DNA from: Trichormus variabilis 0441 | Lineage (GTDB): Bacteria > Cyanobacteriota > Cyanobacteriia > Cyanobacteriales > Nostocaceae | Length of the DNA stretch: 64,000 bases | Assembly (NCBI RefSeq): GCF_009856605.1 | Contig: NZ_CP047242.1 | Coordinates: 1,238,001-1,302,000, forward strand | Direction: 5' to 3' | Shown here: in pieces, positions 1 to 64,000 of the stretch | Layout of the letters: each line of letters begins with the position of its first letter | Numbering within the stretch: the first letter of the stretch is position 1 | Position numbers and translations under genes: made by a program | The notes under the pieces: generated by a model | Told to the model about the DNA's origin: nothing | Databases searched by the model: none | What the model saw: only the letters and a program-made list of their open reading frames with translations

Positions 1-12
1 TAAGATAAAAGC

Positions 13-765
13 TCATTTTTGTTTAATTCCAGGTATAACTTCTGCTTCAGGTGCTTCCAAGGAGAATCTATAATTTACTCGCCAAATATTCTTGCTTAAA
101 ATTAACAGGTAAGACCCAATGCTTACACAGATTATGAAAAGTAAAATGGGAGTTTCTATCGTTTGGCTTTCTATAAAAATGGAAACACCTAATCCTATTA
201 AAAGAAAGGGAACTAAAGAATTACCATAGTGGGTAATTGCAGAAGCGATCGCCTTGATCTGAGTTAAGTGATAGGCTAGATAACACCACACACCTACCAT
301 CACAAAGAAAACTAGCAAAATTACCAGTAAGTTATCCCATGTATTCGTAGCAAACATGGGCATATAGATACTAATGTTGTCACTACCATTCGCAATTGTG
401 ACTGCTGCTACACCATAGGTTTGGGGTGAAAGAAAATTGTTCCACCAAGACGGCGAAGATTCAAGAGTATTTAAATCCTCTGTGTCGCTAGTCTCTTGAT
501 TTAGTAAGCGATTGATGCCAATAATTATCGGCGCAATACCCAGTAGACCAATCCAAGACCCTGGGATGATGAATCTGCCAAAGAAGCTAGGCAAACTGGC
601 AACTACTAAGGCACTAAAACCCAAATACTGACCGATAAATATATGGCGACGGCGAAAACAAGCATTTATTTGTGAGAAAAACAGTGACAGGACGACAATA
701 TCGTCGAGATTAGTAGCCACAAAAGCCGTGAATCCTGTAGAAATAGCAGTCAGTAGTTCGCTCAT
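13..765 (-). CDS. CadD-like cadmium resistance/cation transporter family membrane protein
   Basis: A 250-residue polytopic membrane protein. The N-terminal part reads FVATNLDDIVVL, with an Asp pair in the first membrane segment, and GQYLGF follows about 25 residues later; this layout fits the CadD-type cadmium resistance transporter family. A second copy of the same family lies at 2067-2753, with the N-terminal halves clearly alignable. Both flank a LysR regulator, which points to a regulated export locus. The substrate cannot be read from sequence; the family name comes from a staphylococcal cadmium determinant and may not describe the cyanobacterial role. Confidence 0.8.
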   Translation of the reverse strand: MSELLTAISTGFTAFVATNLDDIVVLSLFFSQINACFRRRHIFIGQYLGFSALVVASLPSFFGRFIIPGSWIGLLGIAPIIIGINRLLNQETSDTEDLNTLESSPSWWNNFLSPQTYGVAAVTIANGSDNISIYMPMFATNTWDNLLVILLVFFVMVGVWCYLAYHLTQIKAIASAITHYGNSLVPFLLIGLGVSIFIESQTIETPILLFIICVSIGSYLLILSKNIWRVNYRFSLEAPEAEVIPGIKQK

Positions 766-1134
766 GGGTGCGTTGTGTCTCCTTAATGGTAGTGACCGTC
801 AAGCATCTGTATGGGTGAAATGGAGGTTGTGAGTGTGGAAAATTGGTAAGTTCAGAAAATCATCAGTGTAGTTAGCACTTTGACTAGAGGTATAGTTTCA
901 CTCTATGGTTACCTATCAATAAGAGCAAACAGTCTTTTTTGTTAAATCCATAGACTGAATTTATGGATGTGCAGATATGACTGCAACAGTGGAAGTAAAG
1001 ATCATTACAACAATCTACAGTTAGTCGCTAAATTTACCGTATAATTCCTTTAATATCTTCAAAATAACTGCTACGCGATTTATCACAATTGCGGAGATAG
1101 TTAATTTTGAATTTTGAATTCGGAGCAGAGCGAC
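766..1134. promoter_or_regulatory. Divergent intergenic region between CadD-like gene and LysR gene
   Basis: About 370 bases with no supported gene. It must hold the promoters of the leftward CadD-like gene and the rightward LysR gene, and is the natural place for a LysR binding site. I could not identify a convincing T-N11-A palindrome by eye. Confidence 0.4.
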
Positions 1135-2070
1135 GTGACGCTAGAACAGTTACGCATTTTTTTAGCTGTGGCGGAAATGCTGCACTTTACCCGTGCAGCT
1201 GAAGCACTTTATATTACTCAACCAGCAGTTAGTGCTGCTATTCAAAGCTTAGAGACAGAATATGGTGTCAGATTATTTCATCGCATTGGTCGTCATATTG
1301 AAATCACAGATGCTGGTAAATTATTACAAGGTGAGGCGCAAAAGATTATTGACCATGTACAGTTAACAGAGCGCGGTTTGAAGGAATTAAATAATCTGCA
1401 ACGGGGAGAATTAAAGATAGGTGCAAGTCTCACCGTGGGTAACTATTGGTTACCCGAAAAAATTAGCCAGTTCAAGCAGTTATATCCTGGCATTTTTATC
1501 AATTGTCAGTTGGGAAATGCTGAGGAGATTTGTGATGGAACTGCTGTAGGTATGTATGATTTGGGTTTAGTGACAGGGGAGATTAAAGCATCATTACGAC
1601 AATCTTTAGAGCAAGACGAAGTAGGAAGCGATCGCCTACACATTGTTGTGGGTAAATCTCACCCTTGGTTTCAGTATAATGAGATTTATCTAGATGAATT
1701 ATTCCGTACAAGTTGGGTGATGCGTGAATCTGGTTCTGGCGCACAGCAGATGTTTGAGCAAGCCTTACAAAGTTGGGGAATTGAGCCTAGTCGCTTAAAT
1801 GTTGTACTTAATCTCAACACTAGTGAAATGGTAAAAGCAGTTGTAGAAAGTGGTGTTGGCGCATCTGCACTTCCAGAATCAATGGTCAAGAAAGAATTAC
1901 AACTAGGGACATTACGCGCTGTGCAAATTATCAACCCACAGAAACAATCCAAGACGGAATTAGAAATTATCCAGCCAATTTGGAAACTAAAACACCGTCA
2001 ACGGTTCCATACACGAGTCATGATGGCTTTTGAAGATATGCTCATGCAGGATAATGTACAAGTGGCCTAG
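1135..2070 (+). CDS. LysR family transcriptional regulator
   Basis: About 311 residues. The N-terminal 60 residues are a LysR winged helix-turn-helix (TLEQLRIFLAVAE, then FTRAAEALYITQPAVSAAI); the remainder is a LysR substrate-binding domain. I prefer the GTG at 1135, giving MTLEQLRIF, because GGAG lies about 9 bases upstream; a TTG at 1114 would add seven residues. The gene is divergent from one CadD-like transporter and convergent with its paralog, overlapping the latter's stop region by four bases. Regulation of the flanking transporters is an inference from position. The inducer is unknown. Confidence 0.9.
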   Translation: MTLEQLRIFLAVAEMLHFTRAAEALYITQPAVSAAIQSLETEYGVRLFHRIGRHIEITDAGKLLQGEAQKIIDHVQLTERGLKELNNLQRGELKIGASLTVGNYWLPEKISQFKQLYPGIFINCQLGNAEEICDGTAVGMYDLGLVTGEIKASLRQSLEQDEVGSDRLHIVVGKSHPWFQYNEIYLDELFRTSWVMRESGSGAQQMFEQALQSWGIEPSRLNVVLNLNTSEMVKAVVESGVGASALPESMVKKELQLGTLRAVQIINPQKQSKTELEIIQPIWKLKHRQRFHTRVMMAFEDMLMQDNVQVA

Positions 2071-2753
2071 TTCGACGTTGGTTGCTTTTTTACTAAAATC
2101 GCTAAACAAATACAACTAGCTACCAACTTTACCAAAGTTAAAGATTCTGTTTTTAAAATAATTATTCCACCCAATATTATTAAAGCAAAAGGCAAAATAT
2201 AGTTACTGTACTGACTTAATATATTAGCTATCTTAGTTTGATAAGTGAATTTATAAGCCGCATAACACCAAATTGCTATTAATATAAAAAATACTCCGAT
2301 AATAATTATAAAATTCACTACATTACTACTAGCAAATAATGGTATATAGACGCTAATGTTATCGCTGCCATTAGCGATGGTGATGGCGGCAACTTTGTAA
2401 GTCTGTGAATTAAACAAGTTGTTTGTGTTTGTATCTTGATATTCTGTTGTAAAGTTTACCATCTCTAGAGTTTCATTTTCTTCTCCATTCACCAAACTAC
2501 TGATACCCATTGCCATCGGTATTAATCCCAGGAGTCCAATCCAGTTGGGTGGTATGATTAATCCCCCAAATAACCCAGGGAGACTAGCAATAATTAACAC
2601 TATAAAGCCTAAATATTGACCAGCGACAATATGCCGACATCTAAAAATAGAATTTACCTGAGAAAAAAGTATTAATAAAATTATGACATCGTCAATATTA
2701 GTAGCCACAAAAGCTGATATTGCTACTAAAAATGTAGTAATCAAATCACTCAT
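2067..2753 (-). CDS. CadD-like transporter, second paralog
   Basis: A 228-residue membrane protein, paralog of the product of 13-765. It shares FVATN-DD, RHI-GQYLGF, ASLP and WIGLLG at matching positions. The 3' end overlaps the convergent LysR gene by four bases, so the two genes are tightly packed. It lies about 50 bases downstream of the TauE/SafE gene on the same strand, so those two could be one transcript. It is more AT-rich in wobble positions than the first copy, which suggests an old rather than a recent duplication. Confidence 0.8.
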   Translation of the reverse strand: MSDLITTFLVAISAFVATNIDDVIILLILFSQVNSIFRCRHIVAGQYLGFIVLIIASLPGLFGGLIIPPNWIGLLGLIPMAMGISSLVNGEENETLEMVNFTTEYQDTNTNNLFNSQTYKVAAITIANGSDNISVYIPLFASSNVVNFIIIIGVFFILIAIWCYAAYKFTYQTKIANILSQYSNYILPFALIILGGIIILKTESLTLVKLVASCICLAILVKKQPTSN

Positions 2754-2806
2754 AAGAGTGTATCCTAATTTATTAAATCGGCTTAATTACTCTCCACAAA
2801 TTCCAC

Positions 2807-3598
2807 CTAATAAACCAACTTTAAACTCACCAACATTAATATAAAGTAAACCATAAATCGTAGTGGTTTCTGTGGCGCAATTTGACAGACTTTAGCTCCT
2901 ATTAATACTCCTGGTACTGAGCCAAGCCATATTGGTAATACGAGATTCCAATCAACTGTTCCCAAGGTGAGATGTCCAACAGCCGTGAAAATTAACAGAA
3001 TTGCGGCTTGGGAAATATCTGTACCGACTAATTTCCGCGCATCCAACCGGAAAAATGCAATCAGTACCAAGGCAAACAATGAACCAGAAGCAACACTTGT
3101 CAGACCTACAACACAGCCTAAAAACGCTCCTACAATTACCGTCTGTAAGCGTCCTAGCTGAGTAGTTAAGTCAAATTTGGGTAGTTCAGGTAGTTGTAAC
3201 TGTGGAAAGAAGGTCAATAGCAGCATTTGCATTAATGCCAAAATAGTGACTGATAAAATCGTCACACCCAACAAATGCAGCATAATGTCATTTAAGCTAT
3301 GTTCGGCTTTCAGTTTTATCAGGTGCAGTATTCCTACTCCCAGCAAAGAACCAGGAACACTCCCCAATGCCAACCATTTCACCACTTCTCTATCGACGGT
3401 TTGTTGCTGCCAATGTTTTACGCTACCAATGACTTTCATTAACGTCGCCGCCACCACATCAGAACTTACTGCTACGGCAGGTGGTACTTGAAAAGCGAAA
3501 ATCAACATTGGGGTAATGAGAGAAGCACCACCAATTCCCGTTAAACCAACAACTATACCAACTAGAAAGCTGAAAAGAGGCAATAAGAAAAAATCCAT
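2807..3598 (-). CDS. TauE/SafE family sulfite/anion exporter-like permease
   Basis: A 263-residue membrane protein with the TauE/SafE layout: an N-terminal GLTGIGGASLITPML segment in the first helices and a second half that repeats the pattern (GLTSVASGSLFALVLIAFF, then DARKLVGTDI). The family moves sulfur-containing anions or other small anions outward. It sits just upstream of, and on the same strand as, the second CadD-like gene. The substrate here is not determinable. Confidence 0.85.
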   Translation of the reverse strand: MDFFLLPLFSFLVGIVVGLTGIGGASLITPMLIFAFQVPPAVAVSSDVVAATLMKVIGSVKHWQQQTVDREVVKWLALGSVPGSLLGVGILHLIKLKAEHSLNDIMLHLLGVTILSVTILALMQMLLLTFFPQLQLPELPKFDLTTQLGRLQTVIVGAFLGCVVGLTSVASGSLFALVLIAFFRLDARKLVGTDISQAAILLIFTAVGHLTLGTVDWNLVLPIWLGSVPGVLIGAKVCQIAPQKPLRFMVYFILMLVSLKLVY

Positions 3599-4029
3599 AC
3601 TCCTGTCCTTAACTAGGGTTTTGTGAATGCGGCTTTGTTGAGCCGAAACTAAAAGACTGCTTGTAATACCAATTTGAAAAACGAATGGGACAGGTGGACT
3701 CCCAGAACCCAGACAGTGATTCTCAATCTAAAATCCAAAGTGGTGTAACGCTGTTGTGCAGAATGTTTCGTGTGACCACAAGTTTTTGAATAAATAGTGG
3801 GAGAATCTCATTAAGTACTTAAAGTTTACCGATTTACCGTATTTTAGTGTTAAAAGTAATAAAAGTCTATCTTTTTGTAGACCAGAGCAAAACTCCAGTA
3901 TGAATTAATACTTATATAGGAATAGGATTTTCTGGAAAACAAATCATCACAAATACTTTTACTTCAGTGGATAAACTATAATAGTATTGATAAAAACTAC
4001 ACTATTTTTATCGTGATAGAGTATTTGAT
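3599..4029. other. Intergenic region, no gene seen
   Basis: About 430 bases between divergent genes (TauE/SafE leftward, PAP2 rightward). It is AT-rich towards 4000. I see no ORF, RNA gene or strong hairpin. Confidence 0.5.
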
Positions 4030-4797
4030 ATGCCATTTTTAGAAAAAGTCCGAGATGAAAAGTTGCGATCGCCTATTGGATTTGTGCAAAGATTGTTAAC
4101 CATACACTGGCGCTCTTTGTTGGTACTGTTTTTGGGAGTATATATACCATTACAAATTTTTGGACTGCTAGCGTTAGAGGTGCGGTATAACGAGGGTGGT
4201 TTTCCTTGGGATTTACCGATTTTGGTGACGCTTCACGCTGTAAAACTGCCAAATTTGGATATATTTGCCGCCATACTCACAAAATTCGGTTCTTTTTGGA
4301 CTATAGCCCCTACTTTAACTGTTATTGGCCTGATATTACTATTGCAACGGCGCTGGCGCTCTCTCTCGTATTTACTGATTACTGCTGCGGGTAGTGCTAC
4401 TATCAACCGCACAGCTAAAATATTTTGGCACAGAGTCCGGCCTCATCTATGGGAATCAGTCGCACCAGAGTTTGATTATTCATTTCCCAGTGGTCATGCT
4501 ATGACGAGTATGACGTTGATTGCCATATTGGTAGTTTTAACTTGGGGTAGCACTTGGCGTTGGTTAACAGTGATTTTAGGTAGTGTGTATATCTTAGCCA
4601 TTGGTTGGACAAGGCTATATTTAGGAGTACATTTTCCCAGTGACATTATCGCAGGTTGGATGGTGGCGATCGCTTGGGCAATTGGCGTAAGTTTTATCAT
4701 TCGACCATTATCACAGGCAGCCAATATTACAACTGAAAAACCCATGATTGAAGCAAAGTTACTTCCTGAAGAACGGGAATTGCTCCATAATGAGTAA
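4030..4797 (+). CDS. PAP2 superfamily membrane phosphatase
   Basis: 255 residues with several membrane helices. It carries the three-part PAP2 (phosphatidic acid phosphatase type 2) signature: K130 to R137-P138, then PSGH at 153-156, then R195, H201 and D205 (TRLYLGVHFPSD). All presumed catalytic residues are present. Such enzymes dephosphorylate lipid phosphates or undecaprenyl/prenyl pyrophosphates at the membrane. The specific substrate is unknown. Confidence 0.92.
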   Translation: MPFLEKVRDEKLRSPIGFVQRLLTIHWRSLLVLFLGVYIPLQIFGLLALEVRYNEGGFPWDLPILVTLHAVKLPNLDIFAAILTKFGSFWTIAPTLTVIGLILLLQRRWRSLSYLLITAAGSATINRTAKIFWHRVRPHLWESVAPEFDYSFPSGHAMTSMTLIAILVVLTWGSTWRWLTVILGSVYILAIGWTRLYLGVHFPSDIIAGWMVAIAWAIGVSFIIRPLSQAANITTEKPMIEAKLLPEERELLHNE

Positions 4798-4944
4798 AAC
4801 TTTCCATAGAATCATGGAGTATTTTAATACAAAAACCCTATGTATAATTCACCTGTTTCTTAAATTCCGACTTCTGTTTAGCTCTAGACTTTTTCGACCT
4901 TTTGCTTTAAAGTACGGTTAAACGATAGAATTACTGTACAAAAA

Positions 4945-5373
4945 ATGAATGATATCCCAAACAGTCATCAAGAGTTGTTATCACACATCTCAGAAAATGT
5001 GCCTAAAACATTATTACAGAGGCTCAGAGGTGGGTTTTTCTTAGTAATTGGATACTTATTATCGCCATTATGCTGGTGGAATGATTTGGTATTTAATTTA
5101 CCAATTGCTTATTTTTTCGGCTATATTTGTAGTCTGTTTGCACCTAAATTACTGATGCCTGGCGTGATTATCGGTTACTGGTTGTCTAACATCATTGGCA
5201 TTTTGTTAATGCAGGCAGGTACGATTGATGTGTTGCAAAAACAAACTCAAGAACGTAACGTCAGAAAAGAAATCTTAACAGGCTTAGTTTCTTCAACTGC
5301 CTATACATTCTTGATTATGATATTAATCCACTTTAAAGTTCTCGATACTCCTAGTTTTTTTGCTGGTAGTTAG
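4945..5373 (+). CDS. Small conserved membrane protein of unknown function
   Basis: 142 residues with hydrophobic stretches at about 32-45, 50-85 and 112-135 that would span the membrane. No recognisable family. It lies 147 bases downstream of the PAP2 gene on the same strand and ends 34 bases before the convergent SPFH gene, with a hairpin in the gap. I do not recognise its function. Confidence 0.7.
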   Translation: MNDIPNSHQELLSHISENVPKTLLQRLRGGFFLVIGYLLSPLCWWNDLVFNLPIAYFFGYICSLFAPKLLMPGVIIGYWLSNIIGILLMQAGTIDVLQKQTQERNVRKEILTGLVSSTAYTFLIMILIHFKVLDTPSFFAGS

Positions 5374-5378
5374 TGAAA

Positions 5379-5401
5379 AACCCAGTTACTTCCTCTGGGT
5401 T
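5379..5401. terminator. Hairpin between convergent genes
   Basis: Arms AACCCAG (5379-5385) and CTGGGTT (5395-5401) form a seven-pair stem in the short gap between convergent genes. There is no clear T-run, so a terminator role is only likely by position. Confidence 0.4.
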
Positions 5402-5407
5402 ACTTAA

Positions 5408-6211
5408 CTACTTTAGTTTTAAAATTTCACGCAAATTTAAAACCTGAGGTGCATCATTATTTATAATTATAGGTAATTTACCATCCCATTTTTCCACAGC
5501 TTGCCTTACCAAAATATCATTAGTTAAACTATCACTTAACAATCTATTTATTTCTGCTTCTCCCTTAGCCAAATTTACTTTAGCTTCTGCTTGTTTTACC
5601 GCTTTCATAGCTATAAAATCTGCTCTTCTAGCATCTTGCTCTGCAATTTGTTTGGCTTCAACTGCTTCAATAAACTTATCTGAAAATCTCACATTAACTA
5701 GTGAAATATCATCAACTGCAATATGGTAGTCACGCAATCTCGATGTTAATGTTTGATCAAAGCTAGATTTTAGTTCTCCTCGCCTAGTCACTATTTCTTC
5801 TGCTTTGTAGCCAGCGATAACTGCTTTGATGATTTCTTCTATTGCCGGATTGATAATTTTCTCAATTATATCTTTTTCCTCACCAATTTCTTGAAACATT
5901 ATATTGGTTTCTTCAGGAAGAATATGCCAGTTTAACGCTACATCTATAAAAACATTTTGTAAGTCTTTAGAAGAAGCTTCAGTAGATATTTCTTGTTTTT
6001 GGATTCTGACACTGATCTTCTTGACTGTATGGACAATAGGAATGATGATATGTATTCCTTCATCTATAACTGTTTCTTGTACTTTGCCAAATTGCATTAA
6101 TACACCGCGTTCTCCAGCATTTACAACTACAAAAGGTGTCAGCAAAATTGAAATTAAAAACAAAAATGCAGTTATTTTACCAGCATTATTTTTAAATTTA
6201 ATTTGTTTCAT
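5408..6211 (-). CDS. SPFH/prohibitin-like membrane protein
   Basis: About 267 residues from the ATG at 6211, which has GTGGG upstream; a TTG at 6223 would add four residues. A single N-terminal membrane segment (ITAFLFLISILLTPFVVV) is followed by the SPFH/Band 7 domain, which opens with AGERGVLMQFGKV. The C-terminal third is a charged coiled-coil-like stretch (EAVEAKQIAEQDARRADFIAMKAVKQAEAK split over the segment). This matches prohibitin-like proteins that form large membrane scaffolds and often modulate membrane proteases. A dedicated protease partner is not adjacent. Confidence 0.88.
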   Translation of the reverse strand: MKQIKFKNNAGKITAFLFLISILLTPFVVVNAGERGVLMQFGKVQETVIDEGIHIIIPIVHTVKKISVRIQKQEISTEASSKDLQNVFIDVALNWHILPEETNIMFQEIGEEKDIIEKIINPAIEEIIKAVIAGYKAEEIVTRRGELKSSFDQTLTSRLRDYHIAVDDISLVNVRFSDKFIEAVEAKQIAEQDARRADFIAMKAVKQAEAKVNLAKGEAEINRLLSDSLTNDILVRQAVEKWDGKLPIIINNDAPQVLNLREILKLK

Positions 6212-6803
6212 ATTTACCCACAATAATTATAAAACTGTAAAATTTTATAAAAATAGAATCCACATTTGTATGGTGTATTAAATGAAGTAGATTATTCAAA
6301 ATCTAAAAATTCATAGACGATTATAAAGCAATAGAAAAATATGAGTATTATTTTGGAACTTTTAATTTTTGAACTATGTAAACAGTATCACTATTTTAAA
6401 GCTGATTTCAATACAAGTTGACCACAAATAATATAGTTAAACTTTCTTGTCGTGAAGCACGACAATATTTGCTTAATTATCAGAGTAATTGAATAATATT
6501 TTTAACTTTTCAATATCAATTAAATAATATCAGGTTAAGCTTTACAGTCTGACTTTTGACATAAGCGGTTATTTATAAAGCACAACAGTTCAGTTAAGGT
6601 AGCGCGTTTAGTCTAATGTGTTGGGTTAAGTAATCAATGACAATGATGAATTTTTGGTTTTTCATCTGATTAACCCAATATTTTAAGCTTGCCGCGCTAC
6701 TACCTCTAATGCACTACTTTAGCTGTGTCAGTCCAGTAGTTTGACCTCATGCCACAGATAATAATTTAAACTTATTTTTGATTAAGGGCGAAACGCGATC
6801 GCT
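6212..6803. other. AT-rich intergenic region with a nested dyad
   Basis: About 590 bases between two leftward genes. The left half is AT-rich with no supported ORF. The right half contains a long nested inverted structure (6599-6700, listed separately). Confidence 0.5.
6599..6700. repeat. Three-helix nested inverted repeat of about 100 bases
   Basis: Three nested complementary pairs are visible: GTAGCGCG (6599-6606) with CGCGCTAC (6693-6700), TTGGGTTAA (6621-6629) with TTAACCCAA (6670-6678), and GATGAA (6645-6650) with TTCATC (6661-6666). On single-stranded RNA or DNA this folds into a long interrupted stem. It could be a MITE-like repeat, a structured RNA or a terminator; the sequence alone does not decide. 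Confidence 0.6.
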
Positions 6804-7628
6804 CTATTCTTTAAGAAACGATAGTAGGTCGGTGTTGAGTTGATCTTGGTGCGTATTCGTCAGTCCGTGGGGTGCGCCAGGGTAGATTTTCAGGGTAGCA
6901 TTCTTCACTAATTTTGCAGCAGCGATCGCCGCAGCACCAATCGGCACAATTTGGTCATCATCGCCGTGGATTATCAGCGTTGGTACGTCGAACTTTTTCA
7001 GATCCTCGGTGAAGTCGGTTTCCGAGAATGCCTTGATACAGTCGAAGGTGTTTTTGTGACCCGCCTGCATTCCTTGGAGCCAAAACCAGTCGATCATGCC
7101 TTGTGAGACTTTGGCACCCGGACGATTAAAGCCAAAGAATGGGCCACTGGCAAGATCCTTGTAGAGTTGCGATCGGTCAGCCAAGGAACCAGCACGAAGC
7201 CCGTCGAACACTTCGATGGGTAGTCCATTAGGATTATTCTCTGTTTTCAGCATCAGTGGCGGAACGGCAGAAATCAGCGCAGCTTTGGCGACTCGTGCTG
7301 TACCGTAGCGACCAATATAGCGAGCTACTTCACCACCGCCGGTAGAGAAGCCGATCACCGTTGCCCCATTTAGGTCTAGGATTTCCATCAGTGCGGCAAG
7401 GTCGTCGGCATAGGTATCCATCTCGTTCCCTTCCCAAGATTGGCTTGAGCGCCCATGACCACGGCGATCGTGAGCAATGCAGCGAAATCCGTGGTCTGCG
7501 AGAAAAAGCATCTGAGCTTCCCAACTATCAGCATTCAACGGCCAGCCGTGGCTGAAAACAACGGGCTTTCCTACCCCCCAGTCTTTGTAATAAATATTTG
7601 TACCGTCTTGGGTTGTGATTGTACTCAT
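6804..7628 (-). CDS. Alpha/beta hydrolase (non-haem chloroperoxidase/arylesterase type)
   Basis: 274 residues. [10 protein letters not shown] near residue 27 is the oxyanion-hole region, GFSTGGG places the nucleophile at Ser95, DDDQIVP near 225 carries the acid and APHGLTNTH near 250 the catalytic His. Length and motifs match the cofactor-free chloroperoxidase/esterase group of the alpha/beta hydrolases, which act on esters and, with peracid, as perhydrolases. Codon use and GC look richer than the neighbouring AT-rich DNA. Physiological substrate unknown. Confidence 0.9.
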
Positions 7629-7823
7629 AAGGCTCCTATGGATCTTGGGTTGAACAGAAAGATGGCTTGGCGTTCAAGCCGTTGTTCTCATTCTTCAACT
7701 TGTATCCAATTCAGACCACTCAACTTCTTTGAGTTAAGCTGCAAATTAGCAATTTCCACTATGGCTCAAATTCAACATTTGCGATAGATATCCACTAAAC
7801 GCATTTCACTGGGAATCAAAGCT

Positions 7824-8054
7824 TTAAGTTGCTGCTTCATCAGTCTCAATCGCCAGTTTTACCTCTGTTTTAGGAACTTCTAGCAGTTGTTTTGAAAATG
7901 ATGAATTTATCTTTTCAACAATCTTTTGCTGTGGTTTTTTGGCGCACCAAACAAATGGTATAAATTTTCTTAATTCTTTAATGGCGATCGCTTGTTCTAT
8001 ACCTAAAGACATATTTTTAGCTAGAGTTACAGTGAGATCCAGGCTAAATTCCAT
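7824..8054 (-). CDS. Small hypothetical protein
   Basis: 76 residues with no recognised domain, mostly helical and charged in the second half (KKPQQKIVEKINSS). It lies between a leftward hydrolase and the rightward STAND gene. It contains a HIP1 octamer in frame. I keep it as a possible gene only because no better ORF occupies the interval; it could be non-coding. Confidence 0.35.
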   Translation of the reverse strand: MEFSLDLTVTLAKNMSLGIEQAIAIKELRKFIPFVWCAKKPQQKIVEKINSSFSKQLLEVPKTEVKLAIETDEAAT

Positions 8055-8141
8055 AAAACTGGTATATTCCTGGTGAATACATCACCGCTCTCAGTTCCCT
8101 AGAATACTTGCTTCACCTTTTTCTACTGCCCACTGGCCAAA

Positions 8142-11100
8142 ATGGATGCTAATGCAACGAAATCCAAGCGCAAACGCTCTACTCATGGACGGGTGAGAGG
8201 AATTGTCCTATCGCCTCACGGATGGCAGAGGTTTCAAGCAGCAAAGCAAAAAGCAGAATCTCAGGAAACTTGGGGCAAAAGGTTCACTCAGGAAGATTTG
8301 AGCGATCGCACCAGACTATCACTCAATACCCTCGCCCGTATTTTTAAACGTGAACTCGGAGTTGATCGCCAGTCATTAGAGCTTCTTTTCCAGGCGTTTG
8401 GGATGGAATTAACCCAGACTGATTATGTAACCCCGATTACATCTGGAGCAGAATCAGCAAGTCATTGGACAAATCCTCAACAAGACTGGGATAACGCGGT
8501 CGATGCCTCGGTGTTTTATGGTCGTGAGGCGGAGTTAGCACAACTGTGGCAGTGGATAGTGACTGAACGCTGTCGCGTGGTTGGGCTACTAGGAATTGGA
8601 GGGATTGGCAAAAGTACGATCGCCGTAAAAGCAGCCCTGCAAATGCAGACAGAATTTGAAATTGTGGTCTGGCGATCGCTGGCTAATGCACCTTCACTAG
8701 ATGAACTCCTGACCAGCCTGCTGAAATTTTTCATGCCACTTCAGGGTGATGATCCCATCATCCCTGCCACTCTCGAAGAAAAGCTTTCTCTATTGATGCA
8801 GTATTTGCGCTCCCAGCAATGTCTGTTGATTTTAGATAACACTGAAACCATTCTGCACAGTGAACAAGCAGGTCAATGGCGCTCAGGTTATGAAGCTTAT
8901 GGACAACTTTTAAGAACTCTCGGTGAAACGCCCCACCAAAGTTGTTGCTTGCTAACCAGCCGTGAGAAACCACAGGAAATGGCATTAATGGAAAGCGCCC
9001 AGGGTAGAGTGCGATCGCTATCCTTAAGTGGACTCACACCCGATGATGGCCGCGCCATCTTTCGAGAAAAGGGAGAATTTACAGCTTCAGAAGCTCAGTG
9101 GCAAACGCTAATTAATCACTATGGAGGCAATCCCCTGGCGCTGAAGATGGTGGCAGCCGCTACCCAGGATGTATTCAACGGCAGCATTGCTGAGTTTTTA
9201 GCCTACATCAGTCAGGGAATTTTCATCTTTGAAGACATCCGTAATTTACTTGATCGTCAGTTTAATCGCCTATCGCCAGGGGAGCAGAAAATATTGTACT
9301 GGTTTGCCATTTACCGAGAACCAGTAGCGATCGCAGAGATTATTCACAATGTCGTCGGTTCAGCCGCCGGGCAAAGCGTTCCCCAACAGGTAAACTCACT
9401 ACTGAGGCGATCGCTCATCGAAAAAATAGATGGGTTATTTTTCTTACAGCCTGTTGTCATGGAATATGTCACAGAACGATTGATTCAACAGGTCTGCACA
9501 GAATTTGCAACTCGGCAGCTTGATGTATTGCAAAGCCATTCATTGATTCTGGTACAAGCAAAGGATTATATCCGAGAGATTCAACTGCGATTAATCATGC
9601 AGCCTGTGGTGGAATGGCTTTTATCTTGTTACAGAAATCTGTCAGAGGTTGAGGACAGAGCCAGGCAATTATTGGCACAGCAGCGACAGCCATCAAGACA
9701 TAGGGCAGGATATGCCGTAGGTAATTTGATCAATCTTCTAGTGCAGATGAAAGTGGATTTGCGTGGCTCTGACTTTTCTGAACTCGTAGTACAGCAAGCC
9801 GACCTGCGCCAGGTCAACTTAGCAGGAGTCAATTTTCAAAATGCAGATTTAACCAAGTCCATTTTTTCAGAAAGCTTAAATAGTGCCATGTCCATCGACA
9901 TCAGCCCAGACGGTGAGACTGTTGCCGTTGGCGATTCAACTGGACTGATCTATCTCTGGCAGATCACTACAACTAAACTATTAGCTACCTTTGAAGGTCA
10001 TACAAGCTGGGTATGGAGCGTTGCCTTTAGTCCCGATGGTCACAAGTTAGCCAGTAGCGGTAGTGATACTTCGATACGGTTGTGGGATGTCCAAAGCGGA
10101 CAGTGCTTACGGGTTTTAACAGAGCATACAGGCTGTGTTTGGTCAGTGAACTTTAGTCCCGATGGTCAACGGTTGGCTAGTGGCAGTGACGATCAAACGG
10201 TGAGAGTTTGGAATTTACAAGGAGATTGTCTTCAGGTTTTAAAGGGACATACAAAAAACGTTTACTCAGTTCACTTCTCGCCTGATCATCAAACCTTAGC
10301 AAGTGGCAGCAAAGACGAGTCTATTCGCATTTGGAACGTAATCGATGGGAACTGTCTCAATGTGTTGCAGGGACATACTGAAGGCGTTCATTGTGTACGT
10401 TACAGTCCTGATGGTCAACTGCTAGCCAGTGGTAGTTTTGGTGGGTCGATTCGACTCTGGAGTGGGCAACTTCACACCAACGCCTATCAATCAAAAGTGC
10501 TGCATGGACACACCAATTGGGTTTGGAGCATGGCATTTAGCCCAGATGGTGGCATTTTGGCGAGTGGAAGTGACGATGGTACTCTCCGCCTTTGGAACGT
10601 CCAAGATGGACAGTGCATCAACGTTCTAAGCGGTCACACCGACGATGTTCTGGCTATTGCCATTAGAGGGCAGCTAATGGTGAGTGCAAGTCAAGATCAA
10701 ACGGTGCGGCTGTGGAATCTGCACGGGCAAAGCCTGAAAACATTGCGCGGGTGTACCAGTGGAATTCGCTCTCTCAGCCTCAGTCCAAATGGTAAAACCC
10801 TTGCTAGTAGAGGGCAGGATGAAACAATTCACCTATGGCATTTGCAGTTCGATGGCGATTTATCATCACCCCTTCGCCCTGACAAAACCTGGCAAAGAGT
10901 GACTGATACAACTGCTGGTTTAACTAGTTGGACTTCATATTTAAGCTTTAGCCCTGATAGCCAAACAGTTGCAACTAATGGGCAGGATGGCTCGATTTTG
11001 ATATGGAATCTGCAAACGGAATCTCTCAGTCAATGGTCAGGTCATGATGCGCCCGTGTGGACAGTAATGTTCAATCCTAGCGGGAAAACCTTGGCAAGCG

Positions 11101-11765
11101 GTAGCCACGATCAAACTGTGCGGCTATGGGATGTACAAACTCATCAATGTCTACAAGTGCTGCGCGGTCATCAGGATGGTGTGCGAGCGATCGCCTTTGG
11201 TACTGATGGTCAACGCCTGGCAAGTGGCAGTTCTGACCAAACCATTCGCCTGTGGGAGGTGCAAACAGGAGCGTGTCTGGGAGTGTTGCAGGGTCACTCT
11301 GGGGGAGTGTTCACCTTGGCATTTACTGCCCACGATCAGCAGTTAATTAGTGGGAGTTTTGACCAAACTATTCGCTTATGGGATCTCCAGACAAGAGAGA
11401 GCATACAAATACTGCGGGGACATACAGGTGGAATCTGGACTATTGCCATCAGCCCCGACGGTAAAACCTTGGCAAGTGGCAGTGGTGATCAAACCGTTCG
11501 CCTGTGGAATTTGCAAACAGGACATTGTCTACAAGTGTTGCATGAGCATAGGAGTTGGGTAACTTCGGTGAGCTTTAGTTCCAATGGTCAATTTTTACTG
11601 AGTGGCAGCGACGATCGCACAATTAAGGTGTGGGACATAGGGACAGGACGCTGTATAAAAACATTGATAGTGGATCGGCTGTATGAGGGCATGAATATTC
11701 AAAGGGCAAAGGGATTAACGAACGCTCAAAAAGCAACATTGAAAGCTTTAGGAGCCTTGGTGTAG
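8142..11765 (+). CDS. NB-ARC/WD40-repeat STAND protein with N-terminal HTH-like region
   Basis: 1207 residues. Residues about 45-95 ([19 protein letters not shown]) look like a Cro-type helix-turn-helix. An NB-ARC ATPase follows, with Walker [10 protein letters not shown] near 165 and Walker B LLILDNTE near 230. A helical winged region and a short pentapeptide-like linker ([19 protein letters not shown]) come next. The C-terminal 620 residues contain about 14 WD40 repeats (GH...SPDG...LASGS-D-T-RLW), enough for two seven-bladed propellers. The tail ([21 protein letters not shown]) is seen in many cyanobacterial proteins of this class. STAND proteins oligomerise on ligand sensing; the ligand and output are unknown. 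Several antisense and out-of-frame ORFs here are by-products of the repeats. Confidence 0.93.
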
Positions 11766-11782
11766 TCTATGCCAAAATAAGT

Positions 11783-11870
11783 GCGTTAGCGTAAAGCCTA
11801 CGGCATAGCTTCGCTTACCGCGTAGCGTTCCGAAGGAATAGAGATAGCTTACCGAAGGTATCACCTTAAC
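11783..11870. repeat. Dispersed Nostoc-type palindromic repeat cluster
   Basis: Short GC-rich inverted words (GCGTAAAGCCTACGGCATAGC, split here as GCGTAAAGCC and TACGGCATAGC; then CTTCGCTTACCGCGTAGCG and TTCCGAAGGAA) are packed between the STAND gene and the isochorismatase gene. Similar words recur at 56640-56680. They look like the dispersed short repeats common in Nostoc intergenic DNA. The rest of the 299-base gap holds no gene. Confidence 0.6.
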
Positions 11871-12064
11871 TGGGTGATTAACTGGTGGATCTTGAGTGGT
11901 GTAATTTGGTCAGATTTTGCAAACTGAGTTCGTGTTGCAACAGCTTATGCCATAAGCCATTGAAAGATAAAGCACATTTAATTTTTACAACTCAATGGTT
12001 TCTGATTCTGGAGAACATTCTGCAATTCCTCATTCCCAGTAACTCAAATTAGGAGAAATACCTT

Positions 12065-12700
12065 ATGTCTACATTCAAGTACAACCGTCTAGACAAAAAT
12101 AATGCTGCGGTTTTGCTAGTCGATCACCAAACTGGACTGTTCTCACTTGTGCGTGATATTGGTGCAGCCGACTTCAAAAATAATGTGCTAGCCCTAGCAA
12201 GTGCAGCCAAGTTTTTTAACCTACCTACAGTTTTGACAACTAGCTTTGAGCAAGGCCCCAATGGAGTCATCATACCTGAACTGAAGGAAAAGTTTCCAGA
12301 TGCTCCCTTTATTCCGCGCCCTGGACAGATCAATGCTTGGGACAACGAGGACTTTGTTAAAGCCGTAGAAGCAACAGGTAAGAAGCAATTGATCATTGCC
12401 GGAATTGTCACCGATGTGTGTGTTACTTTTTGTGCGCTTTCGGCATTAGAGGCAGGTTATGAGGTGTTTGTTGTCACCGATGCCTCTGGAACCTTTGATG
12501 AAGCCTGTCGCTATGCAGCATGGGATCGAATGTCTCGTGCTGGAGTTCAGTTGGTCAATTGGTTTAGCGTTGTGTGTGAATTGCACCGTGACTGGCGTAA
12601 CGATATTGAAGGACTAGGTAGTCTCTTAGCTGGGTTTATTCCTGACTACAAAAACCTGATGACCAGCTATGCAGCAAACTCAAGTGCTGGATCTCCCTAG
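12065..12700 (+). CDS. Isochorismatase-family cysteine hydrolase (YcaC-like)
   Basis: 211 residues. The cysteine-hydrolase triad is visible: Asp20 (LLVDHQTGLF), a Lys at 106-107 (GKKQLIIAG) and Cys119 (GIVTDVCVTFCAL). Similarity in layout is closest to YcaC-type hydrolases, whose substrate is unresolved. GGAGAA lies a few bases before the ATG. The ABM-domain gene starts 62 bases downstream on the same strand, so the two are probably co-transcribed. Confidence 0.9.
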   Translation: MSTFKYNRLDKNNAAVLLVDHQTGLFSLVRDIGAADFKNNVLALASAAKFFNLPTVLTTSFEQGPNGVIIPELKEKFPDAPFIPRPGQINAWDNEDFVKAVEATGKKQLIIAGIVTDVCVTFCALSALEAGYEVFVVTDASGTFDEACRYAAWDRMSRAGVQLVNWFSVVCELHRDWRNDIEGLGSLLAGFIPDYKNLMTSYAANSSAGSP

Positions 12701-12762
12701 TGGTGAGCCACATAAACTTTGCGTGGTGGTGATCTGAGAGGCAAAATATCAAAATACTCAGA

Positions 12763-13356
12763 ATGTTAAATCCTATGTTCGATGAACCATTAGCAAGCAA
12801 TACCAGTGAAGAAAGCTATCCAGTCACAGCAGTGATCTCTCATGTAGTGAAATCGGGGCGCGAGCAAGGTTACGAAGCATGGTTTCACGGTATCGCCGCA
12901 GATGCACGAAAATTCAAGGGACATCTGGGTGTCAGCACTATTCGACCCCAGGATCACACCCATCTTGAATATGTGGTCATTCTCAGGTTCGATTGCTACG
13001 ACAATCTCAAAACCTGGCTAGAATCTGATATTCGGCGAGAGTGGATTGAGCGATTGCAGCCCTTGATTGAAAAGCCTGAAACAGTTCAAACACTAACCGG
13101 ATTGGAAACCTGGTTTACTCTTTCAGACAGGCCGATGAAGTCTCCACCACCCCGCTACAAAATGATGTTAGTAACGTGGTTGGCAGTGTTCTTAACTCTC
13201 CCTATGCTCAATCGTTTGCTAGCACCGTTGTTGTCTGGCTTGCCTGTATTGCTCAATCAATTGATTAGTACAGGAATCGGTGTCGCCCTACTCACCTACG
13301 TGATCATGCCGCGCCTAACACAATTATTTCGCAAATGGCTGTATCCTACTCCATAA
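12763..13356 (+). CDS. Antibiotic biosynthesis monooxygenase (ABM) domain protein with C-terminal membrane helices
   Basis: 197 residues. Residues 20-125 form an ABM-like ferredoxin-fold domain (VTAVISHVVKSGREQGYEAWFHG, in two parts, then HLEYVVILRFD). The C-terminal 70 residues contain two hydrophobic helices (MMLVTWLAVFLTLPMLNRLL and LISTGIGVALLTYVIM). This ABM plus two-helix form is a known bacterial family of unknown function. It sits 62 bases after the isochorismatase-like gene. Confidence 0.85.
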   Translation: MLNPMFDEPLASNTSEESYPVTAVISHVVKSGREQGYEAWFHGIAADARKFKGHLGVSTIRPQDHTHLEYVVILRFDCYDNLKTWLESDIRREWIERLQPLIEKPETVQTLTGLETWFTLSDRPMKSPPPRYKMMLVTWLAVFLTLPMLNRLLAPLLSGLPVLLNQLISTGIGVALLTYVIMPRLTQLFRKWLYPTP

Positions 13357-13414
13357 AACTAGATCCTTCGAGAAGTTTACATCTTCAAAATCGATGTAAA
13401 CTCAACCAGACTAC

Positions 13415-13843
13415 CTAATCACCAGGTTGATTGAATACATCTAAAATATGGCGGCAAACTTGTTTAAGCTGATTACCAACTTGAGGCGAAGGTACAGACT
13501 CACCAACAAAAGACCAGTTTTCCACGGTAGACAGTCGCCATACTTCACCCCGATGGTCAAATCCGGCTGCCTCCAAACCGATCGCCCGGCGTAATTTTGT
13601 GATCGGGTCTTGGTAAAATCGGATCTGGATTAAAACACTACGACTACGCCAAGATTTGCTAACCCCAGGAAAATGAAAACCAATATCAATAGAATCTGGA
13701 TCAACTAACTCTCTAGTTTCCGGATCATTCTTCCAAGGTTTTAAATCTGATTTGGCATCAGGAAACTCAAACTTAAATAAATTGACTACTGTGGCAATCT
13801 TGCTGGCGAGTTCAAGGTTGATTGCTTGTTCAGCTGCGTTCAC
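13415..13843 (-). CDS. Conserved hypothetical protein
   Basis: 142 residues, soluble, no signal peptide, no domain I can name. Mid-section FKFEFPDAKSDLKPW and ESVPSPQVGNQLKQVCRHIL look globular. A GGAGTG stretch (seen as CACTCC on the plus strand) lies just upstream of the ATG. It is convergent with the ABM gene, whose stop is 58 bases away. Confidence 0.7.
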   Translation of the reverse strand: MNAAEQAINLELASKIATVVNLFKFEFPDAKSDLKPWKNDPETRELVDPDSIDIGFHFPGVSKSWRSRSVLIQIRFYQDPITKLRRAIGLEAAGFDHRGEVWRLSTVENWSFVGESVPSPQVGNQLKQVCRHILDVFNQPGD

Positions 13844-14211
13844 TAAAAAACACTCCTTTATTTTGTCAGTCTAGGGGGAATGTGACAACAAAAAATCGCC
13901 AGAAGGCTTATCATATTGGTGTTTTAGCTTATCAATACCTTGGAGATTTCGCAACTCCATATCATGCTTTCCTCATAATGAGGGTGAGGTAAATTGAGTA
14001 ATGAGTATTTGATTTACAGTTCGGACAGTATACTAAATTATCTTGGGTAATTATACTCAAAAAAAGCTGTTACTGCATCCTTTGGAGAAAATACCAAGTG
14101 AGCAAATTAAAAATTTTCGACAAAATCATTTATTACTAAGAACGATAACCTACCTTTGCGATCTAAAATTACACTGTGAATCGGCAAAAGGAAACCAACC
14201 AATTTCAGTGT
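13844..14211. other. Intergenic region upstream of psbQ
   Basis: About 370 bases between divergent genes. A 76-residue frame from 14043 runs through this stretch and into psbQ in another frame; it has no family features and I do not accept it. No hairpin or RNA gene seen. Confidence 0.4.
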
Positions 14212-14679
14212 ATGGCGCGTCAACGCTCAATTATTTCATTACTTCTGGTATTATTAGCAACTTTCCTGATTAGTTGTGGTAGTCCCACCACCGCAGTTGT
14301 ACCCCCAACCTACACAGCTGCACAACTTGAGAAAATTCAAGGATACGCGCCTGATATTCAGGCCGTACGCGATCGCGCGGACGAACTAAAAAACCTCATC
14401 CAGAAAAAAGAATGGATCAAAGTAGGTAATTTTATTCACGGCCCCATTACGGAAGCCAGATTAAACATGACCTACATCACACCTAACCTGCTACCCAAAG
14501 ACCAACCCACAGCAAGGCAAATCACCAAAGATTTGCTCAACCACCTAGTCAAAATCGATCAGGCCGCTAGTGTTGGTAATTCTCCCCTGGCTCTAAATAA
14601 CTATCAAGCTGCTGTTGCAGATATTGATAAGTTTGTTCAACTCCTACCTGACACCAGTAGTCAGTCAGAAGAAGGTTAA
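14212..14679 (+). CDS. psbQ: Photosystem II protein PsbQ (CyanoQ), lipoprotein
   Basis: About 155 residues from the ATG at 14212 (MARQRSIISLLLVLL); a GTG at 14176 would add 12 residues. The signal peptide ends in a lipobox, LISC, so the mature protein is anchored by a lipid on the lumenal side of the thylakoid. The mature part is a four-helix-type PsbQ domain (AQLEKIQGYAPDIQAVRDR, then WIKVGNFIHGPITEARLNM). CyanoQ is an extrinsic subunit that stabilises photosystem II. The assignment rests on length, lipobox and these family-like segments. Confidence 0.85.
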   Translation: MARQRSIISLLLVLLATFLISCGSPTTAVVPPTYTAAQLEKIQGYAPDIQAVRDRADELKNLIQKKEWIKVGNFIHGPITEARLNMTYITPNLLPKDQPTARQITKDLLNHLVKIDQAASVGNSPLALNNYQAAVADIDKFVQLLPDTSSQSEEG

Positions 14680-14815
14680 GACAAGGGAAAATAAGAGATG
14701 AGGGAAGGGAAGAAGTTGGAGAATAGGGTGCAAGGGGGAGAGTTTTCTGCTTTTCCTTGGCTTATTTCCTTATCCTTCCTCTTCTCCTCCCAATCTCCCA
14801 TTCTGTAAAAAACTC

Positions 14816-15898
14816 ATGGATGTAGCGATTATTGGCTGTGGCGTAGTTGGTGCGGCGATCGCCTATGAACTCAGTCAAATCCCAGGAATCAAAATCACAG
14901 TTTTTGATAAACAACGACCCGCCCAAGCTTCTACAGGCGCAGCCCTTGGTGTTTTAGTAGGCATCATCAGCCAAAAAATCAAGGGTAAGGCTTGGCAGAT
15001 GCGACAAACTAGCATCCAACGTTATGAAACCTTAATTCCTGAACTGGAAGCTATCACAGGGCGGAAAATCCCTTTTAACCGTCAAGGAATTCTCAGTCTG
15101 TGCTTAGAAGCAGAAAAGTTAGAAAGCTGGGAAAATTTAGCAGCCATTCGCCACAACCAAGGCTGGAAATTAGAAATTTGGGACACGAACAAACTCAAAC
15201 ATATCTGTCCCCAAGTTGATCATCCGCAAATTATCGGCGCTGTCTACTCTCCACAAGACCGCCAACTAGACCCCACAGCTTTGACTTTAGCTTTAGTTGA
15301 GGCTGCCCAACATAAGGGAGTAACTTTTAAATTTGGTGTGACTGTGTTAGGTTTCCCCAATACAGAAGCGATTCAATGCACATCAATTGAGACAACAGAA
15401 GGTAAAATCACCGCAGATTGGATAATTATTGCGGCCGGGTTGGGTTCCACAGCCATCACAACACAACTCAATCAAAAAGTAGATATTCGTCCCGTGTTGG
15501 GACAAGCTTTGCAAGTACGCTTAGACCATCCATTAGGGAATCCCGACTTTCAACCAGCAATTACAGGTAATGATGTGCATATAGTCCCTGTAGGTGGTGG
15601 AGACTATTGGATAGGTGCAACGGTGGAATTTCCCACAGATAGCCATGAAATCCCACCCAATCAAGAATTACTGGAATCAGTCAGACAACAGGCGATCGCT
15701 TTCTGTCCAGAATTAGCCACAGCCGAAATCATTCGCACTTGGTCAGGATTGCGCCCGCGCCCCGAAGGTCGCCCCGCACCAGTTATTGATGAGTTACCAG
15801 GGTTTAGTAATGTTCTGTTGGCTACTGGACACTATCGCAACGGTGTTTTACTCGCACCCGCCACGGCAAAGGCAATTCGTGAGAAGATTTTCAAATAG
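14816..15898 (+). CDS. FAD-dependent amino-acid oxidase family protein, ThiO (glycine oxidase)-like
   Basis: 360 residues. The N-terminus has the dinucleotide-binding motif GCGVVGAAIAYELS (residues 7-20) followed by the acidic VFD end of the second strand; the C-terminus has GLRPRPEGRPAPVID and the FAD-contact GHYRNGVLLAPATA. This is the DAO/ThiO family. In many cyanobacteria ThiO is fused to ThiG; there is no ThiG part here, and thiS and thiE are 11 kb away, so a role in thiazole synthesis is possible but not shown. Other amino acids could be the substrate. Confidence 0.85.
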   Translation: MDVAIIGCGVVGAAIAYELSQIPGIKITVFDKQRPAQASTGAALGVLVGIISQKIKGKAWQMRQTSIQRYETLIPELEAITGRKIPFNRQGILSLCLEAEKLESWENLAAIRHNQGWKLEIWDTNKLKHICPQVDHPQIIGAVYSPQDRQLDPTALTLALVEAAQHKGVTFKFGVTVLGFPNTEAIQCTSIETTEGKITADWIIIAAGLGSTAITTQLNQKVDIRPVLGQALQVRLDHPLGNPDFQPAITGNDVHIVPVGGGDYWIGATVEFPTDSHEIPPNQELLESVRQQAIAFCPELATAEIIRTWSGLRPRPEGRPAPVIDELPGFSNVLLATGHYRNGVLLAPATAKAIREKIFK

Positions 15899-16020
15899 GG
15901 ACTGGGGATTAGGGATTAGGGATTAGGGATTAGAGATTAGGGATTGATAGACAATTCTCCTCCATTACCCAGTACCCAGTCCCCAGTCCCCAGTCCCCAT
16001 TCCCAGTATTTTAAAAAACT
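15899..16020. repeat. Tandem heptamer arrays (STRR type)
   Basis: Runs of GGGATTA/GGGATTAG and then of CCCAGTC/CCCCAGT fill most of the gap between the oxidoreductase and the next hydrolase. They match the short tandemly repeated repetitive sequences described from heterocystous cyanobacteria. Confidence 0.75.
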
Positions 16021-16034
16021 TTTAGGAAAATCGC

Positions 16035-16883
16035 GTGTCAATAACAGAACATAAAATAACAGTAAATACTTTAGAGTGGTTTTATCGGGAATCTGAACCA
16101 GTTGGTAGAAGTGACTTATTACCCGTGTTGTTACTGCATGGCATACCATCACAAAGTTACAGTTGGCGTAATATTATACCAGCTTTAGCAGCTCAAGGAA
16201 CGCGAGCGATCGCCCCAGATTGGATTGGTTCTGGCTTTTCTGCCAAGCCGGAGAAACACGAATTTGCCTACACTACTGAAGCCTACATCACGGCCTTAGC
16301 AGGATTTATTCAAGCTTTGGAAATTGAGCGTTTTTCTCTGGTTGTGCAGGGATTCTTAGGGTCTGTTGGTCTACAATACGCCTTAAAACATCCCGAACAA
16401 ATCGCCAACATAGCTATACTAAATGCACCAATTTCTACTGACGCTAAACTACCTTGGAAAATTAAACAAATGGGTCTACCTTTTATCGGTGACATGATGA
16501 CTCAAGACCCATTATTAATTGACCGGACTCTCGAAGGTGGTAGCCGTTATCGCATCGAAGACAAAGATTTAGATGTTTATCGTAAACCTTTTTTGAAAAC
16601 TTCGGCTGTGGGACGGGCGCTTTTAAATACAATTCGCAACTTGCAACTCCCCGCAGCCATGACAGAAATCGAATCTGGTTTTAAACAATGGCAACAACCA
16701 ATTCTGGTTCAATGGGGTATGATTGACCCCTGGTTGCCTGTAGAAGTAGCACAAAAGTTTGTTGAGACTGCACCCAATGCTGAATTAATCAAACTCAATA
16801 ACGTCGGTCACTACCCACAAGAACACTACGATAAAACAATCCTAGAAGACCTTCTGCCTTTTGTGCGCCGTGCTGAATCTTGA
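16035..16883 (+). CDS. Alpha/beta hydrolase-fold protein lacking the nucleophile serine
   Basis: 282 residues from a GTG start. The fold is clear: HGIPSQSYSWRNIIPAL (oxyanion region, near 35), DWIGSGFSAKP near 62, and C-terminal VGHYPQEHY with the usual His. The nucleophile elbow reads LVVQGFLGSVGLQYAL, so the serine expected in G-x-S-x-G is Phe at about 107. The protein may be a non-hydrolytic member or use another residue. It sits four bases from the convergent lipase-like gene. Confidence 0.85.
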   Translation: MSITEHKITVNTLEWFYRESEPVGRSDLLPVLLLHGIPSQSYSWRNIIPALAAQGTRAIAPDWIGSGFSAKPEKHEFAYTTEAYITALAGFIQALEIERFSLVVQGFLGSVGLQYALKHPEQIANIAILNAPISTDAKLPWKIKQMGLPFIGDMMTQDPLLIDRTLEGGSRYRIEDKDLDVYRKPFLKTSAVGRALLNTIRNLQLPAAMTEIESGFKQWQQPILVQWGMIDPWLPVEVAQKFVETAPNAELIKLNNVGHYPQEHYDKTILEDLLPFVRRAES

Positions 16884-16887
16884 TTTC

Positions 16888-17544
16888 TCAATTGTGAATT
16901 GATGAGTTAGGAATATATTCAAATCGGCGATCGCAATTAATCGGTTCTGCTAAAGCTGCGGCTACGGCCTCTATACTCCTCACATCTCTCAGCATCCATG
17001 AATGCAATGCTACGGGAATACTCAGTTCTTTACCAACTGGCATTTTTGAACTGTGGGTAGGTACAATCATCAAATCATAAGGTGTCCAAATAGAAGTGAA
17101 ATTTAACTCCTCTAACATTTGGACATCATGATTCAAATCTTGAAGGAAAAGGCTATTAGGACGCATCTGCACACAGCCAGGACGCTGAGAAGCATAGGCA
17201 ATCACAGTACCATAATGAGGAGAAGAAATCGTCACAAAGCGTTGCACATGACTAATACCCCCCAATCTCTGCACATAATAACGGCTGACAATTCCCCCCA
17301 TACTAAAGCCAACTAAATCGAATGGTTGTTCGGGAGTAATGTTTGCAGCAACATAATCAGCTACCTGCTGTGCTAATACATTAAGCGGGGCTTCGCCGTT
17401 GTTAGGTACTAAATTCAGTGTGTATACAGTCCAACCCATTTGTCTTAAATAAGCTGCCATTTGATCAAATACAGCTTCTGTATCGGTAATGCCATGCACT
17501 AGCAATATGGGGTTGCGTTGCAGATTTCGAGTTTCCATTGACAA
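16888..17544 (-). CDS. Lipase-like alpha/beta hydrolase
   Basis: 218 residues. LLVHGITDTEAVFDQM near residue 14 and the elbow GFSMGG with Ser81 match triacylglycerol lipase/esterase proteins (class 2 lipase-like). A His near 186 (ALHSWML) is a candidate for the triad. No signal peptide is evident. Convergent with the preceding hydrolase, with stops only five bases apart. Substrate unknown. Confidence 0.87.
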   Translation of the reverse strand: MSMETRNLQRNPILLVHGITDTEAVFDQMAAYLRQMGWTVYTLNLVPNNGEAPLNVLAQQVADYVAANITPEQPFDLVGFSMGGIVSRYYVQRLGGISHVQRFVTISSPHYGTVIAYASQRPGCVQMRPNSLFLQDLNHDVQMLEELNFTSIWTPYDLMIVPTHSSKMPVGKELSIPVALHSWMLRDVRSIEAVAAALAEPINCDRRFEYIPNSSIHN

Positions 17545-17932
17545 AATTGCTTGTATTTCAGTCTGTAGAAAATTTAACTGAGTCTGAATACTGTCTGCCC
17601 AAAGATTATGACAGTCCTCCCACTGGTTTAGAACAAAACCATTATTTATATCGATGTATAGCTATAGAAGAAAGTAATATTAATTTTTATTAAGCAAGCT
17701 TTCAGAATCTTGCTCTAAGTTGGGGTAAAATTTAATAATTATTCTTGGTATCTACAGCTTGTAAGTATTTGCCAATAAGACCTGAAAACACTTAGCCCGT
17801 ATTATTAAGGTTGATGAAGCCCAGACCTACTAGGTTTGTTACTAAGTAGCTGATAGTCAAAAACATAGTATTCCGACGTAATTTTTAACATTACGGTCAA
17901 TTGAAAAATATAAAACTTCAGGAGCCATTCTA
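17545..17932. promoter_or_regulatory. Intergenic promoter region
   Basis: About 390 AT-rich bases between divergent genes. No ORF. A CAGGAG ribosome-binding site lies about 8 bases before the ATG at 17933. Confidence 0.4.
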
Positions 17933-18385
17933 ATGTTCGGTTTTATCAAAAAAATCATCGCTGGGATTTTGAGTTTCCTTACCGGATTGATCGGAGGTAA
18001 GAAAGGTGGTAGCTACTACCTAGAACTCAAAGAAGATACCACTGATGAAAAAGCAACGATACCAGCCCCAAAAGCCGCACCAGCAGAATCTAATGGTACA
18101 AAAGCTGCTGTGAAAGCAGAAGCACCACCAGCTACAGAGAAAAGCCTTGCACCTACACCTGCCAAAGTAGCTAAGGTGGAGGCATCCAAAAATGGCAAGA
18201 ATGGTAAAACTGCCCCTGCTGAACCAGAAAAAGCGCCAGTTGCTAAAACCACTAAACCATCTGAAACTACATTTGCCCCTAAATACTTAGCGCCTTCAGG
18301 TTCCGGTGCTAATGGCCGTCGTCGCCCTGGTGCGAATATGAGTTCCTACTTAGATATGGCAAGCCAAGTAAAAACTCCTGGCTAA
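17933..18385 (+). CDS. Hypothetical protein with amphipathic N-terminus and Ala/Lys/Pro-rich linker
   Basis: 150 residues. The first 20 (MFGFIKKIIAGILSFLTGL) form an amphipathic or membrane-associating helix; residues 45-110 are low-complexity, rich in A, P, K and E; the last 35 (FAPKYLAPSGSGANGRRRPG, then SSYLDMASQV) look more ordered. A strong ribosome-binding site precedes it. It overlaps the stop of the convergent TPR gene by four bases. No function recognised. Confidence 0.75.
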   Translation: MFGFIKKIIAGILSFLTGLIGGKKGGSYYLELKEDTTDEKATIPAPKAAPAESNGTKAAVKAEAPPATEKSLAPTPAKVAKVEASKNGKNGKTAPAEPEKAPVAKTTKPSETTFAPKYLAPSGSGANGRRRPGANMSSYLDMASQVKTPG

Positions 18386-19470
18386 GTTTTCGGCATTCCT
18401 TGAATAAATATCAATCCACTATATAAATGAAATGCTGGGTCCCAGTTAGTCTCTTCCCTACGATATAGGTGAATATGAGACTGAAGGTTATCCAGCATTT
18501 CTTTTTGTTCTAATACTGTCTCAGCAAAATGTGTAAAATCTGCCCAAATCTTGACTTCTGGTAAATGGAGGTTAACCCAATCTAGTAAGTTATTCCAATT
18601 GATTCTGATGGTGTTTTGACTAGCTGTAGGAGAAACTTCTACACCTTGTTGAAATTCATAGCCATGATCATAGAGTCTCAAAATACAACGTCTGCTAGGT
18701 AAATGTAAATCACAAAACTGAATGTAGTCTTGGGTTTGGGTTTTGCGTTCAAGTTTGCGCCTAGCGTCAATGTCTACAACTTCCTCAAAAATGGGTAAAA
18801 GTCCCATCACTCGTGCGGAAACTTCTGACCAATCAAATGTGAGTGAACCAACTTGATTTGTCTGATTGCAGCAGATAACAGTAGCTTTTGGTTGAGATGC
18901 TGAAAAATTTCTGACTTGAAAAACTTGTATTTGTTCAATGGCGCTGATGGCTGTCCAAAAGCAAGGAATACCTGCTTGCTGTAGCTGTGTACCGTAAAAC
19001 CGGAGTTCTCCCACACGCCCAATACGGTAAAATTTCCAACTACGACTAGGCAGCACTAACCTAGCACTGTAGGGGTCTAGCTGCATGATTTCTGCAAACT
19101 TGGCTGCGGCTTGGGCTTTTAGTTCATTGCTGAGAGGTTCTAGTATGAGTATGCCTTGTTCAGTATTGCCAGGTTCTGCTGTTGCTTGAGCGATCGCTCT
19201 TTGTCTTTCTTCTTGCTCAATTTCTTGTATGCGCTGCAAACCTTGTCGGGCGAGGGTAACGATTTTGTTATTTTGTGTGCTGCGTAATAATTGCCGATAA
19301 ATATTTTCTGCTTCTCGGCGCTTTTGTGAAACTTCGTACAATCGCCCTTGATAAAACTGCACCCAAGGATTTTCCGGTGATTCTTTTAGCAGCTGTTTGA
19401 GTAATTTAGCGGCTGTTTGATAGTCTTTATGTTCAAAGGCGATCGCAACTTGCTCAATCATGAGATCCAT
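18382..19470 (-). CDS. Tetratricopeptide-repeat protein
   Basis: 362 residues. The N-terminal 90 residues hold about two TPR-like helical pairs (AFEHKDYQTAAKLLKQLLKE, then PWVQFYQGRLYEVSQKRREA). The remaining 260 residues are a conserved-looking domain of mixed structure without a name I can give (FYRIGRVGELRFYGTQLQ, FDWSEVSARVMGLLPIFEEV). TPRs mediate protein contacts. Start region overlaps the tandem repeat on the other side of 19470. Confidence 0.8.
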   Translation of the reverse strand: MDLMIEQVAIAFEHKDYQTAAKLLKQLLKESPENPWVQFYQGRLYEVSQKRREAENIYRQLLRSTQNNKIVTLARQGLQRIQEIEQEERQRAIAQATAEPGNTEQGILILEPLSNELKAQAAAKFAEIMQLDPYSARLVLPSRSWKFYRIGRVGELRFYGTQLQQAGIPCFWTAISAIEQIQVFQVRNFSASQPKATVICCNQTNQVGSLTFDWSEVSARVMGLLPIFEEVVDIDARRKLERKTQTQDYIQFCDLHLPSRRCILRLYDHGYEFQQGVEVSPTASQNTIRINWNNLLDWVNLHLPEVKIWADFTHFAETVLEQKEMLDNLQSHIHLYRREETNWDPAFHLYSGLIFIQGMPKT

Positions 19471-19506
19471 TCAATGCACGCTATTGATATGGTTCCCAAA
19501 AAAAAG

Positions 19507-19597
19507 AGTTAGGGAAGCAGGGGAAGTAGGGGAGGCAGGGGAAGTAGGGGAGGCAGGGGAAGTAGGGGAGGCAGGGGAGGCAGGGGAAGTAGGGGAG
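19507..19597. repeat. Tandem GGGGAAGTAGGGGAGGCA-type repeat
   Basis: About five imperfect copies of a 9-18 base G-rich unit (GGGGAAGTA and GGGGAGGCA alternating). The plus-strand frame across it (EAGEVGE repeats) is an artefact of the repeat. It lies between two leftward genes. Confidence 0.8.
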
Positions 19598-19628
19598 AAG
19601 AGAATTTCAATGCCTAAAAAATCTAAAT

Positions 19629-20336
19629 TTATCCTTCACAAGCTGCGCTAATTAAGGATAATGCTACTAATGGGGCTGTAACTGCACGTAGGATTCGTCC
19701 CCCTAAGGATACTGGTTGAAAGCCAAAGGTGACAGCTTCCTCTAATTCTTTATCTGTCCATCCACCCTCTGGGCCGATCGCTATCACAATTTCCCCAGAT
19801 ATGTCTGTGAGAAGGTTTTGCAAATGCACATATTCGCCACGGGCTTCACAGATGTATCGATGAAAGGCTGTAACATTATTAACAGCATCACTAAAAGCCA
19901 CAGGCTCTAAAATCGTTGGCACAAAAGCCCGTTCTGATTGTTCAGCAGCTTCGGCGGCTATACGTCGCCAACGTTCTAGCTTTTGGGGACTGGGATTTAG
20001 TAAAGTGCGATCGCTCAACACTGGAGCAATACAAGCTACTCCCAACTCCGTACAACTCCGCACAACTTCATCAAATCCACTACCTTTAGGTAAAGCAATC
20101 ATCAACGTAATTGCTACAGGTAATTCTGTTTTTACGGCTAATTCTTCTAATACCTGGGCTTGTTCTTCCGTGAGTCTAGCCAACCACCACTTACCCAGTC
20201 CATCCATAACAATAAAGCGATCGCCCTCACGCAATCGTAACACCCGTTTTAAGTAATGTTTTTGTTGGGTTGTCAGTAAAACTTGTTCTTGTTGGAGTTG
20301 AGAGGGTGCGATCGTAATTCGCTGTAATTGGCTCAT
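19629..20336 (-). CDS. rsmE: 16S rRNA (uracil1498-N3)-methyltransferase RsmE
   Basis: 235 residues. An N-terminal PUA-like part (HYLKRVLRLREGDRFIVMDG) is followed by a SPOUT methyltransferase domain ending in the knot motif IGPEGGWTDKEL and GGRILRAVTAPLVAL. Length matches RsmE. It methylates U1498 of 16S rRNA in the small subunit. Confidence 0.93.
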   Translation of the reverse strand: MSQLQRITIAPSQLQQEQVLLTTQQKHYLKRVLRLREGDRFIVMDGLGKWWLARLTEEQAQVLEELAVKTELPVAITLMIALPKGSGFDEVVRSCTELGVACIAPVLSDRTLLNPSPQKLERWRRIAAEAAEQSERAFVPTILEPVAFSDAVNNVTAFHRYICEARGEYVHLQNLLTDISGEIVIAIGPEGGWTDKELEEAVTFGFQPVSLGGRILRAVTAPLVALSLISAACEG

Positions 20337-20398
20337 GAAATTTTATCAAACAAGGCTAGAAGCTATAGCGCTTCTCGTTTGTATGCCATACACTTTGA

Positions 20399-20457
20399 CC
20401 TATCTCCTACGAGGAGATAGGCTTTCATTCTTACCTCCCTTCCCTTGTAGGGAAGGG
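20399..20457. terminator. Two adjacent hairpins downstream of sir
   Basis: Stem 1: CCTATCTCC (20399-20407) with GGAGATAGG (20413-20421). Stem 2: CCCTTCCC (20437-20444) with GGGAAGGG (20450-20457). They lie 100-160 bases past the sir stop and before rsmE. Both are of the dispersed-palindrome type common in Nostoc; a terminator role is likely by position but no T-run is present. Confidence 0.5.
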
Positions 20458-20559
20458 GCTGGGGGTTAGGTCTGTATTTGACTCAATTGCAAACCTGAAG
20501 CGGGAGACAGGGGAAATCTTTTTCTATGTCTCCTGCTGCTTCAATTCCCTAACCCCTTT

Positions 20560-22512
20560 TTAAGAAAGGCTTTGGAAGTAAGCCTCTAGGGCATCTTTGA
20601 CTAAATCAGTCATCGAACGGCCTTGACTTGTCGCTGTCGCCTTCACTTTGTTATACAAATCATCGTGCAGGCTGACCCGATACCGGGCTTTACGGGATTT
20701 AGATACAGCTTCAGGCTGCTCTGGTTCTATGGTGACTGGTGTTGTTTCCGGTTGATACTGGGCAACAAATTCACGAATACCATCAAAGCCGACGCGATCG
20801 CAAAAATCACCGAAGCTTTCCCCGGACTTGCGAGATTTTCGGAAATACACGAAAATCGGCTCTAGAAAGCTTTCTATGTCGTTATCGTGCAGTTTTTCTA
20901 CATAAGGCTGTGCCAAGCGTGTTTGATTGGGTGACCCCCCTAACCACACTTGGTAACTTTCCGGCGCGCTACCAACAAAGCCTAGTTCTGCCATGTAAGG
21001 ACGGGCGCAACCGTTGGGGCAGCCTGTCATTCTCACCACAAAATGTTCATTTTGTAAACCCACTTTATCTAGGAGCGTGCGAATCCTCTCCAAAATACCG
21101 GGGATGGCTCTTTCTGATTCTGTAATTGCCAAACCGCAGGTAGGTAGGGCTGGACAAGCCATTGCATAACGGACTAAAGGCTCAATGGTGGTGGGGTCGG
21201 AAACCACACCGCAACGGTCGAGAATGGCTTGAATTGCTGGCTTGTTTTCTGGGGTGATTTCGTAGAAAATCAGGTTTTGATTGGGTGTCAGGCGGATGGG
21301 TAAGTTAAACTGCTCGACAATTTCCCGTAAAGCTGTTTTCAGTTGAAACGAGCCTTCATCTTTCACCCGACCATTATCGATGGAAATACCTAAAAATAAA
21401 TTGCCATCACCTTGTTCATGCCAACCAAGGAAATCGTGATATTTAAACTCTGGTAGTTGCTTGAAAGGAGCGATGGGTTTACCAAAATATTCTTCTACCT
21501 TGGCGCGGAACTTATCCACACCCCAATCATTGATTAAGTATTTTAACCGAGCGTGACGGCGGTCAGTGCGATCGCCATAATCTCTTTGAGTCGCAACAAT
21601 GGCTTTGACGGCGTTATATACATCTTCCTTGGCTACATAGCCAATGGGGTCTGCCAGTCGAGCGAATGTTTCTTCTTTGTTGTGTGTTCGTCCTAAACCA
21701 CCACCAGCAAAGATATTAAATCCTTCTAAGTTGCCTTTTTTATCAGTCAGAACAACCAATGTCAGGTCTTGGGAATATAAATCAATGGAATTATCCCCTG
21801 GTACAGTCACACTGACCTTAAACTTACGCGGCATATAATAAGTGCCGTAGAGGGGTTCTTCGGTGTCGTGAATGATTGTCCCGTTACCATTGCTTTGTCT
21901 AGCTGCTTTTACTTCTGGACTTTCTTCCGCACTGATGGCTTTTTCACCATCTAGCCAGATTTCGTAATAAGCGCCTGTTTGGGGTGAGAGTAAGTCCGCG
22001 ATATTTTGGGCATATTCCCAAGCGTACTGGTATTCAGCCCGTTTTTTGAAGGGGGCTGGGGGAGCCATAACGTTGCGGTTGATGTCGCCACACGCACCCA
22101 AGGTTGAACCTAAGTTTTTGACAATTGTAGCGATCGCTGCTTTGAGATTTTTCTTTAAAATCCCGTGCATTTGAAAACCTTGACGAGTGGTAGCTCGTAA
22201 GGTATGGTTGCCATATTCATCAGCTAGCTTGTCTAAAGCCAAGTAAAGCTGCGGCGGAACCAAGCCACCCGGATTTTTTGTCCGCAGCATAAATTGGTAA
22301 TCTTTCTCTTGACCCTTGGTACGATTGTCACGATTATCTTGCTGATAAGAGCCGTGAAATTTCAGGATTTGTACCGCATCTTCAGTAAAGTGAGTAGTAT
22401 CCTCAAGGATTTGCGTTGCTACAGGTTCACGTAAAAAATTACTGTTTTCTTTCAGCCCTTCGACTTTAGAAGGTTTACGGCCAGTGGTAGGAGGAGGAGC
22501 AGATTTAACCAT
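20560..22512 (-). CDS. sir: Ferredoxin-dependent assimilatory sulfite reductase with C-terminal ribbon-helix-helix-like extension
   Basis: 650 residues. The nitrite/sulfite reductase ferredoxin-like half domains flank the siroheme/[4Fe-4S] site, whose cysteines are seen in [10 protein letters not shown] and [11 protein letters not shown] (about residues 460-510). It reduces sulfite to sulfide with six electrons from ferredoxin in sulfate assimilation. The last 45 residues ([19 protein letters not shown], then [13 protein letters not shown]) resemble a CopG-type ribbon-helix-helix segment and are not part of the catalytic core. No CysH/CysC genes are adjacent. Confidence 0.95.
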
Positions 22513-22857
22513 CAGAGTTCTATAGGATTCTCAATAAGGCATCAGTAATCGCCGAAGCAGCAAATTAGGGGCATTTTTGCGGCCGATAGTTTCCCGGTAA
22601 TCCGGTCGGAAATATGAATAATACCTCAATTTTAACACGGCGAAAAGCCGACTTAGTCAGTGATTCTACACCTAATTAAACCAGCTTTTTGTATTTGTGA
22701 GTAATGAGTAATGAATAAGCTGTTCTGCTTTTGAGTTGCAAAATCCATCGTGAGGGCTGTTGACAGTTAACAGCCCTTATTAGTAGAGACGTTGCATGCA
22801 ACGTCTCTACATCATTTATTTGGCGCAACTTCATAGAGAATTGGTATTAGAAGTTGC
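22513..22857. other. Intergenic region between sir and DUF1517 gene, repeat-rich
   Basis: 345 bases. Holds the likely sir promoter on the left, a stem-loop AGGGCTGTT/AACAGCCCT at about 22753-22777, and the 63-bp dispersed repeat listed separately. No gene. Confidence 0.5.
22783..22845 (+). repeat. 63-bp dispersed repeat containing a 28-bp perfect palindrome (copy 1)
   Basis: The first 28 bases (22783-22810) are a perfect palindrome with half-site GTAGAGACGTTGCA. The following 35 bases continue as ATCATTTATTTGGCGC and on to 22845. The entire 63 bases recur, inverted, at 60068-60130 with no mismatch that I can see. Confidence 0.9.
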
Positions 22858-23841
22858 TTACACCAGTTTCAAATCAGGATACTCAGCAAACAAATCATCA
22901 GATGTGAGAGTATCACCTTCAGCTTGTGGTGTCCACAAAACTTCAAATGCTAAAAGTTGTTCAGCCGGAATGCTACCAATTTGCCGTAAGGCTTGACGCA
23001 ATTCATCAGAACTATTAACAGCCGGGAGTTCAAACTTACCCAATGTCGCCGCCAATAAGGTGACGATAATATATTCGCCAGGGCCTTCTGTAATTAGACG
23101 GGTGGGGTTATCTATTTCATCAGCCCCAGGTAAAGCATCTTTAGTCCGGGCTGCTTTTAGCTGGTTGTTGACATTAGACAGGGTTTCTTCGCTGAACTTA
23201 CTACGTTCTGCTAGTGCTAGGCGGTTAAATTGAGATTCGGCAGAATTTAACTTCGCCTGTTGTGTACCAACACCTGCGTATACCCAATATTCAGGATGGC
23301 GCAGCAAAGCTAGGCTGGCTTCTTGCAGTACTTCTGTACGTCCTGTAGGGGAATTGGTATCAGCCGTTTCCGCGATGTGGTTAAGTTCTGGTTGCAAATC
23401 TCGCGCTTGCGCTAACAAGCCAACTTGCAAGCGAGTCACGGTAACGGTGGGGTTGCTGTTGTAGCCAACATCTTCGCTGACTTCACCACTAGAGACACGA
23501 CGGAAGGTTTGTACTAGGAAATTAGCGATCGCAAAAAATATTAAAATGCCAAATAAACCGCCAAATCCTCCCCCTATACCCCATAAAGGCAGCAAGAAGG
23601 GAAAGCCAAAGCCACCACCGGGGTAGGGAGAATAACCATATCCACCACTAGGGGGTGCATAACGTGGTGAATAGGTGCGGCTAGAAGGCGCTCTAAAGGA
23701 ACCACCACCGATTCGTCCACCACTGCGAGCTGCTAACGCGCCATCGGCGTTTCCTAACGCCAACACCAATACTAGCCCCAGGGTAAAGACGGTTTTTAAG
23801 AAAGGTTTGATGCTTTGTAGTAGTTTTTTAGGCATAGTCAC
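22858..23841 (-). CDS. DUF1517 family protein
   Basis: 327 residues. An N-terminal signal/anchor (FLKTVFTLGLVLVLALGNA, cleavage likely after ALAA) is followed by a Gly/Ser/Tyr-rich region, a second hydrophobic stretch (GGLFGILIFFAIANFLVQTF), then a globular domain of about 210 residues typical of DUF1517, a family of cyanobacteria and plastids with no firm function. The 3' end is 12 bases from a dispersed repeat. Confidence 0.85.
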   Translation of the reverse strand: MTMPKKLLQSIKPFLKTVFTLGLVLVLALGNADGALAARSGGRIGGGSFRAPSSRTYSPRYAPPSGGYGYSPYPGGGFGFPFLLPLWGIGGGFGGLFGILIFFAIANFLVQTFRRVSSGEVSEDVGYNSNPTVTVTRLQVGLLAQARDLQPELNHIAETADTNSPTGRTEVLQEASLALLRHPEYWVYAGVGTQQAKLNSAESQFNRLALAERSKFSEETLSNVNNQLKAARTKDALPGADEIDNPTRLITEGPGEYIIVTLLAATLGKFELPAVNSSDELRQALRQIGSIPAEQLLAFEVLWTPQAEGDTLTSDDLFAEYPDLKLV

Positions 23842-24891
23842 ATTCGCTTGAAAAACGATATTACTTATTTCATTGTTATCTTTGGTGGAAGCATGACGGT
23901 GCTTATGTGATGCCAGCCAGTAATTCAGTCAGCGATTCTTATGATTGGCAGTAGCTCGGTGTACTCCTTGGCTACATATTCAATCTATCGCGTCTTGTCT
24001 TGGCTGGGCAGCAAACCCAGGGGGGATTTCTGTAGTAGATAACCGTACCTCAAAAGTTACCCCCTTTAAGTGAACTTTGGGATGAATTAAGAATTAATAT
24101 CGGAGAAGAGGAAAAGCCAGGGGATCAATTGCGGAGGGGCAGGGGTAAAAAATCATAACCAATTACCAATTACTTATTACCCATGCCCACAATATGTTTT
24201 TGTAAACAAAAATTTCCCTCTAACTTCATAACATGAGGCATTTTGGCATGATGTTATCATGTTCTCAAGATATTATTTGAATAGGGGATAATTTTAGTAG
24301 TTTTTGTGTCAGTTTTTTATTTATTCATACGAATCAGATTATTATATTTTTGTTCTATAAATGTTTTTTGCTGACAGTTTTTTTACAAAAAATAAATGCA
24401 ATAAATAAAATATTTAATTAATAAATACTTCATCAAATTAATAAATAGATATCCATGTTCTCTCTTTTAAAATAGAGTTATACCCTAACTCTCAAATCCT
24501 TTGCATTTAGGATAGAAAGTATGGAATAACACAAAAATACACGCTTTTTAGCTGGCATTGAGTTAATTACAGTTTGTAAAATTTTATTAAAAAAATCTGT
24601 AAATACTGAGATTTTTGAGGCTAACCGTTGGCTAAATAGAAAAAAGGGGAGAAAATTAGATACAAAACCAGCATTTATTTCAGTAAATCTACTACTTTTA
24701 CGGCTAATTCCTGTAAAACGATGTATTAACCATAACAGTGATTTTCGGTTACAAGTAAGTACTAGCTCATGTAGGTATAAATGTAGTAACTCCTAGCTTT
24801 GATTACAACAAGCAAGCTCACACTCATTATTTTGCTTTAGTTGCAGTTTGAACTAATACAACTTATTTGAATTAACTTCATTCAACTTAAC
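23842..24891. other. 1.05-kb gene-free, AT-rich region
   Basis: Between the divergent DUF1517 and glycosyltransferase genes. The first 300 bases have ordinary composition; from about 24180 it is strongly AT-rich with short inverted words such as TTTTTGTAAACAAAAA at about 24197-24212. I found no frame with coding character and no recognisable RNA. A long leader or small RNA cannot be excluded. Confidence 0.5.
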
Positions 24892-26139
24892 ATGGAACAT
24901 ATCTCGCAACTGGCTACAAAAATCAGAGACACGACTGCATCCCCAAATATCTTAGTAATATCGCGTTTTTTCTTGCCTAAAGAAGCTGTAATTGGGGAAT
25001 ATCTCTACAATCGCTGTCTTCAAGATCCAGAACAAGTAATAGTTCTGGCAGCTAGTTGTAGAGGTGATAAAGTGTTTGACCAAGCACAAAAATTTCCTGT
25101 ATATCGCTGGCCTAACCCTAAATACTGGCTTGGTGGTTTTTTAGGAAGTTGTCTACAACCTTTGTTTAATTTGGTTGCACCATTTGTTCTGGCGCTCAAA
25201 CTTTATTTTCGTTATCACTACCGCTATATTGAATGGGGACATGGCTATAACTTCCCATCACTCCTATTATTAAGCTATATCTTACCCATACGCTTCTTTA
25301 TTTACTTACACGGTAATGACCTTGGTAGCGTTGTAGACAATCCTGTATGGCGATCGCTCTTTAAGTTAACACTGTCACGAGCTGAAGGCATTGTGTGTAA
25401 CAATTCCTTAACCCAAGATTATCTGAGAAATACCTTCCGGTTACAAACCCCTACCCACGTTATCCATCCAGTAGTTAGACCAGAAAAATTTGGACTGGGA
25501 AGCAATAGCCAGAGTCTAGATGAATTAGGTGATGGCATTCTACCCACTTTAGGCGATCGCCTGCGTCAAGCTTATAATATCCCCCAAAGTGCCATAGTCA
25601 TTCTTTCCGTAGGGCGCTTAGTCAAACAAAAAGGCTTTGACCGTGTTATTGAAAACCTACCACTACTTTTAACAATTGGTGTAGATGTTCATTACATCAT
25701 TTGTGGTCAAGGTCCTTGTGAGTCTGAACTAAAAGCCTTAGCAGAGAGGTTGCGTGTAGATAAGCGGGTACACTTTGCCGGGTATGTGAACAATCGAGAA
25801 TTAGCAGGTTATTACGCAGCTTGCGATATATTTGCCATGCTCGCTTTGTCAAATACTCCAGCTAGCCGATTAGAAGGATGTGGTAGTGTCTACTTAGAAG
25901 CTAGCTATTTTGGTAAACCTGTAATTGCTTCTCGTCACCCGTCCTTAATTGATACGGTACGCCATGAAGAAAATGGCTTGCTGGTAAATCCCAAGTCTGG
26001 TTACGAAGTTTTTCAAGTATTCAAACAATTGTGCCAAAATCAGCAATTGCGTGAACAACTTGGTCGTCAGGGAAAAGAATTAGCCAAGCGCAAAACCTTA
26101 CACCGTTCTTTATACCTTGGGCAAGGGGTTAGAAGCTAG
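24892..26139 (+). CDS. Glycosyltransferase family 4 (group 1)
   Basis: 415 residues. The C-terminal GT-B domain contains SVGRLVKQKGFDRVIENLP near residue 240 and the E-x7-E motif of retaining GT4 enzymes in EGCGSVYLEASYFGKPVIAS near 330. It would transfer a sugar from a nucleotide donor to a glycan or lipid acceptor. The N-terminal half has an unusually hydrophobic stretch (PLFNLVAPFVLALKLYF, LLLLSYILPIRFFIYLHG) that may bind the membrane. No glycan cluster surrounds it. Confidence 0.9.
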   Translation: MEHISQLATKIRDTTASPNILVISRFFLPKEAVIGEYLYNRCLQDPEQVIVLAASCRGDKVFDQAQKFPVYRWPNPKYWLGGFLGSCLQPLFNLVAPFVLALKLYFRYHYRYIEWGHGYNFPSLLLLSYILPIRFFIYLHGNDLGSVVDNPVWRSLFKLTLSRAEGIVCNNSLTQDYLRNTFRLQTPTHVIHPVVRPEKFGLGSNSQSLDELGDGILPTLGDRLRQAYNIPQSAIVILSVGRLVKQKGFDRVIENLPLLLTIGVDVHYIICGQGPCESELKALAERLRVDKRVHFAGYVNNRELAGYYAACDIFAMLALSNTPASRLEGCGSVYLEASYFGKPVIASRHPSLIDTVRHEENGLLVNPKSGYEVFQVFKQLCQNQQLREQLGRQGKELAKRKTLHRSLYLGQGVRS

Positions 26140-26154
26140 GGGCTAAAGTCACAA

Positions 26155-26367
26155 CTAACCACCACCGACAATTGTCACTACCTCTAAGCGATCGCCTGAT
26201 TGTACTTGAGTCTGTTCCCAGAACTGGCGATGTAAAATTTCCCCATTATACTCAACCGCCACTAATCGGGGATTGAACCCCAATTGTTGGAGTAAATCGG
26301 GTAAGGGAGTTTGAGATGAGCAATTATGGGTTTCCCCATTTACTTGTAAGGTAATTGGATTAGACAT
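26155..26367 (-). CDS. thiS: Sulfur carrier protein ThiS
   Basis: About 70 residues from the ATG at 26367 (MSNPITLQVNGE); an upstream in-frame ATG at 26400 is less likely. A beta-grasp fold ending in the diagnostic Gly-Gly tail (VTIVGGG). The C-terminal glycine is adenylated and thiocarboxylated to donate sulfur for the thiazole ring of thiamine. It lies about 100 bases downstream of the ThiE-type gene on the same strand; the two probably form an operon. Confidence 0.92.
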   Translation of the reverse strand: MSNPITLQVNGETHNCSSQTPLPDLLQQLGFNPRLVAVEYNGEILHRQFWEQTQVQSGDRLEVVTIVGGG

Positions 26368-26465
26368 AAGAATAATTCGTAAGTCGTAATTAACATACAC
26401 AAAAATTAGACATCTTTTACCAATTGGATATGAGATGTCTTGATAAGCTTTAAATTGTCAGTTGA

Positions 26466-27521
26466 TTAACTTTCTGGCTGAATGCGATGGAGTTGAGAAA
26501 TCAAATATTGTGTGACTAGGGTAGGTTGTTCCGCCTGCATGAGCGATCGCACTACCGCCACTCTTTCAGCTCCTGCATCAATCACATCATTGATATTATT
26601 GGCATCAATGCCCCCAATAGCAAACCAGGGAACTGAACTATGTTGAGCCGCATAACTCACATATCCTAAACCAGCCGCCGCCTTACCTACTTTGGTGGGA
26701 GTTTCGTATACGGGCCCTACACCTATATAGTCTGCACCTTCAGCGATCGCCCTTTGCATTTCATCAGCATTGGTAGTAGAACGACCGATAAGACGTTGGG
26801 GGCCTAGTAATTGCCTAGCAGTAGCGATGGGCATATCTTGCTGACCTAGATGCACACCATCAGCATCCACAGCCAGAGCCAAATCCACCCTGTCATTGAT
26901 AATAAATAAAGCGCCGTAGCTGTGACAGAGTTGGCGGAGTTTCGTCGCCAGTTCCAAACGGACAGAATCATCAGCGTCCTTGTCACGATATTGTAACAAT
27001 GTCAAGCCGCCCTTGAGAGCAGCTTCCACCGTCGGTAATAAACTTTCCGATGGGGAAGTGACAAGATATAAACGCGATCGCCGCAGCAGTTGATGGCGCT
27101 GATGACCCATCAAATTAGTTTCCAGGCTGTAAACTCGATATCGCATCTGCTTACAAGCCTGTCCCATTTTCGGGTGATAAAGCTTACCGTATTCCTCCAA
27201 CACCCGCAAAGCTTCTTCCACACGACAAAAGTTAGCTTGTAACAACGCCTTAATACTAGAGCGTTGTTCCTCATGTGGATGGCTCAAATCAGTGCCGGGA
27301 TCACCTGCTGTATCTCTTGCTGCTCGCAATTCTTCTGTGTGCCAAACAGCCACCTCTTGGCGCAAGTACTTACATTCCCCTGCCAACTGGCCGCTATTCA
27401 ACCCAAAGCGACACCATTCTTCAATAATTCGCAACCCTTCACGAGCGCGGTCTAAATTAGCATCTAATATACGGTAAACAACCTGCTGGATTTGCTTTTG
27501 TTGGCTGTATGGTTCTACCAT
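26466..27521 (-). CDS. thiE: Thiamine-phosphate synthase with N-terminal ThiD2-like domain
   Basis: About 351 residues from the ATG at 27521 (MVEPYSQQKQ, with GGGG upstream); in-frame ATGs at 27572 and 27605 would add 17 or 28 residues. The first ~130 residues (YRILDANLDRAREGLRIIEE) resemble the ThiD2 domain often fused to ThiE. The C-terminal half is the ThiE TIM barrel (LYLVTSPSESLLPTVEAAL, LTLLQYRDKDADD, VHLGQQDMPIATARQLLG, GVGPVYETPTK). It joins HMP-pyrophosphate and thiazole phosphate to make thiamine phosphate. No TPP riboswitch is visible upstream. Confidence 0.92.
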   Translation of the reverse strand: MVEPYSQQKQIQQVVYRILDANLDRAREGLRIIEEWCRFGLNSGQLAGECKYLRQEVAVWHTEELRAARDTAGDPGTDLSHPHEEQRSSIKALLQANFCRVEEALRVLEEYGKLYHPKMGQACKQMRYRVYSLETNLMGHQRHQLLRRSRLYLVTSPSESLLPTVEAALKGGLTLLQYRDKDADDSVRLELATKLRQLCHSYGALFIINDRVDLALAVDADGVHLGQQDMPIATARQLLGPQRLIGRSTTNADEMQRAIAEGADYIGVGPVYETPTKVGKAAAGLGYVSYAAQHSSVPWFAIGGIDANNINDVIDAGAERVAVVRSLMQAEQPTLVTQYLISQLHRIQPES

Positions 27522-27605
27522 TACAACTACCCCATTAGTGATGCTTTCATCGTAATAGCCAGCCTCTTTCATATTTGCAATGTTTCTCGCATCAAGGATT
27601 TGCAT

Positions 27606-27690
27606 AGGGATTGGGTATCGGGGATTGGGGATTGGGTAATGAAAGAAAATTTAATTTGTCCCCAGTCCCCAGTCCCCAATCCCTTTATTA
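27606..27690. repeat. Heptamer repeats (GGGGATT/CCCCAGT) upstream of thiE
   Basis: GGGATTGGGTATCGGGGATT and following units at about 27608-27640, then CCCCAGTCCCCAGTCCCC in inverted sense at 27660-27682. The two blocks could pair with each other. Confidence 0.7.
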
Positions 27691-27800
27691 ATTACTTTGT
27701 ATTCAAAATAGCCAATAGGTCAATATAGCGGATAACATAATCGACATACTGAATATTGCGAGTATGAAACTTTATTATTAGTTCTAAGGAGTGGTGTGAA

Positions 27801-29681
27801 TTGGTTTCCCCCATTTTGTTTAGATATCATCCATTAGACACCTTGCAAGTTAAGCCAACTTCCCTGGAATTAGCAAGGTATGCGGTTTCTAGCCTGTCTA
27901 TACTATCTACTCTGGCAGTATGCAGCATAACCGTGCTGGGTACTATCCCTGGCAGTGTTATTGCTCAGATGCCGCCTGTAGCAGAGCAGATGCCCCTCAG
28001 TGAAAGAACAATGTCTCAGGTTAATGTACTGTTTGTCAACCCAAGTGCCGGGGATGACACAGTAGGTAATGGTGGTGAAAATACACCTTTGAGGACTATT
28101 ACCCAAGCATTGAAACTAGCCAGCCCTGGTACAGTAATTAAACTGACACCGGGTAATTACAGTGTGGAAACAGGGGAGACGTTCCCTTTAATGCTCAAAC
28201 CAGGTGTTTCGATTCAGGGAAACACCAGTAACAAAGGGCAGGAAGTTAAAATTCAGGGCGGAGGCCTGTTTCTCAGTCGCAGTTTTGGAGGGCAAAATGT
28301 CGCCATCGTTGGTGCTAATCAAGCAAGCCTAACAGGGGTGACAATTACAAATACCAATCCCCGTGGTTATGGTTTATGGGTTGAATCGAGTAATCCAGTC
28401 ATTAGTGAAAATACTTTTACAGGCAATACCCAAGATGGTATTTCTGTGACTGGTAACAGTGCTACCACAATCACCAAAAACTATTTTTACCGTAACGGAG
28501 CTAACGGTATCACTATTGGTGGTAATTCCCCCGCCCAGGTGCGAGAAAATGTGTTTGAGGAAACTGGTTTTGGCATTAATGTCGCCCAAAATGCCGTGCC
28601 AATGTTGGTGAGTAATCAAATTCAAAATAATCGTGCAGGAATCATTGTTCAAGCTAATGCTCGCCCGATTTTACGGAATAATTTAATTCAAGGTAGTAAA
28701 GAAGATGGCGTAGTGGCGATCGCTCAAGCAATGCCGGATTTAGGTAATGCTACTGAATCGGGTGGTAATGAATTTCGCAACAATGCCCGTCATGACATTA
28801 ATGCTAGTGCAGCTAAACAGGCGATCGCCGCAGTTGGTAATACAATTGACAGCAAACGAATTACTGGTAAAGTAGCCCTCAACGCCCAAGATGCACCCGT
28901 GGCTAATAATGCCCCGCCTACTGCCGTATCCAACCGTGCGCTGCCAACCATCCCTAATGAGAGGGAAGTTATATTTACCGCCCCTAGTGTATCCAATACT
29001 ACTAATCGACCAAGTAAGTCTGTGGTTCGTAGCCAAGGTAATAGCCAATTACCAACACTAGTATCAGCTGATGCGCCCTTGACTGTACCTAGATACAATC
29101 GACAACCACCAGCCCCGATTCCTGAACGAGTCACAAACCAAAATATACCAGGAAATATTCCCACCACTTCTACAACTAATCTCCCCCCCGTAGCCACAAC
29201 GAGGACACAGACAGCACAGTTAAATTACGTGCAGATTGACCCCAACACCATTGAGTTTGTCGCACCCCAAACCGAGCAACCAGAGCAAATCGTCAATACT
29301 CAAGCACCACCCTTGAATGTACCCCCCCAATCAAGAGTTAGTGATACTAGTATTTTGCCTGTACCTGCTGGTAATATTCCCCTGGGTGACACCCGCAATT
29401 TGCCAAAGATAGCAGCACCTCAAGCTAATACAACGGGTTTTGGTGGTAATTATTTATCAGCCACCAGTGGCAACTCTGTGCGCTATCGCGTGGTAGTAGA
29501 AGCCACAAATGACAGAGAGCAAGAATTAGTGAAATTTTTGGCTCCTGGGGCATTTTCCACCTTCTGGCAAGGTCGCAGGGTGATTCAAGTGGGAGTTTTT
29601 AGCGATCGCAGTAATGCCGATGAAATGCTAAGAGTTCTCAATAGTAGTGGCTTAAGAACCATTGTAGAGCCATTAAATTGA
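27801..29681 (+). CDS. Secreted right-handed beta-helix (DUF1565) protein with C-terminal SPOR-like region
   Basis: 626 residues from a TTG with AAGGA about 10 bases upstream. A hydrophobic N-terminal segment (SILSTLAVCSITVLGTIPG) acts as signal or anchor. Residues about 75-165 match DUF1565 (NPSAGDDTVGNGGENTPLRT, ITQALKLASPGTVI), and residues 170-330 show short-period N-rich beta-helix repeats (NPVISENTFTGN, NSPAQVRENVF). A long disordered Pro/Thr/Asn-rich linker leads to a C-terminal 65 residues of SPOR type (RVIQVGVFSDRSNADEML). This suggests an envelope protein binding peptidoglycan or polysaccharide. Confidence 0.85.
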   Translation: MVSPILFRYHPLDTLQVKPTSLELARYAVSSLSILSTLAVCSITVLGTIPGSVIAQMPPVAEQMPLSERTMSQVNVLFVNPSAGDDTVGNGGENTPLRTITQALKLASPGTVIKLTPGNYSVETGETFPLMLKPGVSIQGNTSNKGQEVKIQGGGLFLSRSFGGQNVAIVGANQASLTGVTITNTNPRGYGLWVESSNPVISENTFTGNTQDGISVTGNSATTITKNYFYRNGANGITIGGNSPAQVRENVFEETGFGINVAQNAVPMLVSNQIQNNRAGIIVQANARPILRNNLIQGSKEDGVVAIAQAMPDLGNATESGGNEFRNNARHDINASAAKQAIAAVGNTIDSKRITGKVALNAQDAPVANNAPPTAVSNRALPTIPNEREVIFTAPSVSNTTNRPSKSVVRSQGNSQLPTLVSADAPLTVPRYNRQPPAPIPERVTNQNIPGNIPTTSTTNLPPVATTRTQTAQLNYVQIDPNTIEFVAPQTEQPEQIVNTQAPPLNVPPQSRVSDTSILPVPAGNIPLGDTRNLPKIAAPQANTTGFGGNYLSATSGNSVRYRVVVEATNDREQELVKFLAPGAFSTFWQGRRVIQVGVFSDRSNADEMLRVLNSSGLRTIVEPLN

Positions 29682-29721
29682 TCACAAAAAAGTCATAAGG
29701 GCTGTTTGCAACGGTCGCAAG

Positions 29722-29757
29722 AAGCAGGGGAGCAGGGGAGCAGGGGAGCAGGGAGCA
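29722..29757. repeat. Tandem AGCAGGGG octamer repeat
   Basis: Four tandem copies of AGCAGGGG-type units in the gap after the beta-helix gene, followed by a GC-rich segment (CCGCCC...GGGCGGGG, about 29789-29820). Confidence 0.75.
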
Positions 29758-29885
29758 AGGGGGAGACTTGGAACGGAAGCTCAGACTCCGCCCCACTAAG
29801 AGCGCCCTGGAAGGGCGGGGCTTGATACCCTTCGCTCCACTCCACGGCTCCAGAGCAAGGGACTGCCCCCTGCCCCTCCGCCTCT

Positions 29886-30536
29886 TTAGTCAACAGCCCT
29901 CCCCTGCTTCGCCCAATATCCTCTGGGCGGCTTGTCTATCCCGTAAGCCTTACACCACTTTTCCACAGATTTATCTGACACACCAAAATCTTTACCGATT
30001 TGCGCTGTTGGCTTTTCCCACACCAACTTTTCTAATTCTTCCTTAGACGGCCTGACAACTTTTCTCGTAAGAACTCTGGCTTCCAAATTCACCTTCCTAG
30101 TGGTCAAATCAACGCCAAACTCCTTACAGGTTCGCTTAGGCGCTTCTTCAGTAAAGTCTGTGAAATCTTCCCACCAGTAGAAAGGACTGGCTGATTTAGG
30201 GGGTGTTGTTCTGATGCAGCAACCACCAAACTTAATTGATGGGTATACTATTTTGTCTATAGCTGGTAGGTAGATACCATAAAAGTCAAAATCGTCGGGT
30301 TTGTACTTCTTTTGATGGTTCCCGTTTCTGTCAGCCCAAGTGCTTTTATTGCTGACAAAATTATTAGCTGAATATTTGGCTTGGATTCGATAAAATTTTC
30401 CATCTTTGTAAGCAATAAAGTCAAAAGGAGCGTGTTCAGTGACTACTGGTACAAAAATGGAGTATTCCTTCTCGACTAAATCTGCTATGACTTTAGCGGC
30501 AGCAAGATCACCTTTATCTTTAGTATGGTGTGTCAA
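29886..30536 (-). CDS. PD-(D/E)XK homing endonuclease-like protein (group I intron endonuclease family, I-SspI-like)
   Basis: About 216 residues. I chose the TTG at 30536 because GAGGG lies about six bases upstream; a TTG at 30542 is also in frame. The N-terminus reads LTHHTKDKGDLAAAKVIADL and leads to a nuclease core: PFDFIAYKDGKFYRIQAK, that is PD-x(n)-Q-x-K, as in PDDEXK nucleases linked to cyanobacterial group I introns such as I-SspI. The C-terminal 60 residues (PTAQIGKDFGVSDKSVEKWC, then KAYGIDKPPRGYW) are an HTH DNA-recognition tail. It stands alone, starting 68 bases from the 3' end of an uninterrupted tRNA-Arg gene, with no intron recognised. Confidence 0.75.
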   Translation of the reverse strand: MTHHTKDKGDLAAAKVIADLVEKEYSIFVPVVTEHAPFDFIAYKDGKFYRIQAKYSANNFVSNKSTWADRNGNHQKKYKPDDFDFYGIYLPAIDKIVYPSIKFGGCCIRTTPPKSASPFYWWEDFTDFTEEAPKRTCKEFGVDLTTRKVNLEARVLTRKVVRPSKEELEKLVWEKPTAQIGKDFGVSDKSVEKWCKAYGIDKPPRGYWAKQGRAVD

Positions 30537-30604
30537 AACCAACCCTCACATCTATTAAGCAATTTACCCCAAATTAGGTATGTGAGGAGATGAGTTTTTA
30601 TCAA

Positions 30605-30678
30605 CAGGCGCGGCAGGACTTGAACCTGCGACAGTCCGCTTAGAAGGCGGATACTCTATCCAACTGAGTTACGCGCCC
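30605..30678 (-). tRNA. tRNA-Arg (anticodon UCU)
   Basis: 74 bases. Reading the minus strand, GGGCGCG pairs with CGCGCCT as the acceptor stem, with G as discriminator; the anticodon arm is TCCGC-CTTCTAA-GCGGA, giving anticodon TCT; the T arm is GCAGG-TTCAAGT-CCTGC. The CCA end is not encoded. The gene has no intron. It is followed on the same strand by a homing-endonuclease-like gene. Confidence 0.96.
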
Positions 30679-31042
30679 AAGTTAATACTCAGGCTCCCAT
30701 AGGAGTCATCCAGGTAATTATATCGTTTTCTTTCATAAGAAGCAAACAAAAAATTGCAGATTTACAGATCGCAAGGCTAAGATGCTAGTCGCCAGTTAGT
30801 TGATTTAGATTAAAAATGCGGCAAACTGGCTATTGATTAGCTATATTGTGTGGTCAATGGGCAGTTATTTGCGTGTTGAGTTGGAAACTGACTGGTTCAG
30901 TTAGTCTAAAGTAAATTCTTTTACAAGCACTAGTCTGATTCCACCCACATCACGTAAGTAATCGCACTCTTGGCGATACTGCTAAATCAGACTATAAATC
31001 GCTTATCTACAAAGCCCCTGTGAGGAGTTATTTGCTAGTGCC
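30679..31042. other. Intergenic region, no gene seen
   Basis: About 365 bases between the leftward tRNA-Arg and a rightward hypothetical gene. It must hold both promoters. GAGGAG precedes the ATG at 31043 by about 18 bases. Confidence 0.4.
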
Positions 31043-31702
31043 ATGTTTATTTTGAAACGGCAGGATGTTGAAATATCAAGCATTCAGCACCCAAAAAAGG
31101 ATCAGCAAGTGCCGATCCTCCATTATCAGGGGCAGACTTTTCGCTTGATTAGCGTATTCAAGGCTGGACAAGAGGAAGAGGCTAGAGCCTTGTGGCGAGA
31201 ATTAACCGATAATCGGGGTAAAGCTTGTGTCTTGCTGGAAGAACCGGATCGCTTTAGCGTTTGGGGTAAGGTACGCTTAGACCAACTAGGTAATGATACT
31301 GGTGGCCATAATAAAAATGGGGTATTTGTTCAGGCGAGTATTTTGCTGTTGCAAGCCGTCCACATGGACATTGAAGATTTTTTAGGTACAAAACAAGCTG
31401 CACTATTTGAAAAAGATATCGCTGAAGTCATGCGACAACAGCAGTTTCCAGAAACTTCTTCTATTGAAGCAGTCAAGCATTGGGTGAAAACTAATCCTTT
31501 GGAATCCGCCAAACTCCCCGCCTGGAAGGAAAATCATGTGACCAGCTTCTTGCAAGAACTACATAAGCTGGGAAAAACATATTTTGGTAACGCCAACTTT
31601 GCTTGCCAAGTAGCCGATAAGTTACAAGATATGCCAGAAGGTGAGCGATCGCTCTTTATATCTTGGCTAAATCAATCTTCACTGAGTAAACTGTGGCAAT
31701 AG
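31043..31702 (+). CDS. Conserved hypothetical protein
   Basis: 219 residues, soluble. N-terminal 95 residues look beta-rich (QVPILHYQGQTFRLISVF, then ACVLLEEPDRFSVWGKVRL); the C-terminal half is helical (FEKDIAEVMRQQQFPETSS, TSFLQELHKLGKTYFG). I recognise no catalytic motif. It is followed by a separately started membrane-protein gene 183 bases downstream. Confidence 0.75.
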   Translation: MFILKRQDVEISSIQHPKKDQQVPILHYQGQTFRLISVFKAGQEEEARALWRELTDNRGKACVLLEEPDRFSVWGKVRLDQLGNDTGGHNKNGVFVQASILLLQAVHMDIEDFLGTKQAALFEKDIAEVMRQQQFPETSSIEAVKHWVKTNPLESAKLPAWKENHVTSFLQELHKLGKTYFGNANFACQVADKLQDMPEGERSLFISWLNQSSLSKLWQ

Positions 31703-31885
31703 CATAAAACTTGTAGAAAAAAAGTAACTATTGGCAGTTGCGGGGAAAACAAAAAAGTGCTGGGTGCTAAGTCCTGAGGTAGGAATCAAGAATAATTACT
31801 TCCTAATACCCAATCCCCAGTCCCCAATCCCCTCCACAAGTTCTTGCACAACAAAATCTTACCAGAGTGCATTTAGTTAAACCTT

Positions 31886-32743
31886 ATGAATAGTTCTTAC
31901 AAGAATTCGCCTCAAACTGTTAAATCCTTGTTCACTACCCAGAACATCGTTTTAGCTAGCATTGGTTGGGGTGTACTGGCACTGTTATACTTTTTGTTAT
32001 TCAGTGCCAAGATCCCAGGAGCAGATGGTGTCGAAAGTCGGGCAGAATGGTATGTACTAGGGACAAATATTTTTGAAGCCTTAGCTTACCTAAATGCGGG
32101 GATATTGTGCTTGCGGAATTGGCGGAGTCCACAAATTGTGAGTAGTCGTAATGTGTGGCTAGCGATCGCCATAGGTATGATTTCTTATTTCCTGGGGGGG
32201 ATATTTTTTGGCTATACAGAAATAGTTTTAAAAGAAGAACCGGATGCCTCTATTGGCGACGTGTTTTTTGTATTAAGTTATGTATCTCTAGGCGTAGGCA
32301 TGATTTTAGCAGTAGCTACCAGGCGAATTAATCTGGAAAAATGGCAATGGCTCATTGTCTTGGCAATTGGAGTATTCGGGAGTTTATTGGCATGGTGGAT
32401 TTCTATCCAACAAGCAACAGGCTCAGAAGAAACAATAGTCACTATTTTGAATTGGTTTTACATAGTCAGCGACGTATTGCTATTAATCATCGCCACCACC
32501 CTATTACTAGCTTTTTGGGGAGGACGTGTTTCCCAATCCTGGAGAATGATTGCGGCGGCCGCCTTTTCGCTCTACATTGCAGATATGTGGTTTAAATACG
32601 CTCAAGGTCCCAATTATCAAAGTGGAGAAATACTAGAAGTGTTTTGGGTGTTTAGTGGAGTGTTATTTGGTATGGGCGCTGCCCTAGAATATGACGCATC
32701 ATTAAGCCGGACTCGGCGGGAGCGCGGAAGAAAACGAGCATAG
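31886..32743 (+). CDS. Multi-pass membrane protein of unknown function
   Basis: 285 residues with about eight hydrophobic helices (for example IVLASIGWGVLALLYFLLF and WLAIAIGMISYFLGGIFFG). The loops are short and the C-terminus is basic (RTRRERGRKR). No transporter or sensor signature that I can name. The next gene begins six bases after its stop, so the two are co-transcribed. Confidence 0.8.
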   Translation: MNSSYKNSPQTVKSLFTTQNIVLASIGWGVLALLYFLLFSAKIPGADGVESRAEWYVLGTNIFEALAYLNAGILCLRNWRSPQIVSSRNVWLAIAIGMISYFLGGIFFGYTEIVLKEEPDASIGDVFFVLSYVSLGVGMILAVATRRINLEKWQWLIVLAIGVFGSLLAWWISIQQATGSEETIVTILNWFYIVSDVLLLIIATTLLLAFWGGRVSQSWRMIAAAAFSLYIADMWFKYAQGPNYQSGEILEVFWVFSGVLFGMGAALEYDASLSRTRRERGRKRA

Positions 32744-32749
32744 AAAAGA

Positions 32750-34033
32750 TTGGTATCTACCGTGAGAAAACTAACAAATTCTGACAAACAAGAAATTCTC
32801 AAGCTATATCGAGAAACTGCTGAAACGACCTCAACCTTAGCAGAACGCTATGACGTGAGTAATTCCACAATTAGCCGTCTGCTCAAAAGTACCTTGCCTG
32901 AAGATGAGTACGAATTTCTCGTTTCTTTGAAACGTGCCGCTAGGACTCCTGAAGGCAGAGCGCAAGTCAGTTACGACCAAATTCCTTTTGTCGGTCAACC
33001 AGAGGAAGCCCCGGTCATCAGCACTCAGAAGGTTGAGTTACCAGAGCCAATCACAAAACCGGAACCTTCACGGGTAGAAGACAAGCCAACCCCAGTCATT
33101 AAAAAGGGACGGCAAGCTAAACCGGCACCTCTGCCGGAAGAGAACCTCCAACCTTTGTTGGCAGAGGAGGAAAAACCAACCCCTGTAATTAGGAGGGGAC
33201 GGCAAGCCAAGCCAGCACCTTTACCTGAAGAAGAGAAACCAACCCCAGTCATTAGAAAGGCGCGGCAAGCCAAACCAGAGTTCTTTCCTGAGGAAGAAGA
33301 AAAACCAACCCCAGTTATTAGAAAGGTACGGCAAGCCAAACCAGAGTTCTTTCCTGAGGAAGAAGAAAAACCAACCCCAGTTATTAGAAGGGTGCGGCGG
33401 CGTTCTGCCTCAGAGGGAGAAGACGGGGAACCCATAGCACGGCAATTGGAAATTCCGGTAGGGAAACCCCAGGAAATTATCAGTATTTCCAGTCCGTTGC
33501 TAGAAGATGAAACGGCGGAAGTCACACCGATGGGTTATGCTCCACCGCAGGTAATCGCCGAAATGCTTGGTGAAGACTTACTAGACGAATCCGAGGATTT
33601 AGATGATTTAGAGGAGGACTTAGACGAAGATTTAGATGAGGAAGACTACGAGGACGAGGAAGACGACTTAGAGGAAGCAAGACCTCTAGTTACTAGAAGA
33701 AGGTTTGGGGATGCCGCAGTGCAAGTTCTACCCCTATCTGTGGCATCTTTGCCCAAGACCTGCTATTTGGTTATTGATCGCTCCTCCGAGTTAATTACCA
33801 GACCACTCAAAGACTTTGGTGATTTGGGGCAAATTCCTAGCCTAGAAACCCAGCAAAGAACACTACCGATATTTGATAATCACCGCGTTGCCAAACGCTT
33901 TTCTACCAAGCGCGATCGCGTGATTAAAGTCCCCGATAGCAGAATGCTGCACAAAGCCCGCACCCATCTGCAAGCTAAGGGTATCACCAGGCTGTTAATT
34001 GATGGTCAGGTCTATTCTTTGTCTCTGGTTTAG
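32750..34033 (+). CDS. HTH-domain protein with tandem Pro/Lys/Arg-rich repeats and acidic stretch
   Basis: About 427 residues from a TTG; a GTG at 32762 gives MRKLTNSDKQ and is an equally good start. Residues 10-50 are a helix-turn-helix of transposase/resolvase type (LAERYDVSNSTISRLLKS). Residues 100-225 hold five copies of a unit like EEKPTPVIRKxRQAKPxxFP. Residues 280-310 are almost purely Asp/Glu/Leu. The last 110 residues are a conserved-looking domain (LPKTCYLVIDRSSELITRPL, RVAKRFSTKRDRVIKVPDS). A DNA-binding role is inferred only from the HTH. Confidence 0.8.
   Translation: MVSTVRKLTNSDKQEILKLYRETAETTSTLAERYDVSNSTISRLLKSTLPEDEYEFLVSLKRAARTPEGRAQVSYDQIPFVGQPEEAPVISTQKVELPEPITKPEPSRVEDKPTPVIKKGRQAKPAPLPEENLQPLLAEEEKPTPVIRRGRQAKPAPLPEEEKPTPVIRKARQAKPEFFPEEEEKPTPVIRKVRQAKPEFFPEEEEKPTPVIRRVRRRSASEGEDGEPIARQLEIPVGKPQEIISISSPLLEDETAEVTPMGYAPPQVIAEMLGEDLLDESEDLDDLEEDLDEDLDEEDYEDEEDDLEEARPLVTRRRFGDAAVQVLPLSVASLPKTCYLVIDRSSELITRPLKDFGDLGQIPSLETQQRTLPIFDNHRVAKRFSTKRDRVIKVPDSRMLHKARTHLQAKGITRLLIDGQVYSLSLV
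33070..33400 (+). repeat. Intragenic tandem repeats, about 60-70 bases per unit
   Basis: Units beginning AAACCAACCCCAGTCATTAG recur at about 33085, 33175, 33237, 33301 and 33367 and encode the EEKPTPVIR repeats. The two units at about 33301 and 33367 are nearly identical at DNA level, which suggests recent expansion. Confidence 0.85.
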
Positions 34034-34142
34034 GGGTGTAAGGGTGTAGGGGTGTAAGGGAAAGAATTAACGGATAAAATCTAAATCCAAGTGATTCGAC
34101 GCTGTTTGGGGTTTTACATATACCCCTACACCCTTACACCCC
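34033..34142. terminator. Long inverted repeat between convergent genes
   Basis: Arms of 20 bases, 34033-34052 (GGGGTGTAAGGGTGTAGGGG) and 34123-34142, are perfect complements around a 70-base spacer. The position between convergent genes fits a bidirectional terminator; the repeat itself is built of G-rich heptamer-like words. Confidence 0.6.
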
Positions 34143-34153
34143 CATACCCCTAA

Positions 34154-35095
34154 CTATAAATAAACAGCCGCCGCAAAACGATTCGCCAAGTTAATGATGT
34201 CTTGTTTCCGAGCAATTTGATTTACCCATTGTTGGGGAATACATTCGATTCCGTAGTAAATCCCCGCTAACCCCCCTGTTACCGCCGCCGTTGTGTCTGT
34301 ATGCCCTCCCAAATTCACAGCTTTCAGCACAGCCTCGGAGTAAGAAGAAGTATTTAACAAACACCACAGAGACGCTTCTAAGGTGTCAATTACATAACCA
34401 CCAGAATTAATCTCTGCTGCCGATAACTGGGCAATTTCTCTGCTGAGGATGCGCTGAAAATGCGGGTGTTCTCGAATATATTCTTCAGCCGAATAGATTT
34501 TGTGGATATTTTCCAGCCCTTGTAAATAAGCTGTGGGCAGATCAGCCCCTTTGAGAATCTCCACGGCAATACTAATGTAAATACCGCAGGCCATTTGGGA
34601 ACGACGATGAGCGTGGGTAATACCAGAAACTTCATGCACACGCTGAATCAACTCCCCAAAAGGTAAATTTTTATGGCAATAGGCCATCGGTAAAATTCTC
34701 ATCAAAGAACCGTTACCATTGCTCATTTCACTAATTCCCCCTGCGTGTAACGGGGAAATTCCCTGCTTGAGACGCATAATTACGGCATGAGTACTTTCAC
34801 CAATACCGAAGATTTCCCCACGGGGTGTCCAGTAAGCTTGTTTGTACCAACGCCAGAAAGAATGAGCGATCGCATCTAATGAATAGCCTCTACATAGACT
34901 TTCTGCCAGGCAAAACGTCAGCGAACTGTCATCAGACCAAGTTCCTGGGGGTTGGTTCCATGTGCCGTAGCCTTGCATCTTTGTCACCGGAGATTTAGCT
35001 AGTTCGGTGCGGCTAGTAAACTCCACCGGCACACCCAACGCATCACCGACACATAAACCCATCAAACCAGATAAAGTTTTTGGAGCGGTTAGCAT
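34154..35095 (-). CDS. ADP-ribosylglycohydrolase family protein (DraG-like)
   Basis: 313 residues. GLCVGDALGVPVEF at the N-terminus, TWSDDSSLTFCLAES near 55, and GGHTDTTAAVTGGLAGIYYG near 275 carry the acidic di-metal ligands of the DraG/ARH family. Such enzymes remove ADP-ribose from modified proteins or other acceptors. No DraT partner is adjacent, so this is a general family member rather than a nitrogenase-reactivating enzyme by context. Confidence 0.92.
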   Translation of the reverse strand: MLTAPKTLSGLMGLCVGDALGVPVEFTSRTELAKSPVTKMQGYGTWNQPPGTWSDDSSLTFCLAESLCRGYSLDAIAHSFWRWYKQAYWTPRGEIFGIGESTHAVIMRLKQGISPLHAGGISEMSNGNGSLMRILPMAYCHKNLPFGELIQRVHEVSGITHAHRRSQMACGIYISIAVEILKGADLPTAYLQGLENIHKIYSAEEYIREHPHFQRILSREIAQLSAAEINSGGYVIDTLEASLWCLLNTSSYSEAVLKAVNLGGHTDTTAAVTGGLAGIYYGIECIPQQWVNQIARKQDIINLANRFAAAVYL

Positions 35096-35159
35096 TATCT
35101 AATCTCCATGTAGATGATCAAAAATCTACTTTATAGATTTCCTAGAAAGCTTGTTGCCA

Positions 35160-35247
35160 TAGTTGTTACAAGGTGGGAATGGGGATTGGGGACTGGGGAT
35201 TGGGAAGAATTAAATTTTCTTCCATTACCAATTACCAATTACCCAAT
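35160..35247. repeat. Heptamer repeats between two leftward genes
   Basis: GGGGATTGGGGACTGGGGATTGGG-type units (written here as GGGGATT, GGGGACT, GGGGATT) at about 35179-35203, followed by the inverse CATTACCAATTACC words. Same family as the other STRR arrays. Confidence 0.7.
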
Positions 35248-37098
35248 CTAACCTGGGGAAAATACAACTCGAAAACCGCATATCCTTAAGCCACCGTCTG
35301 ACTCATTCCAACTGCGGCTGGCGCTGCGACACAGTTCTGCGGCAAAGTTCCAAGAACCGCCACGCAACACTCGGCGATATATATCACCACCTGCTTCCCA
35401 CACACTACCGTCAGTTGGTGCGCCGTTGTAGTTATTGTGCCAAGGGTCGGCACACCATTCCCAGACTAGTCCGTGCATATCGTACAATCCAAAGGCATTG
35501 GCTACGCGAAAGTTGCCGACATCTGTAGTTTCTTTGCGGTATCTGGTTTTGGCTTCAAGATTGTGAATATCGCCGTCGCTAAAGTTGGCTAAATCGGGGG
35601 TGATGGTTTCGCCAAAGTGAAAAGATGTAGTTGTTCCAGCACGACAAGCATATTCCCATTCGGCTTCGCTGGGTAGGCGATATTCCCGTCCGGTTTTTTC
35701 GGAGAGTCTAGCACAAAATTCTAAAACTTCGTGCCAAGAGACGTTTTCTACTGGTCGATTTTGACCTTTGTATTTTGAGGGGTAGGGATTTAAGGCTTGT
35801 TTAATTTTGGGTAAGCCAGCCACAGCTCGCCACTGTGCTTGAGTTACGGGATATTTTCCCATGAAAAAGGGGGCGATCGCTACTTGGTGTTGGGGGCGTT
35901 CGTCGGCATCGCCTTCAAAGTTGGGCGAACCCATCAGGTATGCACCGCCAGGAATTGACACCATTTCTAGGGTAATGTCTTTGTTTAATTGTTCTACCAA
36001 AATTTGGGTATTGGTGCGATCGCGGTTGACGATGCGGCCAGCTGTATCTACTGTAACTACCTCATACTCAAAGGTTTGTAGGGGAGGTAATGGCCGTTTT
36101 GTTCTTTGTGTTGCTGGTGCTAATGGGACTAATGTTGTTTGAGTATTTGGCAGAATTTGAGTTTCTTCAACTATGGCTGTGGATACTTGTAAATCATGGA
36201 GGACTTCGGCAGCTGATTGATATCTTTCGCTAGGTAAATGCTTGAGTAATTTATCTAAAATTTGACTTAAATTCTCACTAATCTTGATACCTCTGTCCTG
36301 TAGATATTCTTGCCATAACCATTTACCATTCATGGGGTCATAAAGACCATCATCGATATGTCCGTAAGGATTTTGTTGCGGTAGGCATTGGGTTAATAAT
36401 CTAACACAAGTAACACCCAAAGCATATAAATCACTAGCATGACAAGCAAACCCTGCCATTTGTTCCGTTGGTGCATAACCAATGGTATAAATAGCTGTTG
36501 CTTGTCTAGCTATACTAGTTTGGGTAACTTGTTTAGCACCACCAAAATCAATTAATACTAATTTGCCATCACCATCACGGCGAATAATATTTTCTGGTTT
36601 AATATCTCGGTGGATAACTTGATGAAAATGAATAAAATCGAGAACTGGTAATAAATCAATTAACAGTTGCCGAATTTTTTCTTCATTAAAGGGTTCTTGC
36701 TGAACTTCTTGTAAAAGTGTTAGTCCTTTAATAAACTCTTGAACAAGATATAAGCTAGAACCTTGTTCAAAGTAAGCTAATAATCTCGGAATTTGAGTGT
36801 GATTTTCTCCCAGTTCATACAGACGGAAGGCTTCTTCTTTAAAGAATTCTGCCGCTTTGCTGCGCTGTCCAGTTCCTTGAATTTGTGGAAAGAATTGTTT
36901 GATGACACAAGGCGCATCTAGTCTATCTGCGTCTTCAGCTGCGTAGGTTTTGCTGAATCCACCTTCACCTAATAGTCCTAGTACGCGGTAGCGATTTCTT
37001 AGTAGTTTGCCAAAGTTGCTTTGTCCGCAACTCATGCAAAATCTATTGCCATCAGGATTGAATGGGTTTGAACAATTGGGATTTTGGCAGATTTGCAT
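35248..37098 (-). CDS. Ser/Thr protein kinase fused to C-terminal FGE-sulfatase domain
   Basis: 616 residues. An N-terminal zinc ribbon (CQNPNCSNPF, FCMSCG) precedes a Hanks-type kinase: GLLGEGGFSKTY as the Gly loop, VIKQFF with the catalytic Lys, HRDIKPENII as the catalytic loop and IDFGGAK as the DFG segment. From about residue 375 an FGE-sulfatase (formylglycine-generating-enzyme-like) domain follows: IPGGAYLMGSP, LPSEAEWEYACRAG, GLVWEWCADPW and VLRGGSWN. No membrane segment is seen. The fusion is common in cyanobacteria; the C-terminal domain probably senses or binds rather than making formylglycine. Confidence 0.93.
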   Translation of the reverse strand: MQICQNPNCSNPFNPDGNRFCMSCGQSNFGKLLRNRYRVLGLLGEGGFSKTYAAEDADRLDAPCVIKQFFPQIQGTGQRSKAAEFFKEEAFRLYELGENHTQIPRLLAYFEQGSSLYLVQEFIKGLTLLQEVQQEPFNEEKIRQLLIDLLPVLDFIHFHQVIHRDIKPENIIRRDGDGKLVLIDFGGAKQVTQTSIARQATAIYTIGYAPTEQMAGFACHASDLYALGVTCVRLLTQCLPQQNPYGHIDDGLYDPMNGKWLWQEYLQDRGIKISENLSQILDKLLKHLPSERYQSAAEVLHDLQVSTAIVEETQILPNTQTTLVPLAPATQRTKRPLPPLQTFEYEVVTVDTAGRIVNRDRTNTQILVEQLNKDITLEMVSIPGGAYLMGSPNFEGDADERPQHQVAIAPFFMGKYPVTQAQWRAVAGLPKIKQALNPYPSKYKGQNRPVENVSWHEVLEFCARLSEKTGREYRLPSEAEWEYACRAGTTTSFHFGETITPDLANFSDGDIHNLEAKTRYRKETTDVGNFRVANAFGLYDMHGLVWEWCADPWHNNYNGAPTDGSVWEAGGDIYRRVLRGGSWNFAAELCRSASRSWNESDGGLRICGFRVVFSPG

Positions 37099-37485
37099 AA
37101 CGAAGGGATAGTAGCATCTTGTCCAAACTTAGCCCCAATATTATCGAATTGAAAAGGGATATCTAGACAAATAAATATTAATAATTTCCATCTGTATAAA
37201 TACTTAAACGGCAAATACAGATGAATTTATTGAGTTAATCTGTTACTCGTTACTGGGTAGTTTGTGAAGATACATTTGTAAGGTGAGCAAGCTAGTGCGA
37301 ATAAAATTATAGTTCGTAGATAGCAATTAATTACCCAAAGTAATAGTAACTAGGAATAAAGCCATGACTACAAACTTATATTTATTTTTATTCACCTGCG
37401 GACAATGCACGAGTTAACAGATATTTATTTCTAAAATAATATTAGAATTAAATAATTAAGTTTGTCAAGTGTGTTTATATTTTGT
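37099..37485. other. Intergenic region, no gene seen
   Basis: About 390 AT-rich bases between two leftward genes. It holds the kinase promoter. No ORF, RNA or strong hairpin found. Confidence 0.4.
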
Positions 37486-38280
37486 TTATTTTCGTTCTCC
37501 TAAGGAGCGAATTGATTCTGCTATAAAGGCAACAATTGCAGATAGAAAAATCAGCAAAACACTGAGAGCATTAATATCAGGTTTAACACCACTTCTAATC
37601 CGACTAAAAATTTCCATTGGTAAGGTGTTGTAACCGCTACCTGAGGTAAAACTAGCAATGAGAAAGTCATCTAGACTAAGAACAAATGCTAGTAAACAGC
37701 CAGCAACAATTCCTGGCATTAATTGTGGTAGTAATACTTGCAGAAATGCTTGTATTGGTGTAGCGCCTAAATCAAGTGCAGCTTCTTCTAAATGGGGGTC
37801 TAAATTTGTCAGTCGTGATGAAACCACTAAAGCGATATAAGCTATACAAAATACCACATGGGCAGCCACAATCGTCCATAAGCTGAGGGGGATGGCGAAG
37901 GTAGCGAGAAAGACGAGAGTGGCAACAGCGATCGCAATATCGGGAATAATTAATGGTAGATAAGCAATGCCACGATACAAATTCTTTCCAGGAAACTGAT
38001 AACGCGCCAAACCCACAGCCATTAAAGTTCCTAATACGGCAGAAATACCGACGGCACTACAGGCAACCAGCAAACTATTTTTCAAAGCTGATAAGATGCG
38101 ATCGTCACCTAATAGCTGGTAATACCAATCAAGGGTGAAGCCTTGCCAAGTTGCACTGTAAGGTGATTTATTGAAGCTATAAAATCCCAGTACCAGGATA
38201 GGTAGGTACATGAATATAAATAGGAGTACGGAGAAAACCGCCTGCCATGAGGAAAACTTGAAACTCTTTTTTGACAACAT
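37486..38280 (-). CDS. PotC-type ABC transporter permease (spermidine/putrescine family)
   Basis: 264 residues with six membrane helices. The EAA loop that docks the ATPase is visible (EEAALDLGATPIQAFLQVLLP, about 160-180). Layout FMYLPILVLGFYSFN at the N-terminus is typical of PotC/YdcV permeases for polyamines or similar. The usual partners (ATPase, PotB permease, binding protein) are absent on both sides; a recombinase unit lies where an upstream partner would be expected. It may function with distant subunits. Confidence 0.85.
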   Translation of the reverse strand: MLSKKSFKFSSWQAVFSVLLFIFMYLPILVLGFYSFNKSPYSATWQGFTLDWYYQLLGDDRILSALKNSLLVACSAVGISAVLGTLMAVGLARYQFPGKNLYRGIAYLPLIIPDIAIAVATLVFLATFAIPLSLWTIVAAHVVFCIAYIALVVSSRLTNLDPHLEEAALDLGATPIQAFLQVLLPQLMPGIVAGCLLAFVLSLDDFLIASFTSGSGYNTLPMEIFSRIRSGVKPDINALSVLLIFLSAIVAFIAESIRSLGERK

Positions 38281-38626
38281 TTTTAGCTCCTAATATCACT
38301 TTAATGCTCAAATAATTCTCAAAATCACTAATTTCAATGTTTGTTATCCTATTTTGAGTATTATTTTATATGCGTTTTTAATGCTAGTTTAATGCTCAAT
38401 TTTATTATCTGTTACCCTGCATACGCAAAAAAGAAAGGGAGTGTAACAACTCCCTAACGCTTCACCCGCTTTAAAACCTCAGTTACATCATCACTGACAA
38501 CTCTATAACCTTGCTATATTATTCTTGATATTGCATTGGTTAAATAATCTGTCTTGTTGAGATTCATCAGAGGGAGACATATCAAAACATTCAAATGGTA
38601 TTGTTGTGACATATCTAATAGAGTAA
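38281..38626. promoter_or_regulatory. Region between PotC gene and recombinase unit with TTAATGCTCAA motifs
   Basis: 346 bases. TTAATGCTCAAAT occurs at 38301-38313, TTTAATGCTCAATTTT begins at 38388, TTAATGCT occurs at 38378-38385, and an inverted near-copy (ATTTTGAGTATTA) begins at 38351. The same words recur at 40282-40304 on the other side of the recombinase. They could be recombinase arm-binding sites or operators. Confidence 0.5.
38420..38455 (-). terminator. Rho-independent terminator of the recombinase unit
   Basis: On the minus strand AGGGAGT (from 38455 to 38449) pairs with ACTCCCT (38442-38436) around a six-base loop and is followed by TTCTTTTTTGCG. This is a good intrinsic terminator and closes leftward transcription from the recombinase and the 56-residue ORF before it reaches the PotC gene. 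Confidence 0.8.
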
Positions 38627-38797
38627 TCAATCAGCTCTATAGACATGAGAGCCGTGTAGATTCTTTACATAAAACTTTAATTGCTCTGAGTTGTCATGCA
38701 CATAAAAGCAATACTCGCTACCTTCACGTATTACCGCAACATATTTACCTTGGTCAGTGATTTCGTAAACTTCTACCTTGTCGCATTGAATTTCCAT
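38627..38797 (-). CDS. 56-residue hypothetical protein downstream of recombinase
   Basis: ATG at 38797, stop at 38627-38629, GAAGGA directly before the start. The product begins MEIQCDKVEVYEITDQGKY and ends HGSHVYRAD; it looks like a small beta-rich protein (VAVIREGSEYCFYVHDNSEQ). It lies between the recombinase stop and an intrinsic terminator on the same strand, so it may be the second gene of the unit. It is below the length that many gene callers report. A 68-residue frame on the opposite strand has no such support. Confidence 0.6.
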   Translation of the reverse strand: MEIQCDKVEVYEITDQGKYVAVIREGSEYCFYVHDNSEQLKFYVKNLHGSHVYRAD

Positions 38798-38860
38798 TCC
38801 TTCAAGCTGCTGCCATTGTGCATTGGACTATGTCATTTCGCTAGAAGGGTATAGTGTAGA

Positions 38861-40282
38861 CTATTTAGTCTCTTTCTCAGCTAGTAATTTATTGATTAAC
38901 TCCTGTTGTTGCCTTAACTGTTCTTTCAGGATATCTAACTCTGTTTGTTGTATTGATTGTTGGTTAGCTGGCAAATCGGGATTAGTTTTCTCTGCGAAGA
39001 TAGCCACGTCTTGGTAATGCTTATTGCTGACGTCGATGTTGTGTCCACACCATTTAGCAACTATTTTTTCATCTTGTCCTAAATCAAATACTTGATGTGT
39101 AATGAATGTATGGCGTGTGTTGTAAGGTGAAAGATACTTTGAGAGTTTGCCTTGTTCTATTAACTGAGGGATTATTCCTTGTTGATTGTGTGTTCCTCGC
39201 CAAATATGCCCAAAATTAGCATCATTAATAATTTTTCCGTTTTTGGTTGTGAACACCACATCATTATCTTGACCTTCAGGAATTGATTGTAATAGCTTCC
39301 ATAGCTCACCGTCTCTAATGATCGGAAACCTGCGAATTAATTCACCCTTGTAACTACTATCATTTTTCAATGGATAAAACTTACGTGTTCTAGGTTCATA
39401 AGTTCTACGAATTAAAATCCTCTCTTTGTCCCACTCAATATCGCACCACATAAACGCTACAGCTTCACCAGTTCTACATCCTGTAAGGAATTTGAATTTA
39501 ATGAAATTATAATAATGGGTGTATTCGTACTTCACTAAATCAAGTATTGCTTGTACTTCATCCCAGGTGTAGGCTTTTGATTGGTCAAGCACATCATTAT
39601 CGCTGCTTACTTCATTTTGTTTTTTCCCTTTAGCGCCTTTAGTGGTTATCTCGTCGGCTAGACCGTCATAGGGATTATGGGTCAATAGCTTGTTTTTTAT
39701 GCCTAATTGATAGGCTTTTGAGAGATTAATTAAAATCTGCTTAGTTGATTTAGTGTTCCTATTTTCTATCAACCAATTCCTGATTTTTAAAGCATCTTCA
39801 CTCTTTGTAGCTTCTATTGCTAATTTAATAAAATTACGATAAAGCGTTTGATATAAATTTTTATACGTACTCTCCCTCAATCCTGGTTTTCTGTACTCAC
39901 AATACATATCCCAGACTTCTAGTAGCGATAACTGGGGTTTAGGTGGTATCTCGTCACTGCTACTTGTCGCGGAAACATCTCTAACTAATCTGAGTTTTGC
40001 TCTTAAACCATATTCTTCAAGTATTTCCTGGTATCTACCTAAATTGAATATGCCCTCATTGGTAGATAACTTCCCATCTTCTAACTCAAGTTGTAACCGA
40101 CGCTGTAATTTTGCGGCTGTAGCTTCCCAGTCATCTGGGTTAATGCCTGTCCCTAGCTTTATTTGCTTACCATCTGCAAAGTAACTCCGAGGGAAGCAAG
40201 CCTTAACGCTACTAGAGTCTATCCTGACAACTACTTGACCCTTCTTAGCCTTACCTGTGGGTGTTTTTGCACCGTTCACCAT
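38861..40282 (-). CDS. Tyrosine recombinase/phage-type integrase
   Basis: About 474 residues from the ATG at 40282 (MVNGAKTPTGKA); a TTG at 40291 is also in frame. An N-terminal arm-binding domain (about 10-70), a SAM-like core-binding domain (LLEVWDMYCEYRKPGLREST) and a catalytic domain are present. The catalytic residues are intact: Arg in TGCRTGEAVAFMW, H-x-x-R in YNTRHTFITH, His in WCGHNIDVSNKHY and the Tyr nucleophile in that last segment. A C-terminal coiled coil (LDILKEQLRQQQELINKLL) follows. No phage or excisionase genes accompany it. Confidence 0.92.
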   Translation of the reverse strand: MVNGAKTPTGKAKKGQVVVRIDSSSVKACFPRSYFADGKQIKLGTGINPDDWEATAAKLQRRLQLELEDGKLSTNEGIFNLGRYQEILEEYGLRAKLRLVRDVSATSSSDEIPPKPQLSLLEVWDMYCEYRKPGLRESTYKNLYQTLYRNFIKLAIEATKSEDALKIRNWLIENRNTKSTKQILINLSKAYQLGIKNKLLTHNPYDGLADEITTKGAKGKKQNEVSSDNDVLDQSKAYTWDEVQAILDLVKYEYTHYYNFIKFKFLTGCRTGEAVAFMWCDIEWDKERILIRRTYEPRTRKFYPLKNDSSYKGELIRRFPIIRDGELWKLLQSIPEGQDNDVVFTTKNGKIINDANFGHIWRGTHNQQGIIPQLIEQGKLSKYLSPYNTRHTFITHQVFDLGQDEKIVAKWCGHNIDVSNKHYQDVAIFAEKTNPDLPANQQSIQQTELDILKEQLRQQQELINKLLAEKETK

Positions 40283-40349
40283 AATGCTCAATTAATGCTC
40301 AAATGTGGATACTTAATATTATATTTATTGATTTATAAGCATTGTACAT

Positions 40350-40383
40350 AATAAACCGCCTGCGTATACGCAGGCGGTTTATT
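40350..40383. terminator. 34-bp perfect palindrome
   Basis: Half-site AATAAACCGCCTGCGTA (40350-40366) is followed immediately by its exact complement up to 40383. GC-rich core with flanking A and T runs, so it would act as an intrinsic terminator in both directions. It lies 68 bases upstream of the recombinase start, between divergent genes, where a terminator is not expected. It may mark the edge of the recombinase unit. Confidence 0.7.
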
Positions 40384-40565
40384 GTGAAATGGAGAAATAT
40401 TCACCTTTTTGTGATCTATTTAGGATTACCAATCCTGAAATGTGTTCGACTCGATATGAAACGTCAATATCGTAGCCGAAATTTCATTCATGGGTTTCAA
40501 GAATTATCTAGTACCAAAATATATAACTGCTATAGGGCTAGTATTTGATTTCTGAAATAGACTTA

Positions 40566-40613
40566 GGGCAATGCCCACCACAACCATGATACGGTGGGCA
40601 TTGCCCACCCTAC
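40566..40613. repeat. GGGCATTGCCC-type dispersed inverted repeat
   Basis: GGGCAATGCCCACC (40566-40579) pairs with GGTGGGCATTGCCC (40593-40606). The word GTGGGCATTGCCCACC recurs at 47440-47455 and a truncated form at 47706-47722. Confidence 0.8.
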
Positions 40614-41074
40614 AGATACTTAGATATTTTCAATAATCAAATTAGATTCCTATAGCTTAGTTTAGTAAATAAGAGGATAAACAAGTAAATAGTAGCAAAT
40701 ACTTTAAATATTGGTGCAGGAAACAGGAGAAACTATAAAATTACTAATTTCCTGGGTTTTTACTCAGATAAAGGGGGGAAATTACTTGAATACTTTCGAG
40801 TTATTGAGTTTAATTAGTCCAATAAATTATATTTGATAATTTATTAAATGCAACAAACTAATTAATCATAGAACAAAAATCATCTCTTGGGAATGGGAAG
40901 ATTTCCCTACTAAGATAGACAAGGAATTAAGAATATAAAGCATAAGATGATGAGGCAGTTAATTTAAAAATTGGTGTTAAGAAGTAGTTTCTAGTGCAAA
41001 TTTAATTGTCTATCAGGCACTCTTGAAACAAAAGATCAACACACCTAATTCAAATCTTAGTTTGTAGGAGGTTT

Positions 41075-42157
41075 GTGATGCGAATTGCTCAGGTAGCCCC
41101 ATTATGGGAGAGAGTACCCCCGCCTGCTTACGGCGGTATAGAGTTAGTAGTGGGGTTATTAACAGATGAGTTAGTCCGACGTGGACACGAAGTTACTCTG
41201 TTTGCATCGGGAGATTCTATCAGTTTAGCAAACCTAGTATCAGTTCATCCCCGTGCGCTAAGGCTTGATTCCAGTGTTAAGGAATACGGCATTTATGAAA
41301 TGCTCCAACTAAGCACAGTCTATGAGCGTGCAGATGAGTTTGATATCATTCATTCACACATGGGTTGTGCATCATTACCTTACACAAAGTTAGTCAAAAC
41401 ACCCACTGTTCACACTCTACACGGCATTTTTACCCCTGACAACGAAAAAATGTTTAGGTATGCCAAAACAGAGCCTTTTGTGAGTATTTCGGATGCACAA
41501 CGGGATCTGAGATTAGGACTTAATTATGTGGGAACAGTCTACAACGGCATTGATGTTAATAGTTATAAATTTTATCCCCAACCGGATGAACCACCATATT
41601 TAGCGTTTTTAGGTCGAATATCTCCAGAAAAAGGTACACATCTAGCAATAGAAATTGCCAAAAAATCTGGCTGGCATTTAAAAATTGCAGGTAAAGTAGA
41701 TGTCGTTGATGTGGAATATTTTGAAAAGGAAATTAAACCATTAATTGATGGTAAGCAAATTGAATATTTAGGTGAAGCAGACCACACACAAAAAAATGTA
41801 TTGATGGGAGGTGCAGTCGCCACCCTATTCCCTATTACGTGGAGAGAACCATTCGGATTAGTAATGGTTGAGTCAATGGCATCAGGTACGCCTGTGATTG
41901 CGATGAATCTTGGCTCTACAACAGAGGTAATTGCCCACGGTAAAACAGGCTTCCTATGCAGTAATGTAGAAGAATGCGTTAGTGCGATCGCCAAAGTTGC
42001 AGATTTAGACCGTTATACTTGTCGGGAGTATGTGCAGAACCGTTTTAGCCTGCAAGCCATGACCGAAGGCTATGAAGAAGTTTATCGACAAATTTTGCAA
42101 CAGCGCTTTGCTAATAATGGGCATCACCGGAGTACAGTTGCTTTGAGTAAAGTATAG
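41075..42157 (+). CDS. Glycosyltransferase family 4
   Basis: 360 residues with TAGGAGG upstream. N-terminal GT4 domain with a Gly-rich APLWERVPPPAYGGIELVV segment; C-terminal nucleotide-sugar domain with LAFLGRISPEKGTHLAIEIA near 170 and REPFGLVMVESMASGTPVIA near 260, which contains the E-x7-E motif. Acceptor unknown. It starts a run of rightward genes and is not in an obvious polysaccharide cluster. Confidence 0.92.
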   Translation: MMRIAQVAPLWERVPPPAYGGIELVVGLLTDELVRRGHEVTLFASGDSISLANLVSVHPRALRLDSSVKEYGIYEMLQLSTVYERADEFDIIHSHMGCASLPYTKLVKTPTVHTLHGIFTPDNEKMFRYAKTEPFVSISDAQRDLRLGLNYVGTVYNGIDVNSYKFYPQPDEPPYLAFLGRISPEKGTHLAIEIAKKSGWHLKIAGKVDVVDVEYFEKEIKPLIDGKQIEYLGEADHTQKNVLMGGAVATLFPITWREPFGLVMVESMASGTPVIAMNLGSTTEVIAHGKTGFLCSNVEECVSAIAKVADLDRYTCREYVQNRFSLQAMTEGYEEVYRQILQQRFANNGHHRSTVALSKV

Positions 42158-42368
42158 AACATGGCTGAATCTTTATACCTGCTCATGTGAAGGGTGATAA
42201 TGTAACACCAAAAGCTTCTTGAGTTGGTTTGGTTGGTAATGCTAATGATTTTTGATGATTACCCATTACCAATTACCAACTCCACAGAGGAAAATAATTC
42301 TCTAGACTTATAAAACATGGGTGATGCGATCGCTTTATGATGCGGTAAGTGGTATATAGGCGATCGTT

Positions 42369-43514
42369 ATGACGCAGATAATCTCAATCAATGACAATCA
42401 ACGTTTACAACTGGAACCTTTAGAAGTTCCCTCCCGTTTGCTGTTGGGGCCTGGGCCATCAAACGCCCATCCCGCAGTCTTGCAAGCGATGAATGTTTCA
42501 CCAGTGGGACATCTTGACCCGGCTTTCCTCGCACTGATGGATGAAATTCAATCCTTGCTGCGCTATGTATGGCAAACAGAAAACCCCCTCACCATTGCTG
42601 TGAGTGGTACGGGGACAGCTGCAATGGAAGCAACCATCGCCAATGCTGTAGAACCCGGTGACGTAGTATTAATTGGTGTAGCTGGTTATTTTGGTAATCG
42701 TCTTGTGGATATGGCTGGACGCTATGGCGCAGATGTCCGCACAATTTCCAAACCTTGGGGACAAGTTTTCTCACTGGAAGAACTCCGCACAGCTTTAGAA
42801 AACAATCGTCCGGCAATTTTGGCTTTAGTTCATGCAGAAACTTCCACAGGCGCACGTCAACCCTTGGAAGGGGTGGGTGAGTTGTGTCGAGAATTTGGCA
42901 CTCTGTTATTAGTAGATACAGTTACTAGCTTGGGTGGTGTCCCTATCTTTTTGGATGGGTGGGGAGTAGATTTAGCCTACAGTTGCAGTCAGAAAGGTCT
43001 AGGTTGTTCTCCTGGCGCTTCGCCTTTTACCATGAGTTCCCGTGCTATTGAGAAGTTGCAACGGCGACGCACCAAAGTTGCAAATTGGTATTTAGACATG
43101 AATTTGCTGGGTAAGTATTGGGGTAGTGAGCGAGTTTATCACCATACAGCCCCGATTAATTTGTATTATGCTTTGCGGGAAGCGTTGCGTTTAATTGCCC
43201 AGGAAGGATTAGCAAACTGCTGGCAACGTCATCAAAAGAACGTAGAATATTTGTGGGAAAGATTAGAAGATATAGGCTTAAGTCTGCACGTTGAGAAAGA
43301 ATACAGACTACCAACCCTCACAACAGTCCGTATTCCCGACGGAGTGGATGGTAAAGCAGTCGCCCGTCAGTTACTCAATGAACATAACATTGAAGTTGGC
43401 GGTGGTTTAGGCGAATTAGCAGGTAAAGTCTGGCGTGTGGGGCTAATGGGTTTCAATAGCCGCAAAGAAAGTGTTGACCAACTGATTCCAGCTTTAGAGC
43501 AAGTTTTACGTTAG
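42369..43514 (+). CDS. Class V aminotransferase (alanine/serine-glyoxylate type)
   Basis: 381 residues. LLGPGPSNAHPAVLQAM at the N-terminus and the PLP-lysine segment AYSCSQKGLGCSPGASPF near residue 210 match alanine-glyoxylate/serine-glyoxylate aminotransferases, which work in photorespiratory glycolate metabolism. In some cyanobacterial annotations this family is called the soluble hydrogenase 42-kDa subunit; the sequence is that of a PLP enzyme. Confidence 0.93.
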   Translation: MTQIISINDNQRLQLEPLEVPSRLLLGPGPSNAHPAVLQAMNVSPVGHLDPAFLALMDEIQSLLRYVWQTENPLTIAVSGTGTAAMEATIANAVEPGDVVLIGVAGYFGNRLVDMAGRYGADVRTISKPWGQVFSLEELRTALENNRPAILALVHAETSTGARQPLEGVGELCREFGTLLLVDTVTSLGGVPIFLDGWGVDLAYSCSQKGLGCSPGASPFTMSSRAIEKLQRRRTKVANWYLDMNLLGKYWGSERVYHHTAPINLYYALREALRLIAQEGLANCWQRHQKNVEYLWERLEDIGLSLHVEKEYRLPTLTTVRIPDGVDGKAVARQLLNEHNIEVGGGLGELAGKVWRVGLMGFNSRKESVDQLIPALEQVLR

Positions 43515-43636
43515 GGTCAAAATTCTTTGTAAGTCCTCAACTTGGGCTAAAAGTCTGAGTTTAGCTACAAAGGATTTTACTAAATGTTTTAGGGGGAAAT
43601 ATTTTGTTTACACCCCTAAATTCTGATAACTGCGAC

Positions 43637-43676
43637 ATAAGTACTGGGCGAGTTTCCTAATTCACTCAGTACTTAT
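43637..43676 (+). terminator. Hairpin downstream of the aminotransferase gene
   Basis: ATAAGTACTG (43637-43646) and CAGTACTTAT (43667-43676) are perfect complements. It lies 120 bases after the stop with weak T content beyond. Confidence 0.5.
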
Positions 43677-43812
43677 TACTTATTTATGCTTACTCTTCTT
43701 ATTTCAGAGATAACATTACGATACAGAGCTATCCTCTGGAGGATTGTGACGCTTAATAATAATATATTCTTGCTGGTTGTAACGCTTTCTTGCTTTCTTC
43801 TCCAAGACAATT

Positions 43813-44463
43813 ATGGTTGAATTTGATGAACAGCTACGCTCCTTAGTTGCTCAAGCCTGTGGACATCCACCCGGAAGCCCTCAGCGTCAAAAGCTGCTCA
43901 CGCAAATTATTCGCATGACTTCCCGTAAACTTTGGAAGGAATACACTCCCTACTATCAAGATGCACTGCAACAAACTTGGCTGTACTTTTGTCGCAACGT
44001 TTGTGAAGGGTTGACAGGACAAAAATATGACCCTACTTATGGTACTGTGATTACCTGGCTGAATGCCTATCTTAGACGTAGATTACAAGACTTTTATATC
44101 AACCAAAATAAAGAACAAGCAACAACAGTTCCTTTAAGAATTCGCCAATCTAAATCAGGTGAAAGCAGTGATGTTATTGACCCTGTAGAAAATTTGGCTG
44201 CTACTCCTGAAACACCACCAATTTTGGAAGAGTTGGAAACTTGGGTAAAGAGGGATTTGAGCGGAGAACTGCGCGGTACTCATGTGAAAGGCCGTCCTGA
44301 TGTAAACTGTCAGGTGTTAATTCTCAAGCGCTTACCTCCGGAAGTAAGTTGGAAAGAATTGTCTGAGCAATTTGGGCTGGCAATTCCTACATTGAGTAGT
44401 TTTTATCAGCGTCAGTGTCTGCCACGGTTACGTAAATTCGCTGAGTCAGAAGGTTTAATTTGA
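43813..44463 (+). CDS. Sigma-70-like/ECF-like regulatory protein
   Basis: 216 residues. The mid-N-terminal part (YQDALQQTWLYFCRNVCEG, then YGTVITWLNAYLRRRLQDF) resembles sigma region 2; the C-terminal part (LPPEVSWKELSEQFGLAIPT, then LSSFYQRQCLPRLRKF) resembles a region-4 HTH. A linker of about 60 residues separates them. The fit to sigma factors is moderate; it may be a divergent sigma-like protein. No anti-sigma gene is adjacent. Confidence 0.65.
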   Translation: MVEFDEQLRSLVAQACGHPPGSPQRQKLLTQIIRMTSRKLWKEYTPYYQDALQQTWLYFCRNVCEGLTGQKYDPTYGTVITWLNAYLRRRLQDFYINQNKEQATTVPLRIRQSKSGESSDVIDPVENLAATPETPPILEELETWVKRDLSGELRGTHVKGRPDVNCQVLILKRLPPEVSWKELSEQFGLAIPTLSSFYQRQCLPRLRKFAESEGLI

Positions 44464-44492
44464 AATAATAATAATGGGTGATTGATAAGAAC

Positions 44493-44665
44493 TAGGACTT
44501 ACGCATGAAAACGAAAGATCGAGGGTTTGGAGAAGGGTATAGGGGTATAGGGTAGCCATTTGCGTGGGAGGGTTTCCCGACTTGAGCAAACTGGCGTGTA
44601 TAAATGTTTGAAACCCTTACACCCTTACACCGTTCTCAACAGACAAACCGTGTGCGTAAGTCCTA
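44493..44665. mobile_element. 173-bp MITE-like element with 13-bp terminal inverted repeats
   Basis: TAGGACTTACGCA (44493-44505) and TGCGTAAGTCCTA (44653-44665) are perfect inverted ends. The interior is non-coding, with AGGGTATAGGGG repeats, the word GGGAGGGTTTCCCGAC (also at 61100) and CCCTTACACCCTTACACC. The ends look like transposon termini; no transposase inside. Confidence 0.7.
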
Positions 44666-44703
44666 AGAATGTATTCTTAATTACCCATAAGTAAAGAATC
44701 ATC

Positions 44704-45297
44704 TCACTGCAAAAATAACTCTCGAATTCCTGTACTACCAATCTCCACAGCCAACGCCGCCAAGAGGAAACCTAAAAGCTGGGTGACAATTACCCCACCT
44801 TCTAAACCAATCCGTTTTTCTATGGGATTTGCCAAGCGCAAAATCAACCAAGTGACAAACATCGCCGCTAAAATCCCTAACACTACAGCCAAATGTGGAC
44901 TTTGGGATTTAGACATAAATAACATCACTGTTGTTAGCGTACCCGGCCCGGCTAACAATGGTAAAGCCAAGGGTGTAATCGCCACATCCCTTCCTTCTTC
45001 GATGGTTGGTGTCTCCAATTCTCCCCGCAGCATTTGCAAAGCAATTAACAGCAACAACAGCCCCCCAGCTACCCGTAAAGATGCCATGCTGATTTCTAAA
45101 TAAGTCAAAATATATTGACCACCAAAGGCAAATAGTAATAGAACTGCGATCGCCACAATACTCGCTTTATCAATTACTCTATTCCTATCCTCCGGTTCCA
45201 TACCCTTGGTCAAAGCTAAAACTATGGGTATATTACCTATCGCATCTGCTAAGACGAACACAGCAATAAAAGTTTGAATCAAAATAGACGTATCCAC
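44704..45297 (-). CDS. MarC family membrane protein
   Basis: 197 residues with six hydrophobic helices. FVLADAIGNIPIVLALTKGM at the N-terminus and ALPLLAGPGTLTTVMLFMS near 110 are typical of MarC/NAAT proteins. Function in the family is unsettled; older drug-resistance links were withdrawn. Confidence 0.92.
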   Translation of the reverse strand: MDTSILIQTFIAVFVLADAIGNIPIVLALTKGMEPEDRNRVIDKASIVAIAVLLLFAFGGQYILTYLEISMASLRVAGGLLLLLIALQMLRGELETPTIEEGRDVAITPLALPLLAGPGTLTTVMLFMSKSQSPHLAVVLGILAAMFVTWLILRLANPIEKRIGLEGGVIVTQLLGFLLAALAVEIGSTGIRELFLQ

Positions 45298-45378
45298 AGC
45301 AATGCGCTTTTATCAAAGTTTGATAACAACTTACCTTGAGTGGGTTCAGTTGGCTATAGCCCGTAGGATGATTGAATA

Positions 45379-45489
45379 GTTAGTTGTCAGTGGTCAGTGG
45401 TCAGTTGTCGGTTGTCAGTGGTCAGTACCCAATCCCCAATCCCCAATCCCCAATCCCCAGTACCCAATCCCCAGTCCCCAATACCCCCA
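45379..45489. repeat. Tandem heptamers (GTCAGTG and CCCCAAT/CCCCAGT)
   Basis: Two consecutive arrays: GTCAGTGGTCAGTGGTCAGT-type units at about 45387-45425, then about ten CCCCAAT/CCCCAGT units to 45489. They fill the divergent gap between MarC and the nitrilase and so lie in both promoters. Confidence 0.85.
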
Positions 45490-45544
45490 ACTAACGGTAT
45501 ATTTAAGTATCTATCTCACACAACTCTACTGTTTTTTTAAGTCT

Positions 45545-46360
45545 ATGAAGTCTTATTTAGCTGCTGCTATTCAAATGACCAGTGTGCCTGATTTACACAA
45601 GAATTTGGCACAAGCGGAAGAATTAATTGATCTGGCGGTGCGTCGGGGTGCTGAGTTAGTGGGTTTGCCAGAAAATTTTTCTTTTATGGGTGAAGAACAG
45701 GATAAACTGGCTCAAGCAGAAGCGATCGCTCGTGAAAGTGAGATTTTTATTAAAACGATGGCGCAGCGCTACCAAGTTACTCTGTTAGGTGGTAGTTTCC
45801 CCGTACCGGTGAGTGATACAGGTAGAGTCTATAACACCACTATTCTCGTCAGTCCCAGTGGTGAAGAACTTGCTCGCTACAATAAAGTACACCTTTTTGA
45901 TGTCAATGTTCCTGATGGTAACACATACCGCGAATCTAGCACTGTTGTCGCCGGTCAGCAATTACCCCCTGTCCATTTCTCAGAAAATTTAGGCAATATC
46001 GGCGTTTCTATTTGTTACGATGTCCGCTTCCCAGAACTCTACCGCCATCTCTCAGACAAGGGAACAGATATCATTTTTATACCTGCTGCTTTCACTGCTT
46101 TTACAGGCAAAGACCACTGGCAAGTCTTGCTACAAGCCAGGGCTATTGAAAATACAGCCTATGTAATTGCACCTGCTCAAACAGGTAATAACTACGGTCG
46201 CCGCCTCACCCACGGACACGCTGTGGTTATCGATCCCTGGGGAACAATTTTAGCTGATGCCGGGGACAAACCAGGAATTGCGATCGCAGAAATCAATCCT
46301 TCACGCCTAGAGCAAGTCCGCCGCCAAATGCCTTCCTTGCAACACCGTGTATTTAGTTGA
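45545..46360 (+). CDS. Carbon-nitrogen hydrolase (nitrilase superfamily, Nit1/Nit2 type)
   Basis: 271 residues. The Glu-Lys-Cys triad is visible: VGLPENFSFMG (Glu near 43), ARYNKVHLFDV (Lys near 118) and GVSICYDVRFPELYR (Cys near 160). This pattern fits the Nit-type amidases that act on deaminated glutathione or omega-amides. Confidence 0.93.
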   Translation: MKSYLAAAIQMTSVPDLHKNLAQAEELIDLAVRRGAELVGLPENFSFMGEEQDKLAQAEAIARESEIFIKTMAQRYQVTLLGGSFPVPVSDTGRVYNTTILVSPSGEELARYNKVHLFDVNVPDGNTYRESSTVVAGQQLPPVHFSENLGNIGVSICYDVRFPELYRHLSDKGTDIIFIPAAFTAFTGKDHWQVLLQARAIENTAYVIAPAQTGNNYGRRLTHGHAVVIDPWGTILADAGDKPGIAIAEINPSRLEQVRRQMPSLQHRVFS

Positions 46361-46457
46361 TTTTAGAAGTTAGGGGTTAGGGTTTAGAGGCTAGAGGTTA
46401 GGGGCTAGAAAAATTAGGAGAAGTTATTAATTTATCCCAGTCCCCAGTCGCCAATAC

Positions 46458-47045
46458 CTATTCCCCAGTTTCAGTACTGGGTTTTTGTGGTGTAATGCCA
46501 TGCAGTTTTATAAAACTGTCAAAGGAATACCAAGCTAAAACGTACCAGGGAATAATTTCAAATTGCAAACCTTTAATAATTAGCTGTCTCACTGCGAGAA
46601 TGCTAAGTCCTAATGGGAAAAGAAAACGAATATCGACAACGCCATCGGTTGCTTGTCTGACTCGTTTATTCAAATCTACAACGGCAGTTGATACAGTAGT
46701 AGCTGCTTCGGTGCTACCTTGGGTAATCTCGCCAAAAATAATTCCTAAATCTTTCAATGTTGTGAAAACGTTATCCAAATTGCCATTTTTCTCACTATAT
46801 TTAATGACAATACTGCCATGATCAACATTGGTACGCACCTCGTCAATATGAGCTTGTGCATCTAGTGCATTAGCAATATGTTCCATTGTTTCTGGTTGAC
46901 GGTGACAGTGAGCAACTCTCAACCTTAATCTTCCTGGGGTATCACTAATAATTTTTGTAGATATAGGTAAGGATGGCGTATTGAAGTTAATTTTCTGTTT
47001 AACTTTTGGCATTTTCGTGAGATTACCATGACTATTGGTCAACAT
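46458..47045 (-). CDS. HMA_2-like domain protein with C-terminal membrane helices
   Basis: 195 residues with GGAGG seven bases before the ATG. Residues 30-105 form an HMA-like ferredoxin fold introduced by ISDTPGRLRLRVAHC; the metal-binding C-x-x-C of classical HMA domains is absent. The C-terminal third has two hydrophobic stretches (FLFPLGLSILAVRQLIIKG and IIPWYVLAWYSFDSFIKL). Same-strand neighbour of the ATPase cluster, separated by an 820-base gap. Role unknown. Confidence 0.8.
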   Translation of the reverse strand: MLTNSHGNLTKMPKVKQKINFNTPSLPISTKIISDTPGRLRLRVAHCHRQPETMEHIANALDAQAHIDEVRTNVDHGSIVIKYSEKNGNLDNVFTTLKDLGIIFGEITQGSTEAATTVSTAVVDLNKRVRQATDGVVDIRFLFPLGLSILAVRQLIIKGLQFEIIPWYVLAWYSFDSFIKLHGITPQKPSTETGE

Positions 47046-47095
47046 GAGCCACCCTCCAAACTGATACTTTGGTTTATTAATTAGTTATCCAAAAT

Positions 47096-47159
47096 GTAGG
47101 GTGCGTCAGTGCAAGAAAACTTAGCTGCATCGAAAAATATTCATACTGACGCACCCTAC
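47096..47159. repeat. Inverted repeat with 15-bp arms
   Basis: GTAGGGTGCGTCAGT (47096-47110) and ACTGACGCACCCTAC (47145-47159) are exact complements around a 34-base spacer. A dispersed palindromic repeat or small MITE. Confidence 0.75.
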
Positions 47160-47455
47160 TAACCTATAAAACTAGTGCTTGAATAGCAAATTTCTCAAAT
47201 AGAAATATATTGATGAAAGTAATTATTAAGCTGTTACGCATTTAAATTGTATATTTCGCACTCAGGTTGTCAAAAGTCCACAGTCCACAGTCCAAGCTAG
47301 CCTTTGACTCTGGACTCTTGACTATGGACAGCCCTCACGCATGAATATTTGATTTAGGTGCGTATCACCTTAGTAGTGTTGCTTCAGCAATAATCAAATA
47401 TCAACGTAGATAGGTATTGCTTACCATATCCGTTTTGTGGTGGGCATTGCCCACC

Positions 47456-47706
47456 CAGCCCTTTCAACGCGATCATTTGTACTAAATTTTCCTCCAAAAA
47501 TACACGCTCAATTAATCCTTACATAATCAGGCTTAGGCGAGATTATCCAAAAAAATGCTCAATTCTAGAGGCAATAAATTGACCGCTTTTGCTTGGCGAT
47601 CGCATAAACTAGCATCGATAGCCTAGAAGCATAATTTTTGGCTCTAGTCTGGGAGCAGGTTTCAGCCTTTGGTTTAGTAGTTCATTTGTTCGCGTTGAAA
47701 GGGCTG
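47456..47706. mobile_element. 251-bp MITE-like element with 16-bp perfect terminal inverted repeats
   Basis: CAGCCCTTTCAACGCG (47456-47471) and CGCGTTGAAAGGGCTG (47691-47706) are exact inverted copies. Imperfect complementarity continues inward (ATCATTTGTACTAAA against TTTAGTAGTTCATTTG). GGGCATTGCCC-type words flank both outer ends. Interior non-coding. Confidence 0.65.
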
Positions 47707-47867
47707 GCATTGCCCACCCTACTAATCAGGTTCCGCCAATAATAATTAGATATTAAAGAATTTCATCGGCGGTTAATTAGCGAGGAAATTTTAGAGATGG
47801 GAAAATTACCCATCTCATTAATATCTAGATAAATCAGGTCGCTTCTATGGAAACGAAATCGACCAAC

Positions 47868-48170
47868 CTATACACCATTATCAGAGGAACTATCTATAGT
47901 GCTAGCAGCCTCAAATGCTGGTGTTTCCTTATCTTCTGCTAATTCAGCTTTAGCTTCAGCTACGATATCTTCCCAGGTTTCACCCAGTTCTGCAAAAGCT
48001 CCCTTGCTCTTTTCGTAAGCAACAAGACTACCTTTGATGATTGACTTGGCGATGGGTTTACCAATACCTGCAACAACTGGGATGAGAACAGGTGCTAACA
48101 AAACTGCGCCAATACCTGCAATGAGTCCAGGTGCGCCGGCTTCTTCAATGAAATCAGTGATTTTAGGCAT
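47868..48170 (-). CDS. DUF5132 family protein
   Basis: 100 residues with AGGAGG eight bases before the ATG. A hydrophobic centre (PGLIAGIGAVLLAPVLIPVV) and then a helix with GKPIAKSIIKGSLVAYEKSK, followed by an acidic tail. This matches small DUF5132 proteins, which have no assigned function and occur beside HMA_2/P-type ATPase genes as here. The ATPase gene ends 75 bases downstream-ward in the opposite sense of reading, that is the ATPase lies immediately upstream on the same strand. Confidence 0.85.
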   Translation of the reverse strand: MPKITDFIEEAGAPGLIAGIGAVLLAPVLIPVVAGIGKPIAKSIIKGSLVAYEKSKGAFAELGETWEDIVAEAKAELAEDKETPAFEAASTIDSSSDNGV

Positions 48171-48244
48171 GATTAATTCCTCCTGTAATTTGTTTGAAAA
48201 TTTGTATGAAAGCTATCTAGGCTAACCTATCTAGATTAGTCATT

Positions 48245-50557
48245 TCATCTCTCTGCTGGGAGAGCTTTTTTTGGGGATTGCTTGAGGATGGGGCGTAAAC
48301 CGTTCACTCCAGCAACTATTGTTGAGCCATTGTTGACTACTGTGGCTGCTAATGGGTTTAGACCAAACAACACCGCTACCAATAAGGCTCCCAAGTTGGG
48401 GATAGCGACGATGCCGGTGTTTTGTCGAATCAAACTCTTGGCTTGACGAGCGATCGCAATTGCTTCTAATAATCCATGTAGGTCATTCTGCATTAACACC
48501 ACATCGGCGGTTTCACGGGCGATTTCCGAACCGTGGGCAAAGGACACAGAAACATCAGCGTAGGCTAAAGCTGGCGAATCGTTGATCCCATCCCCAACAA
48601 ATGCAACTGTCTTACCTTGTTCGTGCAGTCCACGGACTACCGTTGCTTTTTGTTCGGGAAAAGCTTCTGCATGGGTATGCGCTGGGGCAATTCCCAATTC
48701 TGCTGCCACAGTCGTAGCTGTACGCTTGTTATCGCCGGTGAGCATATGGACTTCCACACCTTCTACCGTCATGAGTTGGGAAATTACTTCTCGACTCTCA
48801 GGGCGGAGAATATCACTATATCTTATTTTACCTTGAAGTTGCCCGTTACTGGCGACATAAATCACTGATGTGGCTTTGTGTCCATTGCCGTTGAGGGCTG
48901 CCATATCAACGCCTTCCTGACGTAAAAAGCGCTCACTACCGACGTAAACAGTCTCACCGTCAATTTCTGCCTTCACACCCAAACCAAGTTTATAGTCCCA
49001 TTTGCTGCGGCTGGGGATCGCTACTTGTTGGGCTTCTGCATAGCGGACTATGGCTTCGGCTACTGGGTGGGTTAAACGCTGTTCGGCGGCGGCGGCGATC
49101 GCTAATATGCGATCATGGGTAACTTCAGGATTGTAACTATCAACGCCAATTACAGCTACTTCCCCTTGGGTGAGTGTGCCTGTTTTATCAAAAACAATGG
49201 TATCAATTTCTGCTAACTGCTCTAAGGCGCGACCACTCCGAATGAGAATTCCTTGTCGTGCTGCATAGGAGAGAGCTGCTAAAACCGTTGTGGGAATGGA
49301 TACACGAATCCCTGTACATAAGTCAAGGGTAAGAATGCTGGCAACCCTGACTGGGTTACGGGTAACGGCAAATACGGCTGCCCCTAGTAGCAAAGTTGGC
49401 ACTACCGCAATTTCAGCAATTCTGGTGGCATGATTTTCCATCCGAGTATCATGAACGGGGGCTTCTTCCATCAGTTTGATGCTCTGCCCTGCTCGCGTAT
49501 CATTACCGATGCGCTCGGCAAGTATATATACTTGTCCTTCCCGTACTAAGGTTGAAGCAAATACAGACTGTCCCTGCTTTTTCAAAATGGGTACAGATTC
49601 CCCTGTTAGCTTCTGTTCATCGAGTAAAGCCTTACCTCTGAGGATTGTGCCATCTATGGGTATTTGTTCCCCTGGATAGACAATCACAGTGTCTCCTGGT
49701 AACACTTGTTGGATGGGGATTTGGGTCTTCTCACCATCACGTTCTACCCAAGCAAATTGACCCAAGGAACCCAGCAGATCCAATGTTTGCATTTTGGAAG
49801 AACGAGCAGTGCGATCGCGGATATTTTCCCCAATCTCAATTAAACTCAGCATCAGGGATGGGGTGAGAAACTGACCTTGGACTGTAGTAATGGCGATCGC
49901 AATAAAGTCTAAGAAGTCTATACTTAACTTGCGTTCCTTAACAATTCCATCTACTGCTCTTTTAAATACGGGTAAGGTTGCTAGAGCAATGGTTCCCGCC
50001 GTGACAATTGGTGGAACCGCTACTCCTAAAGGCCCCCCCAGCACCGCCAAGCCAGTGGCTAAAACCGAAAGCTGCATTCCCGGCCAAGGCTTTTCCTCTT
50101 CTTGTGGAGATACCTTTTTCGGATTCAACAAGACGATCCCAGGATCACTTGCAGCTATCATCAGACAGCCAAGACGCGATCGCATCTTAGCATCAGTTAC
50201 AGCACTGGCTTTATAGTTAACAACTAAGGATGCGGCTGCTGGCTTAATTTTAACAGTTGTCACCAGGGGATCAGCTTCCAGCAAAGTTTGTAACCTTTGT
50301 CCATAGTCTTTATCGTTGCGTAAGCGAGGTACACGCAACCGCAACCTACCCTGAATTGCATGGACAACACTATAAGTGACATGGGGAGTTTTCTTAGAGG
50401 ATTGTACTTGAGCAGAAGTTAGCGCTACTCTGCTGTTTTGTTCCCCTACTATCTTGTAAGGTAGGGAAGTTATAGATACTTCCCCACTCTTTTCCTCCAA
50501 TGTCACATAAGACTCTTTCACAGGAAGCGACGCTAGTTGAACTGTCATTTTTGCCAT
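48245..50557 (-). CDS. P1B-like heavy-metal P-type ATPase with N-terminal HMA_2 domain
   Basis: 770 residues. Residues 60-135 are an HMA_2-like module (YSVVHAIQGRLRLRVPRL) with no C-x-x-C. Actuator motif KLTGES at 317-321, phosphorylation site DKTGT starting at Asp457, HP motif near 498 (RLTHPVAEA) and hinge GDGINDSPALA near 655 are intact, so the pump should be active. The membrane motif that normally reads CPC, CPH or SPC is replaced by LDLCTGIRVSIPT (Cys414). Substrate is therefore not predictable from known P1B classes. Central gene of the HMA_2 locus. Confidence 0.92.
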   Translation of the reverse strand: MAKMTVQLASLPVKESYVTLEEKSGEVSITSLPYKIVGEQNSRVALTSAQVQSSKKTPHVTYSVVHAIQGRLRLRVPRLRNDKDYGQRLQTLLEADPLVTTVKIKPAAASLVVNYKASAVTDAKMRSRLGCLMIAASDPGIVLLNPKKVSPQEEEKPWPGMQLSVLATGLAVLGGPLGVAVPPIVTAGTIALATLPVFKRAVDGIVKERKLSIDFLDFIAIAITTVQGQFLTPSLMLSLIEIGENIRDRTARSSKMQTLDLLGSLGQFAWVERDGEKTQIPIQQVLPGDTVIVYPGEQIPIDGTILRGKALLDEQKLTGESVPILKKQGQSVFASTLVREGQVYILAERIGNDTRAGQSIKLMEEAPVHDTRMENHATRIAEIAVVPTLLLGAAVFAVTRNPVRVASILTLDLCTGIRVSIPTTVLAALSYAARQGILIRSGRALEQLAEIDTIVFDKTGTLTQGEVAVIGVDSYNPEVTHDRILAIAAAAEQRLTHPVAEAIVRYAEAQQVAIPSRSKWDYKLGLGVKAEIDGETVYVGSERFLRQEGVDMAALNGNGHKATSVIYVASNGQLQGKIRYSDILRPESREVISQLMTVEGVEVHMLTGDNKRTATTVAAELGIAPAHTHAEAFPEQKATVVRGLHEQGKTVAFVGDGINDSPALAYADVSVSFAHGSEIARETADVVLMQNDLHGLLEAIAIARQAKSLIRQNTGIVAIPNLGALLVAVLFGLNPLAATVVNNGSTIVAGVNGLRPILKQSPKKALPAER

Positions 50558-50660
50558 TTCTTAAATCTCAAAATATGTTGGATAAGCTTGTTTTTTGGAC
50601 ACTGCTGAGGAGGACAAATGCACGTCTAGCCTCTGACTCTGAGAGAATGCAGATTTGCTT

Positions 50661-51368
50661 TTATACACGACTGGATATCTTGGCAGTTGCCGCAGATTGA
50701 ATCAGACTGGAAAAGTGTGCAATTGCGACTGCGAAAATACTTTGCAATTGCTGTTTTGGCCTTTGTACTTTTCCTGGTTTGTAAATAATCACCACAGAAG
50801 CAGCCTCCCGATTAATTCGCTCACTGATCACTACTGGGTCTGATTGGAGTAAAGCTTCTAAACGTTGGACGTAGGCTGGATCTGTAGCGACTTGCGGGAC
50901 ATGAAACCGCACTCGTCCAGGGATCGCATGAACGACGCTATGAGCTACTTTTATCTGTTGCTCAGTTGGTTGTGAATGAGTGACAGACTGAGGGGGAGAG
51001 GATGAAGTTACTGGTTCTGCCGTTGGTGATCCAGGGGTTAATTCTGTATCATCCGTCATATCAGCAGACTGGAGTATATTAGCTAGATGCTCACGCATTT
51101 CCACATCAGACATTAGTCCAGACTGGTAAGCAATTACTAAAGACCCTGTAGCGAGATTAACTTCCTCCGTGGTAATCCCTGTTTCCTTTGCTAGCAACCT
51201 TTGTAGATGTTGCAAGTAGTTTGGATCTTCACTAATTCGCGGAATACAAAATGCTACTTGTCCGGGTAGGGCGTAGGTAACACTATAAAATACTTTTATG
51301 GGATGTGTGCAATTGTGGCGCGGCGGTCGCGGGACAGCATCTGATGATGAGGATGCAGAATCATCCAT
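50661..51368 (-). CDS. Protein with two HMA_2-like domains
   Basis: 235 residues, GGAGG before the ATG. Two tandem modules: SVTYALPGQVAFCIPRI (about 28-100) and SVVHAIPGRVRFHVPQV (about 140-205), joined by a Ser/Thr/Pro linker. The second is closely similar to modules in the neighbouring genes, including YVQRLEALLQSDPVV. No C-x-x-C and no membrane helix. Possibly a soluble partner of the ATPase. Confidence 0.8.
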   Translation of the reverse strand: MDDSASSSSDAVPRPPRHNCTHPIKVFYSVTYALPGQVAFCIPRISEDPNYLQHLQRLLAKETGITTEEVNLATGSLVIAYQSGLMSDVEMREHLANILQSADMTDDTELTPGSPTAEPVTSSSPPQSVTHSQPTEQQIKVAHSVVHAIPGRVRFHVPQVATDPAYVQRLEALLQSDPVVISERINREAASVVIIYKPGKVQRPKQQLQSIFAVAIAHFSSLIQSAATAKISSRV

Positions 51369-51403
51369 TTTGATTCCTCCATTGTTCCTGACTTGGGAAC
51401 GTT

Positions 51404-52561
51404 CTACAACGGCAAGTTAGCTATAAAGTTTAAAGAATAGGATAATGCGGCAGGCTTCATATCAACCCAGAAATCAGAAATATTTAGGGTTTGGTTGGCG
51501 CTGGGGGAAAATTCTGTTTCTGTTGGCTGAGTTGGCTGACTAACGGCTTCTGCTACCAACGTTGGTGAAGTTGTACTCAATTTTTCTACGGCTATATCTG
51601 CTGACTGATTGATTTTTGTTATGGGTTGTGTAGGGGGGGTTGTCTGCATGGCTAATTCCATCAGACTCACCCAATGAGATGTAGCTACCTTACCACTTTG
51701 ATAAGCGATCGCCAAAGATGCTGCATCACGATTTATCCGCACATTGTTAACCAAAGGATCAGCTTTTAATAGCCTTTCCAGGCGCTTTGCATAGGCGCGA
51801 TCGCTAGCTATTTGAGGTATATGAAACCTAATCCTACCAGGAATTTCATGGACAATACTATAAGTTACTTTCGCAGACTTAATTGTTGTCTTAGTAATTC
51901 TATTTCCTGCGCTCTCTGGCTTACTTTCTTCAGTTACTATCACAGCTTTTGCCGACTCTTTGACTGCATCTGAACCCGTAATTTGCGGTTCTAGATAGTC
52001 AATTACTAGCCGAGTTGCATCTGCCGTAATCATATAGAGGGGAATCGCCGCTAAACCACTAACTCCTAACCCTCCTGTCACCGCCAAACCTGTCATTAAG
52101 GGAATAAACGAGACAGTCTGCTCTTTCCAAAAATCTACAGATTTCCAAGGAGCAAAGGGGTCTGATAAAGGTGAATTTTGTGAAGTTTGAATATTAAGTT
52201 GTTGCAAAATACCCAACATCTGCGGTAGTGACAATTGATTTTCATCAAAGATGATTACCATACTGAGAGTTTGCTCATTACTAGCAACTTCTCTGACACT
52301 TTTATACTGTTTTAAGTGTTGGGTTATTGTCTTGATGTTGGCGCTAAAACTACCATCAGTCGCCTTGATTCGTATGCGTCCATTCGTTGCGTGTACAACC
52401 TGCATACCAGTAGCAGAAAGTTGCAACTGGGGATATTCTCCCAATCTACTGCTATTCGTATTCACTTTTACTTCATCGGTTTGACGCTGATTAGAGGTTA
52501 AGTCAGAAGATATGGTTAGATGCGGACTTAACTCTACACGACTACTAATAGTTTTTGCCAT
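51404..52561 (-). CDS. Membrane-associated protein with two HMA_2-like domains
   Basis: 385 residues. First module near 53-125 (MQVVHATNGRIRIKATDGSF), a hydrophobic segment near 152-185 (SFIPLMTGLAVTGGLGVSG), and a second module near 230-305 (YSIVHEIPGRIRFHIPQI, YAKRLERLLKADPLVNN). A hydrophobic C-terminus follows. Upstream-most gene of the cluster, 35 bases before the two-module gene, so the set is probably one transcript. Confidence 0.8.
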   Translation of the reverse strand: MAKTISSRVELSPHLTISSDLTSNQRQTDEVKVNTNSSRLGEYPQLQLSATGMQVVHATNGRIRIKATDGSFSANIKTITQHLKQYKSVREVASNEQTLSMVIIFDENQLSLPQMLGILQQLNIQTSQNSPLSDPFAPWKSVDFWKEQTVSFIPLMTGLAVTGGLGVSGLAAIPLYMITADATRLVIDYLEPQITGSDAVKESAKAVIVTEESKPESAGNRITKTTIKSAKVTYSIVHEIPGRIRFHIPQIASDRAYAKRLERLLKADPLVNNVRINRDAASLAIAYQSGKVATSHWVSLMELAMQTTPPTQPITKINQSADIAVEKLSTTSPTLVAEAVSQPTQPTETEFSPSANQTLNISDFWVDMKPAALSYSLNFIANLPL

Positions 52562-52652
52562 TTATTCGATAGCTACACCCGGCTTTCTAGGTTAACAATA
52601 GGTTAAGTATACATTAAAAAAACTTGTTGGTTCTCATTCTTAAGAAGAATTT

Positions 52653-53192
52653 TTATTTTGTATCTTTGGCTACTATTTTTTGGTATTCTTCCTCCGTAAT
52701 TATATTTAAATTACTTTCCACGCGGTCTATAAACAGTACACCATCCAGATGATCAAATTCGTGTTGAAATATACGAGCAACAAAATCAGTTAAGGTTTGT
52801 TTTTGTAAATTTCCGTAACGATCCTTGTATTCAACCTCAATTGCTTGATGCCGAGGAACTAATCCTCTAATTCCCGGAACACTAAGACAACCTTCCCAAC
52901 CTTTGACTATTTCGGTTGAACTTCCCACTATCTTAGGGTTGATCATGGCAGTGGGTTCCATTACGGGAGCATGAGGATACCTGGGGTTAGGACGGGAAGC
53001 GACAATAAATAAACGATAAGACTGTGCTACTTGAGGGGATGCGATTCCCACGCCATTAGCCTTGGCAACCGTGGCAATTAAGTCATCAATTAATTGCTGT
53101 ATAGCTGCATCATGAATATTTTCCACCCAAGCAGCTTTTTGGCGTAATGTGGGATTGCCTAATTGAATGATGGGGAGCAATTCGGGATTCAT
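52653..53192 (-). CDS. def: Peptide deformylase
   Basis: 179 residues. All three PDF motifs are present: GVGIASPQV (motif 1), EGCLSVPG (motif 2, Cys metal ligand) and QHEFDHLDG (motif 3, HExxH). It removes the formyl group from nascent proteins. The start codon is directly preceded by a heptamer array, so no normal ribosome-binding site is visible. Confidence 0.96.
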
Positions 53193-53193
53193 G

Positions 53194-53275
53194 TGGGGGT
53201 TGGGGATTGGGGACTGGGGACTGGGGATTGGGGATTGGGGACTGGGGATTGGGGACTGGGGACTGGGGAATGGGG
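53194..53275. repeat. About 11 tandem GGGGATT/GGGGACT heptamers
   Basis: A continuous array of GGGGATT and GGGGACT units running up to the start codon of def (read on the other strand as CCCCAAT/CCCCAGT). The rest of the gap to 53505 holds a short second array at about 53470-53507 and no gene. Confidence 0.9.
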
Positions 53276-53505
53276 AATTGTAATACTCTACGCCCTGATA
53301 CTAAGTACATGGTAACAACTTTGGATTTTTTGGGTAATTTTGATTAATCGTGAACTATATTTAGCTATGGATTTTTGACCGAAAATAATGGTTACAAGCC
53401 AAGTCCTTCTAGTTTTAAGGTGTGTCGATGAACCAAGAATCCTCGTACCTTCAGCTGGAGGAGTGTCAACCCAATACCCAATCCCCAGTCCCCAATACCC
53501 AATCC

Positions 53506-54756
53506 CTACCCTTCTCGTTGCACAGGTAAAGGTGCTGGACTGACGGCTACCTGTGTTGTTCGACCATTGCGTTCTATTTGGACTTGTAAAGGGTTACCTA
53601 TTTGGCTATTTTCCACAATTCTTTGGACTTCTTCAACGGTTGTGACAGATTGGTTATTAATACTTTGAATAATATCTCCTGGTCTGAGTCCGGCATTGGC
53701 GGCGGGAGAACCAGGGACGATACGAACTAATAAAACGCCTCTATCTGCTGTAATATTGATGCGATCGCCCAATCTTTCGTTAATTCTTTCCTTAACTTGT
53801 GGCGTGAGGGTTGCCATCTGTACACCCAAATAGGGATGATCTACCTTACCTTGAGTGATTAATTCCTGAGCAACTTTCTGCACAGTATTAATAGGAATAG
53901 CAAATCCCAAACCTTGAGCGCCTTGGATAATAGCTGTGTTCATCCCAATTACCTGACCGCGAGCATTGAGCAGGGGGCCGCCAGAGTTACCAGGATTAAT
54001 CGCCGCATCTGTTTGCAGATAGTCAACGCGCTTATCACTTGCGCCAATATCAGTACTAGAACGACCTGTGGCGCTGATAATTCCTGACGTAACACTATTA
54101 TTCAAGCCTAGAGGATTACCGATCGCAATAACCGCTTCACCTGGTTGTAAAACTTCAGAATTACCGACAGCAACAGTTGGCAAGTTATTAGCGTTTATTT
54201 TAATAACAGCTACATCCGTTACTGGGTCTTCACCAAGTACCTTACCATCAAAAGTCCTACCATCTTTGAGGGTAACTGTTACCTCATCAGCACCATCGAC
54301 AACATGAGCATTAGTTAAAATTTGACCAGAGGAACTAATAATAAAACCTGAACCGCTACCCCTTTCTACGCGCTGTCTTGGTTGTGCTTGCACTCCATCT
54401 CCGAAAAAACGGCGGAAAAAAGGATCATTAAATCCATCTGGAACTCTGGAAGTTACTGTTCTGGCAGAATCAATCCGCACTACAGCCCCTCCCACTTTTT
54501 GTACTACTCCGACGACAAAATTAGGGTCGCCAGTGGATGAAAAAATAGCTGGGGGGACAATTGCTGGACTATTATCATTCGACTGGGGCTGAGATTGATT
54601 AGCTTGGGATTGTATTGTCCTTGTGGGTAGAAGGGAGCAGCTTCCTAAAAACATAGCTGTTACCCCACCCAGCAGCATCAAAACCGCACTACTGCCACCC
54701 TTGTGGGGCAGACTCCAAGTATAAATCTTGTTATGTGCGCCATTATATGTCTTCAT
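53506..54756 (-). CDS. HhoA/DegP-type serine protease with PDZ domain
   Basis: 416 residues. N-terminal hydrophobic segment ends in LGSC, a possible lipobox. The trypsin-like domain has His in [11 protein letters not shown], Asp in DVAVIKI and Ser in GNSGGPLL; a PDZ domain follows ([15 protein letters not shown]). Cyanobacterial HhoA/HhoB/HtrA proteases handle damaged envelope proteins, including photosynthetic ones. It is divergent from dnaA. Confidence 0.93.
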
Positions 54757-54925
54757 GTGTCTTTGTTTCTCCGTGTTGGTCAGTGAGTGCTAGGATGTTG
54801 CCTACTGGGTTTGTCCCAACATGATTACAACTCAAAAGCTAGTTCCAGGTCTAGAGCGTCTGAATGCTAAGTTGGTGCTTGCTTATATCTTCTATTGTGA
54901 CGATTAGCAGCAAAGGTGGTAAAGG

Positions 54926-56308
54926 ATGGAAATTTCCATTGACAGTTTATGGAGTCAGGTACTAGAGCGCCTACAGATAGAACTATCTCGCCCCACCTTT
55001 GAAACTTGGATTAAAACTGCTAATGCAGAACGCTTAGAAAATAATTGTCTAGTAATAATTACACCTAACCCTTTTGCACGCAATTGGTTACAAAAGTATT
55101 ACATCACTACTATTGCTAACGTTGTACAAAGTATTTTGGGACATCCTGTAGAAATTTACATTACAGTGGCTAAAGGTGAGGAATTTGAAGAGATTGGTGG
55201 AGGTGGAGCGTGGGAACTACCAACTACAAATAGTATCTACGAAACTCCGAATCAAAACAGGCAACCGAATACAGAATTAAATGCCAAGTATGTATTTTCG
55301 CGGTTTGTCGTTGGAGCTAATAATCGGATGGCTCATGCAGCCTCTTTAGCTGTGGCTGAATCTCCAGGGAGAGAGTTTAACCCTTTATTTTTATGTGGTG
55401 GTGTAGGACTGGGAAAAACTCATCTCATGCAGGCAATAGGGCATTACCGTTGGGAAATTTGCCCAGATTCTAAGATATTTTACGTTTCCACAGAGCAGTT
55501 TACCAATGATCTGATTACAGCTATTCGTAACGATAGTATGCAGAGTTTCCGAGAACATTATCGAGCTGCTGATGTGTTGTTAGTAGATGATATTCAATTT
55601 ATTGAGGGTAAGGAATACACCCAAGAAGAGTTTTTTCATACTTTTAATACATTACATGAGGCTGGTAAGCAAGTAGTGATTGCCTCTGACCGTCCACCAA
55701 ATCAGATTCCTAGCCTGCAAGAGCGCCTGTGTTCGCGGTTTTCGATGGGTTTGATTGCAGATATTCAAGCACCGGATTTAGAAACGAGAATGGCAATTTT
55801 GCAGAAAAAATCAGAGTACGAAAAAATCCGTCTACCCCGCGATGTCATTGAGTATATTGCTACTAACTTTACTTCTAATATTCGGGAATTGGAAGGGGCG
55901 TTAACTAGAGCGCTGGCTTATATTTCCATTTGGGGTTTACCCATGACTGTTGCCAATCTTGCACCAGTGTTAGTGACACCAACAGAGAAAATAGCAGCTA
56001 CTCCTGAGGCAATTCTCACGGTGATTGCTGACAATTTTGATATCTCAGTTGAAGACCTGAAAAGTAACTCCAGACGGCGGGAAATTAGCTGGGCGCGCCA
56101 AATCGGGATGTATCTCATGCGCCAACATACGGATTTAAGTTTCCCTAGAATCGGTGAGGAGTTTGGTGGGAAAGATCACACAACGGTGTTGTATAGTTGT
56201 GACAAGATTGCTCAATTAGTAGAAAGCGATCGCGGTTTATCTCAAACTTTACGTCAATTGAGCGATCGCATCAAGATGAATAGCCGTTCTCGAAAACCAT
56301 CATTATAA
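54926..56308 (+). CDS. dnaA: Chromosomal replication initiator protein DnaA
   Basis: 460 residues. Domain I ([20 protein letters not shown]), a short linker, then the AAA+ domain with Walker [11 protein letters not shown] near 156 and Walker [10 protein letters not shown], and domain IV ending with the DnaA-box recognition motif [15 protein letters not shown]. It unwinds the origin. The following intergenic region contains six DnaA boxes. Confidence 0.98.
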
Positions 56309-56318
56309 AAGTTCGACG

Positions 56319-56508
56319 TTTTCCACAGCCTCACTGCAATTAATGATTTGAAAATATTAAAAATTGTATAAAGATAGATTAAATTTAAATCTTGCCTGTG
56401 GAAAAATAGCTGTTTTTTGTGGAAAACTTGACACTTTTTGAGCAAAGATTAGCTTAAGTATAATTACCCTGTGGAAAAGATAGAGGGTTTTTCCACAAGT
56501 TTTCCACA
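56319..56508. other. oriC: Candidate chromosomal origin of replication (oriC)
   Basis: Six exact TTTTCCACA DnaA boxes: plus strand at 56319-56327, 56489-56497 and 56500-56508; minus strand at 56397-56405, 56418-56426 and 56470-56478. AT-rich stretches (for example 56345-56390) lie between them and could unwind. The region separates dnaA and dnaN, the classic place for a bacterial origin. The rest of the 417-base gap holds a dispersed repeat at about 56640-56680. Confidence 0.85.
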
Positions 56509-56636
56509 GATTTAAATGCACGGTAGACAAAGAAAACTCTTTTATATTTGATTGCAGGATTGTCCCGTGATGGTTGTATTAAAATGAAACCGACTAGAAA
56601 AACAGTTCAAAAGGTACAAATTCAGATAAGATTTTA

Positions 56637-56685
56637 TCTCGTTGACCTTCGGGACGCTAACGCGAACACGCCTTTAGGCTGAGTT
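56637..56685. repeat. Dispersed Nostoc repeat words
   Basis: ACCTTCGGGACGCTAACGCG and AACACGCCTTTAGGC resemble the GC-rich dispersed words at 11783-11870. They lie between the DnaA boxes and dnaN. Confidence 0.55.
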
Positions 56686-56725
56686 TAATCAAAAGTAAAT
56701 ACTCATTCCCCATTCCCCACTCCCC

Positions 56726-57889
56726 ATGAAATTAGTTTGCGCCCAAAGCGACCTCAGTACCAACCTTTCCTTAGTCAATCGTGCTGTACCATCACGACCG
56801 ACTCATCCAGTACTTGCTAACGTGCTATTACAAGCTGATGCTGAAACTAATCAAGTAAGCTTAACAGCCTTTGATCTCAGTTTGGGTATCCGTACTAGTT
56901 TTAATGCTGATGTATGGCAAAGTGGAGCGATCGCACTTCCTGCTAAATTATTGGTAGATATCACCTCACGTCTGCCAGAGGGAGAGATTACCCTAGATGA
57001 TGAATCAGCCACCGACGGTACAGCAACCGGAGAAGGTTTAATAGTTAGCCTAACCCCAAAAACCGGAAAGTATCAATTACGAGCAATGGGAGCGGAAGAG
57101 TTTCCCGAATTACCCCTAATTGAAAACACCACAGCTATTTATCTCACAGCTACTTCCTTGATTGAAGGATTGCGTGGTTCATTATTTGCTACCAGTGGCG
57201 ACGAAACTAAGCAAGTACTCACAGGAGTACATCTGACCGTTAAACAAGATACTTTAGAATTTGCCGCTACTGATGGACATCGCCTAGCCGTAGTCGAAAC
57301 CACTAATGAGCGTCCTTTAGAAGATAACGACCAGCAATTAGAGGTAACAGTACCAGCTAGAGCCTTACGCGAACTAGAAAGGATGTTGGCTCATAATGCC
57401 GCCTCTGAGGAACCCATAGCTTTATATTTAGACCAAGGTCAAGTCATATTTGCATGGCAAAACCAACGTCTAACTAGTCGTACATTAGAAGGTCAATACC
57501 CAGCTTATCGCCAACTCATTCCCCGCCAATTTGAGCGACAAGTAACCATTGAACGCCGACAATTCTTAAGCACATTAGAAAGAATTGCTGTACTAGCAGA
57601 CCAGAAAAATAATATCGTCAAGCTAACTATTGATAGTACAGCCCAAGAACTTACCTTATCTTGTGAAGCTCAAGAAATGGGCAGTGGGAGAGAGTCGATG
57701 AATGCCGAAATTGCCGGAGAAGATATAGAAATTGCTTTTAACGTCAAGTACTTAATGGAAGGATTAAAAGCCTTACCATCTCCAGAAATTCAAATGCACA
57801 TCAACCAAAATCTCACACCAGTAATTTTTACTCCCCTGGGTGGTTTGAAGATGACTTATTTGGCTATGCCGGTGCAATTAAGGAATTAA
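56726..57889 (+). CDS. dnaN: DNA polymerase III beta subunit (sliding clamp)
   Basis: 387 residues with the three-fold clamp layout: MKLVCAQSDLSTNLSLVNRA, then EEFPELPLIE and ATDGHRLAVVE in domain II, and FNVKYLMEGLKALPSPE with the C-terminal MPVQLRN. It tethers polymerase to DNA. CCCCATT-type heptamers run up to its ATG, so no ordinary ribosome-binding site is seen. Confidence 0.98.
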   Translation: MKLVCAQSDLSTNLSLVNRAVPSRPTHPVLANVLLQADAETNQVSLTAFDLSLGIRTSFNADVWQSGAIALPAKLLVDITSRLPEGEITLDDESATDGTATGEGLIVSLTPKTGKYQLRAMGAEEFPELPLIENTTAIYLTATSLIEGLRGSLFATSGDETKQVLTGVHLTVKQDTLEFAATDGHRLAVVETTNERPLEDNDQQLEVTVPARALRELERMLAHNAASEEPIALYLDQGQVIFAWQNQRLTSRTLEGQYPAYRQLIPRQFERQVTIERRQFLSTLERIAVLADQKNNIVKLTIDSTAQELTLSCEAQEMGSGRESMNAEIAGEDIEIAFNVKYLMEGLKALPSPEIQMHINQNLTPVIFTPLGGLKMTYLAMPVQLRN

Positions 57890-57983
57890 CTAATCGTGGG
57901 TAATGGGTAATGGATAACAAAAGAGAATTTTATTTGTCCCCAATCCCTAATCCCCAGTACCTAATCCCCAATCCCCCAGCTAA

Positions 57984-58925
57984 TTAAGATAATCGAGGAT
58001 CAAGGGCATCTCTTAAACCATCACCTATGTAGTTAATACTTAACACAGTCAGAAATATTGCCGTCCCTGGAAACACTACCATATACGGTGCAAACTCCAA
58101 AAAGTTTTGTGCATCGTAAAGCATCCGTCCCCAAGTGGGGACATCAGGGGGAAAGCCCAAACCAAAAAAGCTGAGTGTAGATTCTGTGACGATGGCGGTA
58201 CTCACAGAGAGGGTTGCTGCTACCAATACCGGACTGATGACATTGGGCAAAATATGAATCCAGATTAACCGTCTGGGGGAAGCACCGAGGGCGCGGGCTG
58301 CTGTGACAAATTCCTGTTCGCGCACAGTTAAAAACCCAGCCCTAACTAACCTAGCGACAGACATCCAGTTGAGTCCGCCGATAACTAGCACGACTAAGAC
58401 AAATATACCTAGTTCTGGGCCAGCGATCGCCTTAATGGCATCCCGGAACAAAAATATCACCAATAACAATAAGGGTAGGCGCGGTAAAGCCAGGCACAAA
58501 TCAGTTAACCGCATCAATACCACATCTAACCAACCGCCATAAAATCCTGAAAGTGCGCCGATGAGTATCCCCAAGGTTATCGCCACCACCATTGAAAACA
58601 CACCCACAGCAATGGATATTCTGCCACCATACAAAATCCTGGCTAATATATCTTGACCTAAATCATTAGTCCCAAATGGATGTTCCCAACTAGGTGGTAG
58701 GGTGGACTTAGCAAAATCAATTTTATTGATAGGGACAGAGTAAATCAAAGGCCCAAACACAACACTCAAAACAATAATCAGTAATACTACAGCACCCAAC
58801 ATAGCCTGACGATTACCGCAAAATTTGCGCCACGCTTCTTGAGTGAGGCTTTCTTGCCCAGCAATAGTATTTTTAATTGATATTTCGGGTATTGTGGAAG
58901 TGAGATTTAGCCAACGTTTTAACAT
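57984..58925 (-). CDS. DppC-type ABC transporter permease (peptide/nickel family)
   Basis: 313 residues with six helices. N-terminal conserved part WRKFCGNRQAMLGAVVLLII and HPFGTNDLGQDILARILYGG; EAA loop AARALGASPRRLIWIHILPN. Four bases downstream of the DppB-type gene, so translationally linked. No binding protein or ATPase nearby; these may be encoded elsewhere. Confidence 0.92.
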   Translation of the reverse strand: MLKRWLNLTSTIPEISIKNTIAGQESLTQEAWRKFCGNRQAMLGAVVLLIIVLSVVFGPLIYSVPINKIDFAKSTLPPSWEHPFGTNDLGQDILARILYGGRISIAVGVFSMVVAITLGILIGALSGFYGGWLDVVLMRLTDLCLALPRLPLLLLVIFLFRDAIKAIAGPELGIFVLVVLVIGGLNWMSVARLVRAGFLTVREQEFVTAARALGASPRRLIWIHILPNVISPVLVAATLSVSTAIVTESTLSFFGLGFPPDVPTWGRMLYDAQNFLEFAPYMVVFPGTAIFLTVLSINYIGDGLRDALDPRLS

Positions 58926-58928
58926 AAA

Positions 58929-59891
58929 TTATTTCGTATATTTAACGCGAGGATCTAAGAAACCATAGAGAATATCGGCAACTAGGTTAAAAATCACAAT
59001 TAAAATTGCATATATAAAGGTAATTGCCATCACCACTGGCGTATCATTTTTATAAATAGAGTCAATTAATAAAGCTCCGATACCAGGAACACGAAAAACT
59101 TTTTCTGTGACCAAAGCACCTGTAAACACACTAGGAATATCCAATGCTATTAATGTGACTACAGGAATTAAGGCATTTCGTAAAATATGCCGTCGAATCA
59201 CTACAAATTTGGATAATCCTTTTGCATAAGCAGTCCGGACATAATCTTGATGGATATTTTCCAAAATTTCTGAACGGACAAAGCGCATGAGCATAGCTGT
59301 TTGCCAAAGTGCTAATACAGAAATTGGCATAATAGATTGTTGGATTTGGGCTATAAAACTCTGCCAATCTTTTACTTGTAATGTACTGTTATAAATAAAA
59401 GGCAACCATTTCAATTGAATACTAAAGATAATAATAAATAGTAAACCTGTGAAGAAAGTCGGCAGAGAAAAGCCGAAAAATACTAAAGTAGTTAAAACAT
59501 GATCAATAACTGTATGGCGCTTGAGGGCAGAAATCACGCCTAACGGAATAGCGAGAATTGCACCTATTAAATAAGCAGCACCAACTACCCATAATGTTGT
59601 CGGTAGACGTTGCAGAATTAAATCAATTACAGGACTGCGACTAGTGAAAGAATAGCCCATATCCCCACGCACAAAAGCTATCACCCACTTGATATAACGA
59701 ATATGAATTGGTTGGTCTAATCCTAAAGACCTTTTGATATTTTCCCTCACCTCTGCTGTGATGGAAGGATTCAGGGCAAATTCACCCATGGGATCACCGG
59801 GGGCTAATGCCAAAATAGTAAATATGACAAGACTAATAGCAATTAGTGTGGGGATAGCAACTAGTAGACGATTGATTAAATATTTATTCAT
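58929..59891 (-). CDS. DppB-type ABC transporter permease (peptide/nickel family)
   Basis: About 320 residues from the ATG at 59891 (MNKYLINRLLVAIPTL); an ATG at 59939 would add 16 residues. N-terminal RLLVAIPTLIAISLVIF is typical of DppB; EAA loop YAKGLSKFVVIRRHILRNAL is present. Forms a heterodimeric pore with the DppC-type protein encoded just after it. Confidence 0.92.
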   Translation of the reverse strand: MNKYLINRLLVAIPTLIAISLVIFTILALAPGDPMGEFALNPSITAEVRENIKRSLGLDQPIHIRYIKWVIAFVRGDMGYSFTSRSPVIDLILQRLPTTLWVVGAAYLIGAILAIPLGVISALKRHTVIDHVLTTLVFFGFSLPTFFTGLLFIIIFSIQLKWLPFIYNSTLQVKDWQSFIAQIQQSIMPISVLALWQTAMLMRFVRSEILENIHQDYVRTAYAKGLSKFVVIRRHILRNALIPVVTLIALDIPSVFTGALVTEKVFRVPGIGALLIDSIYKNDTPVVMAITFIYAILIVIFNLVADILYGFLDPRVKYTK

Positions 59892-60241
59892 TTTTGATGC
59901 AAAATCTGTCTTACCCGTTAACTCAATAACTATATCCAAACAAGTTTAATAGGTAATTTGCTAAGTAGATAGCATCAAGGATACAAAAAATTTACCTTTA
60001 TCATTTATACAAATTAAATGCGCTCATGATAGTTAAGGGGCTTACGGTATAAGCCAGCCCACGTTAAACCAATTCTCTATGAAGTTGCGCCAAATAAATG
60101 ATGTAGAGACGTTGCATGCAACGTCTCTACAGTTTCAGGGGAGAGGTACTCTACGAGAAGCGCTCCGCGCTATAGAGAGGGGTTTCAAAAATAAGTTGCA
60201 CATCGCGTTGAGTCCTATTAACTGTGGACTCAGCACTAATG
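59892..60241. other. Intergenic region with dispersed repeats
   Basis: About 350 bases. Contains the second 63-bp repeat and, after it, GAGAAGCGCTCCGCGCTATAG-type palindromic words (given as GAGAAGCGCTC and CGCGCTATAG). The 75-residue frame across it is repeat sequence and not accepted. Confidence 0.5.
60068..60130 (-). repeat. 63-bp dispersed repeat containing a 28-bp perfect palindrome (copy 2, inverted)
   Basis: Reverse complement of 22783-22845 over its full length. The palindrome part is 60103-60130. Confidence 0.9.
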
Positions 60242-61045
60242 TTACTCCACCCAACCGCCGAAAACGGCTAAACCATAATATTTCCAAGGTACTGCTACCG
60301 TCGTAAACCCAGACTTTGTCAGCATTTGCAAATGGGTATCTAAAGTAGCGAGTTGGTCTGGATTGGAGTATCCTTGGGGGCTACTATTGCCAACCTTAGC
60401 GCGGACTTCTGTAAAATTGCTTCCCTGTTCACTTACCCATTGTTCTCGCGCTGCTTGGTAAATTTCTGCAAGGGTAGGTGATTCTGGTAAGGTGGGGTCT
60501 GCGTTCCAGAAACAACCGTTTGGTGTCAGACTAGCAGCGATACGCTGAAATAGCCGTAACTTCATGTCGTCATAGAGGTGGTGAATTGCTAGAGATGATA
60601 CACAAGCATCAAATTCATTACCAATATTCAATGTCTCAGGATTGATAGCCCAGTCGCCAAAATCAGCTTGTAAACCAGTCCAACGTTCTTTATACCCAGA
60701 TGAGGCGATTTTATGTTGAGCAAATTCCAGCATTCGCGGTGAATAATCCAAAGCAATGACTTGAGCATTGGGACAGCGTTGGAGTATTTTGAGACTAAGT
60801 TCACCTGTACCGCAACCTAAGTCTAAAATGCGATGACTTGTCAAAGGCAGACAACGACTGATCACCTCCAGTATTTCATCATAGCGAGGTAATAACTGGC
60901 GAATCCCAGTGTCAAAATCAGCAGTATTAGCGAAGACTTCTCCAGGGAATAACTGTGACATATCGATTGTTGGGTTAAGGGAAGATGCAGAAAAAAGATG
61001 ATTTGAGTTTATCTTGTTGACTAGTACAGCTTTGTTTAAAAGCAT
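60242..61045 (-). CDS. Class I SAM-dependent methyltransferase
   Basis: About 267 residues from the ATG at 61045; an ATG at 60961 (MSQLFPGEVF) is also possible. The frame stays open to 61135, but its first 30 codons run through a dispersed repeat and are unlikely to be coding. SAM motif I ILDLGCGTGELSLKILQ, then VIALDYSPRMLEFA and ACVSSLAIHHLYDD are clear. Substrate unknown. Confidence 0.88.
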   Translation of the reverse strand: MLLNKAVLVNKINSNHLFSASSLNPTIDMSQLFPGEVFANTADFDTGIRQLLPRYDEILEVISRCLPLTSHRILDLGCGTGELSLKILQRCPNAQVIALDYSPRMLEFAQHKIASSGYKERWTGLQADFGDWAINPETLNIGNEFDACVSSLAIHHLYDDMKLRLFQRIAASLTPNGCFWNADPTLPESPTLAEIYQAAREQWVSEQGSNFTEVRAKVGNSSPQGYSNPDQLATLDTHLQMLTKSGFTTVAVPWKYYGLAVFGGWVE

Positions 61046-61269
61046 AGTGTTTTTAAACGCAGAGGTACGCAAGGTTAAGCGCGGTGAACCAGCGCTGCGG
61101 GAGGGTTTCCCGACCCAGGCGACTGGTGAACCCAAAGGGAGGTACGCTGAGTTTTCTTAAGAGGTGTTGCTACAAACTTAAAAATTGTGTATTTAGTTAG
61201 CATACATAGAGATTGTTGATTCCCAATCCCCTGATATGCTTATTTGATGTGAGTTCAATTTACCGAAAA

Positions 61270-61722
61270 ATGCACATTCAGTTTCGTGAATTTGATCAAT
61301 TTGATGTGTGGATGTGGCTAAAATTTAGTACCATCCCTTCTCAAAGAGAAAAGCAGTATGTAGAAGAAGTCTTTAATTCCTGGTTTTATTTAGGGAAATT
61401 GGGTGCATTTAATGCCGAAAATCTCCAGGTACAAGAAACTGGGGTTGATTTAAGTTACCTTAATTATGACTCCCAGGGTTATGACAAAAGCCTATTGGCG
61501 CTGATGCACAATATGGGTGAGTTGGAGTATGAAGGACAATGGGCGCGATGTTGGTTTGATTTGGGAACTAGTGATGCGATCGCCATTGATATTTTAATCA
61601 ATGCTCTCACTCAACTAAGTGAAGAATACGTCACTATTGAAGAATTTTACATCGGCGGCGAGAATGAAAATTGGCCGGTCGAAGATAGTGACAGTCGCCC
61701 TCACTCTATTTACGATAATTAA
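61270..61722 (+). CDS. DUF3531 family protein
   Basis: About 150 residues from the ATG at 61270 (MHIQFREFDQFDVWMW). The order of aromatic and acidic motifs (VEEVFNSWFYLGKLGAFNA, YEGQWARCWFDLGTSDA) fits DUF3531, a family of cyanobacteria and plants with no assigned function. The Nudix gene starts eight bases after its stop. Confidence 0.8.
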   Translation: MHIQFREFDQFDVWMWLKFSTIPSQREKQYVEEVFNSWFYLGKLGAFNAENLQVQETGVDLSYLNYDSQGYDKSLLALMHNMGELEYEGQWARCWFDLGTSDAIAIDILINALTQLSEEYVTIEEFYIGGENENWPVEDSDSRPHSIYDN

Positions 61723-61729
61723 TCTAAAC

Positions 61730-62161
61730 ATGACTAAACACGGCGAAATTCGGGTAATAGTCTTAGGATTGGTTCAAAACGGGAACCGCATTTTTGTCTC
61801 CGAAGGCTACGACCCCGTCAAGCAATCAACTTTTTATCGTGCTTTAGGTGGTGGTGTGGACTTTGGCGAAACCAGTCTAGCAGCTTTGAAAAGGGAATTT
61901 CAAGAAGAAATTCAGGCAGAATTAACAAATATTCGCTATCTAGGTTGCATAGAAAACCTATTTACATTTAATGCTAGAAAGGGACATGAAATTATTCAGC
62001 TTTATCAATGTGATTTCACTGATCCCAAGTTTTATCAGTTGGAGAGCTTAGTATTTTATGAATCTGAGCATCATAAACATAGAGCAATATGGATAGATAT
62101 TGACCGCTTCAAATCTGGTGAACTGATATTAGTACCAGAGGAATTTTTTAATTATTTATAA
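61730..62161 (+). CDS. Nudix hydrolase
   Basis: About 143 residues from the ATG at 61730 (MTKHGEIRVIVLGLV). The Nudix box G-x5-E-x7-R-E-x2-E-E is present in GGVDFGETSLAALKREFQEE. Such enzymes cleave nucleoside diphosphates linked to another group. An upstream in-frame ATG at 61619 falls inside the preceding gene and is not preferred. Probably co-transcribed with the DUF3531 gene. Confidence 0.9.
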   Translation: MTKHGEIRVIVLGLVQNGNRIFVSEGYDPVKQSTFYRALGGGVDFGETSLAALKREFQEEIQAELTNIRYLGCIENLFTFNARKGHEIIQLYQCDFTDPKFYQLESLVFYESEHHKHRAIWIDIDRFKSGELILVPEEFFNYL

Positions 62162-62374
62162 AACTTTCATTTCCTAAGTAACAGTATTCAAAAGAGAAAT
62201 AGAGTCACAAATTCAATCCTAAGTACATCGTAAAGATTACGCAAAATTATAAATAGCGGTTCTTCCGTATTACTGTTAGTAAAGTATCCGGCAAGTTACG
62301 CATTTTTACGATTGTGCTAGTGTTTCATACCCACATAGTATTTAGCACATCGTTTTACTACTACTGCACTAATT

Positions 62375-62668
62375 GTGAAATCTATTCTACAAACTTACCT
62401 AGAGAAAGAAATCTGGATACTGATACGAGATAAATGGTATTACGCAACCATTATTGGGATTTGGGATGACTTGTTGTGCTTTAAACATAGAACTCACAAC
62501 AAAGACACGGAGGAAGATACTTTGTGGGAAATGATTGTCAAAGTCAGCGAAGTAGTTGCCATTGATAAAGTTGTCTCAGTTGTGAGTAGAAAACCGGATG
62601 TGTTTATGTCACGACTTCTAGAAACCGACAGACATACTAATAATCATCAGGAACATGAAAATTCTTGA
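62375..62668 (+). CDS. Small hypothetical protein
   Basis: 97 residues from a GTG without a clear ribosome-binding site. EKEIWILIRDKWYYATIIGI and the following residues look like a small beta-barrel (Sm/Lsm-like in length), but this is only an impression. A terminator-like hairpin lies about 170 bases downstream. Confidence 0.55.
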   Translation: MKSILQTYLEKEIWILIRDKWYYATIIGIWDDLLCFKHRTHNKDTEEDTLWEMIVKVSEVVAIDKVVSVVSRKPDVFMSRLLETDRHTNNHQEHENS

Positions 62669-63023
62669 GTTATGGCGAAGCATTGAGTCATCAATATCAG
62701 ACCACTTGCTTTCTTGCTCTGAACAATTGAAATTTTCCTCACTTATATGACTATTGCTTTAGCTGAGACGCTTTAAATGTTTAGTTGTGCATATCCTACA
62801 CAGCAGAGTACTCTAATGTATTCTTCCTGTAGATAGAGAAAAGCACCGTGAAATATCTCACAGTGCTTTTTTATTTTTGAATCCTTTCAGGTTCTTCAAT
62901 CTAACGTGGAGAACAGCCACCGCTTTCCTGATGATGGTTTTCTAAGACAATGCTTACTTATATCTCAAAAATCAAGTATGAACCCCACCTATCATCAAAT
63001 GTCTAGTGACTGCTTATATGTCA
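62669..63023. other. Intergenic region with terminator
   Basis: About 355 bases between convergent genes. The only structure I see is the hairpin at 62839-62870. A 67-residue plus-strand frame at 62906-63109 overlaps the 3' end of the minus-strand gene and is not accepted. Confidence 0.45.
62839..62876 (+). terminator. Intrinsic terminator
   Basis: AAAAGCAC (62839-62846) pairs with GTGCTTTT (62863-62870), extended by GTGA/TCAC beyond one mismatch, then TTATTTTT. Good in both directions between convergent genes. Confidence 0.75.
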
Positions 63024-63452
63024 TCAAGCAAATGCAAGCAGTTGTGAAACTTCTGCGTGTGCTAGAACCACACTGGGTTCACCTTGCAGTGCAGTGTAGT
63101 ATTTTCTAGCAAATGTATTTCCCTCTTCTGATGGCGAGAGTAAAGTACGGATATCGACAATCAAGTTTTTGACGTTATCTGGCGATATGGGTTCATCTGC
63201 TGTGAGGATTTCATCAATTTGAACAATCACCTCGGAAATACTATGTAACCAAGCAAACTGCTCGTGGCTAATTACAAGTTGCAAAAATTCTCCACTTGAT
63301 ATTCTGCCACTCACTTGTTCATAGGTAATGCGTTCTTTATCTAGCAAAACCTTATGTAGCTTGAGTAATTTGTTTCGTAAATTCTTGAGGTGCTGATGTT
63401 GATTTATACGTTGTAAAAGCGTGTTAGAAGTCAATGGAATCGATCCTCCCAT
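63024..63452 (-). CDS. Conserved hypothetical protein, divergent from PadR regulator
   Basis: 142 residues, mostly helical (LKNLRNKLLKLHKVLLDKER, ISEVIVQIDEILTADEPISP). No domain recognised. It is transcribed away from the PadR-type gene across a 315-base gap that contains a 20-bp palindrome, so it may be under PadR control. Confidence 0.7.
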   Translation of the reverse strand: MGGSIPLTSNTLLQRINQHQHLKNLRNKLLKLHKVLLDKERITYEQVSGRISSGEFLQLVISHEQFAWLHSISEVIVQIDEILTADEPISPDNVKNLIVDIRTLLSPSEEGNTFARKYYTALQGEPSVVLAHAEVSQLLAFA

Positions 63453-63683
63453 TACGATATTCTTTAATAGCTGAAATTTCTGTTCAGGCTGGCATCACAA
63501 ACGCTTCTCATCAAACTACTTTGTTAAATGCCATATCAGGAAATTAGTCATCCATTCAATTATGCTTTGTGTATGATGGATTTGTGGTCTGTCATTTCCG
63601 AAAATATAGCGCAAACTCTTTGTCTGCAATCAACAAAGTAAATATTATTGTTGAGAATGCTTTCGTTTTGGCATTTGTTTTTT

Positions 63684-63703
63684 ATATATGAATATTCATA
63701 TAT
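63684..63703. promoter_or_regulatory. 20-bp perfect palindrome, candidate PadR operator
   Basis: ATATATGAAT (63684-63693) followed directly by ATTCATATAT (63694-63703). It lies 64 bases before the PadR start codon in the divergent gap. AT-rich dyads with ATG/CAT spacing are common PadR operators. The rest of the gap (63453-63767) shows nothing else. Confidence 0.6.
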
Positions 63704-63767
63704 TAGCATAATCAATATAGGAGCTATCAAAGACAGTATTTACTACTTTATTTTCGGAAAACCGTCT

Positions 63768-64000
63768 ATGTCCTTGGCTTATATAATCCTCGGTTTCCTA
63801 CAAAAAGAAGATATGACAGGTTACGACCTCAAGACAAATTGTTTCGATCAATGTATTGCTCACTTATGGCCAGCCGATCAAGGGCAGATTTATAAGACGC
63901 TCGATAAGCTGTTTGAGCAGGGTTGGATTAATTGCCATGTTGAGATTCAGCGCGATCGCCCCAACCGTAAAGTCTATAGTCTCACAGAAATGGGCAAAAC
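63768..64000 (+). CDS. PadR family transcriptional regulator (partial, cut by window end)
   Basis: At least 77 residues from the ATG at 63768: MSLAYIILGFLQKEDMTGYD, then a winged helix (ADQGQIYKTLDKLFEQGWI) and the wing NRKVYSLTEMGK. This is the N-terminal PadR winged-HTH domain; the C-terminal dimerisation domain lies beyond the window. It probably represses itself and the divergent gene through the palindrome at 63684. Confidence 0.92.
   Translation, partial: MSLAYIILGFLQKEDMTGYDLKTNCFDQCIAHLWPADQGQIYKTLDKLFEQGWINCHVEIQRDRPNRKVYSLTEMGK

Follow-up and report, generated by a model that had tools for sequence, protein, structure and literature searches.

Ferrosome (fez) operons reportedly encode the ATPase FezB alongside FezA, FezC and other proteins. 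Passages of PMC11334425, PMC12016538 and PMC12574912 deal with these operons; the first describes FezC as the DUF4405-like cytochrome of the cluster, and the last places the C. difficile fez cluster under Fur control. In mycobacteria, a DUF1490 protein and a P1B6-like ATPase make up the PacL/CtpC effluxosome, according to excerpts of PMC9374683 and PMC13043812. The excerpt of PMC9374683 further gives DLHDHDH as the zinc-binding tail of PacL1 and places an HN motif in TM6 of P1B-6 ATPases.

Here, we compare these systems with a gene cluster of Trichormus variabilis 0441, contained in a 64,000-nt stretch of contig NZ_CP047242.1 (positions 1,238,001 to 1,302,000; hereafter the window). A sequence-only reading of this DNA had proposed five leftward genes for an ATPase, three HMA_2-like proteins and a DUF5132 protein. 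All five are present as minus-strand ORFs between 46458 and 52561, with support from Pfam, and together they hold six HMA_2-like modules:

51404-52561, minus strand: H3, 385 aa; two HMA_2 modules with a TM hairpin between them
50661-51368, minus strand: H2, 235 aa; two HMA_2 modules, weak C-terminal hydrophobicity, otherwise no clear TM segment
48245-50557, minus strand: P1B-6-like P-type ATPase, 770 aa; HMA_2 module at the N-terminus, full usual catalytic motifs
47868-48170, minus strand: DUF5132 protein, 100 aa; one TM helix rich in Gly plus a helix rich in E/A
47046..47867, no strand: 822-bp gap between the DUF5132 gene and H1; no inner ORF of at least 60 aa, two inverted repeats
46458-47045, minus strand: H1, 195 aa; single HMA_2 module, hydrophobic hairpin at the C-terminus

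Stretches matching Pfam HMA_2 (PF19991) number one in H1, two each in H2 and H3, and one in the ATPase, and these four proteins score 34.8-62.7 bits against a curated cut-off of 30. The 100-aa protein matches PF17195 (DUF5132) with an E-value of 2e-17 and 63.4 bits (curated cut-off 25). The 822 bp separating it from H1 compare with 57-772 bp (median 176) in 72 relatives. Because of this gap and the two inverted repeats inside it, with arms of 30 nt and 15 nt, it is uncertain whether this strain co-transcribes H1 with the other genes.

The individual modules, and the hairpin of H3, lie as follows:

52193..52411, minus strand: module H3.1 (GRIRI)
51977..52114, minus strand: TM hairpin of H3, with GG; resembles the ATPase's first pair of TM segments, a likeness that is weak on its own
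51653..51868, minus strand: module H3.2 (GRIRF)
51081..51293, minus strand: module H2.1 (diverged, GQVAF)
50736..50948, minus strand: module H2.2 (GRVRF)
50168..50380, minus strand: HMA_2 module of the ATPase, ATP.1 (GRLRL)
46752..46964, minus strand: module H1.1 (GRLRL)

The signature that all six were said to share fits ATP.1, H2.2 and H3.2 fully when compared by eye, whereas H1.1, H2.1 and H3.1 deviate from it, with GQVAF replacing GRxR in H2.1. Nor are the modules near-identical, as had been thought: pairwise identity is just 21-51%, with H2.2 and H3.2 the closest pair. The absence of the classical HMA metal site was read correctly, as CxxC occurs in none of the six modules and in none of 406 modules that we collected from related loci with a purpose-built HMM of six sequences. 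'Cysteine-poor' is also an apt description; since three of the six window modules hold one cysteine and 157 of the 406 related modules at least one, 'cysteine-free' would be wrong.

The ATPase displays the catalytic motifs TGES, DKTGT, HP, TGDN and GDGxND at positions 318, 457, 497, 607 and 655, respectively. Two membrane motifs read differently:

49304..49324, minus strand: DLCTGIR, occupying the CPx motif position within the membrane segment that precedes DKTGT
48320..48334, minus strand: NNGST, occupying the HN motif position within the final membrane segment

Pumps of the window type deviate at both places, with a TM4 cysteine that is not conserved and NN for HN. Their aligned membrane regions contain neither CPx nor a conserved cysteine, and the HN position reads NN in 72 of 77 aligned rows, HN in four (paralogs) and gives no match in one. 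The residues D412, T415, N721, N742 and N743 are conserved. In the pump tree, one clade unites the cyanobacterial and Deinococcus pumps with four fez-like ones and leaves CPC-type pumps outside (support 99/98 with the N-terminus, 97/89 without it). 'Fez-like' is a label from gene content, and it is with four such plasmid pumps that the window pump groups (97/89, without the N-terminus). Its kinship with this fez-like, P1B-6-like clade is well supported. The core groups with P1B-6-like pumps rather than CPC pumps; because the HN motif reads NN, we call the pump P1B-6-like rather than a member of P1B-6.

Co-occurrence of DUF5132, HMA_2 and this ATPase type in cyanobacterial genomes had been named as a check on the grouping of these genes, and the counts point beyond chance. 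Of 75 cyanobacterial loci found via the ATPase, 72 show the order H3-(H2)-ATPase-DUF5132, 71 with H1, and H2 precedes the ATPase in 43 of the 72 intact relatives. Across a sample of 386 genomes, HMA_2 is present in 55 of 57 with DUF5132 versus 10 of the 329 others. Among the 43 genomes belonging to the window's family, 20 lack DUF5132. A def-flanked site is common to 55 of the 75 loci, so the gene order may be inherited; like parts are also found together in other phyla and in other gene orders. Some of these clusters have iron genes as neighbors: feoAB or feoB adjoins the cluster in L054 and L063, feoB lies near L142, a ferritin-like gene adjoins the pump in L141 and L120, and FeoA and TonB genes lie near the Cereibacter set. 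Feo neighbors are scarce, however, occurring at three separate places among 106 loci, two of them in sister lineages.

Within the TM helix of the DUF5132 protein, glycines 12, 15, 19 and 21 are conserved, and the protein also has an E/A-rich helix, a layout recognized by eye. Its profile resembles that of the small protein preceding the pump in fez-like sets (P 8e-6, probability 84%; reversed controls, P 0.32 and 0.56). Likeness to DUF1490 is weak (hhalign P 0.0017, 16%), Pfam reports DUF5132 alone for the 100-aa protein, with no DUF1490 match, and DUF1490 shows no profile likeness to the fez-like small proteins (P 0.14). The window protein ends in SSSDNGV, without a C-terminal metal-binding motif. 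His-rich tails, mostly HDHDH, occur in 6 of 82 DUF5132 relatives (two or more His among the final 30 residues).

Upstream of H3 lies a regulatory site:

52726..52774, minus strand: NtcA site GTATATTTCAACAC and promoter stretch, lying within def some 200 bp ahead of the start of H3

The 49-nt all2006 sequence of PMC3898017 is found in the window with two mismatches, both outside the 14-nt site. In Anabaena PCC 7120, NtcA binding at all2006, annotated as an 'unknown protein', ranks fifth-highest of 2,424 ChIP regions (PMC3898017). Because this matching sequence sits just upstream, we take H3 to be the all2006 ortholog. By count, all2003 is then the DUF5132 gene, and it is up 4.0-fold after 12 h of nitrogen starvation (PMC4365693). 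In this strain too, NtcA would activate rather than repress the cluster. The main text of two FurA papers does not name genes of the locus.

Together, these observations suggest, but fall short of proving, an iron-handling role when nitrogen runs out. Our leading reading, which we put forward tentatively, is a fez-related, PacL-like platform of P-type pumps, induced by NtcA at nitrogen step-down and most likely moving Fe(II). The P1B-6-like ATPase would be its pump, arranged in the manner of PacL metal-efflux platforms. The DUF5132 protein would be a one-TM scaffold whose Gly-rich helix clusters pumps and whose E/A-rich helix retains them. The HMA_2 proteins, H3 and H1 membrane-anchored and H2 mostly soluble, could be free-standing versions of the pump's N-terminal module that dock both with the pump and among themselves, gating or crowding the pump with no hand-over of metal. 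Once NtcA turns the cluster on, Fe(II) would most likely leave the cytosol for the periplasm or for a membrane store inside the cell during the refit for nitrogen fixation. The interpretation given in the sequence-only reading is partly supported; that the parts assemble into a complex is still conjecture.

We count in favor of this platform the synteny, co-occurrence, pump clade, small-protein match, PacL precedent, NtcA site and iron neighbors, as well as a pump membrane region with neither CPx nor a conserved cysteine. Against it we count the lost DY[SA]C and HN motifs, the lack of a FezC-like gene, the position of DUF5132 after the pump, the sub-cut-off N-termini of fez-like pumps, the weak DUF1490 match, a pass for the cadmium family TIGR01512 and the few Feo neighbors. 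The HDHDH tails, a pump-less locus (L144), the FurA papers and the family genomes lacking DUF5132 also weigh against it.

Rather unlikely, in our judgment, is an efflux platform of the PacL type whose task is to detoxify zinc or some other divalent metal, storing no iron, with DUF5132 as scaffold and regulatory HMA_2 proteins. The glycine TM helix and E/A-rich helix of DUF5132 follow, by eye, the PacL layout, the His-rich tails of some relatives recall that of PacL1, the ATPase passes NCBIfam TIGR01512 (352 bits versus a cut-off of 313.5), and PacL pumps are themselves termed P1B6-like in PMC9374683. The membrane site of the window-type pump, however, has neither CPC nor a conserved cysteine, the PacL pumps in our comparison set carry CPC and fall outside the window pump clade, and NtcA control would be odd in a detoxification pump; the weak DUF1490 match points the same way.

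Less likely again is a pump for a hard cation (Mn, Mg, Ca or K) or other substrate, in which the loss of Cys and His marks a true substrate change and HMA_2 and DUF5132 are a general add-on of P-type ATPases. The five conserved Asp, Thr and Asn residues and the lack of a conserved cysteine would suit such a substrate, and P2-type pumps are indeed fused to HMA_2 (L130, L132-L134) or adjoined by DUF5132 (L131-L134). Placement of the pump core among P1B-6-like pumps and the iron-gene neighbors, though few, argue against it. That the genes are neighbors without a common machine, in an order inherited from a common ancestor and with products that work independently, is very improbable: the def-flanked site, the distance to H1 and the H3-DUF5132-H1 set without an adjoining pump in L144 would fit, but like parts co-occur in other orders and other phyla.

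Returning to the NtcA-induced iron platform, a bolder and quite improbable extension is that heterocyst formers build a ferrosome-like, lipid-bounded iron store, driven by NtcA and served by a P1B-6-derived pump without the usual membrane-site Cys and His, in which iron is banked during refitting and later released to nitrogenase. P-type pumps of several classes would then share one kind of scaffold, represented by DUF5132, by the small protein of fez-like sets and perhaps by DUF6110 and DUF1490 proteins. More broadly, one of the strongest NtcA targets of a model heterocyst former, an 'unknown protein' (PMC3898017), is now tied to a fez-related pump. Such a pump, together with its putative scaffold and with docking modules devoid of the classical metal site, connects nitrogen control to the handling of metals in a way that can be tested, and is relevant to the construction of ferrosomes and efflux platforms. 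As HMA_2 and a small TM protein accompany both P1B-type and P2-type pumps, they may represent a general assembly of P-type ATPases into membrane patches.

Among known systems, classical Cu/Zn P1B ATPases of the CPC type have the same catalytic core as the window pump. The P1B pumps that this genome encodes elsewhere, four in number (L147-L150), carry a CPC or SPC site, three of them with CxxC, and fall outside its clade. Plasmid fez-like sets combine an HMA_2 or GRxR protein with small proteins, including a one-TM protein directly before the pump; the window locus likewise places proteins of the HMA_2/GRxR kind, along with a small TM protein, next to a pump of the same clade. In contrast to the window type, with D[FL][AC]TGIR in TM4 and NN, fez-like pumps retain DY[SA]C and HN, and their N-termini reach 17.5 and 16 bits, short of the cut-off for HMA_2, or are unscored, whereas the window ATPase passes. 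The DUF5132 gene follows the pump rather than preceding it, no match to DUF4405, the family that FezC resembles, was found at E 0.01 among the five locus proteins and three neighbors, and the NtcA site and six modules set the locus apart from fez sets. The Priestia megaterium pBM400 set (L127; HMA2-HMA2-ATPase-HMA2) resembles it in having several HMA_2 proteins around the pump, with no DUF5132 match among its four scanned proteins. The L127 pump has an HMA_2-like N-terminus and a TM4 sequence, DFICGIK, that by eye is intermediate between the two motif types; on a long branch, it joins the window pump clade at 93/85 or 87/81 only. DUF6110 PacL-like proteins and P1B6 ATPases show, going by the description in PMC9374683, the same pairing of small TM protein and pump. 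Compared with PacL, the window locus has DUF5132 in place of DUF1490, with a weak profile match, a pump without CPC, and added HMA_2 proteins; like PacL, it encodes a one-TM small protein, by eye with similar glycines and an E/A-rich helix, whose gene adjoins that of a P1B pump.

The unit in question comprises five genes of the window, three of them encoding proteins with HMA_2 modules (PF19991):
51404..52561, (-), H3, two HMA_2 modules
50661..51368, (-), H2, two HMA_2 modules
48245..50557, (-), ATPase with one N-terminal HMA_2 module
47868..48170, (-), DUF5132 protein
46458..47045, (-), H1, one HMA_2 module

A genome scan with the ATPase as query returned 79 distinct loci, 75 of them cyanobacterial by record title (L009-L083). 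The order H3, ATPase, DUF5132 is kept in 72 of these 75, the exceptions (L073, L074 and L082) being paralogs or fragments; among the 72, H1 is present in 71, H2 in 43 and the upstream gene def in 55. This set was chosen by similarity to the query, and an independent sample of 386 cyanobacterial genomes weighs more. There, DUF5132 occurs in 57 genomes (56 above cut-off), HMA_2 in 65 (52 above cut-off) and both together in 55 (Fisher P = 1e-53, kinship ignored). Among the best 30 DUF5132 loci listed, 29 lie no more than 1.5 kb from a gene related to the ATPase or an HMA_2 protein; for 27, an ATPase relative is that close. The gene neighbourhood is not chance. Synteny and co-occurrence support the joint unit proposed in the sequence-only reading, whose observation of the locus stands with corrections.

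Some variation surrounds this arrangement. L144 (5813-7868) holds H3, DUF5132 and H1 at the usual def-flanked site without an ATPase gene. Of 106 scanned loci, 38 carry dhaK (Dak1 domain) and 34 carry dhaL, L054, L143 and L144 among them; in L143 and L144 they come directly after H1. In the window, two inverted repeats lie in the gap before H1 (47046-47867), one with 30-nt arms separated by 193 nt and the other with 15-nt arms separated by 34 nt; they may be small mobile elements.

In trees of 38 ATPases with P2-type pumps as the outgroup, the 20 cyanobacterial pumps share one clade with a pump from Deinococcus and four encoded on plasmids of Arcobacter, Azospirillum, Cereibacter and Vibrio (support 97/89 without the N-terminus and 99/98 with it; the tree program flags long branches for several rows). 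Outside it lie CPC-type pumps and two pumps adjoining DUF1490 genes, and a further four P1B pumps from the window's genome (L147-L150) fall among or beside the CPC-type pumps. That genome encodes a second pump of the clade (L129 4448-6658, near 2484500), with no DUF5132 or further HMA_2 protein found within about 4-5 kb. An HMA2-HMA2-ATPase-HMA2 set on Priestia megaterium plasmid pBM400 (L127 2751-6287), with membrane motif DFICGIK, is possibly a Bacillota relative of the window system.

The four plasmid loci look like fez (ferrosome) operons, "fez-like" being a label by gene content. The Cereibacter and Azospirillum sets each contain one HMA_2 protein above the Pfam cut-off, with a second below it in Azospirillum, and the Arcobacter and Vibrio sets contain GRxR proteins recognized only by eye. 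Each pump gene is preceded by the gene for a small one-TM protein, which two records call YtxH. The Arcobacter set adds a weak match to DUF4405 (FezC-like) and a ferritin-like protein below cut-off. PMC11334425 describes FezC as a DUF4405-like cytochrome and FezB as a putative transporter of ferrous iron; in C. difficile, FezA and FezB are both required and under Fur repression (PMC12574912).

Membrane motifs were compared in the 77 of 84 ATPases that passed a length filter. NN takes the place of HN in the last membrane segment in 72, the window's included, accompanied by DFATGIR in 48, DLCTGIR in 23 and DLATGIR in one; four paralogs have HN with DF[VM]TGIR, and one ATPase fits neither pattern. 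The 72 NN pumps share no invariant Cys and six invariant His, the latter all outside the two membrane motifs. HN recurs with DFVTG in L129, with DYSC or DYAC (membrane segment preceding DKTGT) in the four fez-like pumps, where it lies in the last segment, and with CPC in the two PacL-type pumps; PMC9374683 gives HN as a P1B6 mark. The residues conserved in window-type pumps (D412, T415, N721, N742 and N743) would suggest hard or borderline ions.

The pump N-terminus aligns with the first half of H3 at P = 9e-12 (without a reversed control), in a stretch that takes in the module and part of the hairpin. For the H3 hairpin by itself P is 0.0012 (0.024 and 0.03 when reversed), and H1 matches within the module (P = 1e-10). 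H3 may thus represent a pump N-terminus that became detached and acquired a second module. P2-type (calcium-pump-like) ATPases can likewise carry an N-terminal HMA_2 module, as shown by Pfam for L132 and from the sequence for L130, L133 and L134. L132-L134 encode a protein of 181-194 aa upstream of the pump, in which DUF5132 is detected by Pfam (L132) or family search (L133, L134); metK lies on the pump's opposite side. The window's own genome contains the L130 fusion (2551-5556), a DUF5132 gene flanked on both sides by P2-type ATPase genes (L131 1553-8723, near 3640700) and the gene for a ~320-aa protein that matches HMA_2 and includes GRARFKV (L128 3312-4271, near 1701900), with no pump gene seen within the 10-kb stretch of L128.

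DUF5132 itself combines a hydrophobic, Gly-rich helix with a second helix rich in E and A. Profile comparisons, with four sequences in each target set, pair it with the fez-like small proteins at P = 8e-6 (probability 84 % over 42 columns; 0.32 and 0.56 in the reversed controls). Its match to DUF1490/PacL is weak (P = 0.0017, 16 % over 21 columns; 0.77 and 0.72 when reversed), and between DUF1490 and the fez-like small proteins there is none (P = 0.14). According to PMC9374683 and PMC13043812, PacL proteins use E/A repeats and glycines of the TM segment to cluster P-ATPases, and related DUF6110 proteins are encoded with P1B6 pumps. His-rich tails, mostly HDHDH, end 6 of 82 DUF5132 proteins; those of Calothrix-like strains (L055, L056, L059, L060, L062 and L083; HDHDH or HDHGQ) recall the zinc-binding tail of PacL1.

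An upstream site would connect the cluster to nitrogen control. In PMC3898017, all2006 of Anabaena PCC 7120 ranks fifth-highest of 2,424 NtcA regions after nitrogen step-down, above glnA; its 49-nt sequence there is found at 52726-52774, inside def, with two mismatches, both outside the 14-nt site. The window's htrA fits all2008, a serine proteinase in PMC4365693; counting down from it, we infer that the DUF5132 gene is all2003 and H1 all2002. The same paper lists all2003 among unknown-function genes found only in that study's heterocyst formers, with rises under nitrogen starvation of 4.0-fold (12 h) and 1.8-fold (21 h). In the 386-genome sample, 20 of 43 genomes of the window's family are without DUF5132, which also occurs in other families. 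Of the DUF5132 genomes, 31/57 contain nifH (E at most 1e-120), versus 28/329 others; within the family the counts are 19/23 versus 10/20 (P = 0.048, kinship ignored).

Of the 106 scanned loci, that of Richelia (L054, which recurs as L143) has feoA and feoB immediately upstream of the cluster, that of Tolypothrix (L063) has feoB pieces downstream of it, and in L142 feoB is close to the pump; a 26-bit match in L137 was judged to be another GTPase. The pump tree places L054 and L063 as sisters. A DUF2202 gene above the Pfam cut-off adjoins the pump in L141, and the Arcobacter set has a relative (82 bits). Assuming ~1.5 feoB per 7-Mb genome, ~0.4 such loci are expected by chance, and the iron link from neighbour genes is therefore weak.

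FezB is a P1B-6 ATPase. The window cluster has neither FezC, as in fez, nor DUF1490, as in the PacL effluxosome, and its pump lacks the HN of P1B-6 ATPases, so we class the system, by likeness and not as a member, with the fez/PacL kind of P-ATPase platform, as a cyanobacterial variant. Our best explanation, tentatively held, is a fez-related, PacL-like pump platform, NtcA-induced and most likely moving Fe(II); confidence in it was lowered from evenly balanced to slightly below because the N-termini of the fez-like pumps score below the HMA_2 cut-off and the profiles show no link between DUF1490 and the fez-like small proteins.
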